Origin: Hahella sp. KA22
Lineage (GTDB): Bacteria > Pseudomonadota > Gammaproteobacteria > Pseudomonadales > Oleiphilaceae
Direction: 5' to 3'
Assembly: GCF_004135205.1 (NCBI RefSeq)
Contig: NZ_CP035490.1
Location: 620,001-684,000 of the forward strand
DNA length: 64,000 nucleotides
Positions 1 to 64,000 of the stretch are shown in pieces. Position 1 is the first letter of the stretch. Each line of letters starts with the position of its first letter. The position numbers and the translations under genes are program-made. Under the pieces are notes generated by a model. It was not told the DNA's origin, did no database searches, and saw nothing but the letters and a program-made list of their open reading frames with translations.

Positions 1-1691
1 CTGATGAATTTAGTTCGCTCAGCGAAGCGCAGCGTAAATCCATCGACAATACCCTGCGCGATTTTCATCTGGCCGGCGTGGATCTGCCGGAAGACAAGAA
101 AGCGCGCTACATGGAAATTTCGCAGCGTCTGGCGGAGCTGGGCAGCAAGTTCAGTGACAACGTGCTGGACGCCACTCAAGCCTGGATCAAACATGTGACG
201 GAGGTCGATCTGCTCAAAGGCATGCCCGACTCCGCATTGGCCGGCGCGCGTCAGGCGGCCAAGTCCCGTGACAAAGAAGGCTATGTGCTGACGCTGGATT
301 TCCCCAGCTTCTACGCGGTGATGACCTACTGCGAAAATCGCGAATTACGTCAGGAAATGTACGAGGCCTATAATACCCGCGCCTCTGAACAAGGGCCCTA
401 CGCCGGTCGCTGGGACAATTCGGAAGTGATGCAGGAGATCCTGGCGCTGCGACTGGAGAAGTCACGTCTGCTGGGCTTTAACTCCTATGCCGAATACTCC
501 CTGGCTACTAAAATGGCGCGTACGCCGGATGAGGTGCTGGGCTTCCTGAATGAACTGGCGGAGAAGTCCGTAGCGGTGGCGCGCCAGGAGTTTGCAGAGC
601 TGCAAGCGTTCGCTAAAGAACAGGGGCGGACGGAACTACAATCCTGGGATGTCAGTTTTTATTCAGAGAAACTGCGCCGTCACCGTTATTCCGTGTCCCA
701 GGAAGAGCTGAAGCCTTATTTCCCCGCTTCTAAAGTGATCAATGGCATGTTCGCCGTGGTGCAGCGTCTGTTCGGCGTCACCCTCGATGAAGTCGCGGAA
801 TTTGATAGCTATCACTCAGACGTGCGCTACTTCAAAGTGCGCCGCGATGGCGAAGAAATCGCCTCTATCTATATGGATTTGTTCGCGCGGGAGAACAAGC
901 GCGGCGGCGCCTGGATGGCGGATTACGCCGTACGTCGTCGTTTGGACGACGGCTCTGTGCAGAAACCCGTGGCGTTCATTACTTGTAACTTTGCGCCAGC
1001 GACGGAAGAGCATCCCGCCCTGCTGACGCATGATGAAGTCACCACGCTGTTCCACGAATTCGGCCATGCTCTGCATCACATGCTGACCACTGTGGATTGC
1101 AATGATGTATCCGGCATCAATGGCGTGCCCTGGGACGCGGTGGAATTACCCAGTCAGTTCCTGGAAAACTGGTGCTGGGAGGAAGAAGCCCTGGCGCTGA
1201 TTTCCGGTCATTACCAAAGCGGCGAGCCGCTGCCGAAAGAATTACTGGAAAAAATGCTGGCGGCGAAAAACTTCCAGTCCGGCATGCTGATGGTGCGCCA
1301 GCTTGAGTTCGCTTTGTTTGATTTCCGTCTGCATCATGAATACGACGGATCGGCGGATTTCGCGGTCCAGCAGGTGCTGGACGAAGTGCGGGATAAGGTC
1401 GCAGTGATCAAACCGCCCGCTTTCAATCGTTTCCAGCACAGCTTCAGCCACATTTTTGCTGGCGGATACGCCGCTGGCTATTACAGCTATAAATGGGCGG
1501 AAGTGCTGGCGGCGGATGCGTTCTCCTTGTTTGAGGAAAATGGCGTGTTCGATCCAGAAACGGGCCGACGCTTCCTGCATTCGATTTTGGAAAAAGGCGG
1601 CAGCCGCGAGCCGATGGATTTATTCATTGAATTCCGTGGGCGTCCGCCGGAAGTGGAGGCATTGTTGCGTCAGAGCGGCATCGCCGCCTGA
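1..1691 (+). CDS. prlC: Oligopeptidase A (M3 family zinc metallopeptidase), 5' truncated
   Basis: Cytosolic zinc oligopeptidase that degrades short peptides, including cleaved signal peptides. The reading frame is open from the first complete codon (position 3), so the N-terminus lies outside the window and about 563 residues remain; the family is usually near 680. The zinc-binding HEFGH motif is at 1053-1067, inside the sequence TLFHEFGHALH. The downstream segment WDAVELPSQFLENW supplies the third, Glu ligand typical of M3 peptidases. A conserved GGYAAGYYSYKWAE stretch lies near the C-terminus. The gene is followed by a hairpin and a YheV-like gene, the same neighbour that prlC has in enterobacteria. 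The family assignment is secure; the symbol is chosen by similarity and context. Confidence 0.93.
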   Translation, partial: DEFSSLSEAQRKSIDNTLRDFHLAGVDLPEDKKARYMEISQRLAELGSKFSDNVLDATQAWIKHVTEVDLLKGMPDSALAGARQAAKSRDKEGYVLTLDFPSFYAVMTYCENRELRQEMYEAYNTRASEQGPYAGRWDNSEVMQEILALRLEKSRLLGFNSYAEYSLATKMARTPDEVLGFLNELAEKSVAVARQEFAELQAFAKEQGRTELQSWDVSFYSEKLRRHRYSVSQEELKPYFPASKVINGMFAVVQRLFGVTLDEVAEFDSYHSDVRYFKVRRDGEEIASIYMDLFARENKRGGAWMADYAVRRRLDDGSVQKPVAFITCNFAPATEEHPALLTHDEVTTLFHEFGHALHHMLTTVDCNDVSGINGVPWDAVELPSQFLENWCWEEEALALISGHYQSGEPLPKELLEKMLAAKNFQSGMLMVRQLEFALFDFRLHHEYDGSADFAVQQVLDEVRDKVAVIKPPAFNRFQHSFSHIFAGGYAAGYYSYKWAEVLAADAFSLFEENGVFDPETGRRFLHSILEKGGSREPMDLFIEFRGRPPEVEALLRQSGIAA

Positions 1692-1698
1692 GAGAACT

Positions 1699-1725
1699 AA
1701 CAAGGCCAGCGCTGCGGGCCTTGTT
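1699..1725 (+). terminator. Hairpin after prlC
   Basis: A nine-base arm AACAAGGCC is followed by its exact complement GGCCTTGTT with a nine-base loop, starting eight bases after the prlC stop. There is no U-tract, so it may be a weak terminator or a 3'-end stabiliser rather than a full intrinsic terminator. The small downstream gene starts 34 bases later. Confidence 0.5.
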
Positions 1726-1759
1726 GACATTCAGCAATCGTATATACCTGGTAGTGCAT

Positions 1760-1999
1760 ATGGTGAAGCGTTTTATCGCGGGGGCGGTGTGTCCCCGTTG
1801 CGGAGAGATGGACAAGATCGTCAGCTACGCTGACGAAGATCAACGGCAAGTGCGTGAATGCGTTGCTTGTGGTTTCTTTGAAAAACTGCGCGAAGCTGAC
1901 GGTCCGGCGGAGCTGCAAACCCGCGTCACCCGCCCGAAACAGGCGGAGGCGCAAGTGCAGACGATCAAGTTCTATCCCCGTCCCAAGAAAGAGCAATAA
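1760..1999 (+). CDS. YheV family putative zinc ribbon protein
   Basis: Small 79-residue protein starting MVKRFIAGAVCPRCG. It has a CPRC pair near residues 11-14 and a CVAC pair near 34-37, forming a likely treble-clef or ribbon zinc site. The N-terminal KRFIAGA and the first Cys pair match the YheV family, which follows prlC in many gammaproteobacteria. The ATG at 1760 is preferred over upstream in-frame starts because family members begin at this point. The function of YheV is not established. The C-terminus is basic and ends in a short Lys/Arg-rich tail. Confidence 0.8.
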   Translation: MVKRFIAGAVCPRCGEMDKIVSYADEDQRQVRECVACGFFEKLREADGPAELQTRVTRPKQAEAQVQTIKFYPRPKKEQ

Positions 2000-2037
2000 C
2001 GACGATGTGAGCCTCACGCCTTGTTGTTGAAAACCTG

Positions 2038-2685
2038 TCAGCAACGGGGCTGAAAGCTCATGCGAATGTGATGCTTGTCCAACAGGTTCAGCCAGTCCTC
2101 GTTCAGAGGACGCCAGCGTTTTGTGTTGGTCTTCGCCAGAAAGGGCGACAGATCCAAATGGTAGAAGTCGGGTAAGCTGACCATCTGGCGCACCGTCAGA
2201 TGGGTGGCTTGATCCAGCTCATTGGCGAAGGGTTCGCCGATCAGATGATGGGCCAACAGATTGGCCTGAGTGGCCTGTAGATCGCAGATTGGGCTATTGC
2301 GCAGACTGCGGTTGTTTTCGTAAACCTCCTCCACCAAACGATGGCTTTGATAGGCCATGATCAACAGGCAGTCCAAACCGGTATGGCGCAGCACCAGGAC
2401 GGATGGATGCGCGAAATAATGGATGGATTTTTCGATGAAGGGCGCGAACAGCTTTTCCGTCTGACTCGCTGCGGCGCAATGCGCGACACACTCCACTAAG
2501 CGCGGAGCGAGTTCGATGTAATCGACGACGAAATGAATGAGGTCTTCAACCGGCTGTGATCCGTTCAGTTCAATGACTCGGTGCAGAGAATCCAGTTGCT
2601 GGCGAAGCCACTTGGCGTAATTTTGAGTTTTAAGCTCTGCGGCCTTAGCCTGATTGATGATCTCGTATACTGCAGCGAGGCTCAT
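2038..2685 (-). CDS. Conserved hypothetical protein, 215 aa
   Basis: I do not recognise a family. The predicted protein is soluble, with no signal peptide or membrane segment. It appears largely helical and is rich in Leu, His and Gln. The frame is open for 648 bases with coding-like third-position GC, and the ATG sits at the divergent side facing 2686-2778. It is convergent with the YheV-like gene (39-base gap) and lies just downstream of the MATE gene on the same strand (93-base gap), so cotranscription with it is possible. No catalytic motif is evident. Confidence 0.65.
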   Translation of the reverse strand: MSLAAVYEIINQAKAAELKTQNYAKWLRQQLDSLHRVIELNGSQPVEDLIHFVVDYIELAPRLVECVAHCAAASQTEKLFAPFIEKSIHYFAHPSVLVLRHTGLDCLLIMAYQSHRLVEEVYENNRSLRNSPICDLQATQANLLAHHLIGEPFANELDQATHLTVRQMVSLPDFYHLDLSPFLAKTNTKRWRPLNEDWLNLLDKHHIRMSFQPRC

Positions 2686-2778
2686 CTATAACGATTTCCC
2701 TAAGTGACAACTATAAAAAATTGTTTCAATCCAGACGCATGACTTCAGTGTAGTCAAGGGATAGCAAAGTGCGTAATA

Positions 2779-4113
2779 CTAATTTGTAATGAACCACTTT
2801 TCATGCTGACAAAATGTTTTGTACAGCCATCCTTGATAGGCGCCCCTCGCCGCCAGAAACAGGCAGAGTGAGAACCAGAGTCCGTGATTGCCCCAACCCT
2901 GAGTGAGCCACCAGCTGGGTAGAAACACCAGCAGGGTGGCGACGATAATTGTATCCCGCATCGCCTTGCCTTGGGTAGCGCCGACAAAAACGCCGTCGAA
3001 CAGGTAACTCCACACGCCGATCAGGGGACACAGAATCAGCCAGATCAGATAGCGGCTCGCTTCAGTGCGGATGACCTCCAGGTCGGTGAGGCGGTTGATC
3101 AGCCAGTCGCCTCCCAGCCAGAAAGCCAAGGTCAGCAGCAGTGCGGTCACCAGCGACCAGACGCCGCCTACTCTGGCGGTGCGGCGCAGCATGGCCTGAT
3201 CGCGCTTGCCTACGGCTTCTCCACACAGAGCTTCTACGCCATTGGCGAAACCGTCCAGGGCGTTGGAGATGATCATCAGAAAAGTCAGCAATACGGCATT
3301 GGCGGCCAGAACGTTGGTTCCCAGCTGGGCCCCTTGCGCGGTGAAGAAAGCGAAGGTGAACAGCAGCAGGATCGTGCGAATGAAAAGGTCGCCATTGAGT
3401 TTGAGCAGCTTGGCGAAGGCGCTGCGCGCCCACAGCTCAGGGTTGCGCAACTGCACAAGAAAATTTCCTGCATCGCCGCGAACGACGAAATAGAGCCCCA
3501 GAACCAGACTGTAATACTCTGCGATGAGCGACGCCCAGGCTACGCCATCGGCGCGCATGCCGAAGCCGACCACGAACAGCAGGTCCAGCGCGATATTCAC
3601 GATGTTGGCGCTGACCGCAAGAATCAAGGCGCTGCGGGTGCGTTGGCAGCCTATCAGCCAGCCCACGACACAGTATTGAATCAGCACAGCCGGCGCGCTG
3701 AAGATGCGAATTTCCGCATAGTTGTGGGCTTGCGTCCAAATGTCGCCGGTGGCCTGCATCCACTCCAGTCCCAGAGGCAATATCCAGGCGCGATTGAGGA
3801 TCATAAATAACCCGATGCCGAGCGCGATGGCGGCCGCCCGCAAAAACTCACGGATCAACCTTTCCTGATCGCCTGCGCCCCAGGACTGCGCCGCCAGCCC
3901 GGTGGCGCCCATGCGCAGAAATCCGAACGCCCAGAACAGAAATGTGAACAGATTGCCCGCCAGCGCCACGGCGCCGAGATAGACCGGAGAATCCAGGTGT
4001 CCCAGTACGGCGGCGTCCACCAGACCCAGCAACGGCGTGGTGATATTGCTCAGAATTAACGGCCAGGCGAGGGCCCACAAACGCAAGTGAAGCGTTGCCG
4101 GGGGATTGCTCAT
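2779..4113 (-). CDS. MATE family efflux transporter, DinF-like
   Basis: Inner-membrane multidrug or toxin exporter of the MATE superfamily, probably driven by Na+ or H+. The 444-residue protein shows about twelve hydrophobic segments arranged as two similar halves. The first half begins with the family-typical pattern LALAWPLILSN-like followed by GLVDAAVLGHL. A second copy of the motif occurs mid-protein, as expected for the pseudo-twofold repeat. The ATG is preceded by AGGAG at five-base spacing, which supports the start. It is divergent from the cytochrome oxidase cluster. The substrate cannot be read from the sequence. The length agrees with the DinF branch (about 440-450). Confidence 0.88.
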   Translation of the reverse strand: MSNPPATLHLRLWALAWPLILSNITTPLLGLVDAAVLGHLDSPVYLGAVALAGNLFTFLFWAFGFLRMGATGLAAQSWGAGDQERLIREFLRAAAIALGIGLFMILNRAWILPLGLEWMQATGDIWTQAHNYAEIRIFSAPAVLIQYCVVGWLIGCQRTRSALILAVSANIVNIALDLLFVVGFGMRADGVAWASLIAEYYSLVLGLYFVVRGDAGNFLVQLRNPELWARSAFAKLLKLNGDLFIRTILLLFTFAFFTAQGAQLGTNVLAANAVLLTFLMIISNALDGFANGVEALCGEAVGKRDQAMLRRTARVGGVWSLVTALLLTLAFWLGGDWLINRLTDLEVIRTEASRYLIWLILCPLIGVWSYLFDGVFVGATQGKAMRDTIIVATLLVFLPSWWLTQGWGNHGLWFSLCLFLAARGAYQGWLYKTFCQHEKWFITN

Positions 4114-4261
4114 GAAACTCCTGAAGATGTGACAGTCAGATCACTGAAAGTGACCAGATTTGTGCATGAAATCAGCTGGATAGCTTTTTTACCTAAACCA
4201 TGACTGAACAATTGCCAGCCCGATCCAAGTTTGTCTATACTGGCGCTGTACCTTGCATTTG

Positions 4262-4316
4262 ACTTCCTACAAACGTAGTCGACGGACCGCTGTAGGCGGG
4301 CCGTCTTGCAGGAAGT
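4262..4316 (+). promoter_or_regulatory. Extended hairpin in the cox operon leader
   Basis: Outer arms ACTTCCTACAA (4262-4272) and TTGCAGGAAGT (4306-4316) pair at ten of eleven positions. Inner arms GACGG-A-CCGC and GCGG-G-CCGTC pair around a five-base TGTAG loop. The result is a long stem with an eight-base bulge on the 5' side. It lies 45 bases upstream of coxB. It could be a transcribed leader structure or a dyad binding site; no U-tract follows, so it is not a simple terminator. Confidence 0.5.
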
Positions 4317-4360
4317 GTCCGGCAGTAACAATAAAAACTAAGCTGTGGAGACACAATAAT

Positions 4361-5481
4361 ATGATGTCACGAAGACGCGCAATAGCGGTGGCTTCGCCCG
4401 TTCCGTTTGTATCTGCGTCCGCTTCGGCCGCCTGGGAATTGAACATGACTCCCGGGGTGACTGAAGTGAGTCAGTCAGTATACAGCCTCCACATGACTAT
4501 TTTCTGGATCTGCGTGATCATAGGGATAGTGGTGTTTGGAGTAATGTTCTGGTCGATCTTCAATCACCGCAAAAGTAAAGGGGCGAAACCCGCCCAGTTC
4601 CATGAAAGTACGACAGTCGAGATTATCTGGACTGTTATTCCCTTCCTTATTCTCATTGGCATGGCCATACCGCGACCGGCACTCTGGTCAAAATGTATGA
4701 CGCCAGTGAAGCGGATATGGATATCAAGATCACCGGTTACCAATGGAAATGGCGATACGAGTACCTGAATCAGGACGTCAACTTCTTCAGTAATCTGGCG
4801 ACCTCCCAGGACCAAATCTACAATCGCGACGATAAAGGCGAACACTACCTGTTGGAAGTGGACGAGCCTTTAGTGTTGCCGATAAACAAGAAGATTCGTT
4901 TTCTGGTCACCTCCGCCGACGTCATCCACTCCTGGTGGGTGCCCAGTCTTGCGGTCAAGCGCGACGCCATTCCCGGCTACGTTCGCGAAGCCTGGACCGT
5001 TATCAAGGAGCCCGGTATTTATCGCGGACAGTGCGCGGAGCTGTGCGGCAAGGATCATGGCTTTATGCCCGTCGTGGTGAAAGCCGTGCCTGAGGAAGAG
5101 TATCAGGAATGGCTCCTGGCCAAACAGGAACTGGCTCGTCAGGAATACGAGTTGAAGAACAAACAATGGACGATGGAAGAATTGGTTGCACGCGGAGAGA
5201 AATCCTACGCGTCCAATTGCGCAGTGTGCCATCAGGCCAACGGCGCCGGTCTGCCGCCGACATTCCCTGCTCTTGCTGGCAGCGGCATAGTCAAAGGCCC
5301 GGTAGAGAAGCACGCCGAAATTGTATTGCACGGGGTGTCAGGCACCGCCATGCAGGCGTTCGGAGCGCAGCTGAGTGAAGTCGATATCGCCGCTATCGTT
5401 ACCTACGAGCGTAATGCTTGGGGCAACAATATGGGCGACATGATTACTCCGCAACAAGTTGCAGAGTTAAAGAACAAGTAG
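4361..5481 (+). CDS. coxB: Cytochrome c oxidase subunit II with fused C-terminal cytochrome c domain, apparent frameshift
   Basis: Accepts electrons from cytochrome c through a CuA centre and passes them to subunit I. The first frame (from 4361) gives a short signal-like N-terminus, then AWELNMTPGVTEVSQ and two membrane helices, ending in IIWTVIPFLILIGMAIP. The frame breaks at about 4672: restoring one G in CCGCGACC (to CCGGCGACC) reads IPATGTLVKMYDA and joins exactly to the second frame. That frame carries QWKWRYEY and the CuA ligands in HSWW and CAELCGKDHGFMP. It then has a class I cytochrome c domain with CAVCH. The total length would be about 373 residues. A sequencing error and a real mutation are both possible. 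The CuA and heme c parts are intact. Confidence 0.88.
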
Positions 5482-5520
5482 TTCTCAGCGACACACAACC
5501 AATTTAAGAGGAGTTTGACC

Positions 5521-7101
5521 ATGAGTGCGGTACTAGGCGCTGACGCGCATCACCATCACGGTCCGGCTAAAGGCTTCAAGCGGTGGCTCTTCACCACCAA
5601 CCATAAAGACATTGGCACCATGTACCTGTGGTTCAGTTTCGCCATGTTTCTCATCGGGGGCACCATGGCCCTGGTGATTCGGGCGGAATTGTTCGAACCA
5701 GGCATGCAGATCGTCCATCCGGAATTTTTCAATCAGATGACCACCATGCATGGTCTGATCATGGTGTTCGGGGCGGTCATGCCCGCCTTCGTGGGGCTCG
5801 CCAACTGGCTGATTCCCATGATGGTCGGGGCGCCGGATATGGCGCTGCCCAGAATGAACAACTGGAGCTTCTGGATTCTTCCATTCGCTTTCGCCATGTT
5901 GTTATCCACCCTGTTGATGGAAGGCGGCGGTCCTAACTTCGGTTGGACTTTCTATGCGCCCCTCTCCACCACCTACGCGCCGGCGAGCGTGAACTATTTC
6001 ATCTTCGCGGTGCACATGATGGGAATCTCCTCCATCATGGGGGCTATTAACGTTATCGCCACCATTCTGAATATGCGGGCGCCGGGCATGACCTTGATGA
6101 AAATGCCCCTGTTCGTGTGGACCTGGCTGATCACCGCCTTCCTGCTGATAGCGGTTATGCCGGTATTGGCGGGCGCCGTCACCATGATGTTGATGGACAT
6201 TAACTTCGGCACCAGCTTCTTTAAAGCGGAAGGCGGCGGCGATCCAGTCTTGTTCCAGCATGTGTTCTGGTTCTTCGGTCATCCGGAAGTGTACATCATG
6301 ATCCTGCCCGCCTTCGGCGTGGCGTCGCAGATCATTCCCACTTTCAGTCGCAAACCGCTGTTCGGTTATCCCTCCATGGTGTACGCCACGGCGTCGATTG
6401 CGATCCTGTCATTCGTGGTATGGGCGCACCACATGTTCACCGTCGGCATACCGCTGGCCGGAGAACTGTTCTTCATGTACGCCACCATGTTGATCGCCGT
6501 GCCTACAGGGGTGAAAGTGTTCAACTGGGTCAGCACCATGTTCCGCGGCTCGCTGACCTTTGAAACCCCGATGTTGTTCGCGGTGGCCTTCGTGATTCTG
6601 TTCACCATCGGCGGCTTCTCCGGTTTGATGCTGGCCATCGCGCCGGCGGACTTCCAGTATCACGACACCTATTTCGTGGTGGCGCATTTCCACTACGTGC
6701 TGGTGCCGGGCGCGATCTTCTCTATCTTCGCCGCCACCTATTACTGGCTGCCGAAATGGTGCGGCAATATGTACGACGAATCACTGGGCAAAGTGCACTT
6801 CTGGATGTCGTTCATCGGCTTGAATGTGACCTTCTTCCCGATGCACTTCGTGGGGCTCGCCGGCATGCCGCGGCGGATTCCTGACTATGCTCTGCAGTTC
6901 GCCGACTTTAACCAGATATCCAGCGTTGGCGCGTTCGTTTTCGGAACCACACAACTGCTGTTCCTGTTTATTGTTATCAAATGCATCCGGGGCGGTAAGA
7001 AAGCCACCGCTCAGGTCTGGGAAGGCGCGGACGGACTGGAATGGACGTTGCCGTCTCCGGCCCCCTACCACAGCTTCACTGAGCCGCCTACTGTGAAGTA
7101 G
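5521..7101 (+). CDS. coxA: Cytochrome c oxidase subunit I (aa3-type)
   Basis: Catalytic subunit of the heme-copper oxidase in the inner membrane, holding heme a and the heme a3-CuB site. The 526-residue protein has about twelve hydrophobic segments. It carries the A1-type motif FFGHPEVYIMILPAFG (CuB His, proton-channel Glu and cross-linked Tyr), the CuB pair HHMFT and the heme ligands in HDTYFVVAHFHYV. The ATG at 5521 follows AGGAG at suitable spacing, so the upstream in-frame TTG is not needed. It is 39 bases after coxB and 55 bases before coxC. The gene that usually sits between subunits I and III (ctaG) is missing. Confidence 0.96.
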   Translation: MSAVLGADAHHHHGPAKGFKRWLFTTNHKDIGTMYLWFSFAMFLIGGTMALVIRAELFEPGMQIVHPEFFNQMTTMHGLIMVFGAVMPAFVGLANWLIPMMVGAPDMALPRMNNWSFWILPFAFAMLLSTLLMEGGGPNFGWTFYAPLSTTYAPASVNYFIFAVHMMGISSIMGAINVIATILNMRAPGMTLMKMPLFVWTWLITAFLLIAVMPVLAGAVTMMLMDINFGTSFFKAEGGGDPVLFQHVFWFFGHPEVYIMILPAFGVASQIIPTFSRKPLFGYPSMVYATASIAILSFVVWAHHMFTVGIPLAGELFFMYATMLIAVPTGVKVFNWVSTMFRGSLTFETPMLFAVAFVILFTIGGFSGLMLAIAPADFQYHDTYFVVAHFHYVLVPGAIFSIFAATYYWLPKWCGNMYDESLGKVHFWMSFIGLNVTFFPMHFVGLAGMPRRIPDYALQFADFNQISSVGAFVFGTTQLLFLFIVIKCIRGGKKATAQVWEGADGLEWTLPSPAPYHSFTEPPTVK

Positions 7102-7156
7102 GCGCGCACGCGGGTATTGAGATAACAAGAACAAAATAACTGCCACAGGAGGACCT

Positions 7157-8041
7157 ATGGCGACGCAACAAAGTTATTACGTACCGGAACAGAGTAAGTG
7201 GCCCATTATCGCGACGGTGGGATTGTTTCTGACCCTGTCCGGTCTGGCGACGGTGATGGTGAACAAAAGCGGCGGCGACACCAGCACCGGTTGGTGGATG
7301 TTCAGCATCGGCTTTGCAGTAATGGTGTACATGCTGTTCGGCTGGTTCGGCAATGTAGCCAAGGAAAGCATGGCTGGATTGTACAACGCACAGATGGATC
7401 GTTCGTTCCGCTGGGGCATGTCCTGGTTTATCTTCAGCGAAGTGATGTTTTTCTCCGCTTTCTTCGGCGCGTTGTTCTATGTGCGCTTCCTGGCCGTGCC
7501 CTGGTTGGCCGGCGAAGGCGAAGGCTCTATGAACACCTTGCTGTGGTCAAATTTCGAGGGCTCCTGGCCCTTGCTTCATAATCCTGATCCGAAGGTGTTC
7601 CCTGGGCCGGAAGCGGTCATCAATCCCTGGAGCATTCCGCTGCTCAACACAGTGTTACTGTTGACTTCCAGCGTCACCATCACCTTTGCTCATCACGCCA
7701 TCAAAAAGAATGATCGCGACAAAGTGAAGTTATGGATGGCGTTGACCATTCTGCTGGGAGCGATCTTCCTGGGCTTTCAGGTCTACGAGTACATCGAAGC
7801 CTATCATGAGCTGAATCTGACGCTGGATTCCGGCATTTACGGCACCACGTTCTTTATGCTGACCGGCTTTCACGGCATGCACGTGACGCTCGGGGCGATT
7901 ATCCTGACCGTTATTTTGCTGCGCTATATGAAAGGCCATTTCTCGGCGGAGCAGCACTTCGGTTTTGAGGCCGCCGCCTGGTATTGGCACTTCGTGGATG
8001 TGGTTTGGGTGTGCCTGTTTGTGCTGGTTTACATCATGTAG
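7157..8041 (+). CDS. coxC: Cytochrome c oxidase subunit III
   Basis: Membrane subunit that stabilises the oxidase. The 294-residue protein has seven hydrophobic segments. Family features are HHAIKKNDR, GFQVYEYIEAYHE with its conserved acidic residues, TGFHGMHVTLG and a C-terminal WHFVDVVWVCLF. The start is preceded by AGGAGG at six-base spacing. A clear intrinsic terminator follows 10 bases after the stop, so the structural part of the operon appears to end here. Confidence 0.95.
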   Translation: MATQQSYYVPEQSKWPIIATVGLFLTLSGLATVMVNKSGGDTSTGWWMFSIGFAVMVYMLFGWFGNVAKESMAGLYNAQMDRSFRWGMSWFIFSEVMFFSAFFGALFYVRFLAVPWLAGEGEGSMNTLLWSNFEGSWPLLHNPDPKVFPGPEAVINPWSIPLLNTVLLLTSSVTITFAHHAIKKNDRDKVKLWMALTILLGAIFLGFQVYEYIEAYHELNLTLDSGIYGTTFFMLTGFHGMHVTLGAIILTVILLRYMKGHFSAEQHFGFEAAAWYWHFVDVVWVCLFVLVYIM

Positions 8042-8051
8042 TCGAATGACC

Positions 8052-8077
8052 GACCCGATGCTTGCGTCGGGTCTTTT
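8052..8077 (+). terminator. Intrinsic terminator after coxC
   Basis: GACCCGA and TCGGGTC form a seven-base stem around TGCTTGCG, followed by TTTT. It starts 10 bases after the coxC stop. A second GC-rich hairpin (CGCCGGAG / CTCCGGCG, 8083-8104) follows and lies just beyond the end of the opposite-strand DUF2909 gene. Confidence 0.75.
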
Positions 8078-8116
8078 GACCTCGCCGGAGCCGTGACTCC
8101 GGCGGCGTCCCAACGA

Positions 8117-8320
8117 TTAATGGGGCGTCGGATTCAACTGCAAATGCCCGCTAAACATCAGGACGAGAAGCACGACGATGAGGGCGACGGAAAAGCCCAC
8201 GCGATAGGTAAGCGCTTTAGCGGTGCGTTTACTGGTGCTGTCATCCTTGACCAGAAAAAACAAACCGCTAAAAAGACTGACGACTGCGCCTGTAAGTAGT
8301 AGCAAAACAAGGATTTTCAT
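8117..8320 (-). CDS. DUF2909 family twin-transmembrane protein
   Basis: A 67-residue protein with two hydrophobic helices separated by a short loop containing a few charged residues. The ATG at 8320 (MKILVLLLL) is preferred over an upstream in-frame start, since family members begin this way. DUF2909 proteins are regularly encoded next to the cytochrome oxidase and SURF1 genes in pseudomonads, which supports the call. Here the gene runs opposite to both neighbours. The function is unknown; a role in oxidase assembly is only inferred from its location. Confidence 0.8.
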   Translation of the reverse strand: MKILVLLLLTGAVVSLFSGLFFLVKDDSTSKRTAKALTYRVGFSVALIVVLLVLMFSGHLQLNPTPH

Positions 8321-8452
8321 GGGTTCCCTCTTATTTTTTCCGCCCACTATAACAAAGACATTGCAGACAAACTACGCACTCCGCATCCGCGTAAAAACGC
8401 CGCTGGCGAAAATGTCTGCGGGCTTCTGGCCGACGTGTCGGGATGGGAATGA

Positions 8453-9187
8453 GTGAACTGGAAAATCCTGCTGTTCAGCCTGTTATTGCTGCCGGTTTTG
8501 CTGGGGCTGGGATGCTGGCAATTGCTGCGGGCGCAGGAAAAAGAACAATGGCTGCAGGCCTATCAGACCATGCAGAACAAAGCGCCGCAGTCTCACGACA
8601 GCCTGCAGGAGCCGCCGCGTTATGCGCGCGTCTTAGTGTCCGGCGTGTACGCTGAGTCAGGCGACTGGCTTTTGGACAACCAGATACGGCAAGGCCGTTT
8701 CGGATATCGGGTATTTACGCCTTTCTGCCTGCGCGATGACGCATGCGTGCTGGTGGAACGGGGCTGGATACCTGGCGATCTGGATCGGAGCGTGCTGCCG
8801 ACAATTCCTCCCGCCCCGGGACGGCTGACGTTGCAAGGACGTGTGGACCAGCTTACGGACAGCTACTCCATGGGCGCGAATGAAGCGTCGAGCTCCGCGC
8901 CTTATCGGGTGCAGACGCTCAAGCTGGAGGAAGTGCGCGAACGTGCGCCCGGCAGGTTGGCGGACTGGGTGTTGCGACTCGACCCGGACCAGCCCGGCGC
9001 CCTGACGACGGTTTGGGAGCCTGTGGTGATGGGCCCGGAAAAACATTATGGCTACGCCGTGCAATGGTTCGCCATGGCGTTGGCGCTGGTAGCGCTGACG
9101 ATTTGGAAATGGCGTCGCGGCGACGGCGAAGATAAGCAATTACAAGCAGCAGGAGAGACAGACATTGGAACAACTGGCCATGGTTGA
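8453..9187 (+). CDS. SURF1 family cytochrome oxidase assembly protein
   Basis: Inner-membrane protein that helps insert or retain heme a in subunit I. The 244-residue product has an N-terminal helix followed by GCWQLLRAQEK, a periplasmic domain with GRFGYRVFTPF and VLVERGWIP, and a C-terminal helix after HYGYAVQWFAMA. These are the two-helix layout and signature motifs of the family. The start is GTG at 8453. It overlaps the next gene by 23 bases, indicating translational coupling. Confidence 0.9.
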   Translation: MNWKILLFSLLLLPVLLGLGCWQLLRAQEKEQWLQAYQTMQNKAPQSHDSLQEPPRYARVLVSGVYAESGDWLLDNQIRQGRFGYRVFTPFCLRDDACVLVERGWIPGDLDRSVLPTIPPAPGRLTLQGRVDQLTDSYSMGANEASSSAPYRVQTLKLEEVRERAPGRLADWVLRLDPDQPGALTTVWEPVVMGPEKHYGYAVQWFAMALALVALTIWKWRRGDGEDKQLQAAGETDIGTTGHG

Positions 9188-9788
9188 AAACGCGCCCCCG
9201 TCCCGTGGGCGACTCAAACTCTGGGGCATTATCCTGGTGGCTGCGACCCCCCTTATTGCGGCGATGGTGATGTATTTCGGTCGTATTGGCATTCCGTCCG
9301 GCACCACCAATTATGGCGACTTGATCATTCCTCCTCTGGACGCCACAGAGATCGGCGTGAGTCTGCCGGAAGCGCGGCTGGATGAAATCACCCAGGCTGA
9401 CGGCAAACGGCAATGGCTGATGGTCACCGTCGCTGGAGACGCCTGCAGTGAGCGCTGTTTGCAGGCGTTATACCTGTCCCGTCAGATCAATGTCGCGCTG
9501 GGAAAAGAAGCGGATCGCGTGGGCCGGGCGTTGCTGGCGGGAACCGGCGACGCGGCGCTGCAACAAGCATTGAACGACTATCCCCATATGCTGTCGGCGC
9601 CTTTTTCCAGCGCCGATATGGATGGGCTGCGCGCAAAGTTGGACAAGCACAATATTCAATTGCAACCGTACGATATGCTATTGATGGACCCGCTGGGCAA
9701 CATCATGATGCATTACTCAGAGAAGCACGACGGCAAGGCGATCCTGGAGGATCTTAAGCGGCTTCTCAAAGTATCCAAGATTGGTTAG
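9165..9788 (+). CDS. Membrane-anchored protein of the cytochrome oxidase cluster
   Basis: A 207-residue protein with one N-terminal transmembrane segment and a periplasmic domain that resembles a thioredoxin/Sco fold in outline. The domain includes a CSERC pair where Sco-type proteins have their Cys pair, but I do not see a complete Sco copper site. A comparable gene sits between SURF1 and ctaA in pseudomonads. TTG at 9165 is chosen as start because AGGAG lies nine bases upstream; ATG at 9180 is the alternative. It probably acts in oxidase or copper-site assembly. That role is inferred from position and the Cys pair. Confidence 0.75.
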   Translation: MEQLAMVENAPPSRGRLKLWGIILVAATPLIAAMVMYFGRIGIPSGTTNYGDLIIPPLDATEIGVSLPEARLDEITQADGKRQWLMVTVAGDACSERCLQALYLSRQINVALGKEADRVGRALLAGTGDAALQQALNDYPHMLSAPFSSADMDGLRAKLDKHNIQLQPYDMLLMDPLGNIMMHYSEKHDGKAILEDLKRLLKVSKIG

Positions 9789-9884
9789 AGTGAGTCTGAA
9801 GACTTCCTCAGGGAGCCGTTGAGCCGGCAGTAAAATCAACGTCTTCCGAATGCAGTAACAACAATAACAAGAGGCGTTTGGAAA

Positions 9885-10973
9885 ATGGACTATGTCGCCC
9901 CGCCGGCGCTAGTGACGTCGGCTGTCGTAAACCCGCGTCTGCAGTGGCTGCGTCGCCTGGTCATCCTGACCACGGCCTGGGCCTTCTGCGTGATACTGCT
10001 CGGCGCATACACTCGTCTGGTGGACGCTGGCCTGGGATGCCCGGACTGGCCTGGCTGCTACGGCTTTCTTACGGTGCCGAATGAGGCCCATGAGATCGAA
10101 ATTGCCGAAGCCCGTTTTCCCCACGCGCCGGTAGAGGTGCATAAGGGCTGGCCCGAGATGGTGCACCGCTACTTCGCCAGTGGTCTGGGCCTGCTGATAT
10201 TCGCCATCGCCGCGCTGTCCTGGCGCGACGTTTCCCCCAACTCTGTTCCCGGCGCGCGTCGACCGCCTCGCAAACTGACTCTGTTTTTGTGCGCCCTGGT
10301 GATTCTGCAGGGGCTGTTCGGCATGTGGACTGTCACGCTCAAGCTGTGGCCGCAAGTCGTCAGCGCGCATCTGCTCGGCGGCTTTTGCACACTCACCCTG
10401 TTGGCGCTGACGGCCATGCGGCTTCTTGATCGACCGCTGACTGTCCCGGCGGACACGCTGCGGCGCTGGCGTCGACTCAGGCCTGTGGCGTTGCTCGCTG
10501 TGGCGGTATTGGCCACGCAGATTTTTCTGGGCGCCTGGGTGACGTCGAACTACGCCGCCGTGGCCTGTCCCGATTTCCCCACCTGTCAGGAAAAACTATG
10601 GCCGGAGATGGATTTTCAGCACGGTTTTAATCTCACTCAGACCATCGGTCCCAATTATCTCGGTGGACTGATGCATAACGAGGCCAGAGTAGCGATTCAC
10701 ATGACCCATCGCCTGGGCGCTGTGGCCGTGCTGCTGGTGTTAGGCGGCTTTCTGATCGCCGCCTGGCGACGCTCCCGGGGATCGCCTTTGCGGCGCAGCC
10801 TGGGTCTGACCGGGGCGCTGCTGCTTGTGCAGATCGCGCTGGGCGTGACCAATGTGGTGGCGCTCGTGCCGTTGCCTGTGGCGGTGGCCCACAACGGCGT
10901 GGCGGCGTTGCTGCTGATTTCCCTGGTATGGGTGACATACCGTTTATGGACTGCCAAAGAGGTGCGCTCATGA
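9885..10973 (+). CDS. ctaA: Heme A synthase (COX15/CtaA)
   Basis: Oxidises the C8 methyl group of heme O to give heme A for the aa3 oxidase. The 362-residue membrane protein has about eight helices in two halves. Family features include [21 protein letters not shown] with its Cys pair, EMVHRYFAS and [10 protein letters not shown] with heme-binding His, and [19 protein letters not shown] repeating the first Cys motif. The stop overlaps the start of ctaB (ATGA). Confidence 0.94.
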
Positions 10974-11869
10974 AAAATACCGTTTCCACTACGGCCGCCG
11001 CCGGCTGGCGCGATTACTACGAACTGTGCAAGCCCCGGGTGGTGGCTCTGATGATGCTGACCGCGGTGGTGGGCATGCTGCTCGCCAGCGACCAGGGTAT
11101 GCCCTGGAATGCGCTGATTCTGGGTAACCTCGGCATCGCTTTGCTGGCTTCTTCCGCGGCGGCGATCAACCATATCGTCGACCAGAAAATCGATGCGGTG
11201 ATGGCGCGTACGCAGAAACGTCCGATCGTGCAGGGGCGTGTGGATAACGTCCACGCTTTGACGTTCGCCTTCGCTCTGGCGGTGGTGGGCATGGCGATTC
11301 TGGCCTGGGGCGTGAATCCCCTGACCGCATGGCTGACCCTGGCGTCGCTGATTGGCTACGCGGTGGTGTATACCCTGTTCCTGAAACGGGCCACGCCGCA
11401 AAATATCGTGCTGGGCGGACTGGCGGGCGCTGCGCCGCCTCTGTTGGGCTGGACCTCTGTGACCGGAACCGTTGACCCTCACGCGCTGTTGCTGGTGCTG
11501 ATCATTTTCGCCTGGACGCCGCCGCATTTCTGGGCGCTGGCGGTGCATCGCAAAGACGAGTACGCCAAAGCCGGCGTGCCCATGCTGCCGGTGACCCATG
11601 GCGACCGTTACACCAAGCTGCACATTCTGCTGTACACATTTATGCTATTCGCCGCCACCATGCTGCCATTTATCACCGGCATGTGCGGCTGGATCTATTT
11701 TGTCTCCGCGCTGGCGCTGGGGTTGCGCTTCCTGGACTGGGCCTGGGCGATGTGGCGGGATTCGCGCAAGCATGCGGCCATCAAGACATTCCGCTACTCC
11801 ATTACCTATCTGATGCTGTTATTCGTGGCGCTGCTGGCGGATCACTATATCCCGGTGACCCTGTCCTAA
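10970..11869 (+). CDS. ctaB: Protoheme IX farnesyltransferase
   Basis: Converts protoheme to heme O by adding a farnesyl group, the step before CtaA. The 299-residue UbiA-type membrane protein has the prenyl-diphosphate motif NHIVDQKID followed by ARTQKRPI. It also has the second acidic region around [19 protein letters not shown] at 10970 overlaps the ctaA stop. No Sco-family gene follows, unlike the arrangement in pseudomonads. Confidence 0.95.
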
Positions 11870-11878
11870 CGGGCCAAG

Positions 11879-11923
11879 CGCAGATGCTTTGGGAAAGACG
11901 CTGTCTCGCTCTGGGCATCTGCG
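11879..11923 (+). terminator. Inverted repeat after ctaB
   Basis: CGCAGATGC and GCATCTGCG are exact complements separated by 27 bases, beginning 10 bases after ctaB. No U-run follows directly (TAAAAG). It may mark the operon end as a large-loop hairpin, with moderate to low certainty. Confidence 0.4.
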
Positions 11924-11987
11924 TAAAAGCGTCTAGAATTTAACAGCTACGTGGGACGTTTTTTTCCGCCAACGTGGAAGTGCTGTT

Positions 11988-13253
11988 ATGTTGAGTTTAC
12001 TGCGAAATCCTCTGCGCCTGGCGGAGGTCGCCGCTGATCCGGCGCAGGTTAGCGTCATCGATGAGGGGCTGGAAGTCTGCCCGGAAAGGGTGGATGTAGC
12101 GCCGGAAGGCGTGCAGCAGATCTGGCGGGCGGTGGAGCGCCTTTACGCCACCGGCACTCAGCCGGCGATCAGTTTGTGCGTGCGCCGCAAAGGCCGCGTC
12201 ATTCTCAATCGCGCCATAGGTTACGCCAGCGGCGGCGGTCCCGGCGATGCCTCTGATGAATTGCGACAACCCATGACCACCGCTACGCCGGTATGCCTGT
12301 TTTCCGCTTCCAAGGCGGTGACGGCGGTGCTGATGCACAAGCTGGCGGAAGAGGGGGTGATCAATCTGCTGGACCCGGTCAGCTTCTACTTGCCGGAGTT
12401 CGGCCAGCGCGGCAAACGCAATATCACTATTCACCAGATTCTCTCTCACCGCGGCGGCATACCCGGACTTCCCACCCATGAATCCCTCGACACACTGTAC
12501 GATCAGGAGCAAGTGTGGAAGTTGTTGTGCGCCGCCAAACCTATTGCGGTGGATGGCGGCAAGCTGGCTTACCATGCGATTACCGGCGGCTTTGTGTTGC
12601 AAAGGGTGCTGGAGAAGGTGACAGGCGCAGGCATCACGGAATATCTGGAGAAGACGCTGCGCGCGCCGCTGGAGATGAAATACTTTACCTTTGGTCTTGA
12701 GGAAGGGGGTAAACACGCCGTCGCGCGTAATTACGCCACCGGTCCCGAGGCGCCGTTTCCCGTGTCCTGGGCGCTCAAGCGCGCTTTGGGCGCCGATATG
12801 TCCGCCGCTGCGGCGATTTCCAATGAGCGACGCTGGATGGACGCCATTATCCCCGCCGCCAACCTTTACGCGACAGCGGAGGAAACCACGCGTTTTTTCC
12901 AGATGCTTTTAGATGGCGGCGAGTGGCGCGGGCGGCGGATTCTGCAACCCGTCACCGTAAAACGGGCGACGCAGGAATTTGGCGGCTGCACCTTTGACCG
13001 TACGATGATGATCCCGATGCGCTACAGCGCCGGCTTTATGCTGGGAGGAGATCCGGTGGGCCTGTGGGGGCCGCGCACGGAGCGCGCCTTCGGTCATATC
13101 GGTCTGATCAATAAGTTCTGTTGGGCGGACCCGGATCGGGAGATTTCCGTGGCGTTGCTGACGTCGGGGCTGGCTTTGCTGGCGCATCATCTGCCACGAC
13201 TGGCGGCGTTGATCCGGCAAATCAATCTGCAATGCGCGCCGCTCGCACTGTAG
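11988..13253 (+). CDS. Serine hydrolase of the beta-lactamase class C / EstB-like family
   Basis: A 421-residue protein of the beta-lactamase-related fold. The catalytic SxxK motif is SASK at residues 106-109. A YHA triplet at 195-197 fits the Tyr motif, and a C-terminal FGHIGLIN segment corresponds to the HxG strand. I see no signal peptide, which favours a cytoplasmic esterase or peptidase-like enzyme over a secreted lactamase. The start ATG lies in a poor ribosome-binding context. It is monocistronic between the ctaB inverted repeat and a convergent small gene. The substrate is unknown. Confidence 0.85.
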   Translation: MLSLLRNPLRLAEVAADPAQVSVIDEGLEVCPERVDVAPEGVQQIWRAVERLYATGTQPAISLCVRRKGRVILNRAIGYASGGGPGDASDELRQPMTTATPVCLFSASKAVTAVLMHKLAEEGVINLLDPVSFYLPEFGQRGKRNITIHQILSHRGGIPGLPTHESLDTLYDQEQVWKLLCAAKPIAVDGGKLAYHAITGGFVLQRVLEKVTGAGITEYLEKTLRAPLEMKYFTFGLEEGGKHAVARNYATGPEAPFPVSWALKRALGADMSAAAAISNERRWMDAIIPAANLYATAEETTRFFQMLLDGGEWRGRRILQPVTVKRATQEFGGCTFDRTMMIPMRYSAGFMLGGDPVGLWGPRTERAFGHIGLINKFCWADPDREISVALLTSGLALLAHHLPRLAALIRQINLQCAPLAL

Positions 13254-13283
13254 TCGCAGCGACGCGAATTCTGGGTCGTGGAG

Positions 13284-13640
13284 TTACTCGTGACTGGACC
13301 AGCGGTTAGCCTGTTGTTCGATAATCAACATGACGTTTTTCAATAACTGACGCAGTCTGACCTGGGTCTGGGTGCGTTCCACCACCTGAGAGACGGACGC
13401 CTGCAAACGGTGCAGCTTGGGACTGACTTGTCGAATGCCTTCGGTGATCATCTCATAGGGATAATGGTGGTCCTGGATACTGAGCTTATTCAGCTCCGCC
13501 GCTTCCTGCTGGAATACGCTCAACACATCATAAATCGTATCCTTGTTAGGGATGGTGGATGCTTCCCAATAGGCATCGTCCAGCACTTCGATCAAGCTGA
13601 GAAACTCGGTGCAGGCATCGGATATTTTTGCGGGTGTCAT
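13284..13640 (-). CDS. Conserved hypothetical protein, 118 aa
   Basis: Unrecognised small soluble protein, predicted to be almost entirely helical, with heptad-like Leu/Val spacing in its second half (residues 65-110). It has no signal peptide or cysteine motif apart from one N-terminal Cys. It is convergent with the serine hydrolase gene. The reading frame has normal codon usage and a clear ATG. Confidence 0.6.
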   Translation of the reverse strand: MTPAKISDACTEFLSLIEVLDDAYWEASTIPNKDTIYDVLSVFQQEAAELNKLSIQDHHYPYEMITEGIRQVSPKLHRLQASVSQVVERTQTQVRLRQLLKNVMLIIEQQANRWSSHE

Positions 13641-13942
13641 GTGCGCCTCAAATTTACGGATAAGCTTGGAACGTTCTTACATTCAGCATAGCAAAAACTG
13701 GCGCAGGCGCCTGAAAACTGGACACTCTCGCCATGTTCTGCCCTCGGGAAGGCCCGTAACGTTAGTTTTAGCGAGGGTTGGCGTTATGTAACAGGACTGT
13801 GTGTGTTACGGTTCAAAGTGTGTATTAAGGTTAAATTTTGAACTATTTCTCCAATTGTGGAAGGATTGTGGATATACTGGTTTTTACCTATCCCGGCGGC
13901 GGGCGCTACGGGAGGCCAAACAACAACAGGAAGTCGTAAGCC
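13641..13942. other. Intergenic region between divergent small genes
   Basis: No gene of convincing length. A TATACT box at 13873-13878 could be the -10 element for the downstream gene starting at 13943, but no good -35 is visible. The region is AT-richer than its neighbours, as expected for a divergent promoter. Confidence 0.4.
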
Positions 13943-14182
13943 ATGAACACCCTTGAGGCTCAGCGTTGTCGCTTGCAGGAAGAGTTAGCGTTGGCGGAAA
14001 AAGAACTCGAAGAGTTATTACGCACCCCGAACCCGAACAAAACGATGGTGAATTTCTACAGCGATCTGCTGGTGCGCAACCGCGAGCTGATTCGCATGAT
14101 TGACACTCACCTCAGTCAGTCTTCCCATTGGATCACTGACAGAGCGAACAGTATCGCCAAACTGGCGGACGGCGTCGCTTAA
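13943..14182 (+). CDS. Small coiled-coil protein, 79 aa
   Basis: Unrecognised. The first 30 residues are a Glu/Leu-rich helix (QEELALAEKELEELL) with clear heptad character. A second helical stretch follows after a Pro/Asn turn. AGGAAG upstream of the ATG provides a ribosome site. No signal peptide. It is convergent with the beta-propeller gene. Confidence 0.6.
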   Translation: MNTLEAQRCRLQEELALAEKELEELLRTPNPNKTMVNFYSDLLVRNRELIRMIDTHLSQSSHWITDRANSIAKLADGVA

Positions 14183-14199
14183 TCTGTTTGCGGGTCCGG

Positions 14200-15288
14200 T
14201 TAAAGCCCCGGACTTTCGCTTTCACTGCGGGTTAAAGATAAACGGCCGATCCGGTCTCCGGTCAAGGTGCCGAATAACAGGATGTCGCCGACTTGCTCAA
14301 CGGACGTGATGGTGTGCAGGCGCTCGCCCTCCGGGTCCTGCAGATTGTGTAAAACCTCTCCCTGCTCATTAATTCCCAGCACGAATCCATAACGCTCCGC
14401 CTGCGGTTGCAGTGCTTCCGGCAGCTTGGACATGCGGCTTTTCAGCCAGGGAAACGAGTGGATGAAATCCAGTACCCCGTTGCGTGGGGCTATCAGCGCG
14501 ATCCAGAACTCGCCCGCTCTGTTGCTGGAGACGCCATCGGGGAATCCGGGCAGATTTTCGATCAACATATCGCTGGTCCCTTGTTTGGGGCCTTGTAGCC
14601 AATAACGCCGCACCCGGTAGCGCCCGGTTTCACACACCGCCACAAAATCCTCGTTTTGCGACAGCGCCACGCCGTTGGCGAAGTATAGATCGTCCAACAG
14701 AACAGTGGTGACGCCGGTGGCGGGGTCGTAGCGGAGCAAGCGTCCGTGAGGACGGCTCTCGATAAGATCGAAGCGATGCTCATGCACCCCCCAGCGCCAA
14801 CTGGCGTCGCTGAAGTAAATCACGCCGTCTTTGGCGACATCCACATCGTCCGCGACGCCGAAAGGCAGGTTGTCCGCCTTGCTGGTCAGCACGGTGAGCT
14901 TGCCGGCTTTGTCGAGCTGTAATAATCCTTTGGCCGCGTCAGCCACAATCAGATCGCCGGCCGGATTGAACTCAATGCCCAGCGGACGTCCGCCGGTATT
15001 GGCGAGAACTTCAAACTCACCATCTTTGTTGATGCGGATAATGTCGCCGTTGGCGAGTCCGGCGTAAATGGCGCCCTCAGCATCCTGATCCACGTCCTCA
15101 GGGCCGTCCAGTCGCCCCTGGCCGATCAAATCCGCCTCTAACAGCTTTTGATTCGGGGCGTAGGGCCCTTCCAGATCCGGCGCCGAGGGGGCGTCGTAGG
15201 CTTCCGGATCAATGACCGCAGGCGAGAACAAAAAGTAGGTCAGTAAGATGATCCCCACCACCGCCAGTAGTCTGAGAGAAGCTTTCAT
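14200..15288 (-). CDS. SMP-30/strictosidine synthase-like beta-propeller protein
   Basis: A 362-residue protein with an N-terminal membrane anchor or uncleaved signal (residues 5-25), then a six-bladed propeller of the strictosidine-synthase / gluconolactonase / APMAP type. Repeated blade signatures of the form DGxIYxxD include EGAIYAGLANGDI, GDLIVADAAKGLL and DGVIYFSDASWRW. YFANGVALSQ and FPDGVSSNRAGEFW are typical of the family's later blades. Family members hydrolyse lactones or esters using a metal site; no specific substrate can be read. It ends 17 bases from the convergent coiled-coil gene and follows the large lipoprotein gene by 41 bases, so the two may be cotranscribed. Confidence 0.85.
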   Translation of the reverse strand: MKASLRLLAVVGIILLTYFLFSPAVIDPEAYDAPSAPDLEGPYAPNQKLLEADLIGQGRLDGPEDVDQDAEGAIYAGLANGDIIRINKDGEFEVLANTGGRPLGIEFNPAGDLIVADAAKGLLQLDKAGKLTVLTSKADNLPFGVADDVDVAKDGVIYFSDASWRWGVHEHRFDLIESRPHGRLLRYDPATGVTTVLLDDLYFANGVALSQNEDFVAVCETGRYRVRRYWLQGPKQGTSDMLIENLPGFPDGVSSNRAGEFWIALIAPRNGVLDFIHSFPWLKSRMSKLPEALQPQAERYGFVLGINEQGEVLHNLQDPEGERLHTITSVEQVGDILLFGTLTGDRIGRLSLTRSESESPGL

Positions 15289-15329
15289 TATTCTGCGTCG
15301 GTTCCTGTCCGTTTATGGATGCGGATAGG

Positions 15330-17099
15330 TTACTCCATCAGGCGATGTAATGCGTCATACTCGTAAGTGACCAGCACAATGACGTCGCCATCTTCGCCCT
15401 GGGGTTCAGCGTCCACGGAATAACGTTCCAGATAGACGTAATCCAACAGTCCATTCTCCCGATACACATAGTGTTCGCACCACTCGAATTGGGGATCGTG
15501 AATGTCGGTGTAACGTCGGGTCAGTCTGCGGCCGTCGGCGTCGTAGGTAAAGTTGGACGTCGCTACTTCGCACCCCGGCTCAGTAACGCAGGAACTCTCC
15601 GGCTTGTCCGTAAAGGTGCGCACGCCGTTCAGTTTGCCGTCGCTGGCGTAGGCGTATTGTGTAGTCAGTTTTCCCAGATTGTTATCGTATGTGTCATTGG
15701 ACAAACGTCCGTCGCCGTCAAAGAAGAAAGAGCGTTTGACCAGCACCTGATTGTGGGTCGCGCTGTCGGTGGAGTAGGAGTTGATGCGCACGAGCCCCGC
15801 GCCTGCGTCTTTTTGCGGCCTCATCTGGCCAGTCACCGTTTCACGGGTGCGCTGACTCAGCACGGCGTCGCCGATCTTGCTGAAGGTTTCCACCCAACGA
15901 CCGCGATCCAGCGCCAGGGCGTTGACGACGTCCCACTGGCCGTCCGCGGGTGAAATTTCCGTATACAACGGGTCCAGGGTCAGAGAAGAGATATAGGCGT
16001 CCAAGGATAAGGCGCGACGGCTCATATCCACACCGCCATCCAGACGCACCGCCGCCACCGCGCCTTTGGAATCGTAGGTCAGTCCGGCGCGACCGACGTG
16101 CTTGCGTTGCGGGTCCTGCACGCCGGCGAGGGCGAACAGCTTCACATCGTTGTCATTGCGTCCCTCCAGCGCAGCGCTTTCCGTGTCTGGATGCACGTAC
16201 CAGTTGATTTGCTTGATCGAGAGGGGATCGTTAAGGGCGTTTTCATACTGCAACGAGGTTTTCCAGGGAGAGAAGTCAAAGGACGCGAAGTCTTCCGTAG
16301 AGCGGATATCCTTCATGACGCCCGCCGCCGCATAGGCGATTTTCGGCGCGTTGTGCAGCAGGCTGGCGCCCATGACTTTCACTTTGGTGGCGTCCAGACT
16401 GTCGAGCCGCTGGGCGGCGTCAATACTTTGCGCCTCCTCCGTCATCATGTTCTGTAACGCCATGGCGAAAGCCTTGGCGTAGACATGGTGGCGATACTGT
16501 CCGCTTTTGACGTAATCGAACAGATAATTGTTATTGAAGCCCACTCGTTCACGGGCGCGCTGGTGCGCCTGCTCGACGGTGGCTTCCGGGTCTTCCTCCC
16601 GCATCAGGTCGTACTGCATGCGCACCAGCGTGGTCAGCGGGGAAATGACCGGGCTTCCGGGCGGCGCCATCAGGAAATAGGCTTTATCCACCAGTCCCGG
16701 TTCGGTGGACGCGCAGTCCGTCGCCGGCGGTACGGCGGCGTTAATTAAATCTTCGTCTTGAGTCACGCAGGGAAGCGCATAGGCCATGAGCGGGTATAGC
16801 TTGGGATCGTCAACGTCAGCCAGTTGTTCCGCGGTAAACTCATACTCCCCGCCGGCTCCGCTCATCACTGCAGGCTCGTTATCGCCGGCAAGGTAATCCC
16901 CATTTAAATCCAGCCAGACTTTGGCCTGACGCAGATAACCGTCCAGCACCACTCCATGGAAGTTGGCGCTGGGCGGTGGCGGTTGCTCCGGCTCGCGAGG
17001 GTCGCGCAGAGTGGATACATCGGATTTCTCGCCGCCGCAGGCGCTCAGAAGCGGCGTCAGCAGGCTGACGATAAGCAGTGCGCCACAGTGGATTCGCAT
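15330..17099 (-). CDS. Large lipoprotein with YD-like C-terminal repeats
   Basis: A 589-residue predicted lipoprotein with a signal peptide and lipobox LLSAC, Cys at residue 21, followed by a Pro-rich linker. The next segment (about residues 48-100) resembles a carboxypeptidase-regulatory or Cna-B-like fold containing KVWLDLNGDYLAGDNEP. The C-terminal quarter contains several YD-like elements (FFFDGDGRLSNDTYD, FTYDADGRRLTRRYTD, YEYDALHRL), as seen in RHS-type proteins but without a full RHS core. The middle region is unrecognised. It could be a surface-exposed adhesion or processing protein; no function is assigned. Confidence 0.75.
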   Translation of the reverse strand: MRIHCGALLIVSLLTPLLSACGGEKSDVSTLRDPREPEQPPPPSANFHGVVLDGYLRQAKVWLDLNGDYLAGDNEPAVMSGAGGEYEFTAEQLADVDDPKLYPLMAYALPCVTQDEDLINAAVPPATDCASTEPGLVDKAYFLMAPPGSPVISPLTTLVRMQYDLMREEDPEATVEQAHQRARERVGFNNNYLFDYVKSGQYRHHVYAKAFAMALQNMMTEEAQSIDAAQRLDSLDATKVKVMGASLLHNAPKIAYAAAGVMKDIRSTEDFASFDFSPWKTSLQYENALNDPLSIKQINWYVHPDTESAALEGRNDNDVKLFALAGVQDPQRKHVGRAGLTYDSKGAVAAVRLDGGVDMSRRALSLDAYISSLTLDPLYTEISPADGQWDVVNALALDRGRWVETFSKIGDAVLSQRTRETVTGQMRPQKDAGAGLVRINSYSTDSATHNQVLVKRSFFFDGDGRLSNDTYDNNLGKLTTQYAYASDGKLNGVRTFTDKPESSCVTEPGCEVATSNFTYDADGRRLTRRYTDIHDPQFEWCEHYVYRENGLLDYVYLERYSVDAEPQGEDGDVIVLVTYEYDALHRLME

Positions 17100-17226
17100 G
17101 GTGTTCCCTGTCCTTTTTGTTTTTGTGAGCGAGTCAATCTAGCGGGGACCAAAGGGAAATTCGTTGATAGGTTTAACAAATGTTTACAAAGGGCTAGAGG
17201 AGAGTGGTCGTGTCTGTCTCGCGGAC

Positions 17227-17289
17227 AAAAAAATGCCTCGCTTCCGGGGTGTCCCTATCAAAAAGTCCATCCTGGTCCCATCGCGAGGC
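17227..17289 (-). terminator. Minus-strand intrinsic terminator with GGA-rich loop
   Basis: On the minus strand GCCTCGC (17289-17283) pairs with GCGAGGC (17241-17235), followed by A and seven T residues. The 41-base loop contains five GGA triplets (GGGACC, AGGATGGAC, AGGGACA, CGGAAG). It lies about 270 bases beyond the stop of the membrane-protein gene at 17562 and upstream of the lipoprotein gene. It may end a long 3' untranslated region or a small RNA. Confidence 0.6.
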
Positions 17290-17561
17290 TTAAGGCACGA
17301 GCGTAGAGGTAACAGTCGTTGTACAAAAGAAGTACCCTGACTATTGATGAAGAAACGTTAAGCCTGTAACAACTTAGCGAAATCTCTTCACCCTGTTTAT
17401 CGCACAGACTGTGCCAACTCCGACTTTTTATTTAACGCATTGATATTTATGTATTTTATATTTTCGCAGGTAAAAAATACGGAGATCGAAGGAAAGACTT
17501 CATGCCCTAAATCTAACCCTGGCCGCTCTATTACGGTGCATTTTGTCCGCCTGGACAGGTT
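17290..17561. other. AT-rich intergenic region
   Basis: Together with 17100-17289 this forms a 462-base stretch without a supported gene. I see AT-rich tracts around 17425-17475 but no confident promoter, and no coding signal on either strand. Confidence 0.4.
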
Positions 17562-18281
17562 TTAGCGGAAGGGGGCGTCAAGATGTGGGCGCTGACGATA
17601 GCCCAGGCCACGCCAGACCATGGCGGTGAAAGCGAAGTAGGTGGTCATGCTGGAGGCGAAGAACCATTCGATGACATTTTCCCAGCGATCCTTGGCGGGA
17701 TTTTCCAGCAACAGGCTGTTGGCGACGCTGGCCAGACCCAGCGCCAGCATCCACCAGCATAGCCAGGATTTCGCCCGCAGCCATTTCTGGACGCCAGCCG
17801 CGGCAGGCGATGCAGGTGAACGAGAAAGAGTCAGGAGACTGCGCAATAACAGCATCTGCGCCAGCACGGTGAAAGAGAAATAAATGGTGACGCCATACTG
17901 CCGCAACAATCGGTAAATGCGTCCGTCCACGCCGAGGAAGTCTGCGTATAACACCAGAAACAGCGCGCCGATGGCGCCCAGACACTGCATAGTGCGTAAC
18001 GCGCTCGTCGAAGCCTGATGAAGTTTGAGAAACGTCCCCGCCTGGAACCAGAAGATGAGCAACAACACGGAGTGAATGATCATGCCGGCGCGAAACAGGT
18101 ACAAAGCGTCGCTGGAACGCGCCGCCTTGCTGATGGACACGCAACCGTCCCAGTACGGCAGACACCCATCAATGGCGCCGATCAGACTGCTCCACAGCCA
18201 GGCGGCATGGGCCACCAGCATGGGAAGTAAAAAGTTGCACCAGGCGATTCGCTGCGGTTGCATGGCGGCCCACTTTGGCAT
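17562..18281 (-). CDS. Multi-spanning inner-membrane protein, 239 aa
   Basis: Six hydrophobic segments, with a periplasmic or loop region between helices 1 and 2 containing a Cys pair (DGCLPYWDGC). The layout loosely recalls the Frag1/DRAM/Sfk1 family, but I cannot confirm it. No catalytic motif. Its ATG is divergent from the aspartoacylase-like gene with a 79-base gap that must hold both promoters. Confidence 0.7.
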   Translation of the reverse strand: MPKWAAMQPQRIAWCNFLLPMLVAHAAWLWSSLIGAIDGCLPYWDGCVSISKAARSSDALYLFRAGMIIHSVLLLIFWFQAGTFLKLHQASTSALRTMQCLGAIGALFLVLYADFLGVDGRIYRLLRQYGVTIYFSFTVLAQMLLLRSLLTLSRSPASPAAAGVQKWLRAKSWLCWWMLALGLASVANSLLLENPAKDRWENVIEWFFASSMTTYFAFTAMVWRGLGYRQRPHLDAPFR

Positions 18282-18360
18282 CGCGTTTCCCTAATACTTT
18301 AATGCTATAGTGCGCAATTGACGACTGCGCTATTAAGGCATGGATTTTATTCAGAGGTGA

Positions 18361-19497
18361 ATGATGCGAACCGAGCGTATTCAATTGATGAGCCCGTCCC
18401 CCGGCACCCGTCGGGAATTGCTTGTCCATCGGCTGGGACAAGCGGATGCGCGCCCGAAAGTGTATTTTCAAGCTGGCCTGCATGCGGATGAGTGGCCGGG
18501 TCTGCTGGTGCTGCAGCATCTGCTGACCTTGTTGCAGGAGGCGGAGCGTCAGAACGCGATTCAGGGTGAGATAATCGTGGTCCCCTACGCTAATCCCGTT
18601 GGACTGTCTCAGAATGTGTTCGGCTATGTGGCGGGCCGTTTCGACCTGACCGGCACCGGCAATTTCAATCGCAACTTTGCGGATTTATACCTGGACGCTC
18701 GCGACAGTGTGGAAGGCCGACTCGGCTCTGATCTGGAAACCAACAACGAACTGGTGCGCGAAGCCTTGCGCGCCGCCGTGGCGGCGGAGCTGGCGGAAGA
18801 TGAAACCACTGCTTTGAAAAAAACGCTGTTGGCGTTGTCCATCGACGCGGATTATGTTTTCGACCTGCATTGCGACGATCACTCCAGCGCTCATGTATAT
18901 TCCGTCAAACGTCAGGCTGAGAAAGCACAGAACCTGTGTCGCCATATCGGCGCCCGTTATCTGTTGACGGAGGACCTGGACGGGGTCGTCGCCTTTGACG
19001 GCTCCCATCTGCAACCCTGGCACTGGCTGCAGAAAGATTTTCCCGATAATCCCATGGAAATGCCCAAGTTAGCGGTAACGGTGGAGTATCGCGGTCAATA
19101 CGACGTGTCCGATGAACTGGCTGCTGTCGACGCCGCCAATCTGTTCAATTTCCTCGTCAGCGAAGACCTGATTCGGGGCGACGCGCAGGCGCCGCAACTG
19201 GATGACATTCATGTCAGTCCGCTGGAGTCCGTGGATTCCATGAAAGCGGAAGCCGCCGGTTTGCTGGTGTTCCAGAAGCCGTTGGACGCGTGGTTGGAGC
19301 AGGGCGACGTGTTCGCTGAGATCGTTAGTCTGGATGGCGGCGAGCCGAATCAACGGACGCCGGTGCGTGCGCGCACAGCGGGTTATCTGATGGCGCGCAC
19401 TCATCGACGGCTGGTGCGTCCGGGAGATCAAATCGCCAAAGTGTGCGGCGAAAAACCGCTGCCGCATCGCAAAATCGGCAATTTGTTGCAACTTTAG
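18361..19497 (+). CDS. Succinylglutamate desuccinylase/aspartoacylase family zinc enzyme
   Basis: A 378-residue M14-like metal-dependent amidohydrolase or carboxypeptidase. The N-terminal zinc pair is in GLHADEWPG (His41, Glu44). FDLTGTGNFNRNF carries the conserved Asn-Arg substrate-binding pair, and DYVFDLHCDD supplies the third His. VTVEYRGQ contains the probable catalytic Glu. A C-terminal beta domain (from about residue 285) resembles those of AstE-like enzymes. Two adjacent ATG codons follow a GAGGTG ribosome site. No arginine-catabolism genes are nearby, so the substrate is open. Confidence 0.88.
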   Translation: MMRTERIQLMSPSPGTRRELLVHRLGQADARPKVYFQAGLHADEWPGLLVLQHLLTLLQEAERQNAIQGEIIVVPYANPVGLSQNVFGYVAGRFDLTGTGNFNRNFADLYLDARDSVEGRLGSDLETNNELVREALRAAVAAELAEDETTALKKTLLALSIDADYVFDLHCDDHSSAHVYSVKRQAEKAQNLCRHIGARYLLTEDLDGVVAFDGSHLQPWHWLQKDFPDNPMEMPKLAVTVEYRGQYDVSDELAAVDAANLFNFLVSEDLIRGDAQAPQLDDIHVSPLESVDSMKAEAAGLLVFQKPLDAWLEQGDVFAEIVSLDGGEPNQRTPVRARTAGYLMARTHRRLVRPGDQIAKVCGEKPLPHRKIGNLLQL

Positions 19498-19668
19498 GCG
19501 TCATTGTCGACACTTAAATTACAACTATTTATTTGGCTGTGAACGCTTAAACGCGATAGAAAGACTGCGTAAGGCGAAGGAACACCCCGACTCGCGCATG
19601 AAATGGATAGCGGTCGGGACATTATAACGGGGAGTCTAAGCGTTTTGATGGTGTGAGTCTGATCAGGT

Positions 19669-21153
19669 GTGGAGTCAGTGACGGTAAGGGTTGTCTGGTA
19701 TAAACGTGACCTCAGGGTCACCGATCATGGGCCGCTTTATCACGCCGCCCGACAAGGTCCGGTGGCGCCGCTGTATGTGGCGGAGCCGGAGTATTGGGCG
19801 CAGCCTGACGCTGGCGAACGGCGTTGGGGATTTGTGCGGGAAACGCTGCTGGAGCTTGACCAGACGTTGAGTAAGCTGGGGCAACCCCTGTGGTTCATGC
19901 ATGACAGCATGATCAACGTGCTGGAATACCTGAAAAGCCGTTTTGGCGTCTTTGAGCTGTACTCCCATCAGGAGACCGGCGTGCAATGGTGTAACCGGCG
20001 CAATCAGATTGTGCGGGAATGGTGTCGCCGCAACGGCGTGCTGTGGCGGGAATGGCCTGTCTGCGGCGTGTTGCGACGCGCCACCGGCGCAGAACGCTGG
20101 CAAACCGCCTGGAAGGACTTCATGGCGCAGCCTCGTTACCCCAGCCCCAAAACCCTGCCGATGGTGGGCACATCGCCGCTCAAGCCGGAAGTCTGGCCTG
20201 AGACTATCGGCGCCGATCCCACCCCCTGCGTGTTACGTCAGGCGGGCGGACGCGCCGCCGCCGCCCAGGAACTGAAGAGTTTCCTGCAGGCGCGCGGGCA
20301 AAACTACTTCCGTGACACCCACTATCCCGCCACTGCGTTTGACGGCGGCTCGCGCCTCAGTCCTTATCTGGCCCACGGCGTCATCAGTTTGCGCGAGGCG
20401 GTGCAGCAGTCCCGACGCGCGCTGCAGACCTACCACGCCCGCCGCTCCGCGGACTGGGTGAAGTCCATGAACGAGTTTCTGTCCCGTTTGTATCTGCGCA
20501 GCCATTACATGCAGCAGATGGAGGACGAGCCGGGCATGGAGTCGCTCAATCTGCATAAAAGCTTTAACGGGTTGCGCGAGCATCAGTTCGAAGAAGCCAA
20601 ATTCGACGCCTGGAAGAACGGCGAGACCGGTTTTCCCCTTATCGACGCCGCCATGAAGGCGCTGATTCAGTACGGCTGGATCAACTATCAGTTGCGCGGG
20701 CTGCTGATGTCTTTCGCCGCCAACCAACTATGGCTGCATTGGCGTGAACCGGCGTTGTATCTGGCGCGGCTGTCCACTGACTATGACCCGGCGGTGCATT
20801 TTCCGCTGACGCAGCAATTCGCAGGCACCACGGGGATGCTCGAGCAGAAGATTTACAACCCGGTCACCGAATCCCATCGACTCGATCCCGCCGGCAAATT
20901 TATCCGGGCGGAATGTCCGGCGTTGCGGGAAGTGAGCGACGCGTATCTGCATGCGCCCTGGAAAATGCCCCATGCGGAACAGATCATGTCCGGTTGCGTG
21001 ATCGGGCAGGATTACCCCATGCCTATCATCAATAACGAAGACGCCACACTTATCGCCGGACAGCGCTTGAAAGCGCATCTGGAGGAGCGCCTTGATCCCA
21101 TGGAGACCGCTCGCGTCCGCGCTGCGCACCTGCGCTCCATCAAACTGGACTAA
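19669..21153 (+). CDS. Divergent cryptochrome/DNA photolyase family protein
   Basis: A 494-residue flavoprotein-type sequence. The N-terminus VVWYKRDLRVTDHGPL is the photolyase Rossmann domain. The C-terminal FAD domain has SRLSPYLAHGVIS and GFPLIDAAMKAL. Family-critical positions differ: the HNR motif reads INYQLR, and the WQW region expected near residue 380 reads HFPLTQQFAGTTG. The electron-transfer Trp of CPD photolyases therefore seems missing at that position. IYNPVTESHRLDPAGKFI keeps the usual ending of the FAD domain. Start is GTG at 19669, or GTG at 19678 with GGAG close by. Repair activity should not be assumed. Confidence 0.88.
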   Translation: MESVTVRVVWYKRDLRVTDHGPLYHAARQGPVAPLYVAEPEYWAQPDAGERRWGFVRETLLELDQTLSKLGQPLWFMHDSMINVLEYLKSRFGVFELYSHQETGVQWCNRRNQIVREWCRRNGVLWREWPVCGVLRRATGAERWQTAWKDFMAQPRYPSPKTLPMVGTSPLKPEVWPETIGADPTPCVLRQAGGRAAAAQELKSFLQARGQNYFRDTHYPATAFDGGSRLSPYLAHGVISLREAVQQSRRALQTYHARRSADWVKSMNEFLSRLYLRSHYMQQMEDEPGMESLNLHKSFNGLREHQFEEAKFDAWKNGETGFPLIDAAMKALIQYGWINYQLRGLLMSFAANQLWLHWREPALYLARLSTDYDPAVHFPLTQQFAGTTGMLEQKIYNPVTESHRLDPAGKFIRAECPALREVSDAYLHAPWKMPHAEQIMSGCVIGQDYPMPIINNEDATLIAGQRLKAHLEERLDPMETARVRAAHLRSIKLD

Positions 21154-21168
21154 GCATCTCGCAGACGT

Positions 21169-21199
21169 AAAAAAGCCGGCGCGCCCTGAGGCGGCCGGC
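21169..21199 (-). terminator. Intrinsic terminator of the sensor-regulator-Spy operon
   Basis: On the minus strand GCCGGC pairs with GCCGGC, with a GC-rich interior that can extend the stem, followed by six T residues. It lies 30 bases after the stop of the Spy-like gene. It could also act against read-through of the convergent photolyase gene. Confidence 0.75.
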
Positions 21200-21229
21200 G
21201 AAGAAAGGGAGCCTGCAACGGAAGCGGCG

Positions 21230-21616
21230 TTATACCTCTTCATCGTCTCCTTTATCGCAGTTTTCAGGATGAGGGCGACGTTCTTTGTGCTGGCCGCGCG
21301 CCTCATGCATTTCTTTCAGTTTTTCCATCTGCTCCGCGTTCAGCACGGCGCCCAGTTTGGCGTCGGTTTGCGTGCGCAGATTTTCCATCGCCGTGTGCAT
21401 TTCTTCACGTTGCGGTTTGTATTGCTCCATCAGGGTGTGACGTTGCTCGCGGCTCTCTTCCATAATGGTTTCGAACTGCGTTTTCTGGTCATCCGTCAGC
21501 GCCAGCTTTTCCGCCAGACGGTCGATGTTCGGGCCTTGATGGGGGCCGCCCTTGGCCAGTGCGAATCCGCTGGCGGCGATTAAACATGTCAGGGTGAATG
21601 CAGCGAATTTTTTCAT
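21230..21616 (-). CDS. Spy/CpxP family periplasmic LTXXQ protein
   Basis: A 128-residue periplasmic protein with an N-terminal signal peptide (MKKFAAFTLTCLIAASGFALA). It has two LTXXQ-type motifs, LTDDQKTQF and LNAEQMEKL, which define the Spy/CpxP fold. These proteins act as ATP-independent chaperones or stress sensors. The C-terminus is highly charged and ends in an Asp/Glu-rich tail with one Cys. ATG at 21616 is chosen because it places the basic n-region correctly. It lies directly downstream of the response regulator gene (103-base gap), a location consistent with BaeR-type control of spy. Confidence 0.85.
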   Translation of the reverse strand: MKKFAAFTLTCLIAASGFALAKGGPHQGPNIDRLAEKLALTDDQKTQFETIMEESREQRHTLMEQYKPQREEMHTAMENLRTQTDAKLGAVLNAEQMEKLKEMHEARGQHKERRPHPENCDKGDDEEV

Positions 21617-21719
21617 AACCTTTTTCCTCAATTTCCTGTTTGGCTTTGTGTGATTATCAATCTAAGCCCGAAATGTGCAGGAATTGTGGAGGCATTAAGG
21701 AACAGAGATTACAGCGCTG

Positions 21720-22391
21720 TCATCCTTCGTATTTATAGCCCAGACCGTAAACGGAATGGATGTAGTCATGGTCGGGAGAAAGCTCGGCGATTTTCTTACG
21801 CAGCTTTTTGATGTGGCTGTCCACAGTGCGATCGCTGACGATGCGGTGATCCTGATAGATGCCGTCCATGAGCTGGCTGCGAGAGAAGATGCGGCCGGGC
21901 TCATCCGCCAGCATTTTTAGCAATTGAAACTCTATGGCGGTCAAATCCAGCGGTTTTCCCCGCAGGACCGCCCGGTAACGGGACGGGTCCAACGCCAGGG
22001 CCTGTTCTTCCCCCGCTGGCGCGCCGCGCACGCGCCGCAGGATAGCCTTGACCCGAGCCACTACTTCACGCGGGCTGAAGGGCTTGCAGACGTAGTCGTC
22101 CGCGCCCAGCTCCAGTCCGAGCAGACGATCGATTTCCTCCACCCGGGCGGTCACCATGATGATGGGCGTATCGGTGAAGCGACGCGTCTCCCGACACACG
22201 GATAAGCCGTCCAGGCCCGGCAGCATGAGATCAAGCAGAATCAGGTCAGGCGCGCCGGCGCGGATCTTTTCCAACGCCTGCTGACCGTCGCCAATGATGT
22301 CGCATTGGTAGCCTTCCTGTTGCAGATAGTCCTTCAGCAAACTGGCGAGCTTCGGCTCATCTTCCACGATGAGTATGCTGTTCTGAGGCAT
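21720..22391 (-). CDS. OmpR family response regulator, BaeR-like
   Basis: A 223-residue regulator with an N-terminal receiver domain (phospho-acceptor Asp54 in LLDLMLPG, Lys in VCKPFSPRE). The C-terminal winged-helix domain has DLTAIEFQLLKMLA, DRTVDSHIKKLRKKI and YGLGYKYE. The spacing and motifs match the BaeR/CpxR branch. It lies 40 bases downstream of the sensor kinase gene on the same strand, so the two form a two-component operon. The downstream Spy-like gene is the probable target. Confidence 0.93.
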   Translation of the reverse strand: MPQNSILIVEDEPKLASLLKDYLQQEGYQCDIIGDGQQALEKIRAGAPDLILLDLMLPGLDGLSVCRETRRFTDTPIIMVTARVEEIDRLLGLELGADDYVCKPFSPREVVARVKAILRRVRGAPAGEEQALALDPSRYRAVLRGKPLDLTAIEFQLLKMLADEPGRIFSRSQLMDGIYQDHRIVSDRTVDSHIKKLRKKIAELSPDHDYIHSVYGLGYKYEG

Positions 22392-22431
22392 GTGCGTTGT
22401 CTCCGCTGTATTCAGATAAGGACGGCCGGCG

Positions 22432-23814
22432 TCATTCGTGATAAGCCGGCAAAGTCACGTCGATGGCCAGTCCGCCCAGTGGCGATCGCGAGGCGCTGAT
22501 ATCGCCTTCATGAGCTTCGACGATTTTGCGGCAAATCGCCAGTCCCAGACCGGAGCCGCCAGTGTTGCGATTGCGCGAATTCTCCACCCGGTAAAGGTGA
22601 TCGAACAGCTTGGGCAGGGCGTCGTCTGGCGCGCCGGGACCGGAGTCCTCGATGCGCAGTCGCACTTGATCGTGATCGACATTGAGAGAGACGCGCACCT
22701 GGGCGCCGGGGACGGCGTATTTACAGGTGTTGCTGAACAGATTATCTAGCAATTGGCTTAATCGCGTGGCGTCCGCCCACACCGTGGCGGGGCTGGGGGC
22801 TAAATCGTGAATCAGCTGAAAGCCGGCGGCGGTGAAATTGGCGTGATGCCTGTCCAGGGCGTGCTGCAGAATCAGACGCAGATCCTCTTCGTCTTTTTGA
22901 TAGCGCAGCGCGCCCACTTCGGCGTTGGTCAACTCGTATAGATCGTTAATCAGTTTTTGCAGGTGTTCGATTTCCTGTTGGATGGACAGCAGGTTGTCGC
23001 GGTTGGTGGGGCGAACGCCGTCCACCAGCGCTTCCAGCTCGCCCTTGGCGATGGCCAGCGGCGTGCGCAGCTCGTGGGAAATATCCGCAATCCAGCGCCG
23101 CCGCGCGGTTTCATTGGACTGGAGCGTTTGCGCCAGTTGATGAAAATCCCGCGCCAATTGTCCCAGCTCGTCCTTACCCGAAATTTTCAGCTCCACGTCG
23201 TAAGCCCCTTGCGCCAGTCGTTGGGTGGCGACGGCGAGACGTTTAATGGGGGTAACGAACTGACGCGCCAGGGGCAAGGCGATAAGCAGGGCGATAGCCA
23301 CCATCAGCGTACTGATAACCAGGAACGCCTTATCCTGACTCTGACTGAACGCCAGATCATTTTGCTCCGTCACCCGCACGCGTGGCGGCAGCGCCAGCCA
23401 ACCGATGGTCTGATCGCCCAGCTTGATCGGCGCCATGATGAAGTCATTGCGGTAGCGGCCGGTCACCACCTGCTTGTCTGAGTCCAGCAAGGTCGGCGGA
23501 CGGGGTGGGTGCGGTCGGTCGGGACGATCATCCTCGTTGCGACGAGGCGGTCGCCAGGGTTGCTGGTCGTCTTCTTCCGCCTCCAACAGCCGCCGCCACA
23601 GATTATGGTCGCGGCGCAGGGGCTCCCAACTGCCGGTATGTCGATAGAAACGCTGGAGATTGTTGATCAGCGTCTCCTGTCGCTGCAGATCGCGACGATT
23701 CACATAATCCAGAAAGCCGCGGTCGAAGCTCCACTGCATTAGCGAATACATGGCGGCGAACATGGCCGTGGTGGCGATCAACAGCGCCAGAATAAGTTTG
23801 GATTGAATGCGCAC
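22432..23814 (-). CDS. Sensor histidine kinase, BaeS-like
   Basis: A 460-residue inner-membrane kinase with helices near residues 7-27 and 165-183 flanking a periplasmic sensor. A HAMP domain follows, then the H-box DISHELRTPLAIAKGE with His247, an N-box region around LDNLFSNTCKYA and G-boxes DSGPGAPDD and GGSGLGLAI. The periplasmic domain has an unusual Pro/Arg/Asp-rich stretch at residues 82-108. Start is GTG at 23814. It is the first gene of the kinase-regulator-Spy operon. The likely signal is envelope protein damage, by analogy with BaeS. Confidence 0.92.
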   Translation of the reverse strand: MRIQSKLILALLIATTAMFAAMYSLMQWSFDRGFLDYVNRRDLQRQETLINNLQRFYRHTGSWEPLRRDHNLWRRLLEAEEDDQQPWRPPRRNEDDRPDRPHPPRPPTLLDSDKQVVTGRYRNDFIMAPIKLGDQTIGWLALPPRVRVTEQNDLAFSQSQDKAFLVISTLMVAIALLIALPLARQFVTPIKRLAVATQRLAQGAYDVELKISGKDELGQLARDFHQLAQTLQSNETARRRWIADISHELRTPLAIAKGELEALVDGVRPTNRDNLLSIQQEIEHLQKLINDLYELTNAEVGALRYQKDEEDLRLILQHALDRHHANFTAAGFQLIHDLAPSPATVWADATRLSQLLDNLFSNTCKYAVPGAQVRVSLNVDHDQVRLRIEDSGPGAPDDALPKLFDHLYRVENSRNRNTGGSGLGLAICRKIVEAHEGDISASRSPLGGLAIDVTLPAYHE

Positions 23815-24051
23815 GTCGGTTTCCGGTTGGCTTGGTCGGGATAGGTCGCTTCACCAGATAATCTAGCGGCTTTTCCCGGCGCCGTTAAGATCAATGGCGC
23901 TCTGAGGGCGTGATTTCCTAAGTTTTTCCATATTCGTCGGCTTGCGGCGGGAGTGTGAAGACGGTCATAAACCCAACGCTCGGCGTTATTTACCAAAAAT
24001 TAATTTTTCTCTAAGATACGCCGGTTTTTTTACCTACCCTGTGGAATCCCC

Positions 24052-25392
24052 ATGCGCAATTTATCAATTGGATTGATATCCATTCTGACTGGCATTGTCC
24101 TGACTGTTGTCGTTACCTGGAACAGTATTTTTTACGCCGAGCCCGGCTATGTGTATCACGTAAGAACCATCTTAGGCGATGAACACGTGGTGTCTGACGT
24201 GGGCTATCAGTTTTACCTGTGGGGACGCTGGAACGCCTGGAAGCGCGCCCTGACCGTGCAAGCGGTGAAAGGCGGCGACAGCACCGTTTCCTACGTCGAA
24301 GTGGAAAACTCCGAAACCAGCGCCGCGCTGCCGCCGCTGAAAATCATGTTTTTGGATCAGGTGGACGCTGCGGCGGAAGCCACCGTGCGCTTCAGCATTC
24401 CCACCGACCAGGAAGGCTTCACCCGCCTGGCCCATGAATACCGTACTCCCGCCAATCTGCTGCGTACGGCGATAATTCCGGCGTTCAAGGAAACCCTGCA
24501 GGCCACGGCGTCGCTGATGAGTGCGGAGGATTACTACAGCGGCGGACGCACCGAGTTCAACACGGAATTCGAAAACCAGATGTCCAACGGCATTTACATC
24601 GTTAAACGCGAAGAAATGCTGATCAGCTCGCAGCGTAAAATTTCCGGTTCCGCCAACGCTTCGATGGGAGCCTCTCAGGAAGAATATGGCGACGAAGCCA
24701 AAGCGGTGTTCGTTGTGCGCAAAGTCACTGACGCCAACGGAACGCCTCGGCGCAAGGACCAGAAGTTCACCCAGTTCGGCATCAGCGTGGTGGATGCGCG
24801 CATCACCGACATGACGCCTAACAACCGCTTTGTTGAGCGTATGCAATTGAAACAGAAAGCCAGCGCCGACCGCGCTATTGCCCGTGAGCAGCGGATTCAG
24901 GAAGAAGAGCAGCGCCTGTTGGCGATCGCCCGCGGGGAACGCGAAGTCGCGGAGCGTCAGGCCAAAGCCAAAGTGGATCAGATTCAGAAAACCACTGAAG
25001 CGGAAACCGATAAGCAGTTAGCGGTGACCTCCGCGACCAAGATGAAAGAGCAGGCCCGCATCGAGAAGGAAACCGCCGAGATCAATCTGGAAAAAGCCCG
25101 CATTGAGGCGGAAACCAAGCGCACTCTGGCGGAAGCGGAAGCCTACCAGAAAGAAGTGATCCTGAAAGCGGATAACGCGTTGGCGCAAAAACTGGATGCG
25201 GAAATCGAAATTCACAAACTGTGGGCGGACGCGTTCGCTCGCCGTTCCGTGCCGACTAACGTCTTTGGTGGCGGAGCCGGCGCTGGCGCCCCACAGGGTT
25301 CTGATACGGAAGTCACCGCCTTCATGCAGATGTTGACCCTGGACGCCGCCAAGCGTTTGGCTTATGACCGGGAGATCGGTAAAGGCGAGTGA
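24052..25392 (+). CDS. SPFH/Band 7 domain membrane protein
   Basis: A 446-residue protein with one N-terminal membrane segment (residues 6-26) and an SPFH (stomatin/prohibitin/flotillin) domain. A long Glu/Lys/Ala-rich coiled coil follows, about residues 270-390. The C-terminus contains a Gly-rich linker (FGGGAGAGAPQG). Such proteins assemble into membrane rings or microdomain scaffolds. No NfeD partner gene is adjacent. It is followed by a good terminator, so it is likely monocistronic. Confidence 0.85.
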   Translation: MRNLSIGLISILTGIVLTVVVTWNSIFYAEPGYVYHVRTILGDEHVVSDVGYQFYLWGRWNAWKRALTVQAVKGGDSTVSYVEVENSETSAALPPLKIMFLDQVDAAAEATVRFSIPTDQEGFTRLAHEYRTPANLLRTAIIPAFKETLQATASLMSAEDYYSGGRTEFNTEFENQMSNGIYIVKREEMLISSQRKISGSANASMGASQEEYGDEAKAVFVVRKVTDANGTPRRKDQKFTQFGISVVDARITDMTPNNRFVERMQLKQKASADRAIAREQRIQEEEQRLLAIARGEREVAERQAKAKVDQIQKTTEAETDKQLAVTSATKMKEQARIEKETAEINLEKARIEAETKRTLAEAEAYQKEVILKADNALAQKLDAEIEIHKLWADAFARRSVPTNVFGGGAGAGAPQGSDTEVTAFMQMLTLDAAKRLAYDREIGKGE

Positions 25393-25419
25393 TCTTATTC
25401 GCCAATACCTGTCATCAAA

Positions 25420-25450
25420 GGGGGCGCCCGCTGAGCGAAGCGCCCTTTTT
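25420..25450 (+). terminator. Intrinsic terminator after the SPFH gene
   Basis: GGGCGC and GCGCCC form the stem around CCGCTGAGCGAA, followed by six T residues. It begins about 30 bases after the SPFH stop and lies only 11 bases from the end of the convergent LysE gene. Confidence 0.8.
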
Positions 25451-25460
25451 TATTGCCGCT

Positions 25461-26072
25461 TCAGCGAGAGAGCGGTAAGGCGAGACCGATGAGAATAAAA
25501 AGGCCGCCGCAAATCTGATTGAAACGTTTGCCATGTTGCTCCAGCTTCGGTCCGATACGGTGCGCAGCCTGCGCCAGCAGCACCTCAACCGTGAATTCGA
25601 TCATGGCGAAGGTCAGCGCCATGATGGCGAACTGGCCAGCCAACCCCTGCTGCGGATCAACAAACTGCGGCAGAAAGGCGGCGAAGAAAATCAGCACCTT
25701 GGGGTTGGACAGCGCAGCCAGCGCGCCCTGACGAAACAGGCGCGCATTGTTCTTGCGGGCGGCTTCGTCCTGTAACTGCAAATGCAGCCCCGGCGCGCGC
25801 CATTGCTGTATCCCCAATCCGATCAAATAAGCCCCACCCAGCCATTGCAGCACGGTCAGAGCCGTCTCCGAGGACTGCAATAAGGCGCCGACGCCGAACA
25901 TGGACAACAGCATCAGCAGAAGAAATCCCAACACACCGCCGACAATGGTAAAAACGGCGCGGACGCGTCCATAAAGGGCTCCATGGGTTAGCGCGAGCAG
26001 ACCGTTAGGGCCGGGTGAGCAGGACAGGCCGGCGGTGGCGGCCAGAAACAGAAGCCAGGTTTGCAGAGTCAT
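25461..26072 (-). CDS. LysE family exporter
   Basis: A 203-residue inner-membrane protein with five to six helices. The N-terminal CSPGPNGLLALTHGALYGRV is the classic LysE/RhtB signature, and NPKVLIFFAAFLPQFV is the conserved mid-protein motif. Family members export amino acids or similar small solutes. It is divergent from the GlxA-like regulator gene (120-base gap), which makes regulation by that protein possible but unproven. Confidence 0.92.
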   Translation of the reverse strand: MTLQTWLLFLAATAGLSCSPGPNGLLALTHGALYGRVRAVFTIVGGVLGFLLLMLLSMFGVGALLQSSETALTVLQWLGGAYLIGLGIQQWRAPGLHLQLQDEAARKNNARLFRQGALAALSNPKVLIFFAAFLPQFVDPQQGLAGQFAIMALTFAMIEFTVEVLLAQAAHRIGPKLEQHGKRFNQICGGLFILIGLALPLSR

Positions 26073-26192
26073 TGCTAACGCCTTGGTGAATCGGTGATGT
26101 GAGCAGTCTACGGCGCAGGAGCGAATTTAAATGGTAATTATTGGACGTATTAAGGTAGATTTTGGCCATTAGGACTCAAGGAAAATTCACGC

Positions 26193-27185
26193 TTGAAAAT
26201 GACTCTATCGGCGCCCTCTGTCCCGGACGTACGTTTTCTATTGCTGCCGCTGCCGGAGTTCACCATGCTGCCTTTCGGTGGATTTCTGGATAAGCTGCGC
26301 TTCAGCGCCGACGACGAGGATTACAGCGCGCAGCGTTATTGCGCCTGGCGCGTGCTGGGTCTGGAGCCGGGCGCTATCGTCTCCAGCAGCGGCGTCGCCA
26401 TTGAAGTGCAGGAAATCGCGGCGCAGACGCGCCTCGCCGATTTTGATTATCTGGTGGTGTTCGGCGGCCGCACCGCCCGTCGCAGCATGGAGCTGGCCAG
26501 CGAATACGGGCCTCTGCTGCGCAAGGCCGCCGCACAGGGATTGTCGCTGGTCAGTATCGACAACGCCTGCTTTCTGCTGGCCGCCGCTGGCTTGTTGCAG
26601 GGCGCCAAAGTGGCGATGCACTGGCGCCATGTGCAGGAATTTCAGGTCGCTTTTCCCCGCATTGAAGTCCGCACCGGGCAGTTGTATTGCTTCGACGGCA
26701 AGCGCATCAGTTGTGCGGGAGGCGTCGCCGCGGTGGACCTGGCGGTGGAATTGTTAGCGCGCCATTGCGGGAGAACCCGGGCTCTGAAAGGTTTGGCGGA
26801 TATGCTGGTGGACGAGGCGCGCAGCGAAACCCATCCGTTGAAATCGCTGTCCCGCGAAAGCGGACTCGGCCGCAGTGTTGGGCGCGCGACCAGCCTGATG
26901 CGGCAATGGCTGGGAGACGCTTTTAATGTGGACGATATCGCCGCCGCCATCGGGGTCAGTCGTCGCCAACTGGATCGCCTTTTTATGACCGAGTTCGACT
27001 GCACGGCGCGGGCTTATTGGCGGGAAATGCGCCTGCAACATGTGCGTTGGCGTCTGCTGAATTCTCATCACAGCCTGGCTGTGCTGGCGGATGAAATCGG
27101 CGCGCAGGATGTCAGCCATCTCTGCAAAATGTTCCGTCAGCGTTTCGGCGTCAGTCCGGACGCCTATCGCAAAAGCGGCGGTTGA
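26193..27185 (+). CDS. GlxA family AraC-type transcriptional regulator
   Basis: A 330-residue regulator with an N-terminal DJ-1/PfpI-like (class I amidotransferase-like) domain, seen in VVFGGRTARRS and DNACFLLAAAGLL. The C-terminal AraC helix-turn-helix pair has DDIAAAIGVSRRQLDRLF and VRWRLLNSHHSLAVLADEIG. AAGGAAA lies eight bases before TTG at 26193, so that start is used; ATG at 26199 is the alternative. Members often govern amine or amino-acid catabolism. The divergent LysE exporter is a candidate target. Confidence 0.9.
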   Translation: MKMTLSAPSVPDVRFLLLPLPEFTMLPFGGFLDKLRFSADDEDYSAQRYCAWRVLGLEPGAIVSSSGVAIEVQEIAAQTRLADFDYLVVFGGRTARRSMELASEYGPLLRKAAAQGLSLVSIDNACFLLAAAGLLQGAKVAMHWRHVQEFQVAFPRIEVRTGQLYCFDGKRISCAGGVAAVDLAVELLARHCGRTRALKGLADMLVDEARSETHPLKSLSRESGLGRSVGRATSLMRQWLGDAFNVDDIAAAIGVSRRQLDRLFMTEFDCTARAYWREMRLQHVRWRLLNSHHSLAVLADEIGAQDVSHLCKMFRQRFGVSPDAYRKSGG

Positions 27186-27309
27186 GGCGTCGTCCACGCG
27201 TAGCTCCTTTCCCTTTATTCGAACCTTTTAACGCAATTTTTAAGCTTTTTATTCAATGGCATAGCTTCTAAGGTGAGTTTTTGACAGGTTCATTGGGAGG
27301 AAGGGGATT

Positions 27310-28278
27310 ATGGGATTGCTGGTCGACGGAGTCTGGCGTGATCAATGGTACGACACGGCCAAGAGCGGGGGCAGGTTCGAGCGTGAGGCGTCCCGCTTTC
27401 GTCGTCGCGTCAGCGTCGCGGGAGAGGATGGATTTCCGGCGCAATCGGGTCGCTATCATCTGTATGTCAGTCTGGCCTGCCCCTGGGCCCATCGCACGCT
27501 GATTTTCCGCAAGTTGAAAGGACTGGAGCCGCATATCAGCGTTTCCGTCGTATCGCCGGACATGATGGACAACGGGTGGGAGTTTGACGCCGCCAAAGGG
27601 CTGCCGGACCATCTGTATGGCGCTGATTTCATGTACCAGCTTTATCTGAAGGCGCATGCGCAATACAGCGGCCGCGTCACCGTGCCGGTGTTATGGGATA
27701 AGCAGACGCAGACGATCGTCAACAACGAGTCTGCGGAGATTATCCGCATGTTCAATGACGCCTTTAACGATCTGACCGACAATCACGCCGACTTTTACCC
27801 TGAACCGCTGCGTGAACGTATCGACGCCGTGAACGAATGGGTGTACGCCCAGATCAACAATGGCGTGTATCGCTGTGGCTTCGCCACCACTCAGGAAGCC
27901 TACGACGAAGCATTCAGAGGGCTCTTCGCCGCGCTCGATAGAGTGGAGGAGATTCTGGCGCGCCAGCCTTTCCTGGCGGGAGAGTTTCTGACAGAGGCGG
28001 ACTGGCGTTTATTCACCACCCTGATCCGTTTCGACACAGTTTACTACGGCCATTTCAAATGCAATCTGCGGCGGATCGCCGACTTTCCCAACCTCAGCCA
28101 GTACATGCGTCAACTGTACCAGCATGAGCAAGTGGCGGAGACCGTCAATCTGGAGCATATCAAGCGCCATTACTATTTCAGTCACGCCACTATCAATCCT
28201 ACTCGCATCGTGCCTCTGGGGCCGGAGTGCGTGCTGGGCGGGCCTCATAATCGCGGAGAAGTGCGGGTAATGGCGTGA
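27310..28278 (+). CDS. Glutathionyl-hydroquinone reductase-like glutathione S-transferase
   Basis: A 322-residue GST of the Xi (YqjG/GS-HQR) type. The catalytic Cys57 is in SLACPWAHR, the hallmark of this class. VNNESAEIIRMFN is the glutathione-binding strand-helix. The C-terminal domain has YVYAQINNGVYRCGFA-like residues and EADWRLFTTLIRFD, as in ECM4/YqjG proteins. It reduces glutathionylated hydroquinones in characterised members. It appears monocistronic. Confidence 0.93.
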   Translation: MGLLVDGVWRDQWYDTAKSGGRFEREASRFRRRVSVAGEDGFPAQSGRYHLYVSLACPWAHRTLIFRKLKGLEPHISVSVVSPDMMDNGWEFDAAKGLPDHLYGADFMYQLYLKAHAQYSGRVTVPVLWDKQTQTIVNNESAEIIRMFNDAFNDLTDNHADFYPEPLRERIDAVNEWVYAQINNGVYRCGFATTQEAYDEAFRGLFAALDRVEEILARQPFLAGEFLTEADWRLFTTLIRFDTVYYGHFKCNLRRIADFPNLSQYMRQLYQHEQVAETVNLEHIKRHYYFSHATINPTRIVPLGPECVLGGPHNRGEVRVMA

Positions 28279-28388
28279 GTCCTCAGGTGGCTGGATACGC
28301 CGACAGGGTCTAGGCTATTAGCGGTTACCTGAAATATTACGGAGCGGCGCATGAGTCCACGGCGTCGCCTGGAGGGCGAAATGGCGCT

Positions 28389-29639
28389 ATGTTAGGCGGC
28401 AAGGAGAGAAGGTGGTTATTCGCGTTCCTGTGGCTGGCGTTTGCAATGTCGATGCAGATCAACCCAGCGCAGGCGCAGGAACTCAAAGTCGCGCTGATGG
28501 TGTTCAGCGGCGATCAGCGGGCGGCGTTCAATGAATTGTCCCGTCAGTTCGAAAAGGAAAATCCCGACATCAATGTACGCTGGCTGGCTTACGACGAGGA
28601 CGCTTATAAAGGCGGCATTGAGCGCTGGCTGAGCAAGAACGAGCCCGCAGATGTGCTGTATTGGCAGGCGGGAGAACGGTTGCTGCAGTATGTGCGTCAA
28701 GGGTTTGTGGAGCCCATCGACGATCTGTGGCGGGCGCAGAACTTTGACGCGGATTACACCGACGCGATCAAAGACACCGTGTCCTGGCGCGGGCGTGTGT
28801 ATGCGGTTCCCTATTCTTACTATCAATGGGGACTTTATTACCGCCAGTCCCTGTTTCGCCGTCTGGGTTTGCAACCGCCGCAAGACTGGGACGGCTTGCT
28901 GAAAATGTGCGGCGACATGCGCAAAGCCGGCGTCGCTCCCTTCACCATCGGCACCCATTATCACTGGACCGCCGCCGCCTGGTTCGACTATCTCAACTTG
29001 CGCATCAACGGCCTGGCCTTTCACCGGGAGCTGACCAGCGGTCTCGCCTCCTACATGGACCCGCGCGTGCGCGATGTCTTCGAACATTGGAAAACCCTGT
29101 TGGACAAAGACTGTTTTATCGACCACAAGCTGCATCGGGAGTGGGATTGGAAACAGTCGCTGCCTTTGCTTTATCGCGGACACGCGGGCATGTTGTTGAT
29201 GGGTAATTTTTTCAGCAGCACGTTGCCGGAAGATCTGGCGGCGGACTTTCGCTTTGCGCCTTTCCCGATGATTAATCCCGACCTTCCACGTTACGAAGAG
29301 GCGCCGACGGATGTTTTTCTATTGCCTGTTAATTCCGTCAATAAAGAACCAGCGAAGAAGTTTCTGGCCTTTATCGGCAGGGCGGACGTGCAGGCGGCCC
29401 TGAATAATAAGGTCGGTAAAATCTCCACTAATCTGCGCGCTGCTCATGGCGACGATTACTTTATCCGCGTGGGGGCGGAATTACTGCAATCCGCTGCGGG
29501 CATCTCGCAGTTTTTTGATCGCGACTCTCCTAAAGCGATGGCGGATGAAGCGGTAAGAATTTTCACCGAATTTATGGTGGTGCGGGATATTGAGCGCACT
29601 CAGGCGGCGTTGGAGCGAGCGCGGCGGAAACACTACTAG
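28389..29639 (+). CDS. Extracellular solute-binding protein (sugar ABC type), orphan
   Basis: A 416-residue protein with an N-terminal signal peptide ending near MQINPAQAQE, and the two-lobed family 1 binding-protein fold. Typical features are FEKENPDINVRWL in the first lobe and DVFLLPVNSVNKEPAKKFLAFI near the C-terminus. It has no lipobox. No permease or ATPase gene is in the window, so it either serves a distant transporter or acts as a sensor ligand-binding protein. It is convergent with the hyp operon. Confidence 0.85.
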   Translation: MLGGKERRWLFAFLWLAFAMSMQINPAQAQELKVALMVFSGDQRAAFNELSRQFEKENPDINVRWLAYDEDAYKGGIERWLSKNEPADVLYWQAGERLLQYVRQGFVEPIDDLWRAQNFDADYTDAIKDTVSWRGRVYAVPYSYYQWGLYYRQSLFRRLGLQPPQDWDGLLKMCGDMRKAGVAPFTIGTHYHWTAAAWFDYLNLRINGLAFHRELTSGLASYMDPRVRDVFEHWKTLLDKDCFIDHKLHREWDWKQSLPLLYRGHAGMLLMGNFFSSTLPEDLAADFRFAPFPMINPDLPRYEEAPTDVFLLPVNSVNKEPAKKFLAFIGRADVQAALNNKVGKISTNLRAAHGDDYFIRVGAELLQSAAGISQFFDRDSPKAMADEAVRIFTEFMVVRDIERTQAALERARRKHY

Positions 29640-29666
29640 CGTCTGTCGCCGACATGCCGTCGGGCG

Positions 29667-30695
29667 CTAGCAAATGCGCGGCAGCGGGTCGCCGCTGCGC
29701 CAGTCCACCACTCTTTCTCCACCGAACCCCGTACGCAAGCGCACCAGGCGGCGCTCGTCCTCAATGACTTCGCCGATGATGGCGGCGTCGCAGCCTTTCG
29801 GGTGTGACTGCATTACCTGGAGCAGGGCGTCCGCCCGTTCCGGCGCACAGAAAGCGACTAATTTGCCTTCGTTGGCCACGTATAAAGGATCAAGCCCCAG
29901 GAACTCACAGGCGGCGCGCACTTCCTGTCGAACGGGAATGGCTTTCTCATGTAAACGCATGCCCACATTCGCCTGCTGCGATATTTCGTTGAGGGTCGCC
30001 GCCAGGCCGCCGCGGGTGGGATCGCGCATGCAATGTATATCCGGCGCAACGGCGACCATCGCCGCCACCAGATCTTGCAGGCTTTGGCTGTCGGAGCGCA
30101 GATTGGCTTCAAAGGTCAGATTTTCCCGTTGCGACAGGATCGTGACGCCATGATCGCCAAGGAAACCGTTAACCAGAATTTTGTCCCCCGCCGCCACCCG
30201 CGCCGCGCTGCAATGAACCTCATCCGGCAGGCGGCCGACGCCGGTGGTGGTGATGAAGACGCCGTCGCCTTTGCCCCGCTCCACCACTTTGGTGTCGCCA
30301 GTCACAATGGCTACGCCTGCTTCCTGTGCGGCGGCGGCCATAGATAAAACGATGCGGCGCAGATCGCGCAGAGGAAAACCTTCTTCCAGAATGAAGGCGG
30401 CGGACAGATACAGTGGCGTCGCGCCGGACATGCAAACGTCGTTCACCGTACCGTGCACCGCCAGGGCGCCGATATCGCCGCCGGGGAAGAACAAAGGGGA
30501 GATTACGTGGCTGTCGGTGGTCATGACCATGCGTCCCGGAGCGGCCTGGAAACAGGCCTGATCATCGCCGGCGCGCAGCAACGGATTATCGAAGGCCTGC
30601 AGGAACAGATCCTCAATCAGACGGCGCATCGCGCGTCCGCCGCCGCCGTGGATCATTTCCACGCAGCCGTGGGAGAAATCGTTGTCCAGACTCAT
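29667..30695 (-). CDS. hypE: Hydrogenase expression/formation protein HypE
   Basis: Dehydrates the carbamoyl group on its C-terminal Cys to a thiocyanate, giving the CN ligands of NiFe-hydrogenase. The 342-residue protein ends in PRIC, which carries the required terminal Cys. The PurM-like fold shows HGGGGRAMRRLIED, FPGGDIGALAVHGTVND and VVTGDTKVVERGKGDG-type motifs. ATG at 30695 (MSLDNDFSH) overlaps the hypD stop by one base. It is the last gene of the hyp operon. Confidence 0.95.
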   Translation of the reverse strand: MSLDNDFSHGCVEMIHGGGGRAMRRLIEDLFLQAFDNPLLRAGDDQACFQAAPGRMVMTTDSHVISPLFFPGGDIGALAVHGTVNDVCMSGATPLYLSAAFILEEGFPLRDLRRIVLSMAAAAQEAGVAIVTGDTKVVERGKGDGVFITTTGVGRLPDEVHCSAARVAAGDKILVNGFLGDHGVTILSQRENLTFEANLRSDSQSLQDLVAAMVAVAPDIHCMRDPTRGGLAATLNEISQQANVGMRLHEKAIPVRQEVRAACEFLGLDPLYVANEGKLVAFCAPERADALLQVMQSHPKGCDAAIIGEVIEDERRLVRLRTGFGGERVVDWRSGDPLPRIC

Positions 30696-31807
30696 CAGCG
30701 GGTATGTCCGTAGCTGAAATGGGCGGCGCAAGCGCCTTCGGAAGACACCATGCAGGCGCCGATGGGATTGTCGGGGGTGCACAGGGTGGCGAACAGTTTG
30801 CAGTCCGTCGGCGATTTGGCGCCGCGCAGCACCGCAGGACACTCGCAGGCTCTGTTTTCCCTGGCGTCGCTGGGGCTCAGCTCGAATCGCGCTTCAGCGT
30901 CGAAATCCGCGAATTCCGGCCTGATCTCCAGGGCGCTGTGCGGCATCCAGCCCAGGCCGCGCCATTCGAAACGGTCGCGCAGGGTCATGGTTTGCGCCAC
31001 CATGGATTGGGCCTTGGCGTTGCCGCAAGCGGTGACTGCTCTTGAATACTGGTTTTCTACTTCATAGCGATTTTCGTTGCACTGGCGCACCAGCAGAAGG
31101 ATCGCATGAAGGACGTCGAGCGGCTCGAAGCCGGCGATGACAATCGGCGTGTGATAGCGTTGGGCCAGGGATTCATAAGCGCCACCGCCGGTGATCACGC
31201 TGACGTGGCCGGGGCCGACCAGCCCTTCAATGATACGCTCGCCAGCCTGTTGCGCGGGCTCCAGGATGCCGGTGATCGCCGGAGGCGTCAGCACATGGTT
31301 GCAGAAAACGGAAAAATTCTTCAGCGCCAGTTGGCGCGCTTTCAGCAGCACTGCGGCGGTGGGCGGCGTCGTGGTTTCAAAACCGATAGCGAAAAACACC
31401 ACCTGGCGTTGCGGATTTTCCTGGGCGATGCGCAAGGCGTCCGCCGGGGAGTACAACATACGCACGTCGGCGCCTTGGGCTTTCGCTTTCAACAGGCTGG
31501 TGCGATGGGCGCCGGGAACCCGCAGCATGTCTCCGTAACTGCACAGAATGACCTGATGTCGCACCGCCAGCTCGATGGCGGCGTCGATGCGCGCCATAGG
31601 AAGCACGCAAACCGGACAGCCGGGTCCGTGAATCATGTTCACATTGGCGGGCAGCAGGTCCGGTATGCCATAGCGGAACAGCGTGTGGGTGTGGCCGCCG
31701 CAGAATTCCATGAAGCGATAGCGTCTTCCCGGATCGGCTTCAGCGTGAATGCGGCGCGCCACTTCGGCGGCGTAATCGCCGTTACGGAATTCGTCGATAT
31801 ATTTCAT
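30695..31807 (-). CDS. hypD: Hydrogenase formation protein HypD
   Basis: Fe-S scaffold on which the Fe(CN)2CO group is assembled together with HypC. The 370-residue protein has [34 protein letters not shown] and the C-terminal Cys set ([28 protein letters not shown]) that binds the 4Fe-4S cluster. The start overlaps hypC by four bases and the stop overlaps hypE by one, so translation is coupled. Confidence 0.96.
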
Positions 31808-32070
31808 CGGTCGCCGTCCTCGCTGGACTCCAGACTTGCGCCCAGCTCCTCTTGCAGCGCCTGCATCTCGTCAAAAAGCGCCAGGGTGCGTAATGCTTCG
31901 TCCTCGTCGATTTTACTGAGCGCGTAACCCACGTGAAGGATGACGTAATCGCCGACACGTACGTCGTCCACCAGCGCCAGGGAGATGCGTTTTTTCAGGC
32001 CGCCGATGTCCACCAGGGCTTCGTCGTCGTCCAGCAGGCTTTCTACCTGCACCGGTATAGCTAGACACAT
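31804..32070 (-). CDS. hypC: Hydrogenase assembly chaperone HypC
   Basis: An 88-residue chaperone that carries the iron ligand complex with HypD to the large subunit. The conserved N-terminus MCLAIPVQV places the essential Cys at position 2. [20 protein letters not shown] is the family core. It overlaps hypF by 10 bases and hypD by four. The acidic C-terminal tail is slightly longer than usual. Confidence 0.95.
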
Positions 32071-34427
32071 GGGGTGGGGTCCGTTTCTGTCTGAACAATG
32101 GAGTGGGTTTTGGGCGCATGTGCGTTGAGGTAAGCATACCAGACCTGCCCCAGACTGATCCCGCTGTCGTTGGGCGGTAGTTGGCGGGGGATGTGAACCT
32201 GCATGCCTCGTGTGCGTAATTCGGCCATGAGCGATTCACGCAGGATGCGATTAAGGAAACAGCCGCCGCCCAGCACAATGGTATTTACGCCCGTCTTGGC
32301 GCGAGCGTTGTCCACCCAGGCCAGCAGTCCGCGCACCAGGACGTCGTGGAACAGACGCGCGCCGGCGTGCGGGGCGCAGTCAATCAAAGCCTCCAGCAGA
32401 GGATAAAGATCCAAAGCGCCTTGAGAAGTAATCTCAAACAAGGGCGGCGCCTCTGGCGTTGGCGCTGTCTGTCGGCATAAGGCTTCCAGTGCGATCGCCG
32501 CATGGGCTTCGTAGTCGATGTGGCGACGCACGCCGAGGATCGCCGCTGCGGCGTCGAAGTACCGTCCGGCGCTGCTGGTGAGGGGACAGTTGAGTTTCTT
32601 CGCCAGCATCTGACGCAGGATCGCGTAACCAGGGTGCGCGCCGAACAGGCGCTCTGCGTCCTGCTCACGTCCCCGTGACAGTAAGACGGCGGCGCCAAGA
32701 CGCCAGGGCTCGTGCACGGCGCTGTCGCCGCCGGGAAGCGGCAGCGGGCGCAGGCCGCCAAGTCGCCGATAATCCGCGCCTTCCACCAGCAATAATTCAC
32801 CGCCCCAGAGTCCGCCATCGTCGCCCAGGCCCAATCCGTCCAGGGCCAGTCCCAGCACGGGCCCCCGCAGCCCCGCCTCCGCCATCGTCGCGAGGCAATG
32901 GGCGTGGTGATGCTGCACCTGCAACAGCGGAGCGCCCATTTGTTCGCTTAACCGACGGGCGGCCTGAGTGCTATAGAAATCGGGATGCAGATCGCAGGCG
33001 ATTGCGTCGGGTTGAATGGCCAGGGTCTCCAGTAGGCGCTCCACGGTGATGTCGAGATCACGGCAGGCGGCGGCGCGATCCAGGTCGCCAATATAAGGTG
33101 AAACGTAAGCGCGATCCCCCTGGCTGACGCAAAGGGTATTCTTCAGAAATCCGCCGAAGGCCAGTACTGAAGGCCCTTCCTGGGCCAGCTCAATGACATG
33201 GGGCGCCAGTCCGCGACCGCGTCTGACATAGACAACGGGCTGGGAGTTCTGCAGGACGGAATCGTCGCTGCGCGCAAGGATCTCTCTGTTGTGCAGTAGA
33301 AAACCGTCAGCGACCCCCTGCAAGTCCCGCAGGCATTGCGCGTTGTCGATGATCAGCGGCTCGCCGCTGAGATTGGCGCTGGTGACCACCAAAGCCAGAG
33401 GGTGCGCCTGCTCCAGCCAGCATGCGTCCGCAGGGCGGTTAAGGGCCTCATGAAACAGCAGATAGTGCGCTGGCGCATAAGGGTACATGATCCCCACCTC
33501 CGCGCACTGCGGCGCGAGACCAAGTAAACGGCTGTCGCAATCAGGGCCTTTGGGCGTCAGCGCGATAGGCGCGTCGGGGCCCTGTAAAAGGTGTTCCGTA
33601 TGGTCATTCATGTCAGCCAGGCCCGCTAACGAAGCGCGATTCAGGACCATTACCGCAAACGGCTTATGAGGCCGCTGCTTGCGTTGGCGTAAGGTCGCCA
33701 TCGCCTGGACGCAACTTGCGTCGCACACCAGATGGATTCCGCCTACGCCTTTGACAGCGATGATCTGTCCCTGACGCAGGCAGCGCCAGGCTTCGGCGAT
33801 GGGGTCGACATTTTGGCGAAGCGCCCCGTTGGCGTCATGCCACTGCAACGTCGGGCCGCAGGCGGCGCAGCTGCTGGTTTGCGCATGATAGCGGCGGTGC
33901 GTTGGATCGCCATACTCCTGCAGGCAATCCGGGCATTGCTGGAAAGCGCGCATGCTGGTGCGGTCGCGATCAAACGGCGGTTGGCGCATCAGGCTATAAC
34001 GAGGCCCGCATTCCGCGCAGGTCATGAACGCATAACGGTAGCGACGGTTCTTGGTATCAAATAATTCAGCAAGGCATTGGGCGCACAAACGCAGGTCAGT
34101 GGGAGGCGCGCCATGCATACCGCCGGGAAGGGAGGCGACGATGGCGAAGCCATGCTGATGGGGAATGATTGGCGCTGGCTGGGCATGGAGGGTGCGCACC
34201 TGCGCCTGTGTGGGTTGGTGCGCCAACAGTTGCGTTTTATAGGCCTGTATCTGGCTGGGCGATCCCTGAATATCGATCAGCAGATCGCCGCCCTGATTCC
34301 ACACTTTACCGACGACGCCAAGCGTGGTGGCGAGACGATGCGCGTGAGGGCGAAATCCAACGCCCTGCACCACGCCGCTGAGGGTCAGGATTTCCCGGGC
34401 AGACGCTGTTGCAGCCATTGTCGCCAC
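32061..34427 (-). CDS. hypF: Carbamoyltransferase HypF
   Basis: Produces carbamoyl-AMP from carbamoyl phosphate and transfers the group to HypE. The 788-residue protein has four parts in order. First is an acylphosphatase domain ([17 protein letters not shown]). Next are zinc fingers (CAQCL, CAECG, CPDC, CAACG). A YrdC-like domain contains [12 protein letters not shown]. Last is a Kae1-like domain with [13 protein letters not shown] and [14 protein letters not shown] at 34427 is used, with ATG at 34418 as alternative. It overlaps the end of hypB by about 43 bases. Confidence 0.95.
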
Positions 34428-35134
34428 TGCTCCATTCCGGCGCCGGTTTTAGCGGACAGAAGAATGATCTCGATCTCGGGATTGACTCGTCGCGCATACT
34501 CCTGCGCCTTTTCCACATCGAAGTCGACATAGGGCGCCAGATCGATTTTGTTGATCAGCATGAGCTGGGAGGCGTGGAAAATATCCGGGTATTTGAGCGG
34601 TTTGTCTTCTCCCTCGGTGACGGACAAAATCGCCACCTTGGCGGCCTCTCCCAAATCGAAACCGGCGGGACAGACCAGGTTGCCGACGTTCTCGATAAAC
34701 AGCAGCTCCAGATCCTGCAACGGCAGTCGCTCCAGGGCGTGGCCCACCATATGCGCGTCCAGGTGACAGCCTTTGCCGGTATTGATCTGTACGGCTTCAA
34801 CGCCGGTGGCGCGGATGCGTTCGGCGTCGAACTCCGTCTGTTGATCGCCTTCGATGACGGCGATATGAAGCCGGTCTTCAAGCTCGGCGATGGTGCGGGT
34901 CAGCAGAGTCGTTTTGCCGGCGCCGGGGCTGGACACCAGATTGAGCGCCAGGATCTGGTGGGCGCCCAGGCTGTCGCGATTGGCCATGGCGAACTGGTTG
35001 TTTTTGTTCATGACGTCCTGCTCGATCAGCACCATGCGTGTCTGACTTACTCCGGGCGCATGGCTGTGGGCCGGCGCCAGAGGACGTCCGTTGAGGCTGG
35101 TGTGTTCATCGCCGCATCCGCAAACGCCGCACAT
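34385..35134 (-). CDS. hypB: Hydrogenase nickel incorporation GTPase HypB
   Basis: GTPase that delivers nickel to the hydrogenase large subunit. The 249-residue protein begins [11 protein letters not shown], the N-terminal Cys-rich nickel site seen in E. coli HypB. The P-loop is SSPGAGKTT (residues 68-76). The conserved zinc/nickel region at the G-domain interface ([13 protein letters not shown]) and NKIDLAPYV are present. There is only a modest His content between the N-terminal motif and the G domain. It is the first gene of the operon; no hypA precedes it. Confidence 0.95.
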
Positions 35135-35262
35135 GTTGGTCTCCCTCTCGATAGCCCTTTACTGGGCGGTTGGCGTCATATTGTACCCTCTGTCGAGGCG
35201 TTTGGGGCGCGCATCTGGCCGCATCTTGCCACAGGTCAAACGCCTCGCCATGACGGCCGGGT

Positions 35263-36036
35263 TCAGAGGCCGGAGAAAATATCCGCTTGCGGATGGAACA
35301 GGGACTGAAAGAGCGGTTTGGAGAAGTAATACCCCTGCTGCAGATAAATGCCCAGATCCAGCAGCGCTTTGGCTTCATCCAGCGTCTCCACGCCTTCGGC
35401 AATGACGGTGATGTCCAGCTCCCGGCACACTTCCGTGATGGCTTTGATAATGGCCTGGCGCGTCTTGTGATGATGCAACTCGCGCACCAGTTGCATATCC
35501 AGTTTGATGATGTCGGTTTCTAATTCCGCCAGCAGATTCAAGCCGGAATAGCCGGCGCCGAAATCGTCGATGGCGACCAGAAATCCCTGTTTTTTGTATT
35601 CGTCGACAATGTCGCTGACATGGGGCAAATCCTTGATCTGTTCGCCTTCGGTGAATTCGAAAATGATGTGCGACGTAGGGATGTTGTGGAGGCGGGCGCA
35701 CTCCAGGGTGGTGCGGATGCAGAGCTCGGCGCGATACACCGCGTTGGGCATGAAATTGATGCTGACCCGTGTATTCAGATTCAGCCTGGCGCTCAACTCG
35801 ATGGCTTTCACCCGGCAGGCCTGATCGAAGCGGTAGCGGTTGTGGTAGTCGATCCGTCCCAGTATCGCGCCGGCGCTTTCATTATTGACGCCTCGCACCA
35901 GGGCTTCGTGGGCGTACACGTTACGCTCATGCAGATTGACGATGGGCTGGAACGCCATGGAGAAATCGAAGCTTAAACCTGCCCCATGCACGCACTCCGA
36001 ACAGCTCAATGGTTTGAAATTCTGCTGCGCCTTCAT
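35263..36036 (-). CDS. EAL domain protein, probable c-di-GMP phosphodiesterase
   Basis: A 257-residue stand-alone EAL domain. Catalytic positions look intact: EAL at 44-46, Asn in INFMPN, FEFTEGE, DDFGAGYSG, the Lys in IIKLD, EGVET and a final QGYYF. A short N-terminal segment has a CSECVHG pair before the domain, which could bind a metal or form a disulfide. There is no membrane segment. It sits 128 bases upstream of hypB on the same strand; whether it is cotranscribed is unclear. It may be regulated through a dyad repeat 50-100 bases upstream of its start. Confidence 0.9.
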   Translation of the reverse strand: MKAQQNFKPLSCSECVHGAGLSFDFSMAFQPIVNLHERNVYAHEALVRGVNNESAGAILGRIDYHNRYRFDQACRVKAIELSARLNLNTRVSINFMPNAVYRAELCIRTTLECARLHNIPTSHIIFEFTEGEQIKDLPHVSDIVDEYKKQGFLVAIDDFGAGYSGLNLLAELETDIIKLDMQLVRELHHHKTRQAIIKAITEVCRELDITVIAEGVETLDEAKALLDLGIYLQQGYYFSKPLFQSLFHPQADIFSGL

Positions 36037-36083
36037 CTCCCGAACGCCTCCCTTGGTGTTGGTCGCGACCTGTTGTCAGTTTA

Positions 36084-36136
36084 TTAACATGGCAATGATA
36101 TTGGCATGTTAATCACCAGGCGCATGGACGCGCCTG
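36084..36136 (-). repeat. Two-hairpin repeat upstream of the EAL gene (copy 1)
   Basis: A 20-base palindromic unit CAGGCGC-N6-GCGCCTG (36117-36136) is followed, on the minus strand, by an imperfect 13-base dyad (TTAACATGGCAAT / ATTGGCATGTTAA, 36084-36112). The first unit matches the hairpin at 43262-43281 at 19 of 20 positions, and the flank is also similar (see copy 2). The location just upstream of a promoter suggests regulation or an intergenic repeat family. Confidence 0.55.
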
Positions 36137-36157
36137 CGCGGCGACAAGCCGCGGGAG

Positions 36158-36184
36158 ACAGGGCCTGACATGTGCAGGCCCTGT
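36158..36184. other. Perfect 10-bp hairpin without U-tract
   Basis: ACAGGGCCTG and CAGGCCCTGT pair exactly around ACATGTG. It lies in the gap between the end of the six-gene operon and the EAL gene. It may terminate or stabilise the transcript ending at 36248, but no run of T follows on either strand. Confidence 0.5.
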
Positions 36185-36247
36185 CGTTGCAGACAAATAG
36201 AAGGAAGCTATTTGTCTGCCTGATTAATAGTATAGACGAGGGGTTTT

Positions 36248-37117
36248 TCAGGCTTGATTCCAGTTTCCCGCGCGCAGGGCGGCGGCGCGGGCGAACTGAT
36301 CGTCGAAGCGACGGGGAAAGGGCAGGAAACGATGTTTATGCCGATAGGGCTGCAATTGACGCACGATGTTGAAGCCGCATGCGCTGAAGATGCGTTGCGC
36401 TTTGGCGAACCAAGGGGTGGCGGGATACACGCAGCGATGCTCGACCTCGGCGGGCAGGGCATCCGGACGCTGCGGCGACAGCAATATCAGCTTTGGAGAC
36501 ACTTTTTCCAGGGCGGCGCTGTCCTGAGCCAGTGCTATCAGCTCCAGAATTTCCTCCGTCGAGCCGGCGTGCACAATCAGCCACAGAGGCGGCTCCGATG
36601 AGGCGGTTTGTACTGAATGCGGCGCAGGATCGAGAGGCGGATCGTTCAGGCGCAGAGAATCGATGCTGTCGCAGCAGGCGCTTAACGCCGCCATATGATC
36701 GTCGCGGAGCGGCTCCAGACGGAAGCCCTGCCGATAACCGGGCAAGGCTCCATGCAGCAGCGCGCTGTAGCGATCCCAATGCAGCAGTCGGGCGCAATGG
36801 ATCAGCTCCGCGTCAGGAGGAAACGGGAAGTCGCACAACTCTCCAAGCAGGCCCCCAGGAAAGGCGTCAATGATGATTCGGCGGTAGGTTTTTTGCGCCA
36901 GCGCAGCGGACAGCCAACGGCGAACCTCTGTGGGATCTCTGCTGATTTCCCGAGGCGCCCGCAGCGGGTGGAATTGTGAGGATAAAGGCGGCTCCGTCTG
37001 GTTCCAGGAGGAGCTCATCGCGAGCGTGACGGGCTCATCGAAGCCAAGAGTATGAATCAGCGCCTGGGCGCGGGTGATATGACCCAGACCGCCCCCCAGC
37101 GCGTAGAGGAAGATCAT
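36248..37117 (-). CDS. GT28/MurG-like glycosyltransferase, short
   Basis: A 289-residue protein whose N-terminus YALGGGLGHITRAQALI matches the glycine-rich donor/acceptor loop of GT-B enzymes of family 28. The C-terminal half has FSACGFNIVRQL where nucleotide-sugar binding is expected. At under 300 residues it is shorter than MurG (about 350), so it may be a minimal or specialised transferase. It is the last gene of a tightly spaced six-gene operon, three bases after the upstream gene ends. Confidence 0.6.
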   Translation of the reverse strand: MIFLYALGGGLGHITRAQALIHTLGFDEPVTLAMSSSWNQTEPPLSSQFHPLRAPREISRDPTEVRRWLSAALAQKTYRRIIIDAFPGGLLGELCDFPFPPDAELIHCARLLHWDRYSALLHGALPGYRQGFRLEPLRDDHMAALSACCDSIDSLRLNDPPLDPAPHSVQTASSEPPLWLIVHAGSTEEILELIALAQDSAALEKVSPKLILLSPQRPDALPAEVEHRCVYPATPWFAKAQRIFSACGFNIVRQLQPYRHKHRFLPFPRRFDDQFARAAALRAGNWNQA

Positions 37118-37119
37118 GG

Positions 37120-37734
37120 CTACTGCCGCATCAGGATCTCCGCCATCAGTATGTAGCGATACTCCGGCAGGATGCGTTCGTCCAGCAGCAGGCCGTAGGC
37201 GGATGACAGGCGGAAGTCATTGATGCGGTAACGCTCGTCCTTGTCCGCATCTTTGACTTTGATCTCTTTCTTGTCCGGACTCAGTTGCGCCTGGCCGATA
37301 AAAATCTCCGTCTCCCCTGACACGCGATACACCTTGAGCTTGTCTCCCTTCGCCTTGATCTTTACCGGGCGCTTTTCGTCGCCGTTGACGACGATTTTCA
37401 GTTTTTCGATATCCCCTTTGACTTTGATCTCGCCATTTAGGCCGTCCGCCCGCAGCTTGAAGTCGTCGCCTTTGCTTTTGACTTCCGCCACCAGCGCGCC
37501 GTTCGGGCCGTAATATTTACGTTTGTCGTCCTTCAGTCGGGAACTGAGGCGAGTCATGACGCCGTGATCCCGATAGCGGATGGAGAGGTCGTCATAGGAC
37601 AGTGTGAACTCCACCACCAGATCGCCGCGGTCGTCTTCCACCGTGAGCGCCTGAGCGGCTGCTTGATGAGTCCAGAGTGCGGTCAGCAACACCAGCCATA
37701 GCATGCGCCAGGGTTGGAAAAGCGAATGAGACAT
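37120..37734 (-). CDS. Secreted or periplasmic protein of the glycosyltransferase operon, 204 aa
   Basis: Unrecognised. The signal peptide is clear (MSHSLFQPWRMLWLVLL... ending AAAQA). The mature protein is rich in Lys, Asp and Glu and appears to be mostly beta strand, with a repeating short-strand rhythm around residues 95-150 (KVKGDIEKLKIVVNGDEK, KIKAKGDKLKVYR). ATG at 37734 follows GAGGA at suitable spacing, which fixes the start over an upstream in-frame TTG. It lies between two glycosyltransferase-like genes. Confidence 0.65.
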   Translation of the reverse strand: MSHSLFQPWRMLWLVLLTALWTHQAAAQALTVEDDRGDLVVEFTLSYDDLSIRYRDHGVMTRLSSRLKDDKRKYYGPNGALVAEVKSKGDDFKLRADGLNGEIKVKGDIEKLKIVVNGDEKRPVKIKAKGDKLKVYRVSGETEIFIGQAQLSPDKKEIKVKDADKDERYRINDFRLSSAYGLLLDERILPEYRYILMAEILMRQ

Positions 37735-37745
37735 TTGGATATTCC

Positions 37746-38909
37746 TCAAAGACTGTGCAGATGACTGACTTTCTGCTCCAGGGCGATGACCTCGCGGAAC
37801 AGGGTTTCATAACGGCCGATTTCCGCATCCAGATTCAGACGTTGCGCGGCCAGCTCGCGGCAGGCGTCGGCCATCTCCTTCCGCTGCGCCGGCGCAGCGG
37901 CGAAGGCGCGTTTAATCGCAGCGACGCAGGCGTCGGTCTGGCCGGGTTCAAACAGGAAGCCATGCTGGTTGTCCTCCAGCACATCCGCCATGCCGCCGGC
38001 GCGGGACGCCAGCAGGGGAACCCCAAGGGCGGCCGCCTCCAGCATGACGTTGGGCATACCGTCGTAATAGGACGGGATGCATACGTAATCGCAGGCGAGA
38101 TAGTAAGGCAGCAATGTGTAGCGGTCTGCGAAGGGAACGTGGCTGTAATCCAGCTCTGGCGCGTTTTCGAGTTGCTCTTGCAGCATCGGCTCCATATCGC
38201 CTACCACCAACAGATGCGCCTTGTTCGCCAGACCTGAACGCAACAGCGCATCAATGAAGTAGTCGCCGCCTTTTTTACGTTTGATGTGACCGAACATGCC
38301 CAAGGTCAAACGCGGCTCTGCGCCGATACGCTCCTGACGCAACGCCTGAGCTTGTTCGTAGTCGGATTGAATCGGGCTCCAGGAGCCGAGATCAATCCCG
38401 TTGGCGACCCATTCCACCGCGGCGCCCGGCCATAGATGCTGAATCTTGGCGACTTTATCGCGGCTGACCGCGGCCACCCGGACGCAGGCGCGAATGGCTT
38501 TGTCCAGCACGGCGGAGCGTTTGGGGTCGAACACGGCGGCGTCAAAGTCGTTGCCGCGAATCAGCACCGACAGCGGTTTCTGTAGCCAGGCGGCGTAGAC
38601 CGGCCCAGCCAGCATCGGCACATAGCCGCCGAAGGCGACCACGCCGTCGTAACGGTCCGCACCCAGATGAGGCAGGGCGCACCAAAGCCGGTTCAGGGTA
38701 TGGCTGACGTCCGCTTCCAACGGGCAGCGGATGTTGACCCCGCCCAGCTTACGCTGCGCATCCAGGTCGCGCCATTTGCCGCTGAAATGAACCAGATCGA
38801 TGCGCCAGCCGCGGCGGCGCAATTCCGACACGATGCGGTCGCAGCTTTGCGCCATGCCGCCCTGTTGCGGGAAGTGGTTCTGGGTCAGCCAGAGTAAGGT
38901 TCCAGTCAT
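37746..38909 (-). CDS. Family 4 glycosyltransferase
   Basis: A 387-residue GT-B retaining transferase. The N-terminal domain begins LLWLTQNHFPQQGGMAQS, the usual GT4 start. The C-terminal domain has LGMFGHIKRKKGGDYFIDAL and PSYYDGMPNVMLEAAALGVPLLAS, the EX7E nucleotide-sugar region. ATG at 38909 is used. The gene is 10 bases from the upstream zinc-ribbon gene. The acceptor is unknown; a cell-surface glycan is inferred from the operon. Confidence 0.9.
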   Translation of the reverse strand: MTGTLLWLTQNHFPQQGGMAQSCDRIVSELRRRGWRIDLVHFSGKWRDLDAQRKLGGVNIRCPLEADVSHTLNRLWCALPHLGADRYDGVVAFGGYVPMLAGPVYAAWLQKPLSVLIRGNDFDAAVFDPKRSAVLDKAIRACVRVAAVSRDKVAKIQHLWPGAAVEWVANGIDLGSWSPIQSDYEQAQALRQERIGAEPRLTLGMFGHIKRKKGGDYFIDALLRSGLANKAHLLVVGDMEPMLQEQLENAPELDYSHVPFADRYTLLPYYLACDYVCIPSYYDGMPNVMLEAAALGVPLLASRAGGMADVLEDNQHGFLFEPGQTDACVAAIKRAFAAAPAQRKEMADACRELAAQRLNLDAEIGRYETLFREVIALEQKVSHLHSL

Positions 38910-38919
38910 AGGCGCGCCT

Positions 38920-39309
38920 TTAGCTGTCGAACAGGTCGGCGGAATCATCGTCGCCGCCCAGGTCGTCCTGCATGTCCAGCATATCGGCTCCGACGAAGGC
39001 GGCGGCTTCGTCCGCGCCGAATCCGTGGTCTTCCGTCAGCATGTCGGCGTCGCCGGTTTCGGTGTAGTAGTGCTGGCGGTAGTAGTAAAACCAGCGTGTG
39101 GAATTACCGCCGTCACCCATGTACATCTCATCATCGCCCGTATCGCTTTCGCCCTGCACGGCGCCGCATTCGGTGCACAGCATCTCGCCTTCAACGGGCA
39201 TGGTGTGCAGGGCGCACATCGGGCGCTCGCAAATCGAACATTGCAGAGCTGCGAGCGCTTCACAGGGGCGCAGTACGAAAAATCCAGCTTTTACTTCACA
39301 TTTTGCCAT
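38920..39309 (-). CDS. Zinc-ribbon-like small protein, 129 aa
   Basis: Unrecognised. The N-terminal half has Cys pairs CSIC and CTEC around PMCALHTMPVEGEML, plausibly a zinc site. The C-terminal half is strongly acidic (Asp/Glu/Ala-rich), with a Tyr/Trp cluster WFYYYRQHYYTE. No signal peptide. It is spaced four bases from the upstream membrane gene and is part of the same operon. Confidence 0.65.
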   Translation of the reverse strand: MAKCEVKAGFFVLRPCEALAALQCSICERPMCALHTMPVEGEMLCTECGAVQGESDTGDDEMYMGDGGNSTRWFYYYRQHYYTETGDADMLTEDHGFGADEAAAFVGADMLDMQDDLGGDDDSADLFDS

Positions 39310-39313
39310 TGCA

Positions 39314-40162
39314 TCACCCTACCGGTCTTAAGCTTTTATAAATCATGGACACGCCGATCAGTAGCTCTTTGAGAGCCATTTTCTGGCCAGGGCTGGAGCC
39401 TCCCGGCGCTTGGCGGCGACATCTGAGCACGCTTCTGCGTTCTCCTTCTTTCTTGACCTGCGGCGCTGTGGCGCCGGAGCTGACCTGCGCCTGATAGCGG
39501 TCGTTTTTGTAGCTCAGGCTGATGTCCATACGCGTTTTAATCTTGTACTTGGTTTTTGTTTTGGTCTTGCCGCGGCGGTTGCGCTTGCGAATTTTACGGC
39601 GTCGGACCACGTCCAGCACTTCCCATGTCAATATGCTGTTATCGGCGAGGCCTAGACTTCCCCGGAACCATGGATCGCGAAAGATGGACTGTTCTATGCG
39701 GGGGCCTCCGCCCAGAGTGCGGTGATCCGTGCGTTTGGAGACCAGCTCGGGGCCAACCAGGTCAACGTTCAGGGTAAGACGGGCATTCGCTTCTGTGTCC
39801 TGACGTAATATCGTCAACAGAGGAAGCACCGAGTCGCGCAGCCGGTTGGGAACGTCTTTACTTTGAAGAGCGAAGAATATGATCAGGTTTATGATGAATA
39901 TTACCGCGAACCCTGCGGCGGCAGGTGGGAATTCCACGACCAGGGAGAGTATAAATCCCACAATCCAGAGCGCCATTGCGATTGCAACTCGTTTCCTTAA
40001 CTTATCGCCGCCTTTATCGCGCGCGGCGATAAAACGGAGACACTCAAGCCACTCATCGATGCTTCGTTCCCCGGTAAGCTTTTTCGTGCGTCTGACTTCA
40101 CGAAAGTACTTCTCCAGCTCTGGGGTGGACGTCAGCGCCCTTTGTTGCTTAGTTTTAGCCAT
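39314..40162 (-). CDS. Membrane protein with basic C-terminal region, 282 aa
   Basis: Unrecognised. Two adjacent hydrophobic helices (about residues 62-80 and 82-100) are followed by a soluble domain. That domain contains an unusual run of Lys/Arg (RRRKIRKRNRRGKTKTKTK). The start ATG directly follows the stop of the upstream glycosyltransferase gene, and the stop lies four bases before the next gene. It may anchor or couple the glycosyltransferases of this operon. Confidence 0.65.
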   Translation of the reverse strand: MAKTKQQRALTSTPELEKYFREVRRTKKLTGERSIDEWLECLRFIAARDKGGDKLRKRVAIAMALWIVGFILSLVVEFPPAAAGFAVIFIINLIIFFALQSKDVPNRLRDSVLPLLTILRQDTEANARLTLNVDLVGPELVSKRTDHRTLGGGPRIEQSIFRDPWFRGSLGLADNSILTWEVLDVVRRRKIRKRNRRGKTKTKTKYKIKTRMDISLSYKNDRYQAQVSSGATAPQVKKEGERRSVLRCRRQAPGGSSPGQKMALKELLIGVSMIYKSLRPVG

Positions 40163-41341
40163 CTACTTCCCCGATATCAGTTCTACATGAATATGTTTCA
40201 GCGCTGCATTGGCGTGGGACCACAACAGGCCCTCCGCAATGCTGCGCTGCGCCGCTGCGCCCATCTGCGCCACGGCGTCTGGATAGTCCAGCAGCACCCG
40301 CAAGCCGCGGGCCAGCTCCGCCGGGCGTTCCGGCGCCACCAGGTAGCCATTTTCGCGGTGAGTCACCAGCTCCCGCACTACGGGCAGGTCGGAGGCGATC
40401 ACCGGCACTCCCGCCCCCATGGACTCCAGAATTTTCAGCGGACAACACCCCTGGTCGATGTTGCGGGCGCACTCCGTGAGCGGCGCCACGCTGACGTAGG
40501 CGTTGCTGACCCAGGGCGCCAGTTCTTCTTTGTTCAGGCGGTGCAGCCAGGTGATGCGCTCCGCCACGTCCAGCTTCTCCGCCAGTTTTTGATAACCTTT
40601 GGCGCGCCGGGACTTTACTGAACAACAGATCACCAGATGCAGGTCTGGAATATCCTGTAGGCGTTGCAACGCCCGTAACAGAACATCCAATCCCTGCCAC
40701 GCCTGCACGGCCCCAAAATATAAAATATAGCGCTTTGGCGCGCCTTCGGGGCGCGCATGGCCATAGTTAAGTTCCGTTCCGTTCGGAATCACGCTGACGC
40801 GTTTGGGCTCTACGCCCCGTCGCGCCAAGTTGTCGCGGATAACGCCGGAAGGGACTACGATGCGATCCGCACGGGCCAGGCACTCGTCCTCCAGGGCGCG
40901 GATTTTCGCCAGAGTGGCGGTTCCGACATGAGGATAGGCCATGGGCAATTCCACCGAGGGCAGGCCATTGACCTCGTAAATGGTGCGGTAGCGTCCGGCG
41001 GCGCGGCGCACCAGTGGCAGGCCGCCCCAGGGGTCGCGGAACTGCGCGATTTGCAGACTCTCCTGCAGACCGCCTTCCAGCACTGCTTGCAACTCGGCGC
41101 TGTAAGCCAGCGCGCGATGCAGATAGTTGTCCAACAAACGCCCAAAGCGCAGGATTTCCACCGCGCCTTCCCGTTGAAAGCGAGGTAGGCGCTCATTTCC
41201 CAGCACATAGAGAAGTCCCCCGCCTGCGGCGTCAAACAAGGTTTGCGCTGCCTGTTGAATATGCGTGGCGGCGCCTTTGGCGGAAGGATAAACATCGAAA
41301 GCGGAGTACAGTGCGGGATGAGATTGCAGAGGTAGATTCAC
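40163..41341 (-). CDS. Family 4-like glycosyltransferase
   Basis: GT-B fold transferase of about 392 residues. Motifs are YSAFDVYPSAKGAATHIQQ at the N-terminus, YILYFGAVQAWQGLDVLL in the linker and GCCPLKILESMGAGVPVIAS in the C-terminal donor site. The start is uncertain: the GTG at 41341 places the N-terminal strand where the family expects it, while the frame stays open to 41482 (ATG at 41419 is possible). It is the first gene of the six-gene operon, with its stop directly against the next ATG. Confidence 0.85.
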   Translation of the reverse strand: MNLPLQSHPALYSAFDVYPSAKGAATHIQQAAQTLFDAAGGGLLYVLGNERLPRFQREGAVEILRFGRLLDNYLHRALAYSAELQAVLEGGLQESLQIAQFRDPWGGLPLVRRAAGRYRTIYEVNGLPSVELPMAYPHVGTATLAKIRALEDECLARADRIVVPSGVIRDNLARRGVEPKRVSVIPNGTELNYGHARPEGAPKRYILYFGAVQAWQGLDVLLRALQRLQDIPDLHLVICCSVKSRRAKGYQKLAEKLDVAERITWLHRLNKEELAPWVSNAYVSVAPLTECARNIDQGCCPLKILESMGAGVPVIASDLPVVRELVTHRENGYLVAPERPAELARGLRVLLDYPDAVAQMGAAAQRSIAEGLLWSHANAALKHIHVELISGK

Positions 41342-41608
41342 GTTATTGCGCTTATTCCATGAGGCGGTTGCTGAGCGAATATTTTTGAGGTTTGCTGACG
41401 TTTTTTCACGCCCGCGCATGAGAGCGTTAGCGGATACTAGCAGAAACCTGCGTCGCGTCTCCACTCCGGGCATATAGAGCAATAACCTCTGCCCCTGATA
41501 CGTTTTTTCACAAGAGATATTTGTTTTTCCAGTAAATTCGGCTTTAAGAAACCAAATCCCTGTCTAGACTTAGAGAAAACGCTCATATCTTTTTCCGGGG
41601 TTGTGAAC

Positions 41609-43234
41609 ATGCACTTCAGACGTTTCAAAATCGGTCATCGCACCGCCGCCGGGTTTGTGGTCGCTCTCGCCTTTATTCTAGGACTTGGCCTGTTTTCATT
41701 GAAGCAGATGTCGGCGATCGCGCAATCTTCCGCTGAAATTGCAGAGGACTGGTTGCCGCGCCAACGCGTTTTGGGCGAGATTCAGTCCTCCCTCAACTTT
41801 TTCCGCACTCAGGAATTACTGCATGTGATGGCGGAGTTCAATCAGGAAATTATCGACGCCGATGAACGCATGAAAGCGGCGCAGGATAAGCTGGAAGGGT
41901 TGATGGCGGACTACAAAAAAATGTTGGAGTCCGAACAGGAGAAAAACCTGTTTGAAACCCTCACCGCCTCCTGGAAAAGCTATCTGGAAACCCACGACGA
42001 AATGATTGGTTTATCCCGGGTGAAATTCAAGGAAGAGGCCCGCGAGATGATGACCGGGCCCAGCAATGAAAGACTGGAGCAGCTACGCAAGGTCTATGTG
42101 GACCTGTCTGATTTTGTGGCGTCTGGCGCCGACTCCGCCAAAGGGCGCGCCAGCGAGCTATATTCCGCAACTGAGGAACTGATGATTATCGCCATCGCGC
42201 TGGCGGCGGTGGTTACTTTCACCTTCGCGCTGGTGCTGACCCGCAGTATCAATAAGCCGCTGAAATCTGTACTGTCCGCCGCGCGCCGCATCGCCCGCAA
42301 CGACCTTACCCAGACGATTGAGGTGGAGGGGCAGGATGAGATTTCTGATCTGCAGATAGCGTTGGCGGAAATGCAGGATCGTTTACGTAAAACATTGCAG
42401 AAAGTCACTTCCGCCGCCTCTCAGGTGGCCTCGGCGTCAGAGAATTTGAACGCGCTGACGGAAGACGCCACCAACGCCTTGAATATGCAAAACAGCGAGA
42501 TTCAGATGGCCGCCACCGCCGTCACGGAAATGTCCACGGCGGTGGACGATGTGGCCAAGCACGCCAACGATGCGTCGGAAGCCTCGCAAGCGGCGGAATC
42601 GGCCTCCACCAGCGGCCGCAAGCAGGTGGGCGAAACCAAGCAGTCTCTGGAAGAATTGACTAACTCCGTCACCAGCACGGGAGAAGAGATTCAGGCGCTG
42701 GCCACCCAGGTGGGAGAAATCAGCCGCGTGCTTGACGTGATTGGCTCCATCGCCGACCAGACCAACCTGCTGGCGCTTAACGCCGCCATTGAAGCGGCGC
42801 GGGCGGGAGAGCAGGGACGGGGGTTCTCTGTGGTGGCGGACGAAGTGCGCGCACTGGCCCATCGCACGCAGGAATCCACCCGGGAAATCACCCAGATGAT
42901 CGACAATATTCAAAGCGTCACCCGCAATGCGGTGAACTCCATGACCGCCAGTAACGAGCACACGCATAAAACCTTGTCGTTGGCGGAAGCGGCGGATGGC
43001 GCACTGGAGGAAATCATGCGCATGGTGGGACGCATTAATGAGATGAACCTGAGCATCGCCAGCGCGTCGGAAGAACAGGCCCATGTGGCCCGGGAAGTGG
43101 ATCGTAATCTGGTGAATATCCGCGATGTGGCGGATCACACCGCGGAGGGCGCGCAGAAAACGTCAGCGGCGAGTCATGAGCTGGCGGATCTTGCGCATGA
43201 TCTCAACGGCATCGTCGCCGGCTTTAAGCTGTAG
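41609..43234 (+). CDS. Methyl-accepting chemotaxis protein
   Basis: A 541-residue chemoreceptor. The N-terminal helix (residues 12-32) is followed by a four-helix bundle-type periplasmic sensor, a second helix around 190-212, HAMP, and the cytoplasmic signalling domain. The tip reads [32 protein letters not shown], the canonical MCP hairpin. ATG at 41609 is preferred, since CGGGG lies eight bases upstream; GTG at 41603 is too close. No pentapeptide CheR tether is present at the C-terminus. The ligand is unknown. Confidence 0.95.
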
Positions 43235-43261
43235 TCATCGTCGTTTGCCATAGCCGCCACA

Positions 43262-43314
43262 CAGGCGCATCCATGCGCCTGATTATCAATGTGCCAATAC
43301 CATGTTATTAATGA
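43262..43314 (+). repeat. Two-hairpin repeat between MCP and GH9 genes (copy 2)
   Basis: CAGGCGCA and TGCGCCTG form an eight-base stem with a TCCA loop, matching the element at 36117-36136 (19 of 20). The following sequence ATTATCAATGTGCCAATACCAT resembles the flank of copy 1 (ATTAACATGCCAATATCAT). It lies between the convergent MCP and GH9 genes. It may act as a bidirectional 3'-end structure or be a small interspersed repeat. Confidence 0.55.
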
Positions 43315-45686
43315 CAGACGTCTCCTGACACCGTTGGCGTTTGCGCTGTGGCGGAGCCTTTTTGACCTACCATGCCAAACTCCACATAAGCGCCGGGCTG
43401 GATGGTTTTATTCCAATCCAGAGGGCTCGCCTTATAGGGATTTAGTCCAGAGAAATTGGCGTTCCACTGATTGTTGATCTGGGTTCCGTCGCTGTATTGC
43501 CAACTGACTTCCCATCCTTCAACCGGCGATGATCCCTGATTATGAATGCGGATCAGCGCGACGAAACCGCTGTTCCATTCGTTCTGTACAATGTATTCGC
43601 AAGCCCCTTGCGAGTTCCCGTCGTCGAGCGTCGCCTGTTGCGTCAGACTGGCTTCGCCGCCACGGCCATCGCTCACTTTGAGCATGACGCTATACACGCC
43701 GGGCGCAGCATACTCATGACTGGCGGTTTTACCTGAACCCACGGCGCCGTCGCCAAAGTCCCATTGATAGTTAAGCGCGTCGCCATCCGGATCGCTGGAG
43801 GCGCTGGCGTCGAGGTTCAGCGTCAGATTGGAGGCGTTGATTGAAAACGCCGCTACGGGATCATGATTGGGATCTGGGTCAGGACCATCGCCTCCTTCCG
43901 CCAGATCATTGACGAAGGCCAGGGTCCACACCAGGGCGCCATTCCAGTTGATGGTGATCTCATTGGTGGACCAGGAGCCGATGTCGTCGATGAAACAGGT
44001 CTGCGGTTTGCTTTCGCAGCCGGATAACGCGGCTTTCGCCACATCATCCTCTAATCCGGGGTTAGGTCCGCCCGCCAGCGCGCCGGGGGGCGCCCAGGGA
44101 TAGCTGCTATTGAGAACGCCGGCCCAAAAACGATGATGAGGCTGTTTGACGGCATGGACGCCATGTCCGGTGACATAAGACAGGGACAAGGCGTTGCGAC
44201 CGAACAGGTAATCCACGGATTTCAGCGTGGCGTCTGCGTATTTGTCTTCGCCGGTGAAATCATAAGCCAGTGCGGTGATGGCCAGTTTGTTGGCCAGGAC
44301 GTTATTAGAGCCCCAGTAATACTCCTCATTCCCCAATGGCGGCAGATAGCCTTGCGAGTCAATGACTGTGACCAGTTTGTCCGCCAACGACACCAGCGTT
44401 CCCCGGGCCTGCTCGCGCAAGGTCGCGCTGTGATCGGCGGGAACCATGGCCAGGGACATCAGGGCGGGAATGCGGGTTTGCGGCCAGGCCCAGTCAGGCG
44501 TCAGATCCTCATCCCATTGAATATCATTCTTATAGCTGGCGTCGCCGGTGGTGACGAACAGCTCCGCCGCCGCCCACACGAATTCATCGCTGACGTCCTG
44601 ATCGCCGTATCCGCCGCCGCCATTGTTGAAATCGTCTTTGTAGATGACGTCAGGGTGCTGCTTGGCGGCTTGCCAGGCCCGTTGCGCCGCCGTCAGACAG
44701 CGAGCTGCGAAATCAGGATCGATGTCTTTCCATATTCGCGCACTTTGCGCCGCCGTTGCGGCCAGATTCAGGGTGGCGGCGGTGGAGGGAGGAACCAGAT
44801 AGCGCTGACGCGGGTCTTCATGGGGCGCCAGCGGCAGACCGGTCCAGTTTTCATCATGCATTTTGTGATGAACCATGCCGGCCAGGGCTTCGCCTTCCGG
44901 AACCTGCATCGCCAGCAGGAACTCCATCTGCCAGCGGGCTTCGTCCAGCAGGTCGGGGACGCCGTTGCCGCTTTCGGGAATATTCAGGGTTCCGTCTGCG
45001 AAAGCCTCTTTATGCTTACCGAAATAGTGATTGCGTTCATAGGCGTTCAACAGCTTCCACACGGAAATGCCGCCGTTAACCACGTATTTGCCGTGATCGC
45101 CGGCGTCATACCAGCCCTTGGAAACATCCAGCGAGTAATTGCAGGTTCCCGGCCAGCAGGGGACGTTGTAATCGCCCAGGTTGGGCGCCACGCCGATGTG
45201 TCCCGCCGGGCGCGCCAGCCTGGCGTCTGGCGCATAGCTGCTGCGTCCGCCGCCGGTAAATTGAGTTTCGATCTCGATACCGCTGCGGTTGTGATAGTAG
45301 TAGCGGATGGCGTCGTACAAAGGGCCGGAAAAGACCTGCTCGTCAATGGCGAAGGGATAACTGCGGTCGCCGCCGACCTTCAGTTCATAGCCTTCTCCTT
45401 CAATATCCACACTGGAAAAATCGATCTGATGCAGGCGTTCGCCGGAAGCGGCGTCAGCGCCTTTGGGGGTGGTCATGCCGGAAGCCACCAGGGCGCCATT
45501 GCGCCATAATTCCCAGGTTTGCGCGGCGTCATTTGCGGTGGCGTACACGGCGACTTTGGGCGCTTCCGGCAGATAACCGCGCTGGTTGACGCGAGGATTG
45601 CCGTCGGCGGAATAAGCCTGGATCGGGGTCATGGCGGCGGCTAGCGCCAGACTCATGGAACTTAATAAAAACATTGGCGTGCGCAT
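43308..45686 (-). CDS. Secreted GH9 cellulase with PKD and CBM2 domains
   Basis: A 792-residue endoglucanase-type enzyme. Signal peptide, then an Ig-like CelD N-terminal domain (about 30-115) and a GH9 catalytic domain (about 125-600). The catalytic domain has KGWYDAGDHGKYV, the GH9 Asp signature, and later YVTGHGVHAVKQPHHR and LVWTLAF. A PKD domain follows (about 610-690: ASSDPDGDALNYQWDFGDG). A C-terminal CBM2 (YIVQNEWNSGFVA, WEVSWQYSDG) targets crystalline cellulose. It is the last of three same-strand glycanase genes, 111 bases after the GH6 gene. Confidence 0.94.
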   Translation of the reverse strand: MRTPMFLLSSMSLALAAAMTPIQAYSADGNPRVNQRGYLPEAPKVAVYATANDAAQTWELWRNGALVASGMTTPKGADAASGERLHQIDFSSVDIEGEGYELKVGGDRSYPFAIDEQVFSGPLYDAIRYYYHNRSGIEIETQFTGGGRSSYAPDARLARPAGHIGVAPNLGDYNVPCWPGTCNYSLDVSKGWYDAGDHGKYVVNGGISVWKLLNAYERNHYFGKHKEAFADGTLNIPESGNGVPDLLDEARWQMEFLLAMQVPEGEALAGMVHHKMHDENWTGLPLAPHEDPRQRYLVPPSTAATLNLAATAAQSARIWKDIDPDFAARCLTAAQRAWQAAKQHPDVIYKDDFNNGGGGYGDQDVSDEFVWAAAELFVTTGDASYKNDIQWDEDLTPDWAWPQTRIPALMSLAMVPADHSATLREQARGTLVSLADKLVTVIDSQGYLPPLGNEEYYWGSNNVLANKLAITALAYDFTGEDKYADATLKSVDYLFGRNALSLSYVTGHGVHAVKQPHHRFWAGVLNSSYPWAPPGALAGGPNPGLEDDVAKAALSGCESKPQTCFIDDIGSWSTNEITINWNGALVWTLAFVNDLAEGGDGPDPDPNHDPVAAFSINASNLTLNLDASASSDPDGDALNYQWDFGDGAVGSGKTASHEYAAPGVYSVMLKVSDGRGGEASLTQQATLDDGNSQGACEYIVQNEWNSGFVALIRIHNQGSSPVEGWEVSWQYSDGTQINNQWNANFSGLNPYKASPLDWNKTIQPGAYVEFGMVGQKGSATAQTPTVSGDVCH

Positions 45687-45721
45687 ATCAGCGTCTCCTT
45701 TTCAGGTTTTTTGTTGGTCCT

Positions 45722-45745
45722 CAGGCGATCCTCCCTGATCGCCTG
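45722..45745 (-). promoter_or_regulatory. Hairpin with AGGGAG loop in the GH6-GH9 gap
   Basis: CAGGCGATC and GATCGCCTG form a nine-base stem; on the minus strand the loop reads AGGGAG, followed downstream by GAGGACC and the ribosome site AAAAGGAG of the GH9 gene. GGA in a loop near a ribosome site is the layout of CsrA/RsmA binding sites. It could instead be a simple intercistronic processing hairpin. Confidence 0.45.
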
Positions 45746-45797
45746 GTTTCAAGTTTGTGCAAGCGGACCGGATCACCGGCCCGGCGTTTTACGGGAT

Positions 45798-48032
45798 TTA
45801 TTCAATCGGCGGATAAGCGTTCTCCACCAGCATGCGGAACTGCTCGTGGAACCAGTGTCCCGCCGCGGGCGCACCCGCTTTGGCGCCGGTGGGATATCCG
45901 GATTTGCCGACGTAATCGGGGCTGCACATGGGGTCGAAACTCTTGCCTTCGTCATCCGGCGTGGTTTGTGATGGATCGCTGGCGCCGTCGGATTCGCCGG
46001 GGGGCTTGATCCAGACGAAGGCGTCCACGGGCGTGTCGGCGCCGAATGGCGCAGCGCGGGGACGCTCGCCCACCCCGGCGCCGTCAGCGTTGCACCAGTT
46101 GCCGCGATGGAAGCGACGATCCAGGCGGGCGGCGGTGACATAGTGGTCTACTGTGCCGGCGGAGGCGTCCGGTCCGGTGGGGCGCTCGTCTCCACCCCAA
46201 CCGTTGCGGCTGGTGTCGATCAGCAGGCCGAGATCGCTGGGGAAGCCGGCGTTGACGAAGGCTTGGTGCAGGTTGTCGGCAAAGCCTTTTTCATCGAATT
46301 GAGGATTCCACTCATAAAACTTGGAAGAGCGAACTTCCTGCCCGTTGATGCGCAGGCTTGGATTGGGCAGATAGACTTCCTCTGTGGGCGTGTAATTGGC
46401 GACGTTGGAAACGAATCCGTCAATCACGCTCAGGTCGCCGCCGGAAGCGCCTTTGACCACTTGCGTAAAGAGCTGCACGGCGGGGCCGAAGTTGCTCTCC
46501 CAGCCCAGCCAGCCGGAATGGGCGATATCCAGATAGAGATAGACATTAGGCAGTTGCGACAGACGACTGATGGCGTATTGCACGCCGTCGACGTAAACGC
46601 CGTTTTGAGCCACTTTGGCGCACTCGGGAATATCGCGGTTGGTGACCAGATTCGGCAACGAGTCCGGCTCGATCACCGTGACGATGCGGATGTCGCGGAA
46701 ACGAGGGTCGGACATGACGTTATAAATCACGTCAATGTAGTCGGACTTGTAGATCGCCAGGCCATTTTGATCTGAATGCAGCGTGCCGTTGGAGGCCAGT
46801 GCGGCGCAGTCCCGATCCGGCAGGTTGTACACCACAAAGGTGGCGGTAATGGGCTCATCGCCGTCTTTTTGCGCCAGCGCCGCTTCCAGGTGCTGCTCAA
46901 GACTCAGACGACCGCCGTTGACGTCGCCGCCGTAAATGGCGTCGATGCGATCCAGCCAGACTGCGGTGGGCGTGTCTTTCAATGTCGCCATTTTCGCCGC
47001 CAGAGAGGCGTCGACCTTGGCCATGGAAGCGTTCACCTGCTTCGCATAATCCGGGTTGATATAGGCCTTGGCGCCGGCGAAAGGATTGCTGACATGCGCA
47101 TGATCATCGCCGGGATCTGTATCGTCTTCCTCCACGGTGACGCTTTTGCTGGCGCTATCGTTTTGTTCGCCGTCGCTGACAGTGAGCTGGATGCTGTAGG
47201 TTCCCGCTTCCGCATAGGTGTGGCTGGCGTTGACGCCAGAGGCGGTGGTTCCGTCGCCAAAATCCCAGATATAGGTGAGATTGTCGCCCGTCGACGCGGC
47301 GGCGTTAACGCTGACGGTTTTATCCACCACGCTGCTGGTGAAGCTGGCGGTGACCGGGTCCGCCGTATCCGGCTGTTTCACGCGAATGCTGCGGGAAGCC
47401 GTGACGGACGCTGCGCCGTCGCTGACAGTCAGAGTGACGTTGTATTCGCCGGGATCTGCGTAGCTGTGGAAAACCTCGACGCCCGTCGCGCTGGAGCCGT
47501 CGCCAAAGTCCCATTGATAACTGAGCGCATCGTTGTCCGGATCGCTGGAGGTGGAAGCATCGAAAACCACTGGCAGCGGCGCGTCGCCAACGCTGACGGA
47601 AGCGGTGAAGGCTGCGACAGGGGGATGGTTATCCGGCGCGCCGCCATCATCGCAAACGTCTCCTGTGACGACGGGAACCGGGGCGGTTGCAGCGCCTTTA
47701 GCGCCCTGCATGCCGAACTCAATGGTCTGGCCGGGGGCGATACGCCCGTTCCAGCTCATATTGGCGGCCCGATAGGGATTGGCGCCGGATAACTGGGCGC
47801 TCCAGGAGTTGCTTAGCAGCGAGCCGTCGTCATAACGCCAAGTGACGTCCCAGCCGTTGATTTCGCTGGCGCCGGTGTTGGTGATCTTGATCAGCGCCAC
47901 GAAGCCGCTGTTCCATTCATTCTGCACCACATACTCGCACTTGGCGGCCTGTGCGAGGGGACTCTGCACGGCGGCGAATCCCAGGGAAAGAGCGGCGGCA
48001 AGGCCGTATCCCGATTTCATTGAAAGTTTCAT
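45798..48032 (-). CDS. Secreted GH6 cellulase with CBM2 and two PKD domains
   Basis: A 744-residue enzyme with a signal peptide, an N-terminal CBM2 (about 30-130) and two PKD domains (about 140-220 and 225-305, each with QWDFGDG or IWDFGDG). The catalytic GH6 domain covers about residues 325-744. GH6 markers are VVYNLPDRDCAALASNG, VIEPDSLPNL with the acidic residue, LYLDIAHSGWLGW and IDTSRNGWGG. Depending on loop closure it may be a cellobiohydrolase or an endoglucanase. It lies 161 bases after the GH5 gene on the same strand. Confidence 0.94.
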   Translation of the reverse strand: MKLSMKSGYGLAAALSLGFAAVQSPLAQAAKCEYVVQNEWNSGFVALIKITNTGASEINGWDVTWRYDDGSLLSNSWSAQLSGANPYRAANMSWNGRIAPGQTIEFGMQGAKGAATAPVPVVTGDVCDDGGAPDNHPPVAAFTASVSVGDAPLPVVFDASTSSDPDNDALSYQWDFGDGSSATGVEVFHSYADPGEYNVTLTVSDGAASVTASRSIRVKQPDTADPVTASFTSSVVDKTVSVNAAASTGDNLTYIWDFGDGTTASGVNASHTYAEAGTYSIQLTVSDGEQNDSASKSVTVEEDDTDPGDDHAHVSNPFAGAKAYINPDYAKQVNASMAKVDASLAAKMATLKDTPTAVWLDRIDAIYGGDVNGGRLSLEQHLEAALAQKDGDEPITATFVVYNLPDRDCAALASNGTLHSDQNGLAIYKSDYIDVIYNVMSDPRFRDIRIVTVIEPDSLPNLVTNRDIPECAKVAQNGVYVDGVQYAISRLSQLPNVYLYLDIAHSGWLGWESNFGPAVQLFTQVVKGASGGDLSVIDGFVSNVANYTPTEEVYLPNPSLRINGQEVRSSKFYEWNPQFDEKGFADNLHQAFVNAGFPSDLGLLIDTSRNGWGGDERPTGPDASAGTVDHYVTAARLDRRFHRGNWCNADGAGVGERPRAAPFGADTPVDAFVWIKPPGESDGASDPSQTTPDDEGKSFDPMCSPDYVGKSGYPTGAKAGAPAAGHWFHEQFRMLVENAYPPIE

Positions 48033-48094
48033 TGGCGTTCCCTTTTTGGAGAATTAAGTCAGTCCGATATTCAAGCTTTTCGCTTTGTCGTTAG

Positions 48095-48129
48095 GGGCGC
48101 GGTGCGCCGGATAAGCGCCATAAGGCGCT
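48095..48129 (-). other. Intercistronic hairpins between GH5 and GH6 genes
   Basis: AGCGCC / GGCGCT (48114-48129, four-base loop) and GGCGC / GCGCC (48096-48108) form two adjacent stems in the 161-base gap. There is no U-run. Likely a processing or stabilising structure in a shared transcript. Confidence 0.4.
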
Positions 48130-48193
48130 ATGGGCGGCGGCGATACCGCTGAACCTGCCGCCGTAAATGGAAGCCAGCAAAAATGCGCACGTT

Positions 48194-49792
48194 TCAGTTC
48201 GCTCCGCACTGGATGACGCGAGGTGCGCTGGCGGCGTCGCCTTTGGCGCCTTGCATGCCGAACTCCACGCTGGCCCCAGGAGGAACCTCCGCGTTCCAAC
48301 TCATACTGGCGACGTGATAAGGGTTCTCGCCGGATAACTCGCCGTTCCACACGTTGACGATGCGGGTTGCATCCGCGTAGGCCCAGTCCACTTCCCATCC
48401 ATGTAAGGGTGTTGTGCTTGTATTGGTGATGCGCATGGATGCAATAAAACCGGTCTCCCATTCATTAACGAGTCTGTAGTCGCAGCTGGCTGTAGCGTCG
48501 GTTGATGCTTCCACGCGGATGTCCACGCGCGCAGGAGTTGAACTCAGGCCGTCATCGTCAAAGGCGACGTAGGTGAAACTATCCTCGCCGACAAAACCGG
48601 GCGTGGGAGTGTAAGTCCAGGAGCGGTCAGCGCCGACGAGCACTCCGTGGCGGGGTTGGGCGTCAATTTGAAAGGCGGCGACAGTTCCGTCCGTATCGCT
48701 GCCGAAAAGCGTTATATCGAGAGGGTGTCCCTGTGTGACTTGCAGGGACTGAGGAAGCGTTTTGGGAGGCTGTGGCTCGGTTTCTCCAGCGGTGAAAACG
48801 CTGGCAGGTTTGGCGGTGGCGCGGATGCCGTAGGCGCTGTTGATGAGGAAATCTCCCCAGGGCGTCAGGCGGCTGGAGTCAAAATCATGGGTAATGTCCA
48901 GTGATTCCGTCCCGCCGCTGTTGCCCGACCAGGACCAGCCCAGGTAACCGATGCGATAGAAATCCGCCAGCTCCATGATGGCGCCTTCATCCACCTCTTC
49001 CCCTTGATGATCGGCGCCAAACTCTCCCACCACCAATGGCAACTTGTGAACCTTGACGAAGGTGGACAGGTAGTTGTCGATTTTGCTGCGCTCGGCGTAC
49101 ACCTGATACATGTGCACGCTGAACACCAGGTTTTGCTGCGGATCTGTGGCGAAGACCTCCGGCGCCTGCTGTAGCATGGTCTCCCGCCAGTCCTGACCCC
49201 AGGTGGGAGCGTCCACCATTAGCGTGTGGGTGAAACCGGCATCGCGCAAACGTTGGATCGCTTCCTGGTGAATCTGCGCCCAGGCGGTGGTGGGAACATT
49301 ATTGCCCAGGGGCTCATTACCGATATTGATGATGACGTAATCTTCCTGGCCCATGAGCGTGTCTTGAATGCTCAGCCAGTAATCTACGGCGGCGGACAAC
49401 GGCGCCGCTTCCGGTTTTTCGCCATAGCCGGTGACGTCATGCACTTCCAGCACGGCGATCATCTTGAGGGCTCTGCATTTTGCGATGATGCGCGCCACTT
49501 CTTCTGCGGGCGTGCTGGGCCATTGATGGCCGGACCCCAGAACAATACGCACAGTATTGGCGCCTACGGCGGAGATATCGTTTAAAGCCTGCTCCGTACG
49601 GTAGGTGTACCAGACATGAGGATGGTTGATCCCGCGCATGATGAAAGGCTTGTTGAAGCCATCCAACAACTGTCCTTCGTGCACGTGGAAACCGGCGTAA
49701 GCGCCCGGCGAAGCGAGCGTCGCCGCCAGACAGCCCAGCAGTAATCGGCGTGGTTTGCAGCGGGTTAGTCTTTTTAATAGCTTTCCTTTCAT
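48194..49792 (-). CDS. Secreted GH5 glycanase (mannanase-like) with CBM2
   Basis: A 532-residue enzyme. Signal peptide, then GH5 domain (about 33-300) with acid/base Glu in IIGNEP-type NIGNEP and nucleophile Glu in VVGEFG. The N-terminal strand GINHPHVWYT and RIVLGSGHQW resemble the GH5_8 mannanase group, so mannan is a plausible substrate, though cellulose is not excluded. A cadherin-like domain (about 345-430, VGEDSFTYVAFDDDG) leads to a C-terminal CBM2. It is the first gene of the glycanase cluster, downstream of two operator-like palindromes. Confidence 0.9.
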   Translation of the reverse strand: MKGKLLKRLTRCKPRRLLLGCLAATLASPGAYAGFHVHEGQLLDGFNKPFIMRGINHPHVWYTYRTEQALNDISAVGANTVRIVLGSGHQWPSTPAEEVARIIAKCRALKMIAVLEVHDVTGYGEKPEAAPLSAAVDYWLSIQDTLMGQEDYVIINIGNEPLGNNVPTTAWAQIHQEAIQRLRDAGFTHTLMVDAPTWGQDWRETMLQQAPEVFATDPQQNLVFSVHMYQVYAERSKIDNYLSTFVKVHKLPLVVGEFGADHQGEEVDEGAIMELADFYRIGYLGWSWSGNSGGTESLDITHDFDSSRLTPWGDFLINSAYGIRATAKPASVFTAGETEPQPPKTLPQSLQVTQGHPLDITLFGSDTDGTVAAFQIDAQPRHGVLVGADRSWTYTPTPGFVGEDSFTYVAFDDDGLSSTPARVDIRVEASTDATASCDYRLVNEWETGFIASMRITNTSTTPLHGWEVDWAYADATRIVNVWNGELSGENPYHVASMSWNAEVPPGASVEFGMQGAKGDAASAPRVIQCGAN

Positions 49793-49854
49793 ACAAGATT
49801 CCTCATCTCCTGGTCGCCACTGCTCAATGGAGATATCGATCGGAGTGGCGTATA

Positions 49855-49868
49855 TGAAAATGTTTTCA
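49855..49868. promoter_or_regulatory. LacI-type operator-like palindrome, proximal
   Basis: TGAAAATGTTTTCA: one central mismatch from the perfect palindrome at 50016-50029. It lies 63 bases upstream of the GH5 start, in promoter range. The sequence resembles operators of LacI/GalR-type regulators of cellulase genes. Confidence 0.55.
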
Positions 49869-50015
49869 AAAAAATCTCATGAATTCTCTGCGCTTTATGC
49901 GATTTCCCCGTCTTGTCGGAAGGCTATCCTGAGTCATGAGATTGATTGGTATTGCAGTGGTATCTGACTATTTGCCTAAGCAATGCGAGGCGCTTTAGTT
50001 AGACACTTGTCCATA

Positions 50016-50029
50016 TGAAAACGTTTTCA
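50016..50029. promoter_or_regulatory. LacI-type operator-like palindrome, distal
   Basis: TGAAAACGTTTTCA, a perfect 14-base palindrome with central CG as in LacI-family operators. It lies 224 bases upstream of the GH5 gene. Spaced 161 bases from the proximal site, the pair could support DNA looping. Confidence 0.6.
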
Positions 50030-50137
50030 AATTAATTTCAAAAAAATGCCCAAATCGAAGGGCTTTAACAGTAAAAATCCTAGACCCAGGTCTCGAATCC
50101 CGCAATAGCCACTTTGGGTTAGGTTTTATGGGTGGCG

Positions 50138-50155
50138 CTTGAGAGATATCTCACA
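50138..50155 (+). promoter_or_regulatory. GacA/UvrY-like box upstream of sRNA 1
   Basis: CTTGAGAGATATCTCACA is an imperfect dyad matching 14 of 18 positions of TGTGAGACATGTCTCACA, the form seen upstream of the second RNA. Its centre is about 67 bases before the proposed RNA start at 50213, the usual GacA box distance in rsmY/rsmZ-type promoters. Confidence 0.6.
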
Positions 50156-50212
50156 CGCTTTGCAGACAAGTCGGCTATCTCCCAACCGGCGAGATGACTA
50201 GTATAGAAAGCG

Positions 50213-50333
50213 TAGGGACACGGATGCCAAAGTAAGGAAACGCAGCAAGGAGGCGACAAGGAAGATCTTAGTCAAAAGGAATGGATCAGGAAGGCATCAA
50301 AATCAAAAGGCGCGGCAAGGAGCTGCGCCTTTT
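50213..50333 (+). ncRNA. CsrB/RsmY/RsmZ-type regulatory RNA, copy 1
   Basis: About 121 bases between a TATAGA-like -10 region and an intrinsic terminator. It contains nine GGA triplets, mostly as AAGGA or AGGGA in single-stranded contexts, the hallmark of RNAs that sequester CsrA/RsmA. The terminator stem GGCGC...GCGCC (50309-50329, then TTTT) carries AAGGA in its loop. The 5' end TAGGGACAC, the length and the promoter layout match the second copy at 53461. A GacA-like box lies at the expected distance. No convincing open reading frame. The exact 5' end is inferred from alignment of the two copies. Confidence 0.8.
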
Positions 50334-50502
50334 CTTTTTGCGTTTAAAAACATCCATTTGAAGTTTTACCCCAGCCAGCATTCTCTTCGCCACATTTCGT
50401 CATAATTCATCCTTTCACCTGCCTTAATTGGCCCGGTGGCCGCCTTTTGCGAGCCACATACTGCAGGCACGCTTCGCTCTAAAAGAAAAAAGGAACGCCA
50501 GC

Positions 50503-52695
50503 ATGCTAAACGCAACTTATGCCCATGCTTCCCTATACAGGGGATGGATGGTTTTCGCCTTGTTCTTATCGACGCTTTGTTGGACCAGTCTCGCCCGCGC
50601 GGTGAATGACGACTGGTCGGATGTCGGCTCTGGGGAATTATTCTTCCTGGCAAACGACGCCTCTTCACCGAACTATCTTCCCGCCGTTACTTTGTCCACC
50701 AGCTACGACGCCAATGTGGCGGGCCTGATCGCCACGACGGAGATGACGCAAACATTCCGTAATGACTCTCAGCAATGGCGGGAGGCGGTGTATGTATTCC
50801 CATTACCGGAGGACGCCGCGGTATTCAGTATGGATATGCAGGTGGGGGATCGTCTGATTGTCGGTAAGATCGAAGAAAAGCAGAAAGCCGAAAAGGTGTA
50901 TCAGCAGGCGAAAGCTGAAGGCAAAAGAGCGGCGGTTGTGCATCAGCAGCGCCCGAACCTGTTCACCCATAAAGTGGCGAATATCGGTCCTGGGGAGATG
51001 ATCACACTCACCCTGCGGTATCAGCAGAATATCCGCTACCGTGCTGGCGCATTCTCTCTGGCTTTGCCCTTAACGGTGACGCCGCGATACATCCCCGGAT
51101 CATCAGCGGCGCCTGCCTGGTCTGAAGAAGATAAAAACCGTCTGCGCAATGAGTTGCGCTCTCATGAGAGCACGCTGATTAACGACAGCGGCTGGGCGCC
51201 GGCGACGGATCAGGTGGCTGACGCACCGGAAATCACGCCGCCGACAATTGCGGCGGAGGATTTGGCGACGCCTTCCCACCAAGCGCGCATCCGCGTACAT
51301 CTGAACCCCGGCTTGCCTCTGGAGTCGATTGAAAGCGCCACGCACCGCATTCAATGGGTGCAACAAACCAATGGCTACGAGGTGTCTTTGGAGTCGAATA
51401 AAGACATCCTCATGGATCGGGATTTCACGTTGACCTGGCGCGTGAGACAGGGAGCGGAGCCGGAGGCGGCGTTATTCAAAGAAGTGGTGGGCGATGATGT
51501 CTACGCGCAGTTGTTGTTGATGCCGCCGCAGTTTTCCGATGAAGGCTTGAGTCTGCCGCGAGAGTTGATCTGGGTGATTGATACATCAGGCTCCATGGAA
51601 GGAGTGTCTATCCAGCAGGCGCGCGAGGCGCTGCTGCAAGCGCTGGATACGCTGACGCCGCGAGATCGTTTCAATGTGATTGAGTTCAACTCCAGCGCCC
51701 GCAAACTGTTTCCACAAGCGACGCCCGCTCAGGAACGCGCACTGCATCAGGCGCGCCGCTTTGTACGCGGTCTCAAGGCTGACGGCGGCACTGAAATCGC
51801 TGAGGCGCTGGACCGCGCTCTGAGCGATGCGGCGCCGGAAGGCTATGTGCGCCAGGTTGTGTTTCTGACCGACGGCAGTGTTGGCAATGAAATGGCGCTG
51901 TTCAAGCAGATTGATCAGCAGCTTGGCGATTCGCGCCTGTTTACCGTGGGCATCGGGCCATCGCCCAATCGCTTTTTTATGCGCAAGGCGGCGCAATTCG
52001 GCCGTGGAACCTATCGCCACATCAGCGATACGTCGGAAGTCAGCGACAAGATCGCGGAGCTGAGCGACGCCTTGCGGCAACCAGCGTTACGGGATGTGCG
52101 CCTGGATACCCCCGTGACGCCGAATGCTGAAGTCTATCCCTTGGCGATTCCTGACCTGTATCGCGGCGAGCCGGTGCAACTGTTGTTCAAGGTGGAAGAC
52201 GGCGCAGGGATGTCGGAGTTGCCCGCCTCGATCCAAGGATTCGGCGTGGGACTGCTGCAGGACGAACAGCCTTTGTGGTCACGCAGCCTGGACCTGCAAC
52301 AGGCTGCGCCAAGTCAAGGTGTGGCGCGGGCTTGGGCGCGTCATAAGATCGACCACTGGCTGGATCGCAAAAGCATGGGTGAAACTGAAGAAAGTGTGCG
52401 AGACACCGTACTGCCGTTGGCCCTGGATTTCGCCTTGATGAGCCCCTATACCAGCTTTGTGGCGGTGGAGGAGACGCCGGCGCGTCCCAGAGACAGTGAG
52501 TTGGAGAGCGATGCGGTTCCCAATTTGCTGCCGCAGGGAATGTCCCCGAATATGGCGCGTATGCCCAGAACCGCGACCGCTTCGCCTCTGATGATTCACG
52601 TGGGCGTATTCTGCATGACAGTGGCGGGTCTGCTGGGCTGGAGGGATATACGGGAACTGAGAAATCGTAAGTATCGCTTCGGGAGGCGCGTATGA
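50503..52695 (+). CDS. VIT/vWA domain protein, proteobacterial sortase target
   Basis: A 730-residue surface protein. Signal peptide (residues 12-33), a VIT domain (about 55-185, with MTQTFRNDSQQWREAVYVFPLPEDA), and a vWA domain with the MIDAS motif DTSGS at 360-364. The C-terminus has a sorting-signal layout: MPRTA (687-691), a hydrophobic helix and a basic tail. This matches the marine proteobacterial sortase target family, although the LPXTG-like motif begins with Met. AAGGA lies eight bases before ATG at 50503. It overlaps the sortase gene by four bases. Confidence 0.9.
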   Translation: MLNATYAHASLYRGWMVFALFLSTLCWTSLARAVNDDWSDVGSGELFFLANDASSPNYLPAVTLSTSYDANVAGLIATTEMTQTFRNDSQQWREAVYVFPLPEDAAVFSMDMQVGDRLIVGKIEEKQKAEKVYQQAKAEGKRAAVVHQQRPNLFTHKVANIGPGEMITLTLRYQQNIRYRAGAFSLALPLTVTPRYIPGSSAAPAWSEEDKNRLRNELRSHESTLINDSGWAPATDQVADAPEITPPTIAAEDLATPSHQARIRVHLNPGLPLESIESATHRIQWVQQTNGYEVSLESNKDILMDRDFTLTWRVRQGAEPEAALFKEVVGDDVYAQLLLMPPQFSDEGLSLPRELIWVIDTSGSMEGVSIQQAREALLQALDTLTPRDRFNVIEFNSSARKLFPQATPAQERALHQARRFVRGLKADGGTEIAEALDRALSDAAPEGYVRQVVFLTDGSVGNEMALFKQIDQQLGDSRLFTVGIGPSPNRFFMRKAAQFGRGTYRHISDTSEVSDKIAELSDALRQPALRDVRLDTPVTPNAEVYPLAIPDLYRGEPVQLLFKVEDGAGMSELPASIQGFGVGLLQDEQPLWSRSLDLQQAAPSQGVARAWARHKIDHWLDRKSMGETEESVRDTVLPLALDFALMSPYTSFVAVEETPARPRDSELESDAVPNLLPQGMSPNMARMPRTATASPLMIHVGVFCMTVAGLLGWRDIRELRNRKYRFGRRV

Positions 52696-53315
52696 CTTTG
52701 CCAAAGCGCGCCGCCGCATTGATATTTCTTCTCGTCGGAGCGGTGAGCCTGGGTGGCGGCGGATATATCCAGGCCAAAGCCTGGCTCGCTCAAATACTTC
52801 TGGAACAGGCGTGGCGGGACACCCTTGCAGCCCGTACTTTCTCGGGGGAGGAAGCCGTGGCTTACAAACCCTGGCCCTGGGCGGACACCTATCCGGTGGG
52901 GCTCATGGAGGCGCCGCGGCTGGCGGCGCGCTGGGTGGTGCTGGAAGGCGCGAGCGGACGTAATCTGGCGTTTGGTCCGGCTCATATGGAAGCCAGCGCC
53001 GTGGTGGGGGAGCCAGGTATGGCTGTAGTCAGCGGTCATCGCGACACTCACTTTCTGGCCCTGCGCGATCTCCGTGAAGGCGATGTGGTGCGTTGGCAGA
53101 CGCCTGCGGGCCAATGGTTGGAGTTCAGCGTTACCGGGGCCCAGGTCGTGAATGCGGATGAAGTCATGCTGGCGCTGCCCGGCGCGGACTCCGCATCGTC
53201 CACTATGCCCCCGCGTCTGGTGCTGACGACCTGTTATCCCTTTGACGGCCCGGTAGGAGGGCCGTTGAGGAAGCTGTTCTATCTGGAGCCCGCCCCTCAG
53301 ACTGTTGCGTTATAG
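52692..53315 (+). CDS. Class GN (proteobacterial) sortase
   Basis: A 207-residue transpeptidase with an N-terminal membrane anchor (residues 7-27). Catalytic residues are His116 in SGHRDTHF, Cys181 in TTCYPF and Arg193 in GPLRKLF. The first half has PWPWADTYPVGLM, typical of the class. It should cleave the sorting motif of the upstream vWA protein. The four-base overlap shows coupling. The kinase, regulator and OmpA-like genes that accompany this sortase in Shewanella-type clusters are absent here. Confidence 0.93.
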   Translation: MTLPKRAAALIFLLVGAVSLGGGGYIQAKAWLAQILLEQAWRDTLAARTFSGEEAVAYKPWPWADTYPVGLMEAPRLAARWVVLEGASGRNLAFGPAHMEASAVVGEPGMAVVSGHRDTHFLALRDLREGDVVRWQTPAGQWLEFSVTGAQVVNADEVMLALPGADSASSTMPPRLVLTTCYPFDGPVGGPLRKLFYLEPAPQTVAL

Positions 53316-53341
53316 TGAAAAACAGGAGCTTACGATCGCAG

Positions 53342-53402
53342 TGTGAGACATGGCGCCGGTGATGGTGAGACATGTCTCAAGGCGATGAGTGAATGTCTCA
53401 CA
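53342..53402 (+). promoter_or_regulatory. Cluster of three GacA-like sites upstream of sRNA 2
   Basis: Site 1 has a half-site TGTGAGACATG (53342-53352). Site 2 is a perfect 14-base dyad TGAGACATGTCTCA (53366-53379). Site 3 has a right half ATGTCTCACA (53393-53402). Site 3 is centred about 67 bases before the RNA start, the same distance as the box of copy 1. Site 2 lies 21 bases further upstream, two helical turns. Confidence 0.65.
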
Positions 53403-53460
53403 GCAGGTAGCGGATATGTAGCCTGTTGTGACCCGGGGCTGCTGACTAATATAGAAAGCG

Positions 53461-53581
53461 TAGGGACACACATCAGACGTAAGGACACGATGCAGGGAAG
53501 CAACAAGGATGAATAACGAGCCATAAGGAACGGCAAGGGAAGCATCTGATGCGGAAGCGCGGCATGGAAGCCGCGCTTTTT
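53461..53581 (+). ncRNA. CsrB/RsmY/RsmZ-type regulatory RNA, copy 2
   Basis: Also about 121 bases, with eight GGA triplets. The start region ATATAGAAAGCGTAGGGACA is shared with copy 1. The terminator GCGCGGC-ATGGAA-GCCGCGC followed by five T residues carries TGGA in the loop. An internal hairpin GCATC-T-GATGC follows an AGGGA motif. It begins 146 bases after the sortase stop. The body has diverged from copy 1 but keeps GGA spacing, indicating selection for function. No coding potential is evident. Confidence 0.8.
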
Positions 53582-53996
53582 ATTACAGCCCGGCTCGGGC
53601 GCCGTTTTCTATCACGTTTTAACCCTTCGCCAGACTCGTATTCATCGGCCTTGAGAGAACGGCTTCCCATTCCTGTCATTTTTAATCCCCCTTCTGTAGA
53701 GTTAATGTAAATTTTCGTTAACTTTTTTGACGCCTTTGCATACAATCCCTCGCTATAGGTGATTGATAAAGCCACTAATTCAAAAGTGGCGGTTGCTATA
53801 GCCGGTATAATCAATCGGTTACGGAGTGTGGTGACAATACGGAAGTTGAAGGGTTAATCACTTTATCGCCCTCACAATAATCACAATTTCAGTTCACACT
53901 CATTTTCCACCCTGCACGACGAGGCTGCGCCAATCATGGCGGGTTTTTCTGCGGGCGCGCGCCGCCACCACAAATAGTTTTAGATCAGGGTGTCAG
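53582..53996. other. Intergenic region upstream of the outer-membrane protein pair
   Basis: 415 bases without a supported gene. A TATAAT box at 53806-53811 and a small hairpin (GCCACT...AAGTGGC, near 53771-53790) are visible, so a promoter for the barrel protein about 190 bases upstream of its start is plausible. Confidence 0.45.
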
Positions 53997-55604
53997 ATGA
54001 TCAGATTCGTATCTCGTATTTTGCATGCCGGTTTGACCTCCAGAAGCGCCATTCTCGTGGGCTCATGCATTGTGTCGCAGTCATTGTGGGCGACTCCTCC
54101 CAGCGCGGTGGATGACTCGCGCACTATGGCCTCTGACAGCAGGCTTACCATCAATGTATTGGCGAATGACTTTGATTCCGATGGCGACGCTATCCGACTG
54201 GTCAGCGTTGGTTCGCCGGATAACGGCTCCACCACCGCCAATGCGGATGGCAGCGTGCGCTATATCCCCAATTCAGGCTTTATCGGTTCAGATACTTTCA
54301 CTTATGTCATAGAAGACGACGCGGAGCCTGCCACCCGTTCTACCGCCACCGTCACCGTCACCGTCGTCGACAGCTCTGTGACGCCTTTGGCTGATGGAGA
54401 TAATGATCGCAAGGTCGCGCAAGCCTTTGAGAGCGCTTGTGGAAGCTTGAACTCGCAGACGGATGATGAAATTTCCGCCGGTGGCAGCTTGCTGTTGGCC
54501 CGCTGTGAAGGTCTTTCCCAGTTAGGCATTAATAATCCTGAACTGGTGGCGGAAGCGCTGAATAAGATCGCGCCGGAAGAGACCTCTTCGCAAATGCGGA
54601 ACTCCGCATCCTCCAGCCGTTCGCAAAACAGCGCCGTCAGCCAGCGCCAAAAACTGCTGCAGAATGGCGCTACGGGCTTTTCATTAAATGGCGTTGCCTG
54701 GAATGGCGCCGCCAGCGGCGGCGCAGCAGGTGAAGAGTCCAGCCCCTGGTCGCGAGTGGGCGTGTTCGCCAACATTCAAAGAGAAGGCGGTGAATACGAT
54801 AAAACTGGTCTGGAAAGCGGCTACGACTATTCCGGCGTGGTGTTGACCCTGGGCGCGGATTACGCGCTGCGTCGCGATTTGTTTGTCGGCGGCGCTTTTG
54901 GTTGGACTCATACTGGCGTGGATTACGCCAACCAGGGCGGTGAACTGGATACAGATATATATACCTTCCTAGGTTACGCCAGCTATTTTGTCGGCGATTT
55001 CAGTTTTGACGTGCAGATGGGGTATGGCGCAACCCGTTTTGACTCCAAGCGTCGCATCGCCTACACCGATCCCACCGGCGATGTAGACGTCACCGCTGTT
55101 GGCGACACCAGCGGCGATCAGTTTCTTTTCAATACGCGAGCGGAATGGCAGTGGTCGCGCAATGCGCTGACCCTGAGCCCTTATGTGCGTTTAGTTTACC
55201 TGAACAGCAATATCGACGGTTACGGTGAGAATGGCGCAGGTGGTCTCAATATGACCCTCAGCGAGCAACGCATTGATCAGTTGACGCTGGCGGCGGGCGT
55301 GCAGGGAACCTACGCCATCAGCCGTGACTGGGGCGTATTGATTCCATCCTTCCAGCTTAGCGCTCTGAGTGAAATTCATTCTGATCGCGATGCGGTGACG
55401 GGACGCTTTTCCTACGACCCGGATCCGAACAATCGCTTTGATCTGCAAGCGGACTCTGAGGAATCGTTGTTTTATCAGGCTGGCGTAGGAACCACTGCTG
55501 TGTTGCCTCATGGCCTGTCAGTGTTTTTGGAATATCAGCAGATATTCGGATACGAGCATCTCACCGCCTATCAGGTGCAGACTGGCGTGAGATACGAGCT
55601 ATAA
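53997..55604 (+). CDS. Outer-membrane autotransporter-type beta-barrel protein with cadherin-like domain
   Basis: A 535-residue protein with a signal peptide ending near SLWA. An Ig/cadherin-like domain follows (about 40-125: INVLANDFDSDGDAIRLVSV, FIGSDTFTYVIEDD). The linker is rich in Ser, Asn and Gln (about 130-235). A C-terminal autotransporter-like barrel covers about 245-535 and ends in VRYEL, with alternating hydrophobic strands. The passenger is very short for an autotransporter. It is followed after 13 bases by the large lipoprotein, likely in one operon. Confidence 0.82.
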   Translation: MIRFVSRILHAGLTSRSAILVGSCIVSQSLWATPPSAVDDSRTMASDSRLTINVLANDFDSDGDAIRLVSVGSPDNGSTTANADGSVRYIPNSGFIGSDTFTYVIEDDAEPATRSTATVTVTVVDSSVTPLADGDNDRKVAQAFESACGSLNSQTDDEISAGGSLLLARCEGLSQLGINNPELVAEALNKIAPEETSSQMRNSASSSRSQNSAVSQRQKLLQNGATGFSLNGVAWNGAASGGAAGEESSPWSRVGVFANIQREGGEYDKTGLESGYDYSGVVLTLGADYALRRDLFVGGAFGWTHTGVDYANQGGELDTDIYTFLGYASYFVGDFSFDVQMGYGATRFDSKRRIAYTDPTGDVDVTAVGDTSGDQFLFNTRAEWQWSRNALTLSPYVRLVYLNSNIDGYGENGAGGLNMTLSEQRIDQLTLAAGVQGTYAISRDWGVLIPSFQLSALSEIHSDRDAVTGRFSYDPDPNNRFDLQADSEESLFYQAGVGTTAVLPHGLSVFLEYQQIFGYEHLTAYQVQTGVRYEL

Positions 55605-55617
55605 CAGGGAGTCAGTC

Positions 55618-58600
55618 ATGCTTAAGAAATGCCTATCCTTTTTCTCATTATTGATATTGCTGCTGTCGCTGTCCGCCTGTGGCGGCTCTTCCAGCTCGAC
55701 GGACGACGCGCCGGCGACGGATGGCGGCGCGACGCCGACGGAACCGACAGACCCCACGGACCCAGGCTCGCCCACACCGGGCGGCGACTCTGGCGTCGCG
55801 CCTAAAGTCAGCGCCGGCGGCAATCAGTATGCCGACCCCAATGTCGTGCTGTCTCTCGCAGGAACGGCGGAAGCGCTGGAAGGCGCTGAAATCGTAAGCA
55901 CTACCTGGACCCAGGTGTCCGGACCGACGGTTTACTTGTCCACGCCTAACAGCCTGAGCAATATGATTCTGGCCCCTGACGTCACGAAAACCCAGACTTT
56001 GAGTTTTAAACTGACGGCGAAAGACACCAAGGGCAAAGAAAGTTCAGATATCGCCAGTATTGTAGTTGAGCCGCTCGCCAGCTTCGTGCGAGTGACTGGC
56101 TCCAGCGTTGATGAGGCGGCGGGACAGGCGACTTTGAAACTGATCCTGAACCGAGCCTCTAATGCGCCGGTGACGGTGCAATACATGACCCAGGATGGCG
56201 CCGCCACCAGTGGCGTGGATTATGTCGCCGCCTCCGGCTCGGTCACCTTTGAGCCTGGCGAAACTGAGAAGACGATCGCCATTGAAATCATTGATGACGA
56301 AGATGAAGAAGCGGACGAGCCCTTTACCGTTCGTATTACCGCAACGGAAAACGGCGTGGTCGCCTCAGCTGTGGGCACAGTGGTCATTCGTAATGGAATG
56401 GATACCGCGCCGGAATTAAAAGAGCAGAATATCGCCTTTGTCTCCGCTGGCCCATTGACCGGGTTGGTTGGCGGCAGCCTCACTAATCTGATCGATGAGG
56501 AGTCGGCGCCAGGCACGGGCTCCGTTTCTTATGCGACCGCTGACGAAAGTATCGCGACCGTGGATATTTCCTCCGGCGTGGTGCAACTTAAGTCCGCAGG
56601 CTCCACCGTGATTACCGCTGTTAAGGCGGCGGACTCCGAATACAAAGCCGCGCAGGCGACTTATACCGTTGTCGTTGAAAAGCGCCCTGGAGAGATCACT
56701 TTCGCGACTCCTGGGCCTTACGCCGTCGCCTATGAGGATACCTTCACCAATATCGCTACAGGCATTGGGTCTGGCGAAGTACGCTACGCTTCCAGCAATA
56801 CGTCCGTCGCCAGCGTCACCTCTGGCGGCGTTGTGACGATTGTGGGAGTAGGAAGCGCCGTCATTACCTCCACGCAGCTGGCGGATGACGTCTATCTGGA
56901 GGCGACCGCCACCTACGCAATCGAAGCGGACAGAAAAAACCTGAACCTGTCTTTCAAGGATGTTGGCCCTGTAGAGGGCGTCATTGGCGGAACCTATACC
57001 AACACCTTGTTGGGTAATAAAGGCTCTGGAGCGCTGAGCTATCTCAGCAACAATACCGAGGTCGCGACCGTGAACGCTGAGACGGGCCTTGTATCCTTCG
57101 TTGGCGAGGGCAATACGCATATTTCGGTAATCAGAGCGGATGACGACCTCTACAAAGCGTCCACGGCTACTTACTCTGTTTCGGTAGGTAGAAAAATCCA
57201 GAGCATTGCCTTTGTAAATCCCGGGCCAATGGAAGGCGTTTATGGGGAAACGGTTAGTAACCCCATCGCGGAAGGCGCTCCCGGCAGCGGCTCCGTAACT
57301 TACTCCTCCAGCAATACCTCTGTGGCGTCCGTTAATGTTGAAAGCGGCGTCGTACAACTCGTTGGCGCTGGCTCCGCTGTGATCACGGCGGAAAAGGCGG
57401 GCGATTCCGTCTACAGCAGCGCAATCGCCAAGTACACCCTGACCGTCAACAAGAAGGCGCAGACGCTCTCGTTAAGAAACCCCGGGCCTATTGAAACCAC
57501 TGTTGGCAGCATAGTGACCAATGGCGTTACTGTGGTTGAGGGCGGCTCCGGCGCATTGTCGTACAGCGCTGATGCAGAGACGGCGATTGAGCTGGATAGG
57601 GAAACCGGGGAAGTTCACGCCGTCAGCGTAGGTGAAGCCCGGATCACCATCACCAAAGCTGGCGACGCCAACTATAACGCGGCTTCCGTTAGCTATAAGG
57701 TTGTCGTTGGCAAAGGCGTGCAGAACATCGCCTTTACGACGCCAGGTCCTGTGGCGTCCATCTTTGGCGACACCTACACTAACGTCGTTACCGGCGAGGC
57801 CCCGGGATCTGGTGCGGTGACTTATGCTTCCAGCAACGAAAGCATTGCGACGATAAATAACGCTACAGGCGAAGTGACTATGGTCGGCGTCGGCAGTGTA
57901 GTGATTACCGCCACCAAGACGGCGGACGCCAACTATGAAAGCGCAGAAGCCAGCTACACCATCAATGTGGCGAAGAAGACGCCTGCCCTTACTTTTGGCA
58001 GCGCAGGTCCATTGAGCCTGACTATTGGGGAGACCCTGACCAATGTCGCTACCAGTACGTCTACCGGGGCGGTGACTTATAGCGTCGGCGATTCCGCCAT
58101 TGCGTCAGTTGATGCGGAAAGCGGGCTGGCGATGGCGCTGGGCGTTGGAAGCACTTCTATTATGGCGACACAGGCGGGGGATGCGAATCACAACGCCGCC
58201 AGCGCCAAATACTCGCTGAATGTCAGCAAGAAAACGCAAACCATCGCCTTCACGCAGCCAGGTCCTCTGGACGGCGTTTATGGGGGCACTTTGACCAACG
58301 TCATTAAAGACGGCGCGCCAGGAACCGGCGCTCTTCTCTACGCATCCAACAACACCAGCGTCGCGACGGTAAATAGTGAAACGGCTGTGGTGCAATTGGT
58401 AGGTGTTGGTACGGCGACGATCACCGCCACGAAGGAAGCGGACGCGACCTATGAAGCCGCCACCGCCAGCTATACGATTACCGTGGCTAAGAAGGACCAA
58501 GTTATTACGTTTGAAAACCCAGGGCCAATCTACACGATTGTTGGTGATGCGATAAATAACCCCGCTGGCACGGTCGAAGGGGGAGTGGGCGTAATTACCT

Positions 58601-59961
58601 ACAGCGTCGACAACGCTGATGTGGCCATAGCCGCCGCAGGTGATGGCGTATTCAACATCGTTGGGATTGGCGACGCTGTAGTAACCGCGACCAAGGCGGG
58701 AGATGCGAATCATAATCCTGTGTCGCTTGAATACAGAATTTCCGCCATAGAGACAGGCGTAGGCGCCGCTGCTTTTGTTGGCGCCACAGATACGCAGGTT
58801 CAGCTGACATACGGCGCCGACAGCTCAGTCAGCAGTCTGTCGCTTATCAGTTCGACTGATCCGGAGTGCGATATCGCCAATTACAGTCTGTGTGAAAATG
58901 GCGCTATGACGCTGATTAATAGCGATACCGTGACTGAAAGTGCGGCTTTGCTCGACAGAACCGCCTATTACTGGTTGTTGCATGGCGAAAGCAGTAGTTC
59001 GCCCGCCACCATTAAGCAAGGAATCGGCGATTCAGCGAGTGAAGTAACGACAGTTCGCGCCGCTCTTCCGCGTCGCTATGATCATCAGATTGTTGAGTTC
59101 AATGGGTCTCTGTGGATGATCGGTGGAATGGCGTTTGATGGTGAAGTCAGCATACCCAACCCTCAGGTTTGGAACTCCACCGATGGCGTGTTTTGGACCC
59201 GGAGAGCGATTATCGAATCAGATGGGATGAACAAGCACAAAACCGTTGTTTTCGATGGTAAGCTGTTTGTTTATAACGAAGGTGTGATTTGGTATTCCAC
59301 CGATGGGGTGGCTTGGAATAAACACTCCATTGCCCCTGCTTTTGGCCTTAGGGAGGCGCAAGGATTTGCAGTGTTTCAGGGCGCACTCTGGTCTATCGGC
59401 TATACTTCCGGGGATGACTTCCCCGTTATGTGGAGAAGCATCGATGGGCTTGAATGGATAAAACAAGGTGACATTGCAGGTGTGGGCCAGCGCAGCGACT
59501 ATCAGATGGCTGTGCATAATGATCAATTATGGCTAGTGCCAGATGCTGAAGGTAGCCCAACGCTGCAAAATGATGTGTGGGCCACTACCGACGGCGTTAC
59601 TTGGAAGCCAATCCTGGCGGAGGGCGAGGCGCCTTTCAGCGGCAGGAAAAACCACACTTTATTTGAACACGATGGCAAGCTCTGGATTATCGCCGGTAAT
59701 GGTTATGAGCTCGCCGTATTCAATGACATTTGGACATCCGTAGATGGTAAAACGTGGACGTCTATGGATGCTCCCGCCTTTGCTGCAAGACTTTCCCATC
59801 AGGCGGTAGTGTTCGGTGGGCAGTTATGGTTATTTGGCGGCAGACCAAGTCCAACGGAACTGGCTCCGCTTGGCGACACGTGGCGCTCAGCAGATGGAAA
59901 TAACTGGCGCAGATTAGTGAGAGCTAAATTCTCATTTCTAACAGAAACTACGCCTATGTAA
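55618..59961 (+). CDS. Giant lipoprotein with Calx-beta, nine Ig-like repeats and a Kelch-like tail
   Basis: A 1447-residue predicted lipoprotein: lipobox LSLSAC with Cys21, then a Ser/Thr/Pro linker. Residues of about 60-150 resemble a PKD/Ig-like domain. A Calx-beta domain follows at about 155-260 (GAATSGVDYVAASGSVTFEPGE). Nine tandem Big-like repeats of about 85 residues (about 268-1042) each begin with a strand of the IAFxxPGP type. The C-terminal 330 residues contain several WSTDGV / WRSIDG / WTSVDGKTW elements, characteristic of Kelch- or propeller-like repeats. It is likely exposed on the surface as an adhesin. It is translationally close to the barrel protein. Confidence 0.85.
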   Translation: MLKKCLSFFSLLILLLSLSACGGSSSSTDDAPATDGGATPTEPTDPTDPGSPTPGGDSGVAPKVSAGGNQYADPNVVLSLAGTAEALEGAEIVSTTWTQVSGPTVYLSTPNSLSNMILAPDVTKTQTLSFKLTAKDTKGKESSDIASIVVEPLASFVRVTGSSVDEAAGQATLKLILNRASNAPVTVQYMTQDGAATSGVDYVAASGSVTFEPGETEKTIAIEIIDDEDEEADEPFTVRITATENGVVASAVGTVVIRNGMDTAPELKEQNIAFVSAGPLTGLVGGSLTNLIDEESAPGTGSVSYATADESIATVDISSGVVQLKSAGSTVITAVKAADSEYKAAQATYTVVVEKRPGEITFATPGPYAVAYEDTFTNIATGIGSGEVRYASSNTSVASVTSGGVVTIVGVGSAVITSTQLADDVYLEATATYAIEADRKNLNLSFKDVGPVEGVIGGTYTNTLLGNKGSGALSYLSNNTEVATVNAETGLVSFVGEGNTHISVIRADDDLYKASTATYSVSVGRKIQSIAFVNPGPMEGVYGETVSNPIAEGAPGSGSVTYSSSNTSVASVNVESGVVQLVGAGSAVITAEKAGDSVYSSAIAKYTLTVNKKAQTLSLRNPGPIETTVGSIVTNGVTVVEGGSGALSYSADAETAIELDRETGEVHAVSVGEARITITKAGDANYNAASVSYKVVVGKGVQNIAFTTPGPVASIFGDTYTNVVTGEAPGSGAVTYASSNESIATINNATGEVTMVGVGSVVITATKTADANYESAEASYTINVAKKTPALTFGSAGPLSLTIGETLTNVATSTSTGAVTYSVGDSAIASVDAESGLAMALGVGSTSIMATQAGDANHNAASAKYSLNVSKKTQTIAFTQPGPLDGVYGGTLTNVIKDGAPGTGALLYASNNTSVATVNSETAVVQLVGVGTATITATKEADATYEAATASYTITVAKKDQVITFENPGPIYTIVGDAINNPAGTVEGGVGVITYSVDNADVAIAAAGDGVFNIVGIGDAVVTATKAGDANHNPVSLEYRISAIETGVGAAAFVGATDTQVQLTYGADSSVSSLSLISSTDPECDIANYSLCENGAMTLINSDTVTESAALLDRTAYYWLLHGESSSSPATIKQGIGDSASEVTTVRAALPRRYDHQIVEFNGSLWMIGGMAFDGEVSIPNPQVWNSTDGVFWTRRAIIESDGMNKHKTVVFDGKLFVYNEGVIWYSTDGVAWNKHSIAPAFGLREAQGFAVFQGALWSIGYTSGDDFPVMWRSIDGLEWIKQGDIAGVGQRSDYQMAVHNDQLWLVPDAEGSPTLQNDVWATTDGVTWKPILAEGEAPFSGRKNHTLFEHDGKLWIIAGNGYELAVFNDIWTSVDGKTWTSMDAPAFAARLSHQAVVFGGQLWLFGGRPSPTELAPLGDTWRSADGNNWRRLVRAKFSFLTETTPM
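56419..58745 (+). repeat. Nine tandem Ig-like repeat units within the lipoprotein gene
   Basis: Repeats of roughly 255 bases, each encoding a start like IAFxxPGPxxG, a central SNTSVATV-type strand and a GxAxITATKAxD ending. The units have diverged at DNA level but keep length and phase. Recombination between units could change copy number. Confidence 0.75.
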
Positions 59962-59983
59962 TCCAAAGGATTATCATTCTCTT

Positions 59984-60010
59984 AAAACGCCGGCCCTGCG
60001 CCGGCGTTTT
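59984..60010. terminator. Bidirectional terminator
   Basis: AAAACGCCGGC and GCCGGCGTTTT form a perfect stem with a five-base loop, giving T-runs on both strands. It serves the lipoprotein gene on the plus strand and the DUF2063-like gene (ending at 60014) on the minus strand. Confidence 0.85.
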
Positions 60011-60013
60011 CGT

Positions 60014-60757
60014 TTAAACCAACCTTAAGGCCCGCTCGGAGACCAACCTTTCCACCACACGAATTTTATGTGCGCCATTCTCTAACAGGCGATCAAGAGG
60101 CTGTGGCGCTGCGCATTGTTGTAGAACGTCTCTTTCCGTTGCGGTAGCGGCTCGCCAGTACTTTCTGACGCCGGGGGCCGTCAGTACTGGATGGCTTCCT
60201 TCGGCGGCAGGCAGAGGTTGGTTCAATATCAGGGCGCAGAGTAATTTTTCCGGCGCTGCGGGAAACTCGATTAATTGCGACATTGGCGCGATGACTATGG
60301 AAAAATTACGACAGCGATTACTGTTCGGCTCCATCGTGCTGACGGGGGAAAGTCGATATTCGTGAATCGCCTTCAGTGCGTTCTCGAACGTGGCCAGGGC
60401 CTGCAGCAGGGGATCCGCCGTATGCTCGCAGATGAAAGTTTTGAACGACATCGCCTCCGGTACAAAATAGAGTGAACGGCAGGGCGTCGCCCGCATATAT
60501 TCCTCCACCAGCGCTTGTAACTGTAAACGTTCCAGCAGACGTAAGGTCAGTGGCGCTGCGATTTGCAGCCTGGCTTTACGCCACCATTTCTGCACGTCGC
60601 AGGTTACCTGAAACCCTTTAGACAGACTGAGCTCTTGCAGCCAGGCGCGCTCCGCCTCATTTAAGTTCAGATGACTTAGATCGACCTCGCCCGAGCAAGC
60701 GGAAGTGTGGGAGTGAATCATCTCCACCATCGCAATTTGCAGATCATGTAACGGCAT
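60014..60757 (-). CDS. DUF2063-like (HvfC/BufC-type) MNIO partner protein
   Basis: A 247-residue protein encoded just after the DUF692 enzyme, with a 14-base overlap. The layout and features (N-terminal helical region with LHDLQIAMVEMIH, later ADPLLQALATFENAL) fit the DUF2063 family loosely; similarity is weaker than for the enzyme. Such partners bind the precursor peptide leader or core and are needed for modification in characterised MNIO systems. The role is therefore inferred mostly from position. It ends in a winged-helix-like C-terminal region. No membrane segment. Confidence 0.7.
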   Translation of the reverse strand: MPLHDLQIAMVEMIHSHTSACSGEVDLSHLNLNEAERAWLQELSLSKGFQVTCDVQKWWRKARLQIAAPLTLRLLERLQLQALVEEYMRATPCRSLYFVPEAMSFKTFICEHTADPLLQALATFENALKAIHEYRLSPVSTMEPNSNRCRNFSIVIAPMSQLIEFPAAPEKLLCALILNQPLPAAEGSHPVLTAPGVRKYWRAATATERDVLQQCAAPQPLDRLLENGAHKIRVVERLVSERALRLV

Positions 60758-61676
60758 AGCGGCGCTCCTCTTTTACTGGCTGGCGATGACGCAACCAGAT
60801 TTCCCGGGCTGTTTGCAGTTGTTGCTGAACGCCTCGCTCGCTGACGATATCCAGCGCCTGTTCCAGCAACTCATAGGTAATCGCGTGGGCGTTAGGCGCG
60901 CGCTGCAGCGTCCAGTCCAGCAACTCCCACACTGGCTGCGGCGTCTTGTCACTGTGTACGTCCAGTTGCAGGCCTTCATGGATAGCGCCGCCCGCTACGT
61001 GAATCTCGACCACCCGGCTCATGTCCAGACGACTTAATGCCTCATAGACATCAAACCCAAAGTTGATCGCGTTGCAGTAAAGGTTGTAGAGGTCCAGCAA
61101 GAGGCCGCAGGAAGTTCGCTCGGTGATGCGGTTAAGGAATTCAATCTCATCCATGCCTGCGTCATGGGGCATATTTGGCAGGTAATAGGTTGTGTTCTCC
61201 AATAGAAACGGGACCTGATAACGCTGCTGGATCGCCTCTATTCGCGGGCAGATGATGTTCAATGCTTCCTCCGTGAACGGCACGGGTAATTGCACGCCAG
61301 CATGCAGGTCGGCGCCGTCAGCGGTGCGTATTTGCAAAAATCCCAGGTGTTCGCTGTGCCAGTGAAATGGCTGCACGTCCGCAAAGTCATCCAGAATACG
61401 GATATAGTCCTGATTCCAACCGCTGGCGGAGCCTATCGACAGGCCGAGGCCATGCACGACTACGGGATACAGTCGACACCACTCGATGGCTGCGCTGAGC
61501 CGATCAGGGCTGAGGCCAGTGCGCCGTTGCGCGCCGTCCCAGTACTCCTGGCACAAAATGTCCGGACTGACTTCAATAAAGTCGATCACGTCCTCACAGC
61601 CGCGTAGAAGAGGAATAAACTCCGGCTGATAATTAATGCCGACGCCCAACTTGGGCAAGGAAGATAACGCGTTCAT
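60744..61676 (-). CDS. DUF692 family multinuclear non-heme iron oxidase (MNIO)
   Basis: A 310-residue TIM-barrel enzyme. Metal-site motifs of the family are present: His75 in VVHGLGLS, HWHSEHLGF (105-113), Glu160 in LLENTTYYL, DLYNLYCNA (Asp195, Asn198) and His226 in EIHVAGG. Characterised MNIOs modify Cys residues of small precursor peptides, forming oxazolone/thioamide, thiooxazole or related groups. The adjacent precursor with two Cys fits this role. The start follows the precursor gene by 64 bases, which contain a strong hairpin. Confidence 0.92.
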   Translation of the reverse strand: MNALSSLPKLGVGINYQPEFIPLLRGCEDVIDFIEVSPDILCQEYWDGAQRRTGLSPDRLSAAIEWCRLYPVVVHGLGLSIGSASGWNQDYIRILDDFADVQPFHWHSEHLGFLQIRTADGADLHAGVQLPVPFTEEALNIICPRIEAIQQRYQVPFLLENTTYYLPNMPHDAGMDEIEFLNRITERTSCGLLLDLYNLYCNAINFGFDVYEALSRLDMSRVVEIHVAGGAIHEGLQLDVHSDKTPQPVWELLDWTLQRAPNAHAITYELLEQALDIVSERGVQQQLQTAREIWLRHRQPVKEERRYAVT

Positions 61677-61701
61677 GGCAAAGGCTCCGGCTGTTGTCCC
61701 G

Positions 61702-61724
61702 CCGGTCCGGCAGCCCCGGACCGG
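61702..61724 (-). promoter_or_regulatory. Perfect hairpin between precursor and MNIO genes
   Basis: CCGGTCCGG and CCGGACCGG form a nine-base perfect stem around a five-base loop, between the precursor stop and the MNIO start. There is no U-tract. Such hairpins in peptide operons can give partial termination or protect the precursor mRNA, producing more precursor than enzyme. Confidence 0.6.
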
Positions 61725-61740
61725 TCGAAGTAATTGGCGC

Positions 61741-62103
61741 TTAACCGCCGTACAGAGTGACGTTGACGGGAATCTTGGACTGGATTTTTACAACAGGGTC
61801 CAATCCCAGACGCAGATCGAGACCGACCAGCCCGCAGGTAGGGCAGCCTGACTGGTTCAGAATCTGTTCCAGAATATTCTGCAAATCCCAGATGCTGACT
61901 TCGTACTGTGGATCGAATGAAGCGCTGACAGTTTTACGGTCACGGGATGCGCCACTGTCGTCCGCGGCGGAAGCGACGCTGGAAAAACTGGTGATAGAGG
62001 CTGCGCCAGTCACCAACGCGGCATTGCGAAGGAAGGTGCGGCGATCGCTTTCGCTGGCTTGTGAACGAGTGCTTGCAGGTACGTCGTTAGTTATGTCGGA
62101 CAT
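61741..62103 (-). CDS. Tat-exported precursor peptide with CPTC motif
   Basis: A 120-residue protein. A twin-arginine signal is visible: DRRTFLRN (RR at 21-22), a hydrophobic stretch and a cleavage site near SVASA-A. The mature part has only two cysteines, in GCPTCGLVGLD (Cys87, Cys90), and ends in NVTLYGG. Start is supported by AAGGAGA eight bases before ATG. It is the first gene of the three-gene unit with the MNIO and partner. I do not recognise the precursor family. Tat export implies that the peptide leaves the cytoplasm folded, or after cofactor loading or modification. Confidence 0.8.
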   Translation of the reverse strand: MSDITNDVPASTRSQASESDRRTFLRNAALVTGAASITSFSSVASAADDSGASRDRKTVSASFDPQYEVSIWDLQNILEQILNQSGCPTCGLVGLDLRLGLDPVVKIQSKIPVNVTLYGG

Positions 62104-62286
62104 CGTGTCTCTCCTTTGCGGTTGTGTTGTCTGGCGAGGACGGATGAAAAACGGAGCATCCCGTTTAACAACCCCTGAAGACAGAGCTTAAATCCAGAGA
62201 GATGACTGATCAGCGCAATGTGGCGCAAAGGAATTGTGAAATACTCACGTTTGAGGCGGGCGAGAGGAAGACAAGTTTGGCGTTAG

Positions 62287-62319
62287 GACCCGTTGACGTC
62301 GTCAACACGACAACGGGTC
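62287..62319. terminator. Hairpin between uridine kinase and precursor operon
   Basis: GACCCGTTG and CAACGGGTC pair exactly with a 15-base loop, with TTT following on the plus strand. It lies nine bases from the uridine kinase stop on the minus strand and probably ends that transcript. Confidence 0.55.
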
Positions 62320-62327
62320 TTTGAAAA

Positions 62328-62954
62328 TCAAGCGAGTAGTTGCTTGATGCGGGCTTTCAGCATCTCGATGGCGACGCGGTTTTTGCCGCCTTTGGGGACG
62401 ATGATGTCAGCGTATTGTTTGGTGGGTTCTACAAACTCAAGAAACATAGGGCGGACAGTGGATTTGTACTGTTTGATGACCGACTCCATGGTTCTGCCGC
62501 GCTCTTCTATATCACGCTGCAGACGCCTCAGCAGGCAGATATCCAGGGGCGTGTCGACAAAAATACTGGTGTCCAGGCGACTGCGGATATTTTTATCCGA
62601 CAGCAGCAGAATGCCTTCAATGATGATGACCCGACGCGGCTCCATGGATATCGAATCTTTAGCCCGGTTGTGCTCTTTGTAGTCATAGACCGGCACGTCA
62701 ATGGCGCGCTTTTCCTTGAGTTGGTCCATGTGGCGGACCAACAGACCGTGGTCAAAGGCGGATGGATGATCGTAATTGGTCTTCAGCCTTTCCTCCATGG
62801 AAAGGTGAGTTTGATCCTTGTAGTAAGAGTCTTCTTTGATAATGCCGATGTGGTGGGCGCCGACTTCTTCTTTCAGTTCGTCATAGATAGTGACGGATAA
62901 AAGGCTCTTGCCGGATGCAGAGGCTCCGGTGATGCCAATAAAAATGGGAGACAT
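62328..62954 (-). CDS. Uridine kinase family protein
   Basis: Phosphorylates uridine and cytidine in pyrimidine salvage. The 208-residue protein has a P-loop [24 protein letters not shown] with the DSYY motif, [13 protein letters not shown] and [10 protein letters not shown], all typical of uridine kinases. The start is ATG at 62954; family members begin in this way with the P-loop near residue 8. The family includes related phosphoribulokinase-like enzymes, but the motifs favour uridine kinase. Confidence 0.93.
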
Positions 62955-63264
62955 GCAGGAAATATCCAAATGTGGTCAGACCCGCCTAGTTTAATGCCTT
63001 GCTCCTGAACTGTCATGAACAGGGTCAATATTCCTGCCAGATTCCTTGTAAGCGGCATAGGGTTCGCCCCAGGTTATAGCCTGTCGTTTTAACGTGTAAA
63101 TTAAGCGTTGCAGAGATAAGTTATATAAAAAACAATGTGATATGCCAGATCTGGTGTCCTTTAGAGACTGCGTTCCAGCAGTCCGTCACAACACGTTCAT
63201 CTCTGCGGACCTATGGCGAAGGCTTTAATTCGCTAAGCAATTATCAAGGAAATATGGAGTTTAT
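62955..63264. other. AT-rich intergenic region upstream of the lyase-like gene
   Basis: 310 bases with no supported gene. It is markedly AT-rich around 63120-63145. GGAG at 63256-63259 is the ribosome site for the downstream gene. Confidence 0.4.
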
Positions 63265-64000
63265 ATGATATCGACGAATCCCAAGAAACCGTTCGCTTAC
63301 CTGGCTGTAGCCGCACTTTCCACTTTTGCTGCTGCGCCTGTTATGGCGGCCCCTGCGCCCACGCCTCATCATTTCGTTATTGAGCAGGATTTTGAATCAG
63401 GTATGAGGACCTTTGATCCTGTTGTTATTGATGGGGTGACTGTTTTTCGCTGGTGGGGAAATCCCGATAATCCTTCAGTGAGCAATGAAAGGCCGAAGGA
63501 CGGGAATTATTCAATGAAGTTTGAGTATAAGAGTACTCCTGATGCTGTAGATTCAAGCTCAGAGCAGCGCTTTGAAATACCTGCTGGCACCTCTGAATTG
63601 ACGATTCAGTATGATCTATTTATCCCAGAAAATTTCTATCATCGAACACAAGATCACGTGGCTGATGCGAAGAAAAGGCAAGATAACAATAAATTTTTAG
63701 TATTGTGGTCTGGTATATACAGCTCTTATGAGTCAAATAACTCTGCAGCTTTTGAGTATCACCCATCACTACTGCAGGAAGGCGCTTCTAAACTGGATTA
63801 CCACCTTGGGCCAGGAAAGTATGATGATAATCATAAGTGGCCAACTACAGACCAGATCATAGATCTATCTGATGCAGGGCAATGGGTTAACTATAAGGTT
63901 CATGTTAAGTTTTCGGAAGAAGGGAAAAGTAATGGAGAAATAACTTGGTGGAAAAATGGTAGTGTTTACTATGCTGTATCAGGCTTGAATAATTATTCTG
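63265..64000 (+). CDS. Secreted polysaccharide lyase-like protein, 3' truncated
   Basis: The frame is open from ATG at 63265 to the window end (245 codons). A signal peptide ends near APVMAAPAP. The mature part begins HHFVIEQDFESGM and continues with beta-rich sequence (FRWWGNPDNP, LTIQYDLFIPENFYH, NNKFLVLWSG, ITWWKNGS) that fits a concanavalin-like jelly-roll of the polysaccharide lyase type. Codon third positions are clearly more AT-rich than in the rest of the window, suggesting transfer. The substrate cannot be assigned from this fragment. Confidence 0.7.
   Translation, partial: MISTNPKKPFAYLAVAALSTFAAAPVMAAPAPTPHHFVIEQDFESGMRTFDPVVIDGVTVFRWWGNPDNPSVSNERPKDGNYSMKFEYKSTPDAVDSSSEQRFEIPAGTSELTIQYDLFIPENFYHRTQDHVADAKKRQDNNKFLVLWSGIYSSYESNNSAAFEYHPSLLQEGASKLDYHLGPGKYDDNHKWPTTDQIIDLSDAGQWVNYKVHVKFSEEGKSNGEITWWKNGSVYYAVSGLNNYS

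Follow-up and report, generated by a model that had tools for sequence, protein, structure and literature searches.

A predicted, conserved twin-arginine signal on the putative substrate of an MNIO operon in Hahella sp. KA22

Introduction

How MNIO substrates that carry a Sec signal avoid being exported before they are modified is a question raised by Antoine et al. (PMC12452194), in whose account most signal-bearing MNIO substrates use Sec. In the same account, precursors with a Sec signal pair with type-1 partner proteins and precursors without a signal pair with type-2 partners (PMC12452194). A three-gene locus of Hahella sp. KA22 raises the question of whether export by another route, the twin-arginine (Tat) system, belongs in this picture. 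The locus lies in a 64,000-nucleotide stretch of DNA, here called the window, taken from a genome that consists of one contig of 6.96 Mb. An initial annotation had proposed that it encodes a DUF692 (MNIO) enzyme with intact metal motifs, an overlapping DUF2063-like partner, and a 120-residue precursor with a twin-arginine signal and one CPTC motif. Here we follow up that proposal by comparing the three genes with their homologues and with the described MNIO systems.

Results and Discussion

Organization of the locus

The three genes are all present as proposed, in the order precursor, MNIO, partner on the minus strand (Table 1); the precursor and MNIO genes are 64 nt apart, and the first 14 nt of the partner gene lie within the MNIO gene, so that the overlap noted in the initial annotation holds, as do the signal and the single CPTC motif of the precursor. 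The upstream neighbor of the precursor gene (62328-62969) is one that we take to encode a uridine-kinase-like protein, and on the other side the unit is bounded by a large gene on the opposite strand (55618-59961, plus). Its ORF, of 1447 residues, is lipoprotein-like; it combines four Big_2 stretches with one Calx-beta and one PKD domain, and its C-terminal part is Kelch-like. No match to a sigma-70-type promoter was found within 59900-62400, which we count against the explanation preferred below.

Table 1. Features of the three-gene unit, in window coordinates
Feature	Position	Strand	Basis
Likely ribosome-binding site of the precursor gene (AAAGGAGA)	62110-62117	-	Sequence read directly
Precursor gene (putative MNIO substrate), 120 aa	61741-62103	-	ORF; homologues adjoin MNIO genes in 9/9 loci
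Twin-arginine signal, residues 1-46, predicted cut after ASA	61966-62103	-	TIGR01409 17.6 bits; invariant R21 R22 F24 L25 R26 N27 A44 A46
Codons of R21-R22	62038-62043	-	Sequence; invariant 9/9
Predicted exported domain, residues 47-120 + stop	61741-61965	-	Purifying selection within Hahella; alignment
GCPTCGLVG motif, residues 86-94, likely modification site	61822-61848	-	G86 C87 C90 G91 G94 invariant 9/9
MNIO (DUF692) enzyme gene, 310 aa	60744-61676	-	PF05114 196.1 bits
Partner gene, 247 aa, PME-type 2-like	60014-60757	-	Sub-threshold DUF2063 + HvfC; homologues 3' of MNIO in 9/9 loci

The genome has three MNIO genes. For the second, the accompanying precursor matches BufA2 (90.6 bits, cut-off 60) and the accompanying partner DUF2063 (81.1 bits); for the third, the precursor matches DUF2282 (83.9 bits) and the partner again DUF2063 (74.9 bits). 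Both enzymes exceed the BufB cut-off of 310 (381.2 and 358.5 bits), and these two loci are bufferin operons of known kinds, Buf2- and Buf1-type.

Distribution and gene order

Homologues of the whole unit are evident at nine loci, the window included, and at every one of them the order is precursor, MNIO, partner, with the precursor gene directly upstream of the MNIO gene. Four of the loci belong to Hahella (the window, L014, L007 and L016) and five to a second genus (L013 and L040-L043), which is probably Cellvibrio, since the partner at L040 has 215 residues, the length reported for the type-2 partner example of Cellvibrio sp. KY-GH-1 (PMC12452194). The precursor occurs in four of seven Hahella genomes, its own included. 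The wider search sets overlap, and those for the order, class and phylum are samples: 390 genomes of the order gave the own genome, one true match (G311) and one false; 369 of the class gave the own genome and three matches to the Tat signal only; 144 genomes of the family of G311 gave five true matches, all in one genus, and one false; and 398 of the phylum gave the own genome and two false matches. Within the sets searched, true homologues are found in only two genera, of different families, and we count the small size of the family against the preferred explanation.

The matches set aside were a stretch inside a 388-residue peptidase-like frame (G350, L006), three proteins that match by their Tat signal only (G526, G618 and G658), a matched stretch without cysteine (G792), a 26-residue piece containing a stop (G1089), and a pentapeptide-repeat protein for which the 3.1 kb of surrounding sequence contain no MNIO (G962). 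No precursor homologue apart from an MNIO gene was found in the overlapping sets of 7, 390, 369, 144 and 398 genomes. The expectation that precursors with a Tat signal and a CxxC motif recur beside DUF692 genes is thus borne out at all nine loci inspected, and the opposite case, homologues widespread without DUF692 genes, was not encountered in any of the five sets, where the leftover matches were Tat-only or unrelated. Plasmid records gave no precursor match; for the MNIO, 353 records gave matches, all below 60% identity and at about 29-35% among the 20 matches listed.

A search with the MNIO in 332 genomes of the order returned, after the two genera, two genomes of a further genus, g104 (306 and 305 bits), and then a drop to 142.5 bits; among 329 genomes of the phylum, the own genome alone passed E 1e-42. 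Of the six other Hahella genomes, half contain three MNIO genes; the remaining three contain a single one, and these are the genomes without the cluster. In G002 and G003, which have no cluster, the DNA up to 1.5 kb from the udk homologue contains neither a precursor nor an MNIO gene, which fits gain and loss of the cluster alike; in G005 udk was not matched. The g104 genomes hold a related MNIO-partner pair (L079:3346-4916 and L080:3623-5193) with no recognisable precursor adjoining it, so this type of MNIO may act there on a distant substrate. In a different arrangement (L081, L082 and L084), an MNIO gene directly follows a gene for a large protein (725-756 residues) and precedes a partner gene, and no small precursor was seen between the first two.

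The MNIO enzyme and its partner

The window MNIO matches PF05114 over residues 11-293 of 310 (E 8.3e-58, 196.1 bits, cut-off 25), which leaves no space for the C-terminal domain of ChrH. It is 98% identical to the MNIO of Hahella sp. HN01, the closest named record, and 27-28% identical to the BufB proteins of its own genome. All NCBIfam MNIO equivalogs score it under their cut-offs: BufB, the best model, gives 155.7 bits (cut-off 310), HvfB 152.3 (360), ApyH 111 (400), ChrH 82.7 (600) and MbnB 29.5 (325). A search of solved structures with the MNIO profile matches 3bww, 8hci and 7dz9, and the alignment with 8hci has the stretch HxAGGxxHxGLxxDxH in common.

The candidate metal motifs are intact, as the initial annotation had it: an alignment with the two bufferin-type MNIOs of the genome and one MNIO of another genome, in which ligands were assigned by motif, finds the candidate positions H75, H110, E160, N161, D195, N198, H226, D239, H241 and E272 kept. 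By our motif-based mapping, D239 and H241 would correspond to D242 and H244 of HvfB, whose replacement gives inactive HvfB (PMC13419390). The g104 MNIO has N and R at the positions of D239 and H241, and because these are replaced it may be inactive.

The partner scores 16 bits against DUF2063 (cut-off 27.2) and 19.8 bits against HvfC (cut-off 142) and is hence only DUF2063-like; at E <= 0.1, HvfC matches five of the nine partners and DUF2063 four, with a best E of 0.014. PME-type 2 partners are described as lying below the DUF2063 signature and as being defined by structural likeness (PMC12452194), and the sub-threshold DUF2063 score would place the window protein as PME-type 2-like. A PDB sequence search with the partner returned nothing meaningful (best E 0.3), and its AlphaFold model, built on an alignment of two near-identical rows, has a pLDDT of 39. 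The partners of the second genus vary C-terminally; those at L041 and L042 are short, with 210 and 203 residues, and that at L043 has an unusual Cys/Asn-rich tail. At three of the five loci of this genus the partner gene is followed by one for an exported protein that is conserved among them and has about 296-333 residues (L041:1738-2628, L042:6748-7638 and L043:4046-5047); these proteins look solute-binding-like by eye, and the one that was scanned had no Pfam match at E 0.01.

A predicted twin-arginine signal on the precursor

The only notable family matches of the window precursor are to Tat models; the bufferin precursor models (BufA1/DUF2282 and BufA2) do not match it. Its TIGR01409 score of 17.6 bits, against a cut-off of 16.7, is marginal when taken alone. 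The cut-off is also passed at L040 (19.2 bits), L043 (19.2), L007 (17.2) and L014 (16.9), making five of the nine precursors; the other four lie under this curated cut-off, which counts against a Tat reading, with 16.6 bits at L042, 16.2 at L041, 15.3 at L013 and no listing at E <= 0.05 for L016. At E <= 0.1 all nine match. Because single scores are marginal, the assignment rests on invariance in two diverged lineages and on layout: RRxFLRN and AxA are kept in all nine precursors, and the order is that of a Tat signal, in which RRxFLRN, preceded by an extension of some 18-22 residues at the N terminus, is followed by a weakly hydrophobic stretch and AxA. The peak hydropathy of the nine signals is 1.25-1.71, as compared to 1.92 and 2.25 in the two Sec-type bufferin signals of the genome, and a TatC gene is present in each of the nine genomes bearing the cluster. 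These features point to a conserved Tat-type signal and suggest Tat as the export route.

A probable conserved domain around a CxxC motif

C87 and C90 are the only cysteines of the window precursor. Besides the signal residues given in Table 1, the positions D73, Q80, G86, C87, C90, G91, G94, D96, L97, P103 and V104 are invariant in all nine precursors, which share GCxxCGxxGxDL; the proline of the motif is absent in the second genus (CLNC, CLAC and CLTC), whose precursors have one extra cysteine directly past the cut site. The precursors of Hahella and of the second genus are only 30-36% identical. Residues 48-120 are under strong purifying selection within Hahella, with 10-27 synonymous and 0-2 non-synonymous codon differences per pair; over residues 1-47 the figures are 4-13 synonymous and 1-10 non-synonymous. 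Since both signal and motif are kept between lineages this far apart, and non-synonymous changes are few, their conservation exceeds what chance would give.

The initial annotation had placed a likely core in the C-terminal half of the precursor. The motif there is indeed conserved, but the proposed 22-residue limit does not stand, as conservation extends before and after the motif, to P103-V104; the putative substrate therefore looks like a small domain and not like a short core peptide. A PDB sequence search with the exported part returned nothing meaningful (best E 0.27). AlphaFold, working from two near-identical alignment rows, gives strand-helix-strand-strand with a mean pLDDT of only 54; a folded state of this part is accordingly only presumed, which we count against the preferred explanation.

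Relation to described MNIO systems

Antoine et al. (2025, PMC12452194) describe adjamnio-2, represented by Hahella sp. KA22 WP_127967852.1 and adjoining MNIO sequence cluster 2, as precursors with Cys motifs, without a predicted Sec signal and with PME-type 2 partners. The window family is very probably adjamnio-2, since this is the only MNIO locus of the genome that fits, the other two being bufferin-type; we infer from this that the accession and the window gene are the same. The two agree in being a Hahella precursor that adjoins an MNIO gene and has a Cys motif and no Sec signal, the absence of a Sec signal in the window precursor being judged from its Tat layout. SignalP 6 is able to predict Tat signals. 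Because it is the program that Antoine et al. used (PMC12452194), the Tat signal may have been noticed but left unreported. The difference is that the window precursor has a Tat signal, whereas adjamnio-2 is described as lacking a Sec signal and Tat goes unmentioned, the words 'Tat' and 'twin' being absent from the main text of that paper (PMC12452194). The combination of a Tat signal with a type-2-like partner departs from the pairing reported there.

Among other systems, the bufferins (BufA1/BufA2, BufB and BufC) share with the window locus the order precursor, MNIO, partner and an export signal on the precursor; unlike it, they have Sec signals, DUF2063 type-1 partners and many cysteines. 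TglH acts on a carrier peptide without a signal, at its C-terminal cysteine, whereas the cysteines of the window precursor are internal and that precursor has a signal. TglH/TglI, of the 3-thiaglutamate system, joins an MNIO with a type-2 partner (PMC12452194), as the window locus does with a type-2-like one, and the similarity extends to the stretch HxAGGxxHxGLxxDxH in the alignment with 8hci. In the open-access literature we found no relevant paper that joins DUF692, MNIO (or the 'non-heme' spelling) or a RiPP precursor with a Tat signal, a single moss paper being unrelated, and no Tat was found in PMC12636315 either. The novelty implied by the initial annotation is therefore to be divided: the family itself has very probably been published already, as adjamnio-2 (PMC12452194), and what looks new is that a putative MNIO substrate carries a conserved Tat signal.

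A proposed pathway and its alternatives

We propose, with a probability of about 0.6, that the product of the operon is a small protein that is modified and exported, the MNIO and its type-2-like partner oxidising GCxxCG before export by Tat. In the cytoplasm, the MNIO together with the partner would oxidise one or both cysteines of the motif; the modified precursor would then fold and leave through the Tat pore by virtue of its twin-arginine signal, and after cleavage behind ASA a modified domain of 74 residues would remain in the periplasm. Tat carries folded proteins, and for this reason the route itself could delay export until modification is complete; export in a folded state, with or without metal, would follow from this known behavior. 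That the precursor is the MNIO substrate and the CxxC motif the modified site is suggested by gene position and conservation. Our first guess at the mass change at CxxC is about -4 Da, and that the periplasmic CxxC protein does metal or redox work is a plain guess. The copper-handling role suggested in the initial annotation is unsupported: no metal-specific feature was seen next to the operon, and bufferins are encoded in this genome by two operons of their own.

Two kinds of chemistry, which subdivide this reading and are not additional to it, may be considered; both predict -4 Da, so mass alone cannot tell them apart. In the one, CxxCG would become a thioether macrocycle with a hydantoin within the exported domain, through an MNIO outside the ChrH clade that works with a separate partner. 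ChrH-type MNIOs produce -4 Da at CPxCGxG, an embedded site included, and lipoprotein export is shown as well; the substrates comprise ArlA, with an embedded CPACGMMM (-4 Da), and others of more than 30 kDa; a helper domain, MelHc, is encoded by a gene of its own; and DybA shows -4 Da and a Cys crosslink (Chen et al. 2025, PMC12636315). The ChrH subfamily (chryseobasin, DybA/DybH) resembles the window locus in its two-cysteine CPxCG near a glycine, in signal-bearing precursors that are modified before export and in admitting proteins as substrates (PMC10214503, PMC12636315), and the ChrH model gives the window MNIO 82.7 bits as compared to 48.4 and 53.4 for the bufferin MNIOs of the genome. This score is nonetheless far under the cut-off and under the BufB score of the same enzyme, the ChrH C-terminal domain is absent and the partner separate, the signal is Tat where ChrH-type substrates have SPI/SPII signals, and the motif is internal and reads CxxCGxxG, with one residue more between the glycines in the window (CPTCGLVG) and no proline in the second genus (CLxCGxxG), so that we regard this chemistry as possible but doubtful. 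In the other, likewise doubtful though possible, a motif cysteine would become a thiooxazole (-4 Da per site) able to bind copper on a Tat-exported carrier. BufB is the top NCBIfam model, and the glycine after the second cysteine recalls the EGKCG sites, where -4 Da per motif was found (PMC12636315). Against this, the enzyme reaches only half the BufB cut-off, which the true BufB proteins of the genome exceed, none of the bufferin models matches the precursor, the partner does not belong to type 1, and no copper-specific feature was seen in the operon. A more elaborate version of the pathway, which we think unlikely, has the whole small protein modified and exported folded, with the folding that Tat requires ensuring that modification comes before export, and a non-ChrH-clade MNIO making a ChrH-like Cys-Cys crosslink and heterocycle in a folded domain.

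Conserved leaders are found in many RiPP precursors, and the twin-arginine stretch could be a recognition leader only, its product staying cytoplasmic or being exported otherwise. The marginal Tat scores of four of the nine precursors would fit this, as would the preliminary evidence that the bufferin signal peptide may double as a recognition sequence (PMC12452194); since the entire Tat layout is kept, from the extension through RRxFLRN and the weakly hydrophobic stretch to AxA, we judge a pure leader to be improbable. Still less probable is that the small protein is a Tat-exported CxxC partner of the MNIO product, with the true substrate encoded elsewhere: the g104 pair, which has no adjoining precursor, speaks for it, although that MNIO may be inactive, and at all nine loci the precursor gene stands directly upstream of the MNIO gene, the usual position of a substrate, with its cysteines invariant.

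Implications

Under the proposed pathway, a Tat-borne MNIO substrate would offer a simple, built-in answer to the problem of premature export. Another kind of signal, occurring beside a type-2-like partner, would amend the pairing reported so far, in which Sec signals go with type-1 partners and the lack of a signal with type-2 partners. Modification of the CxxCG motif, if it takes place, would add an internal, protein-embedded site to MNIO chemistry.
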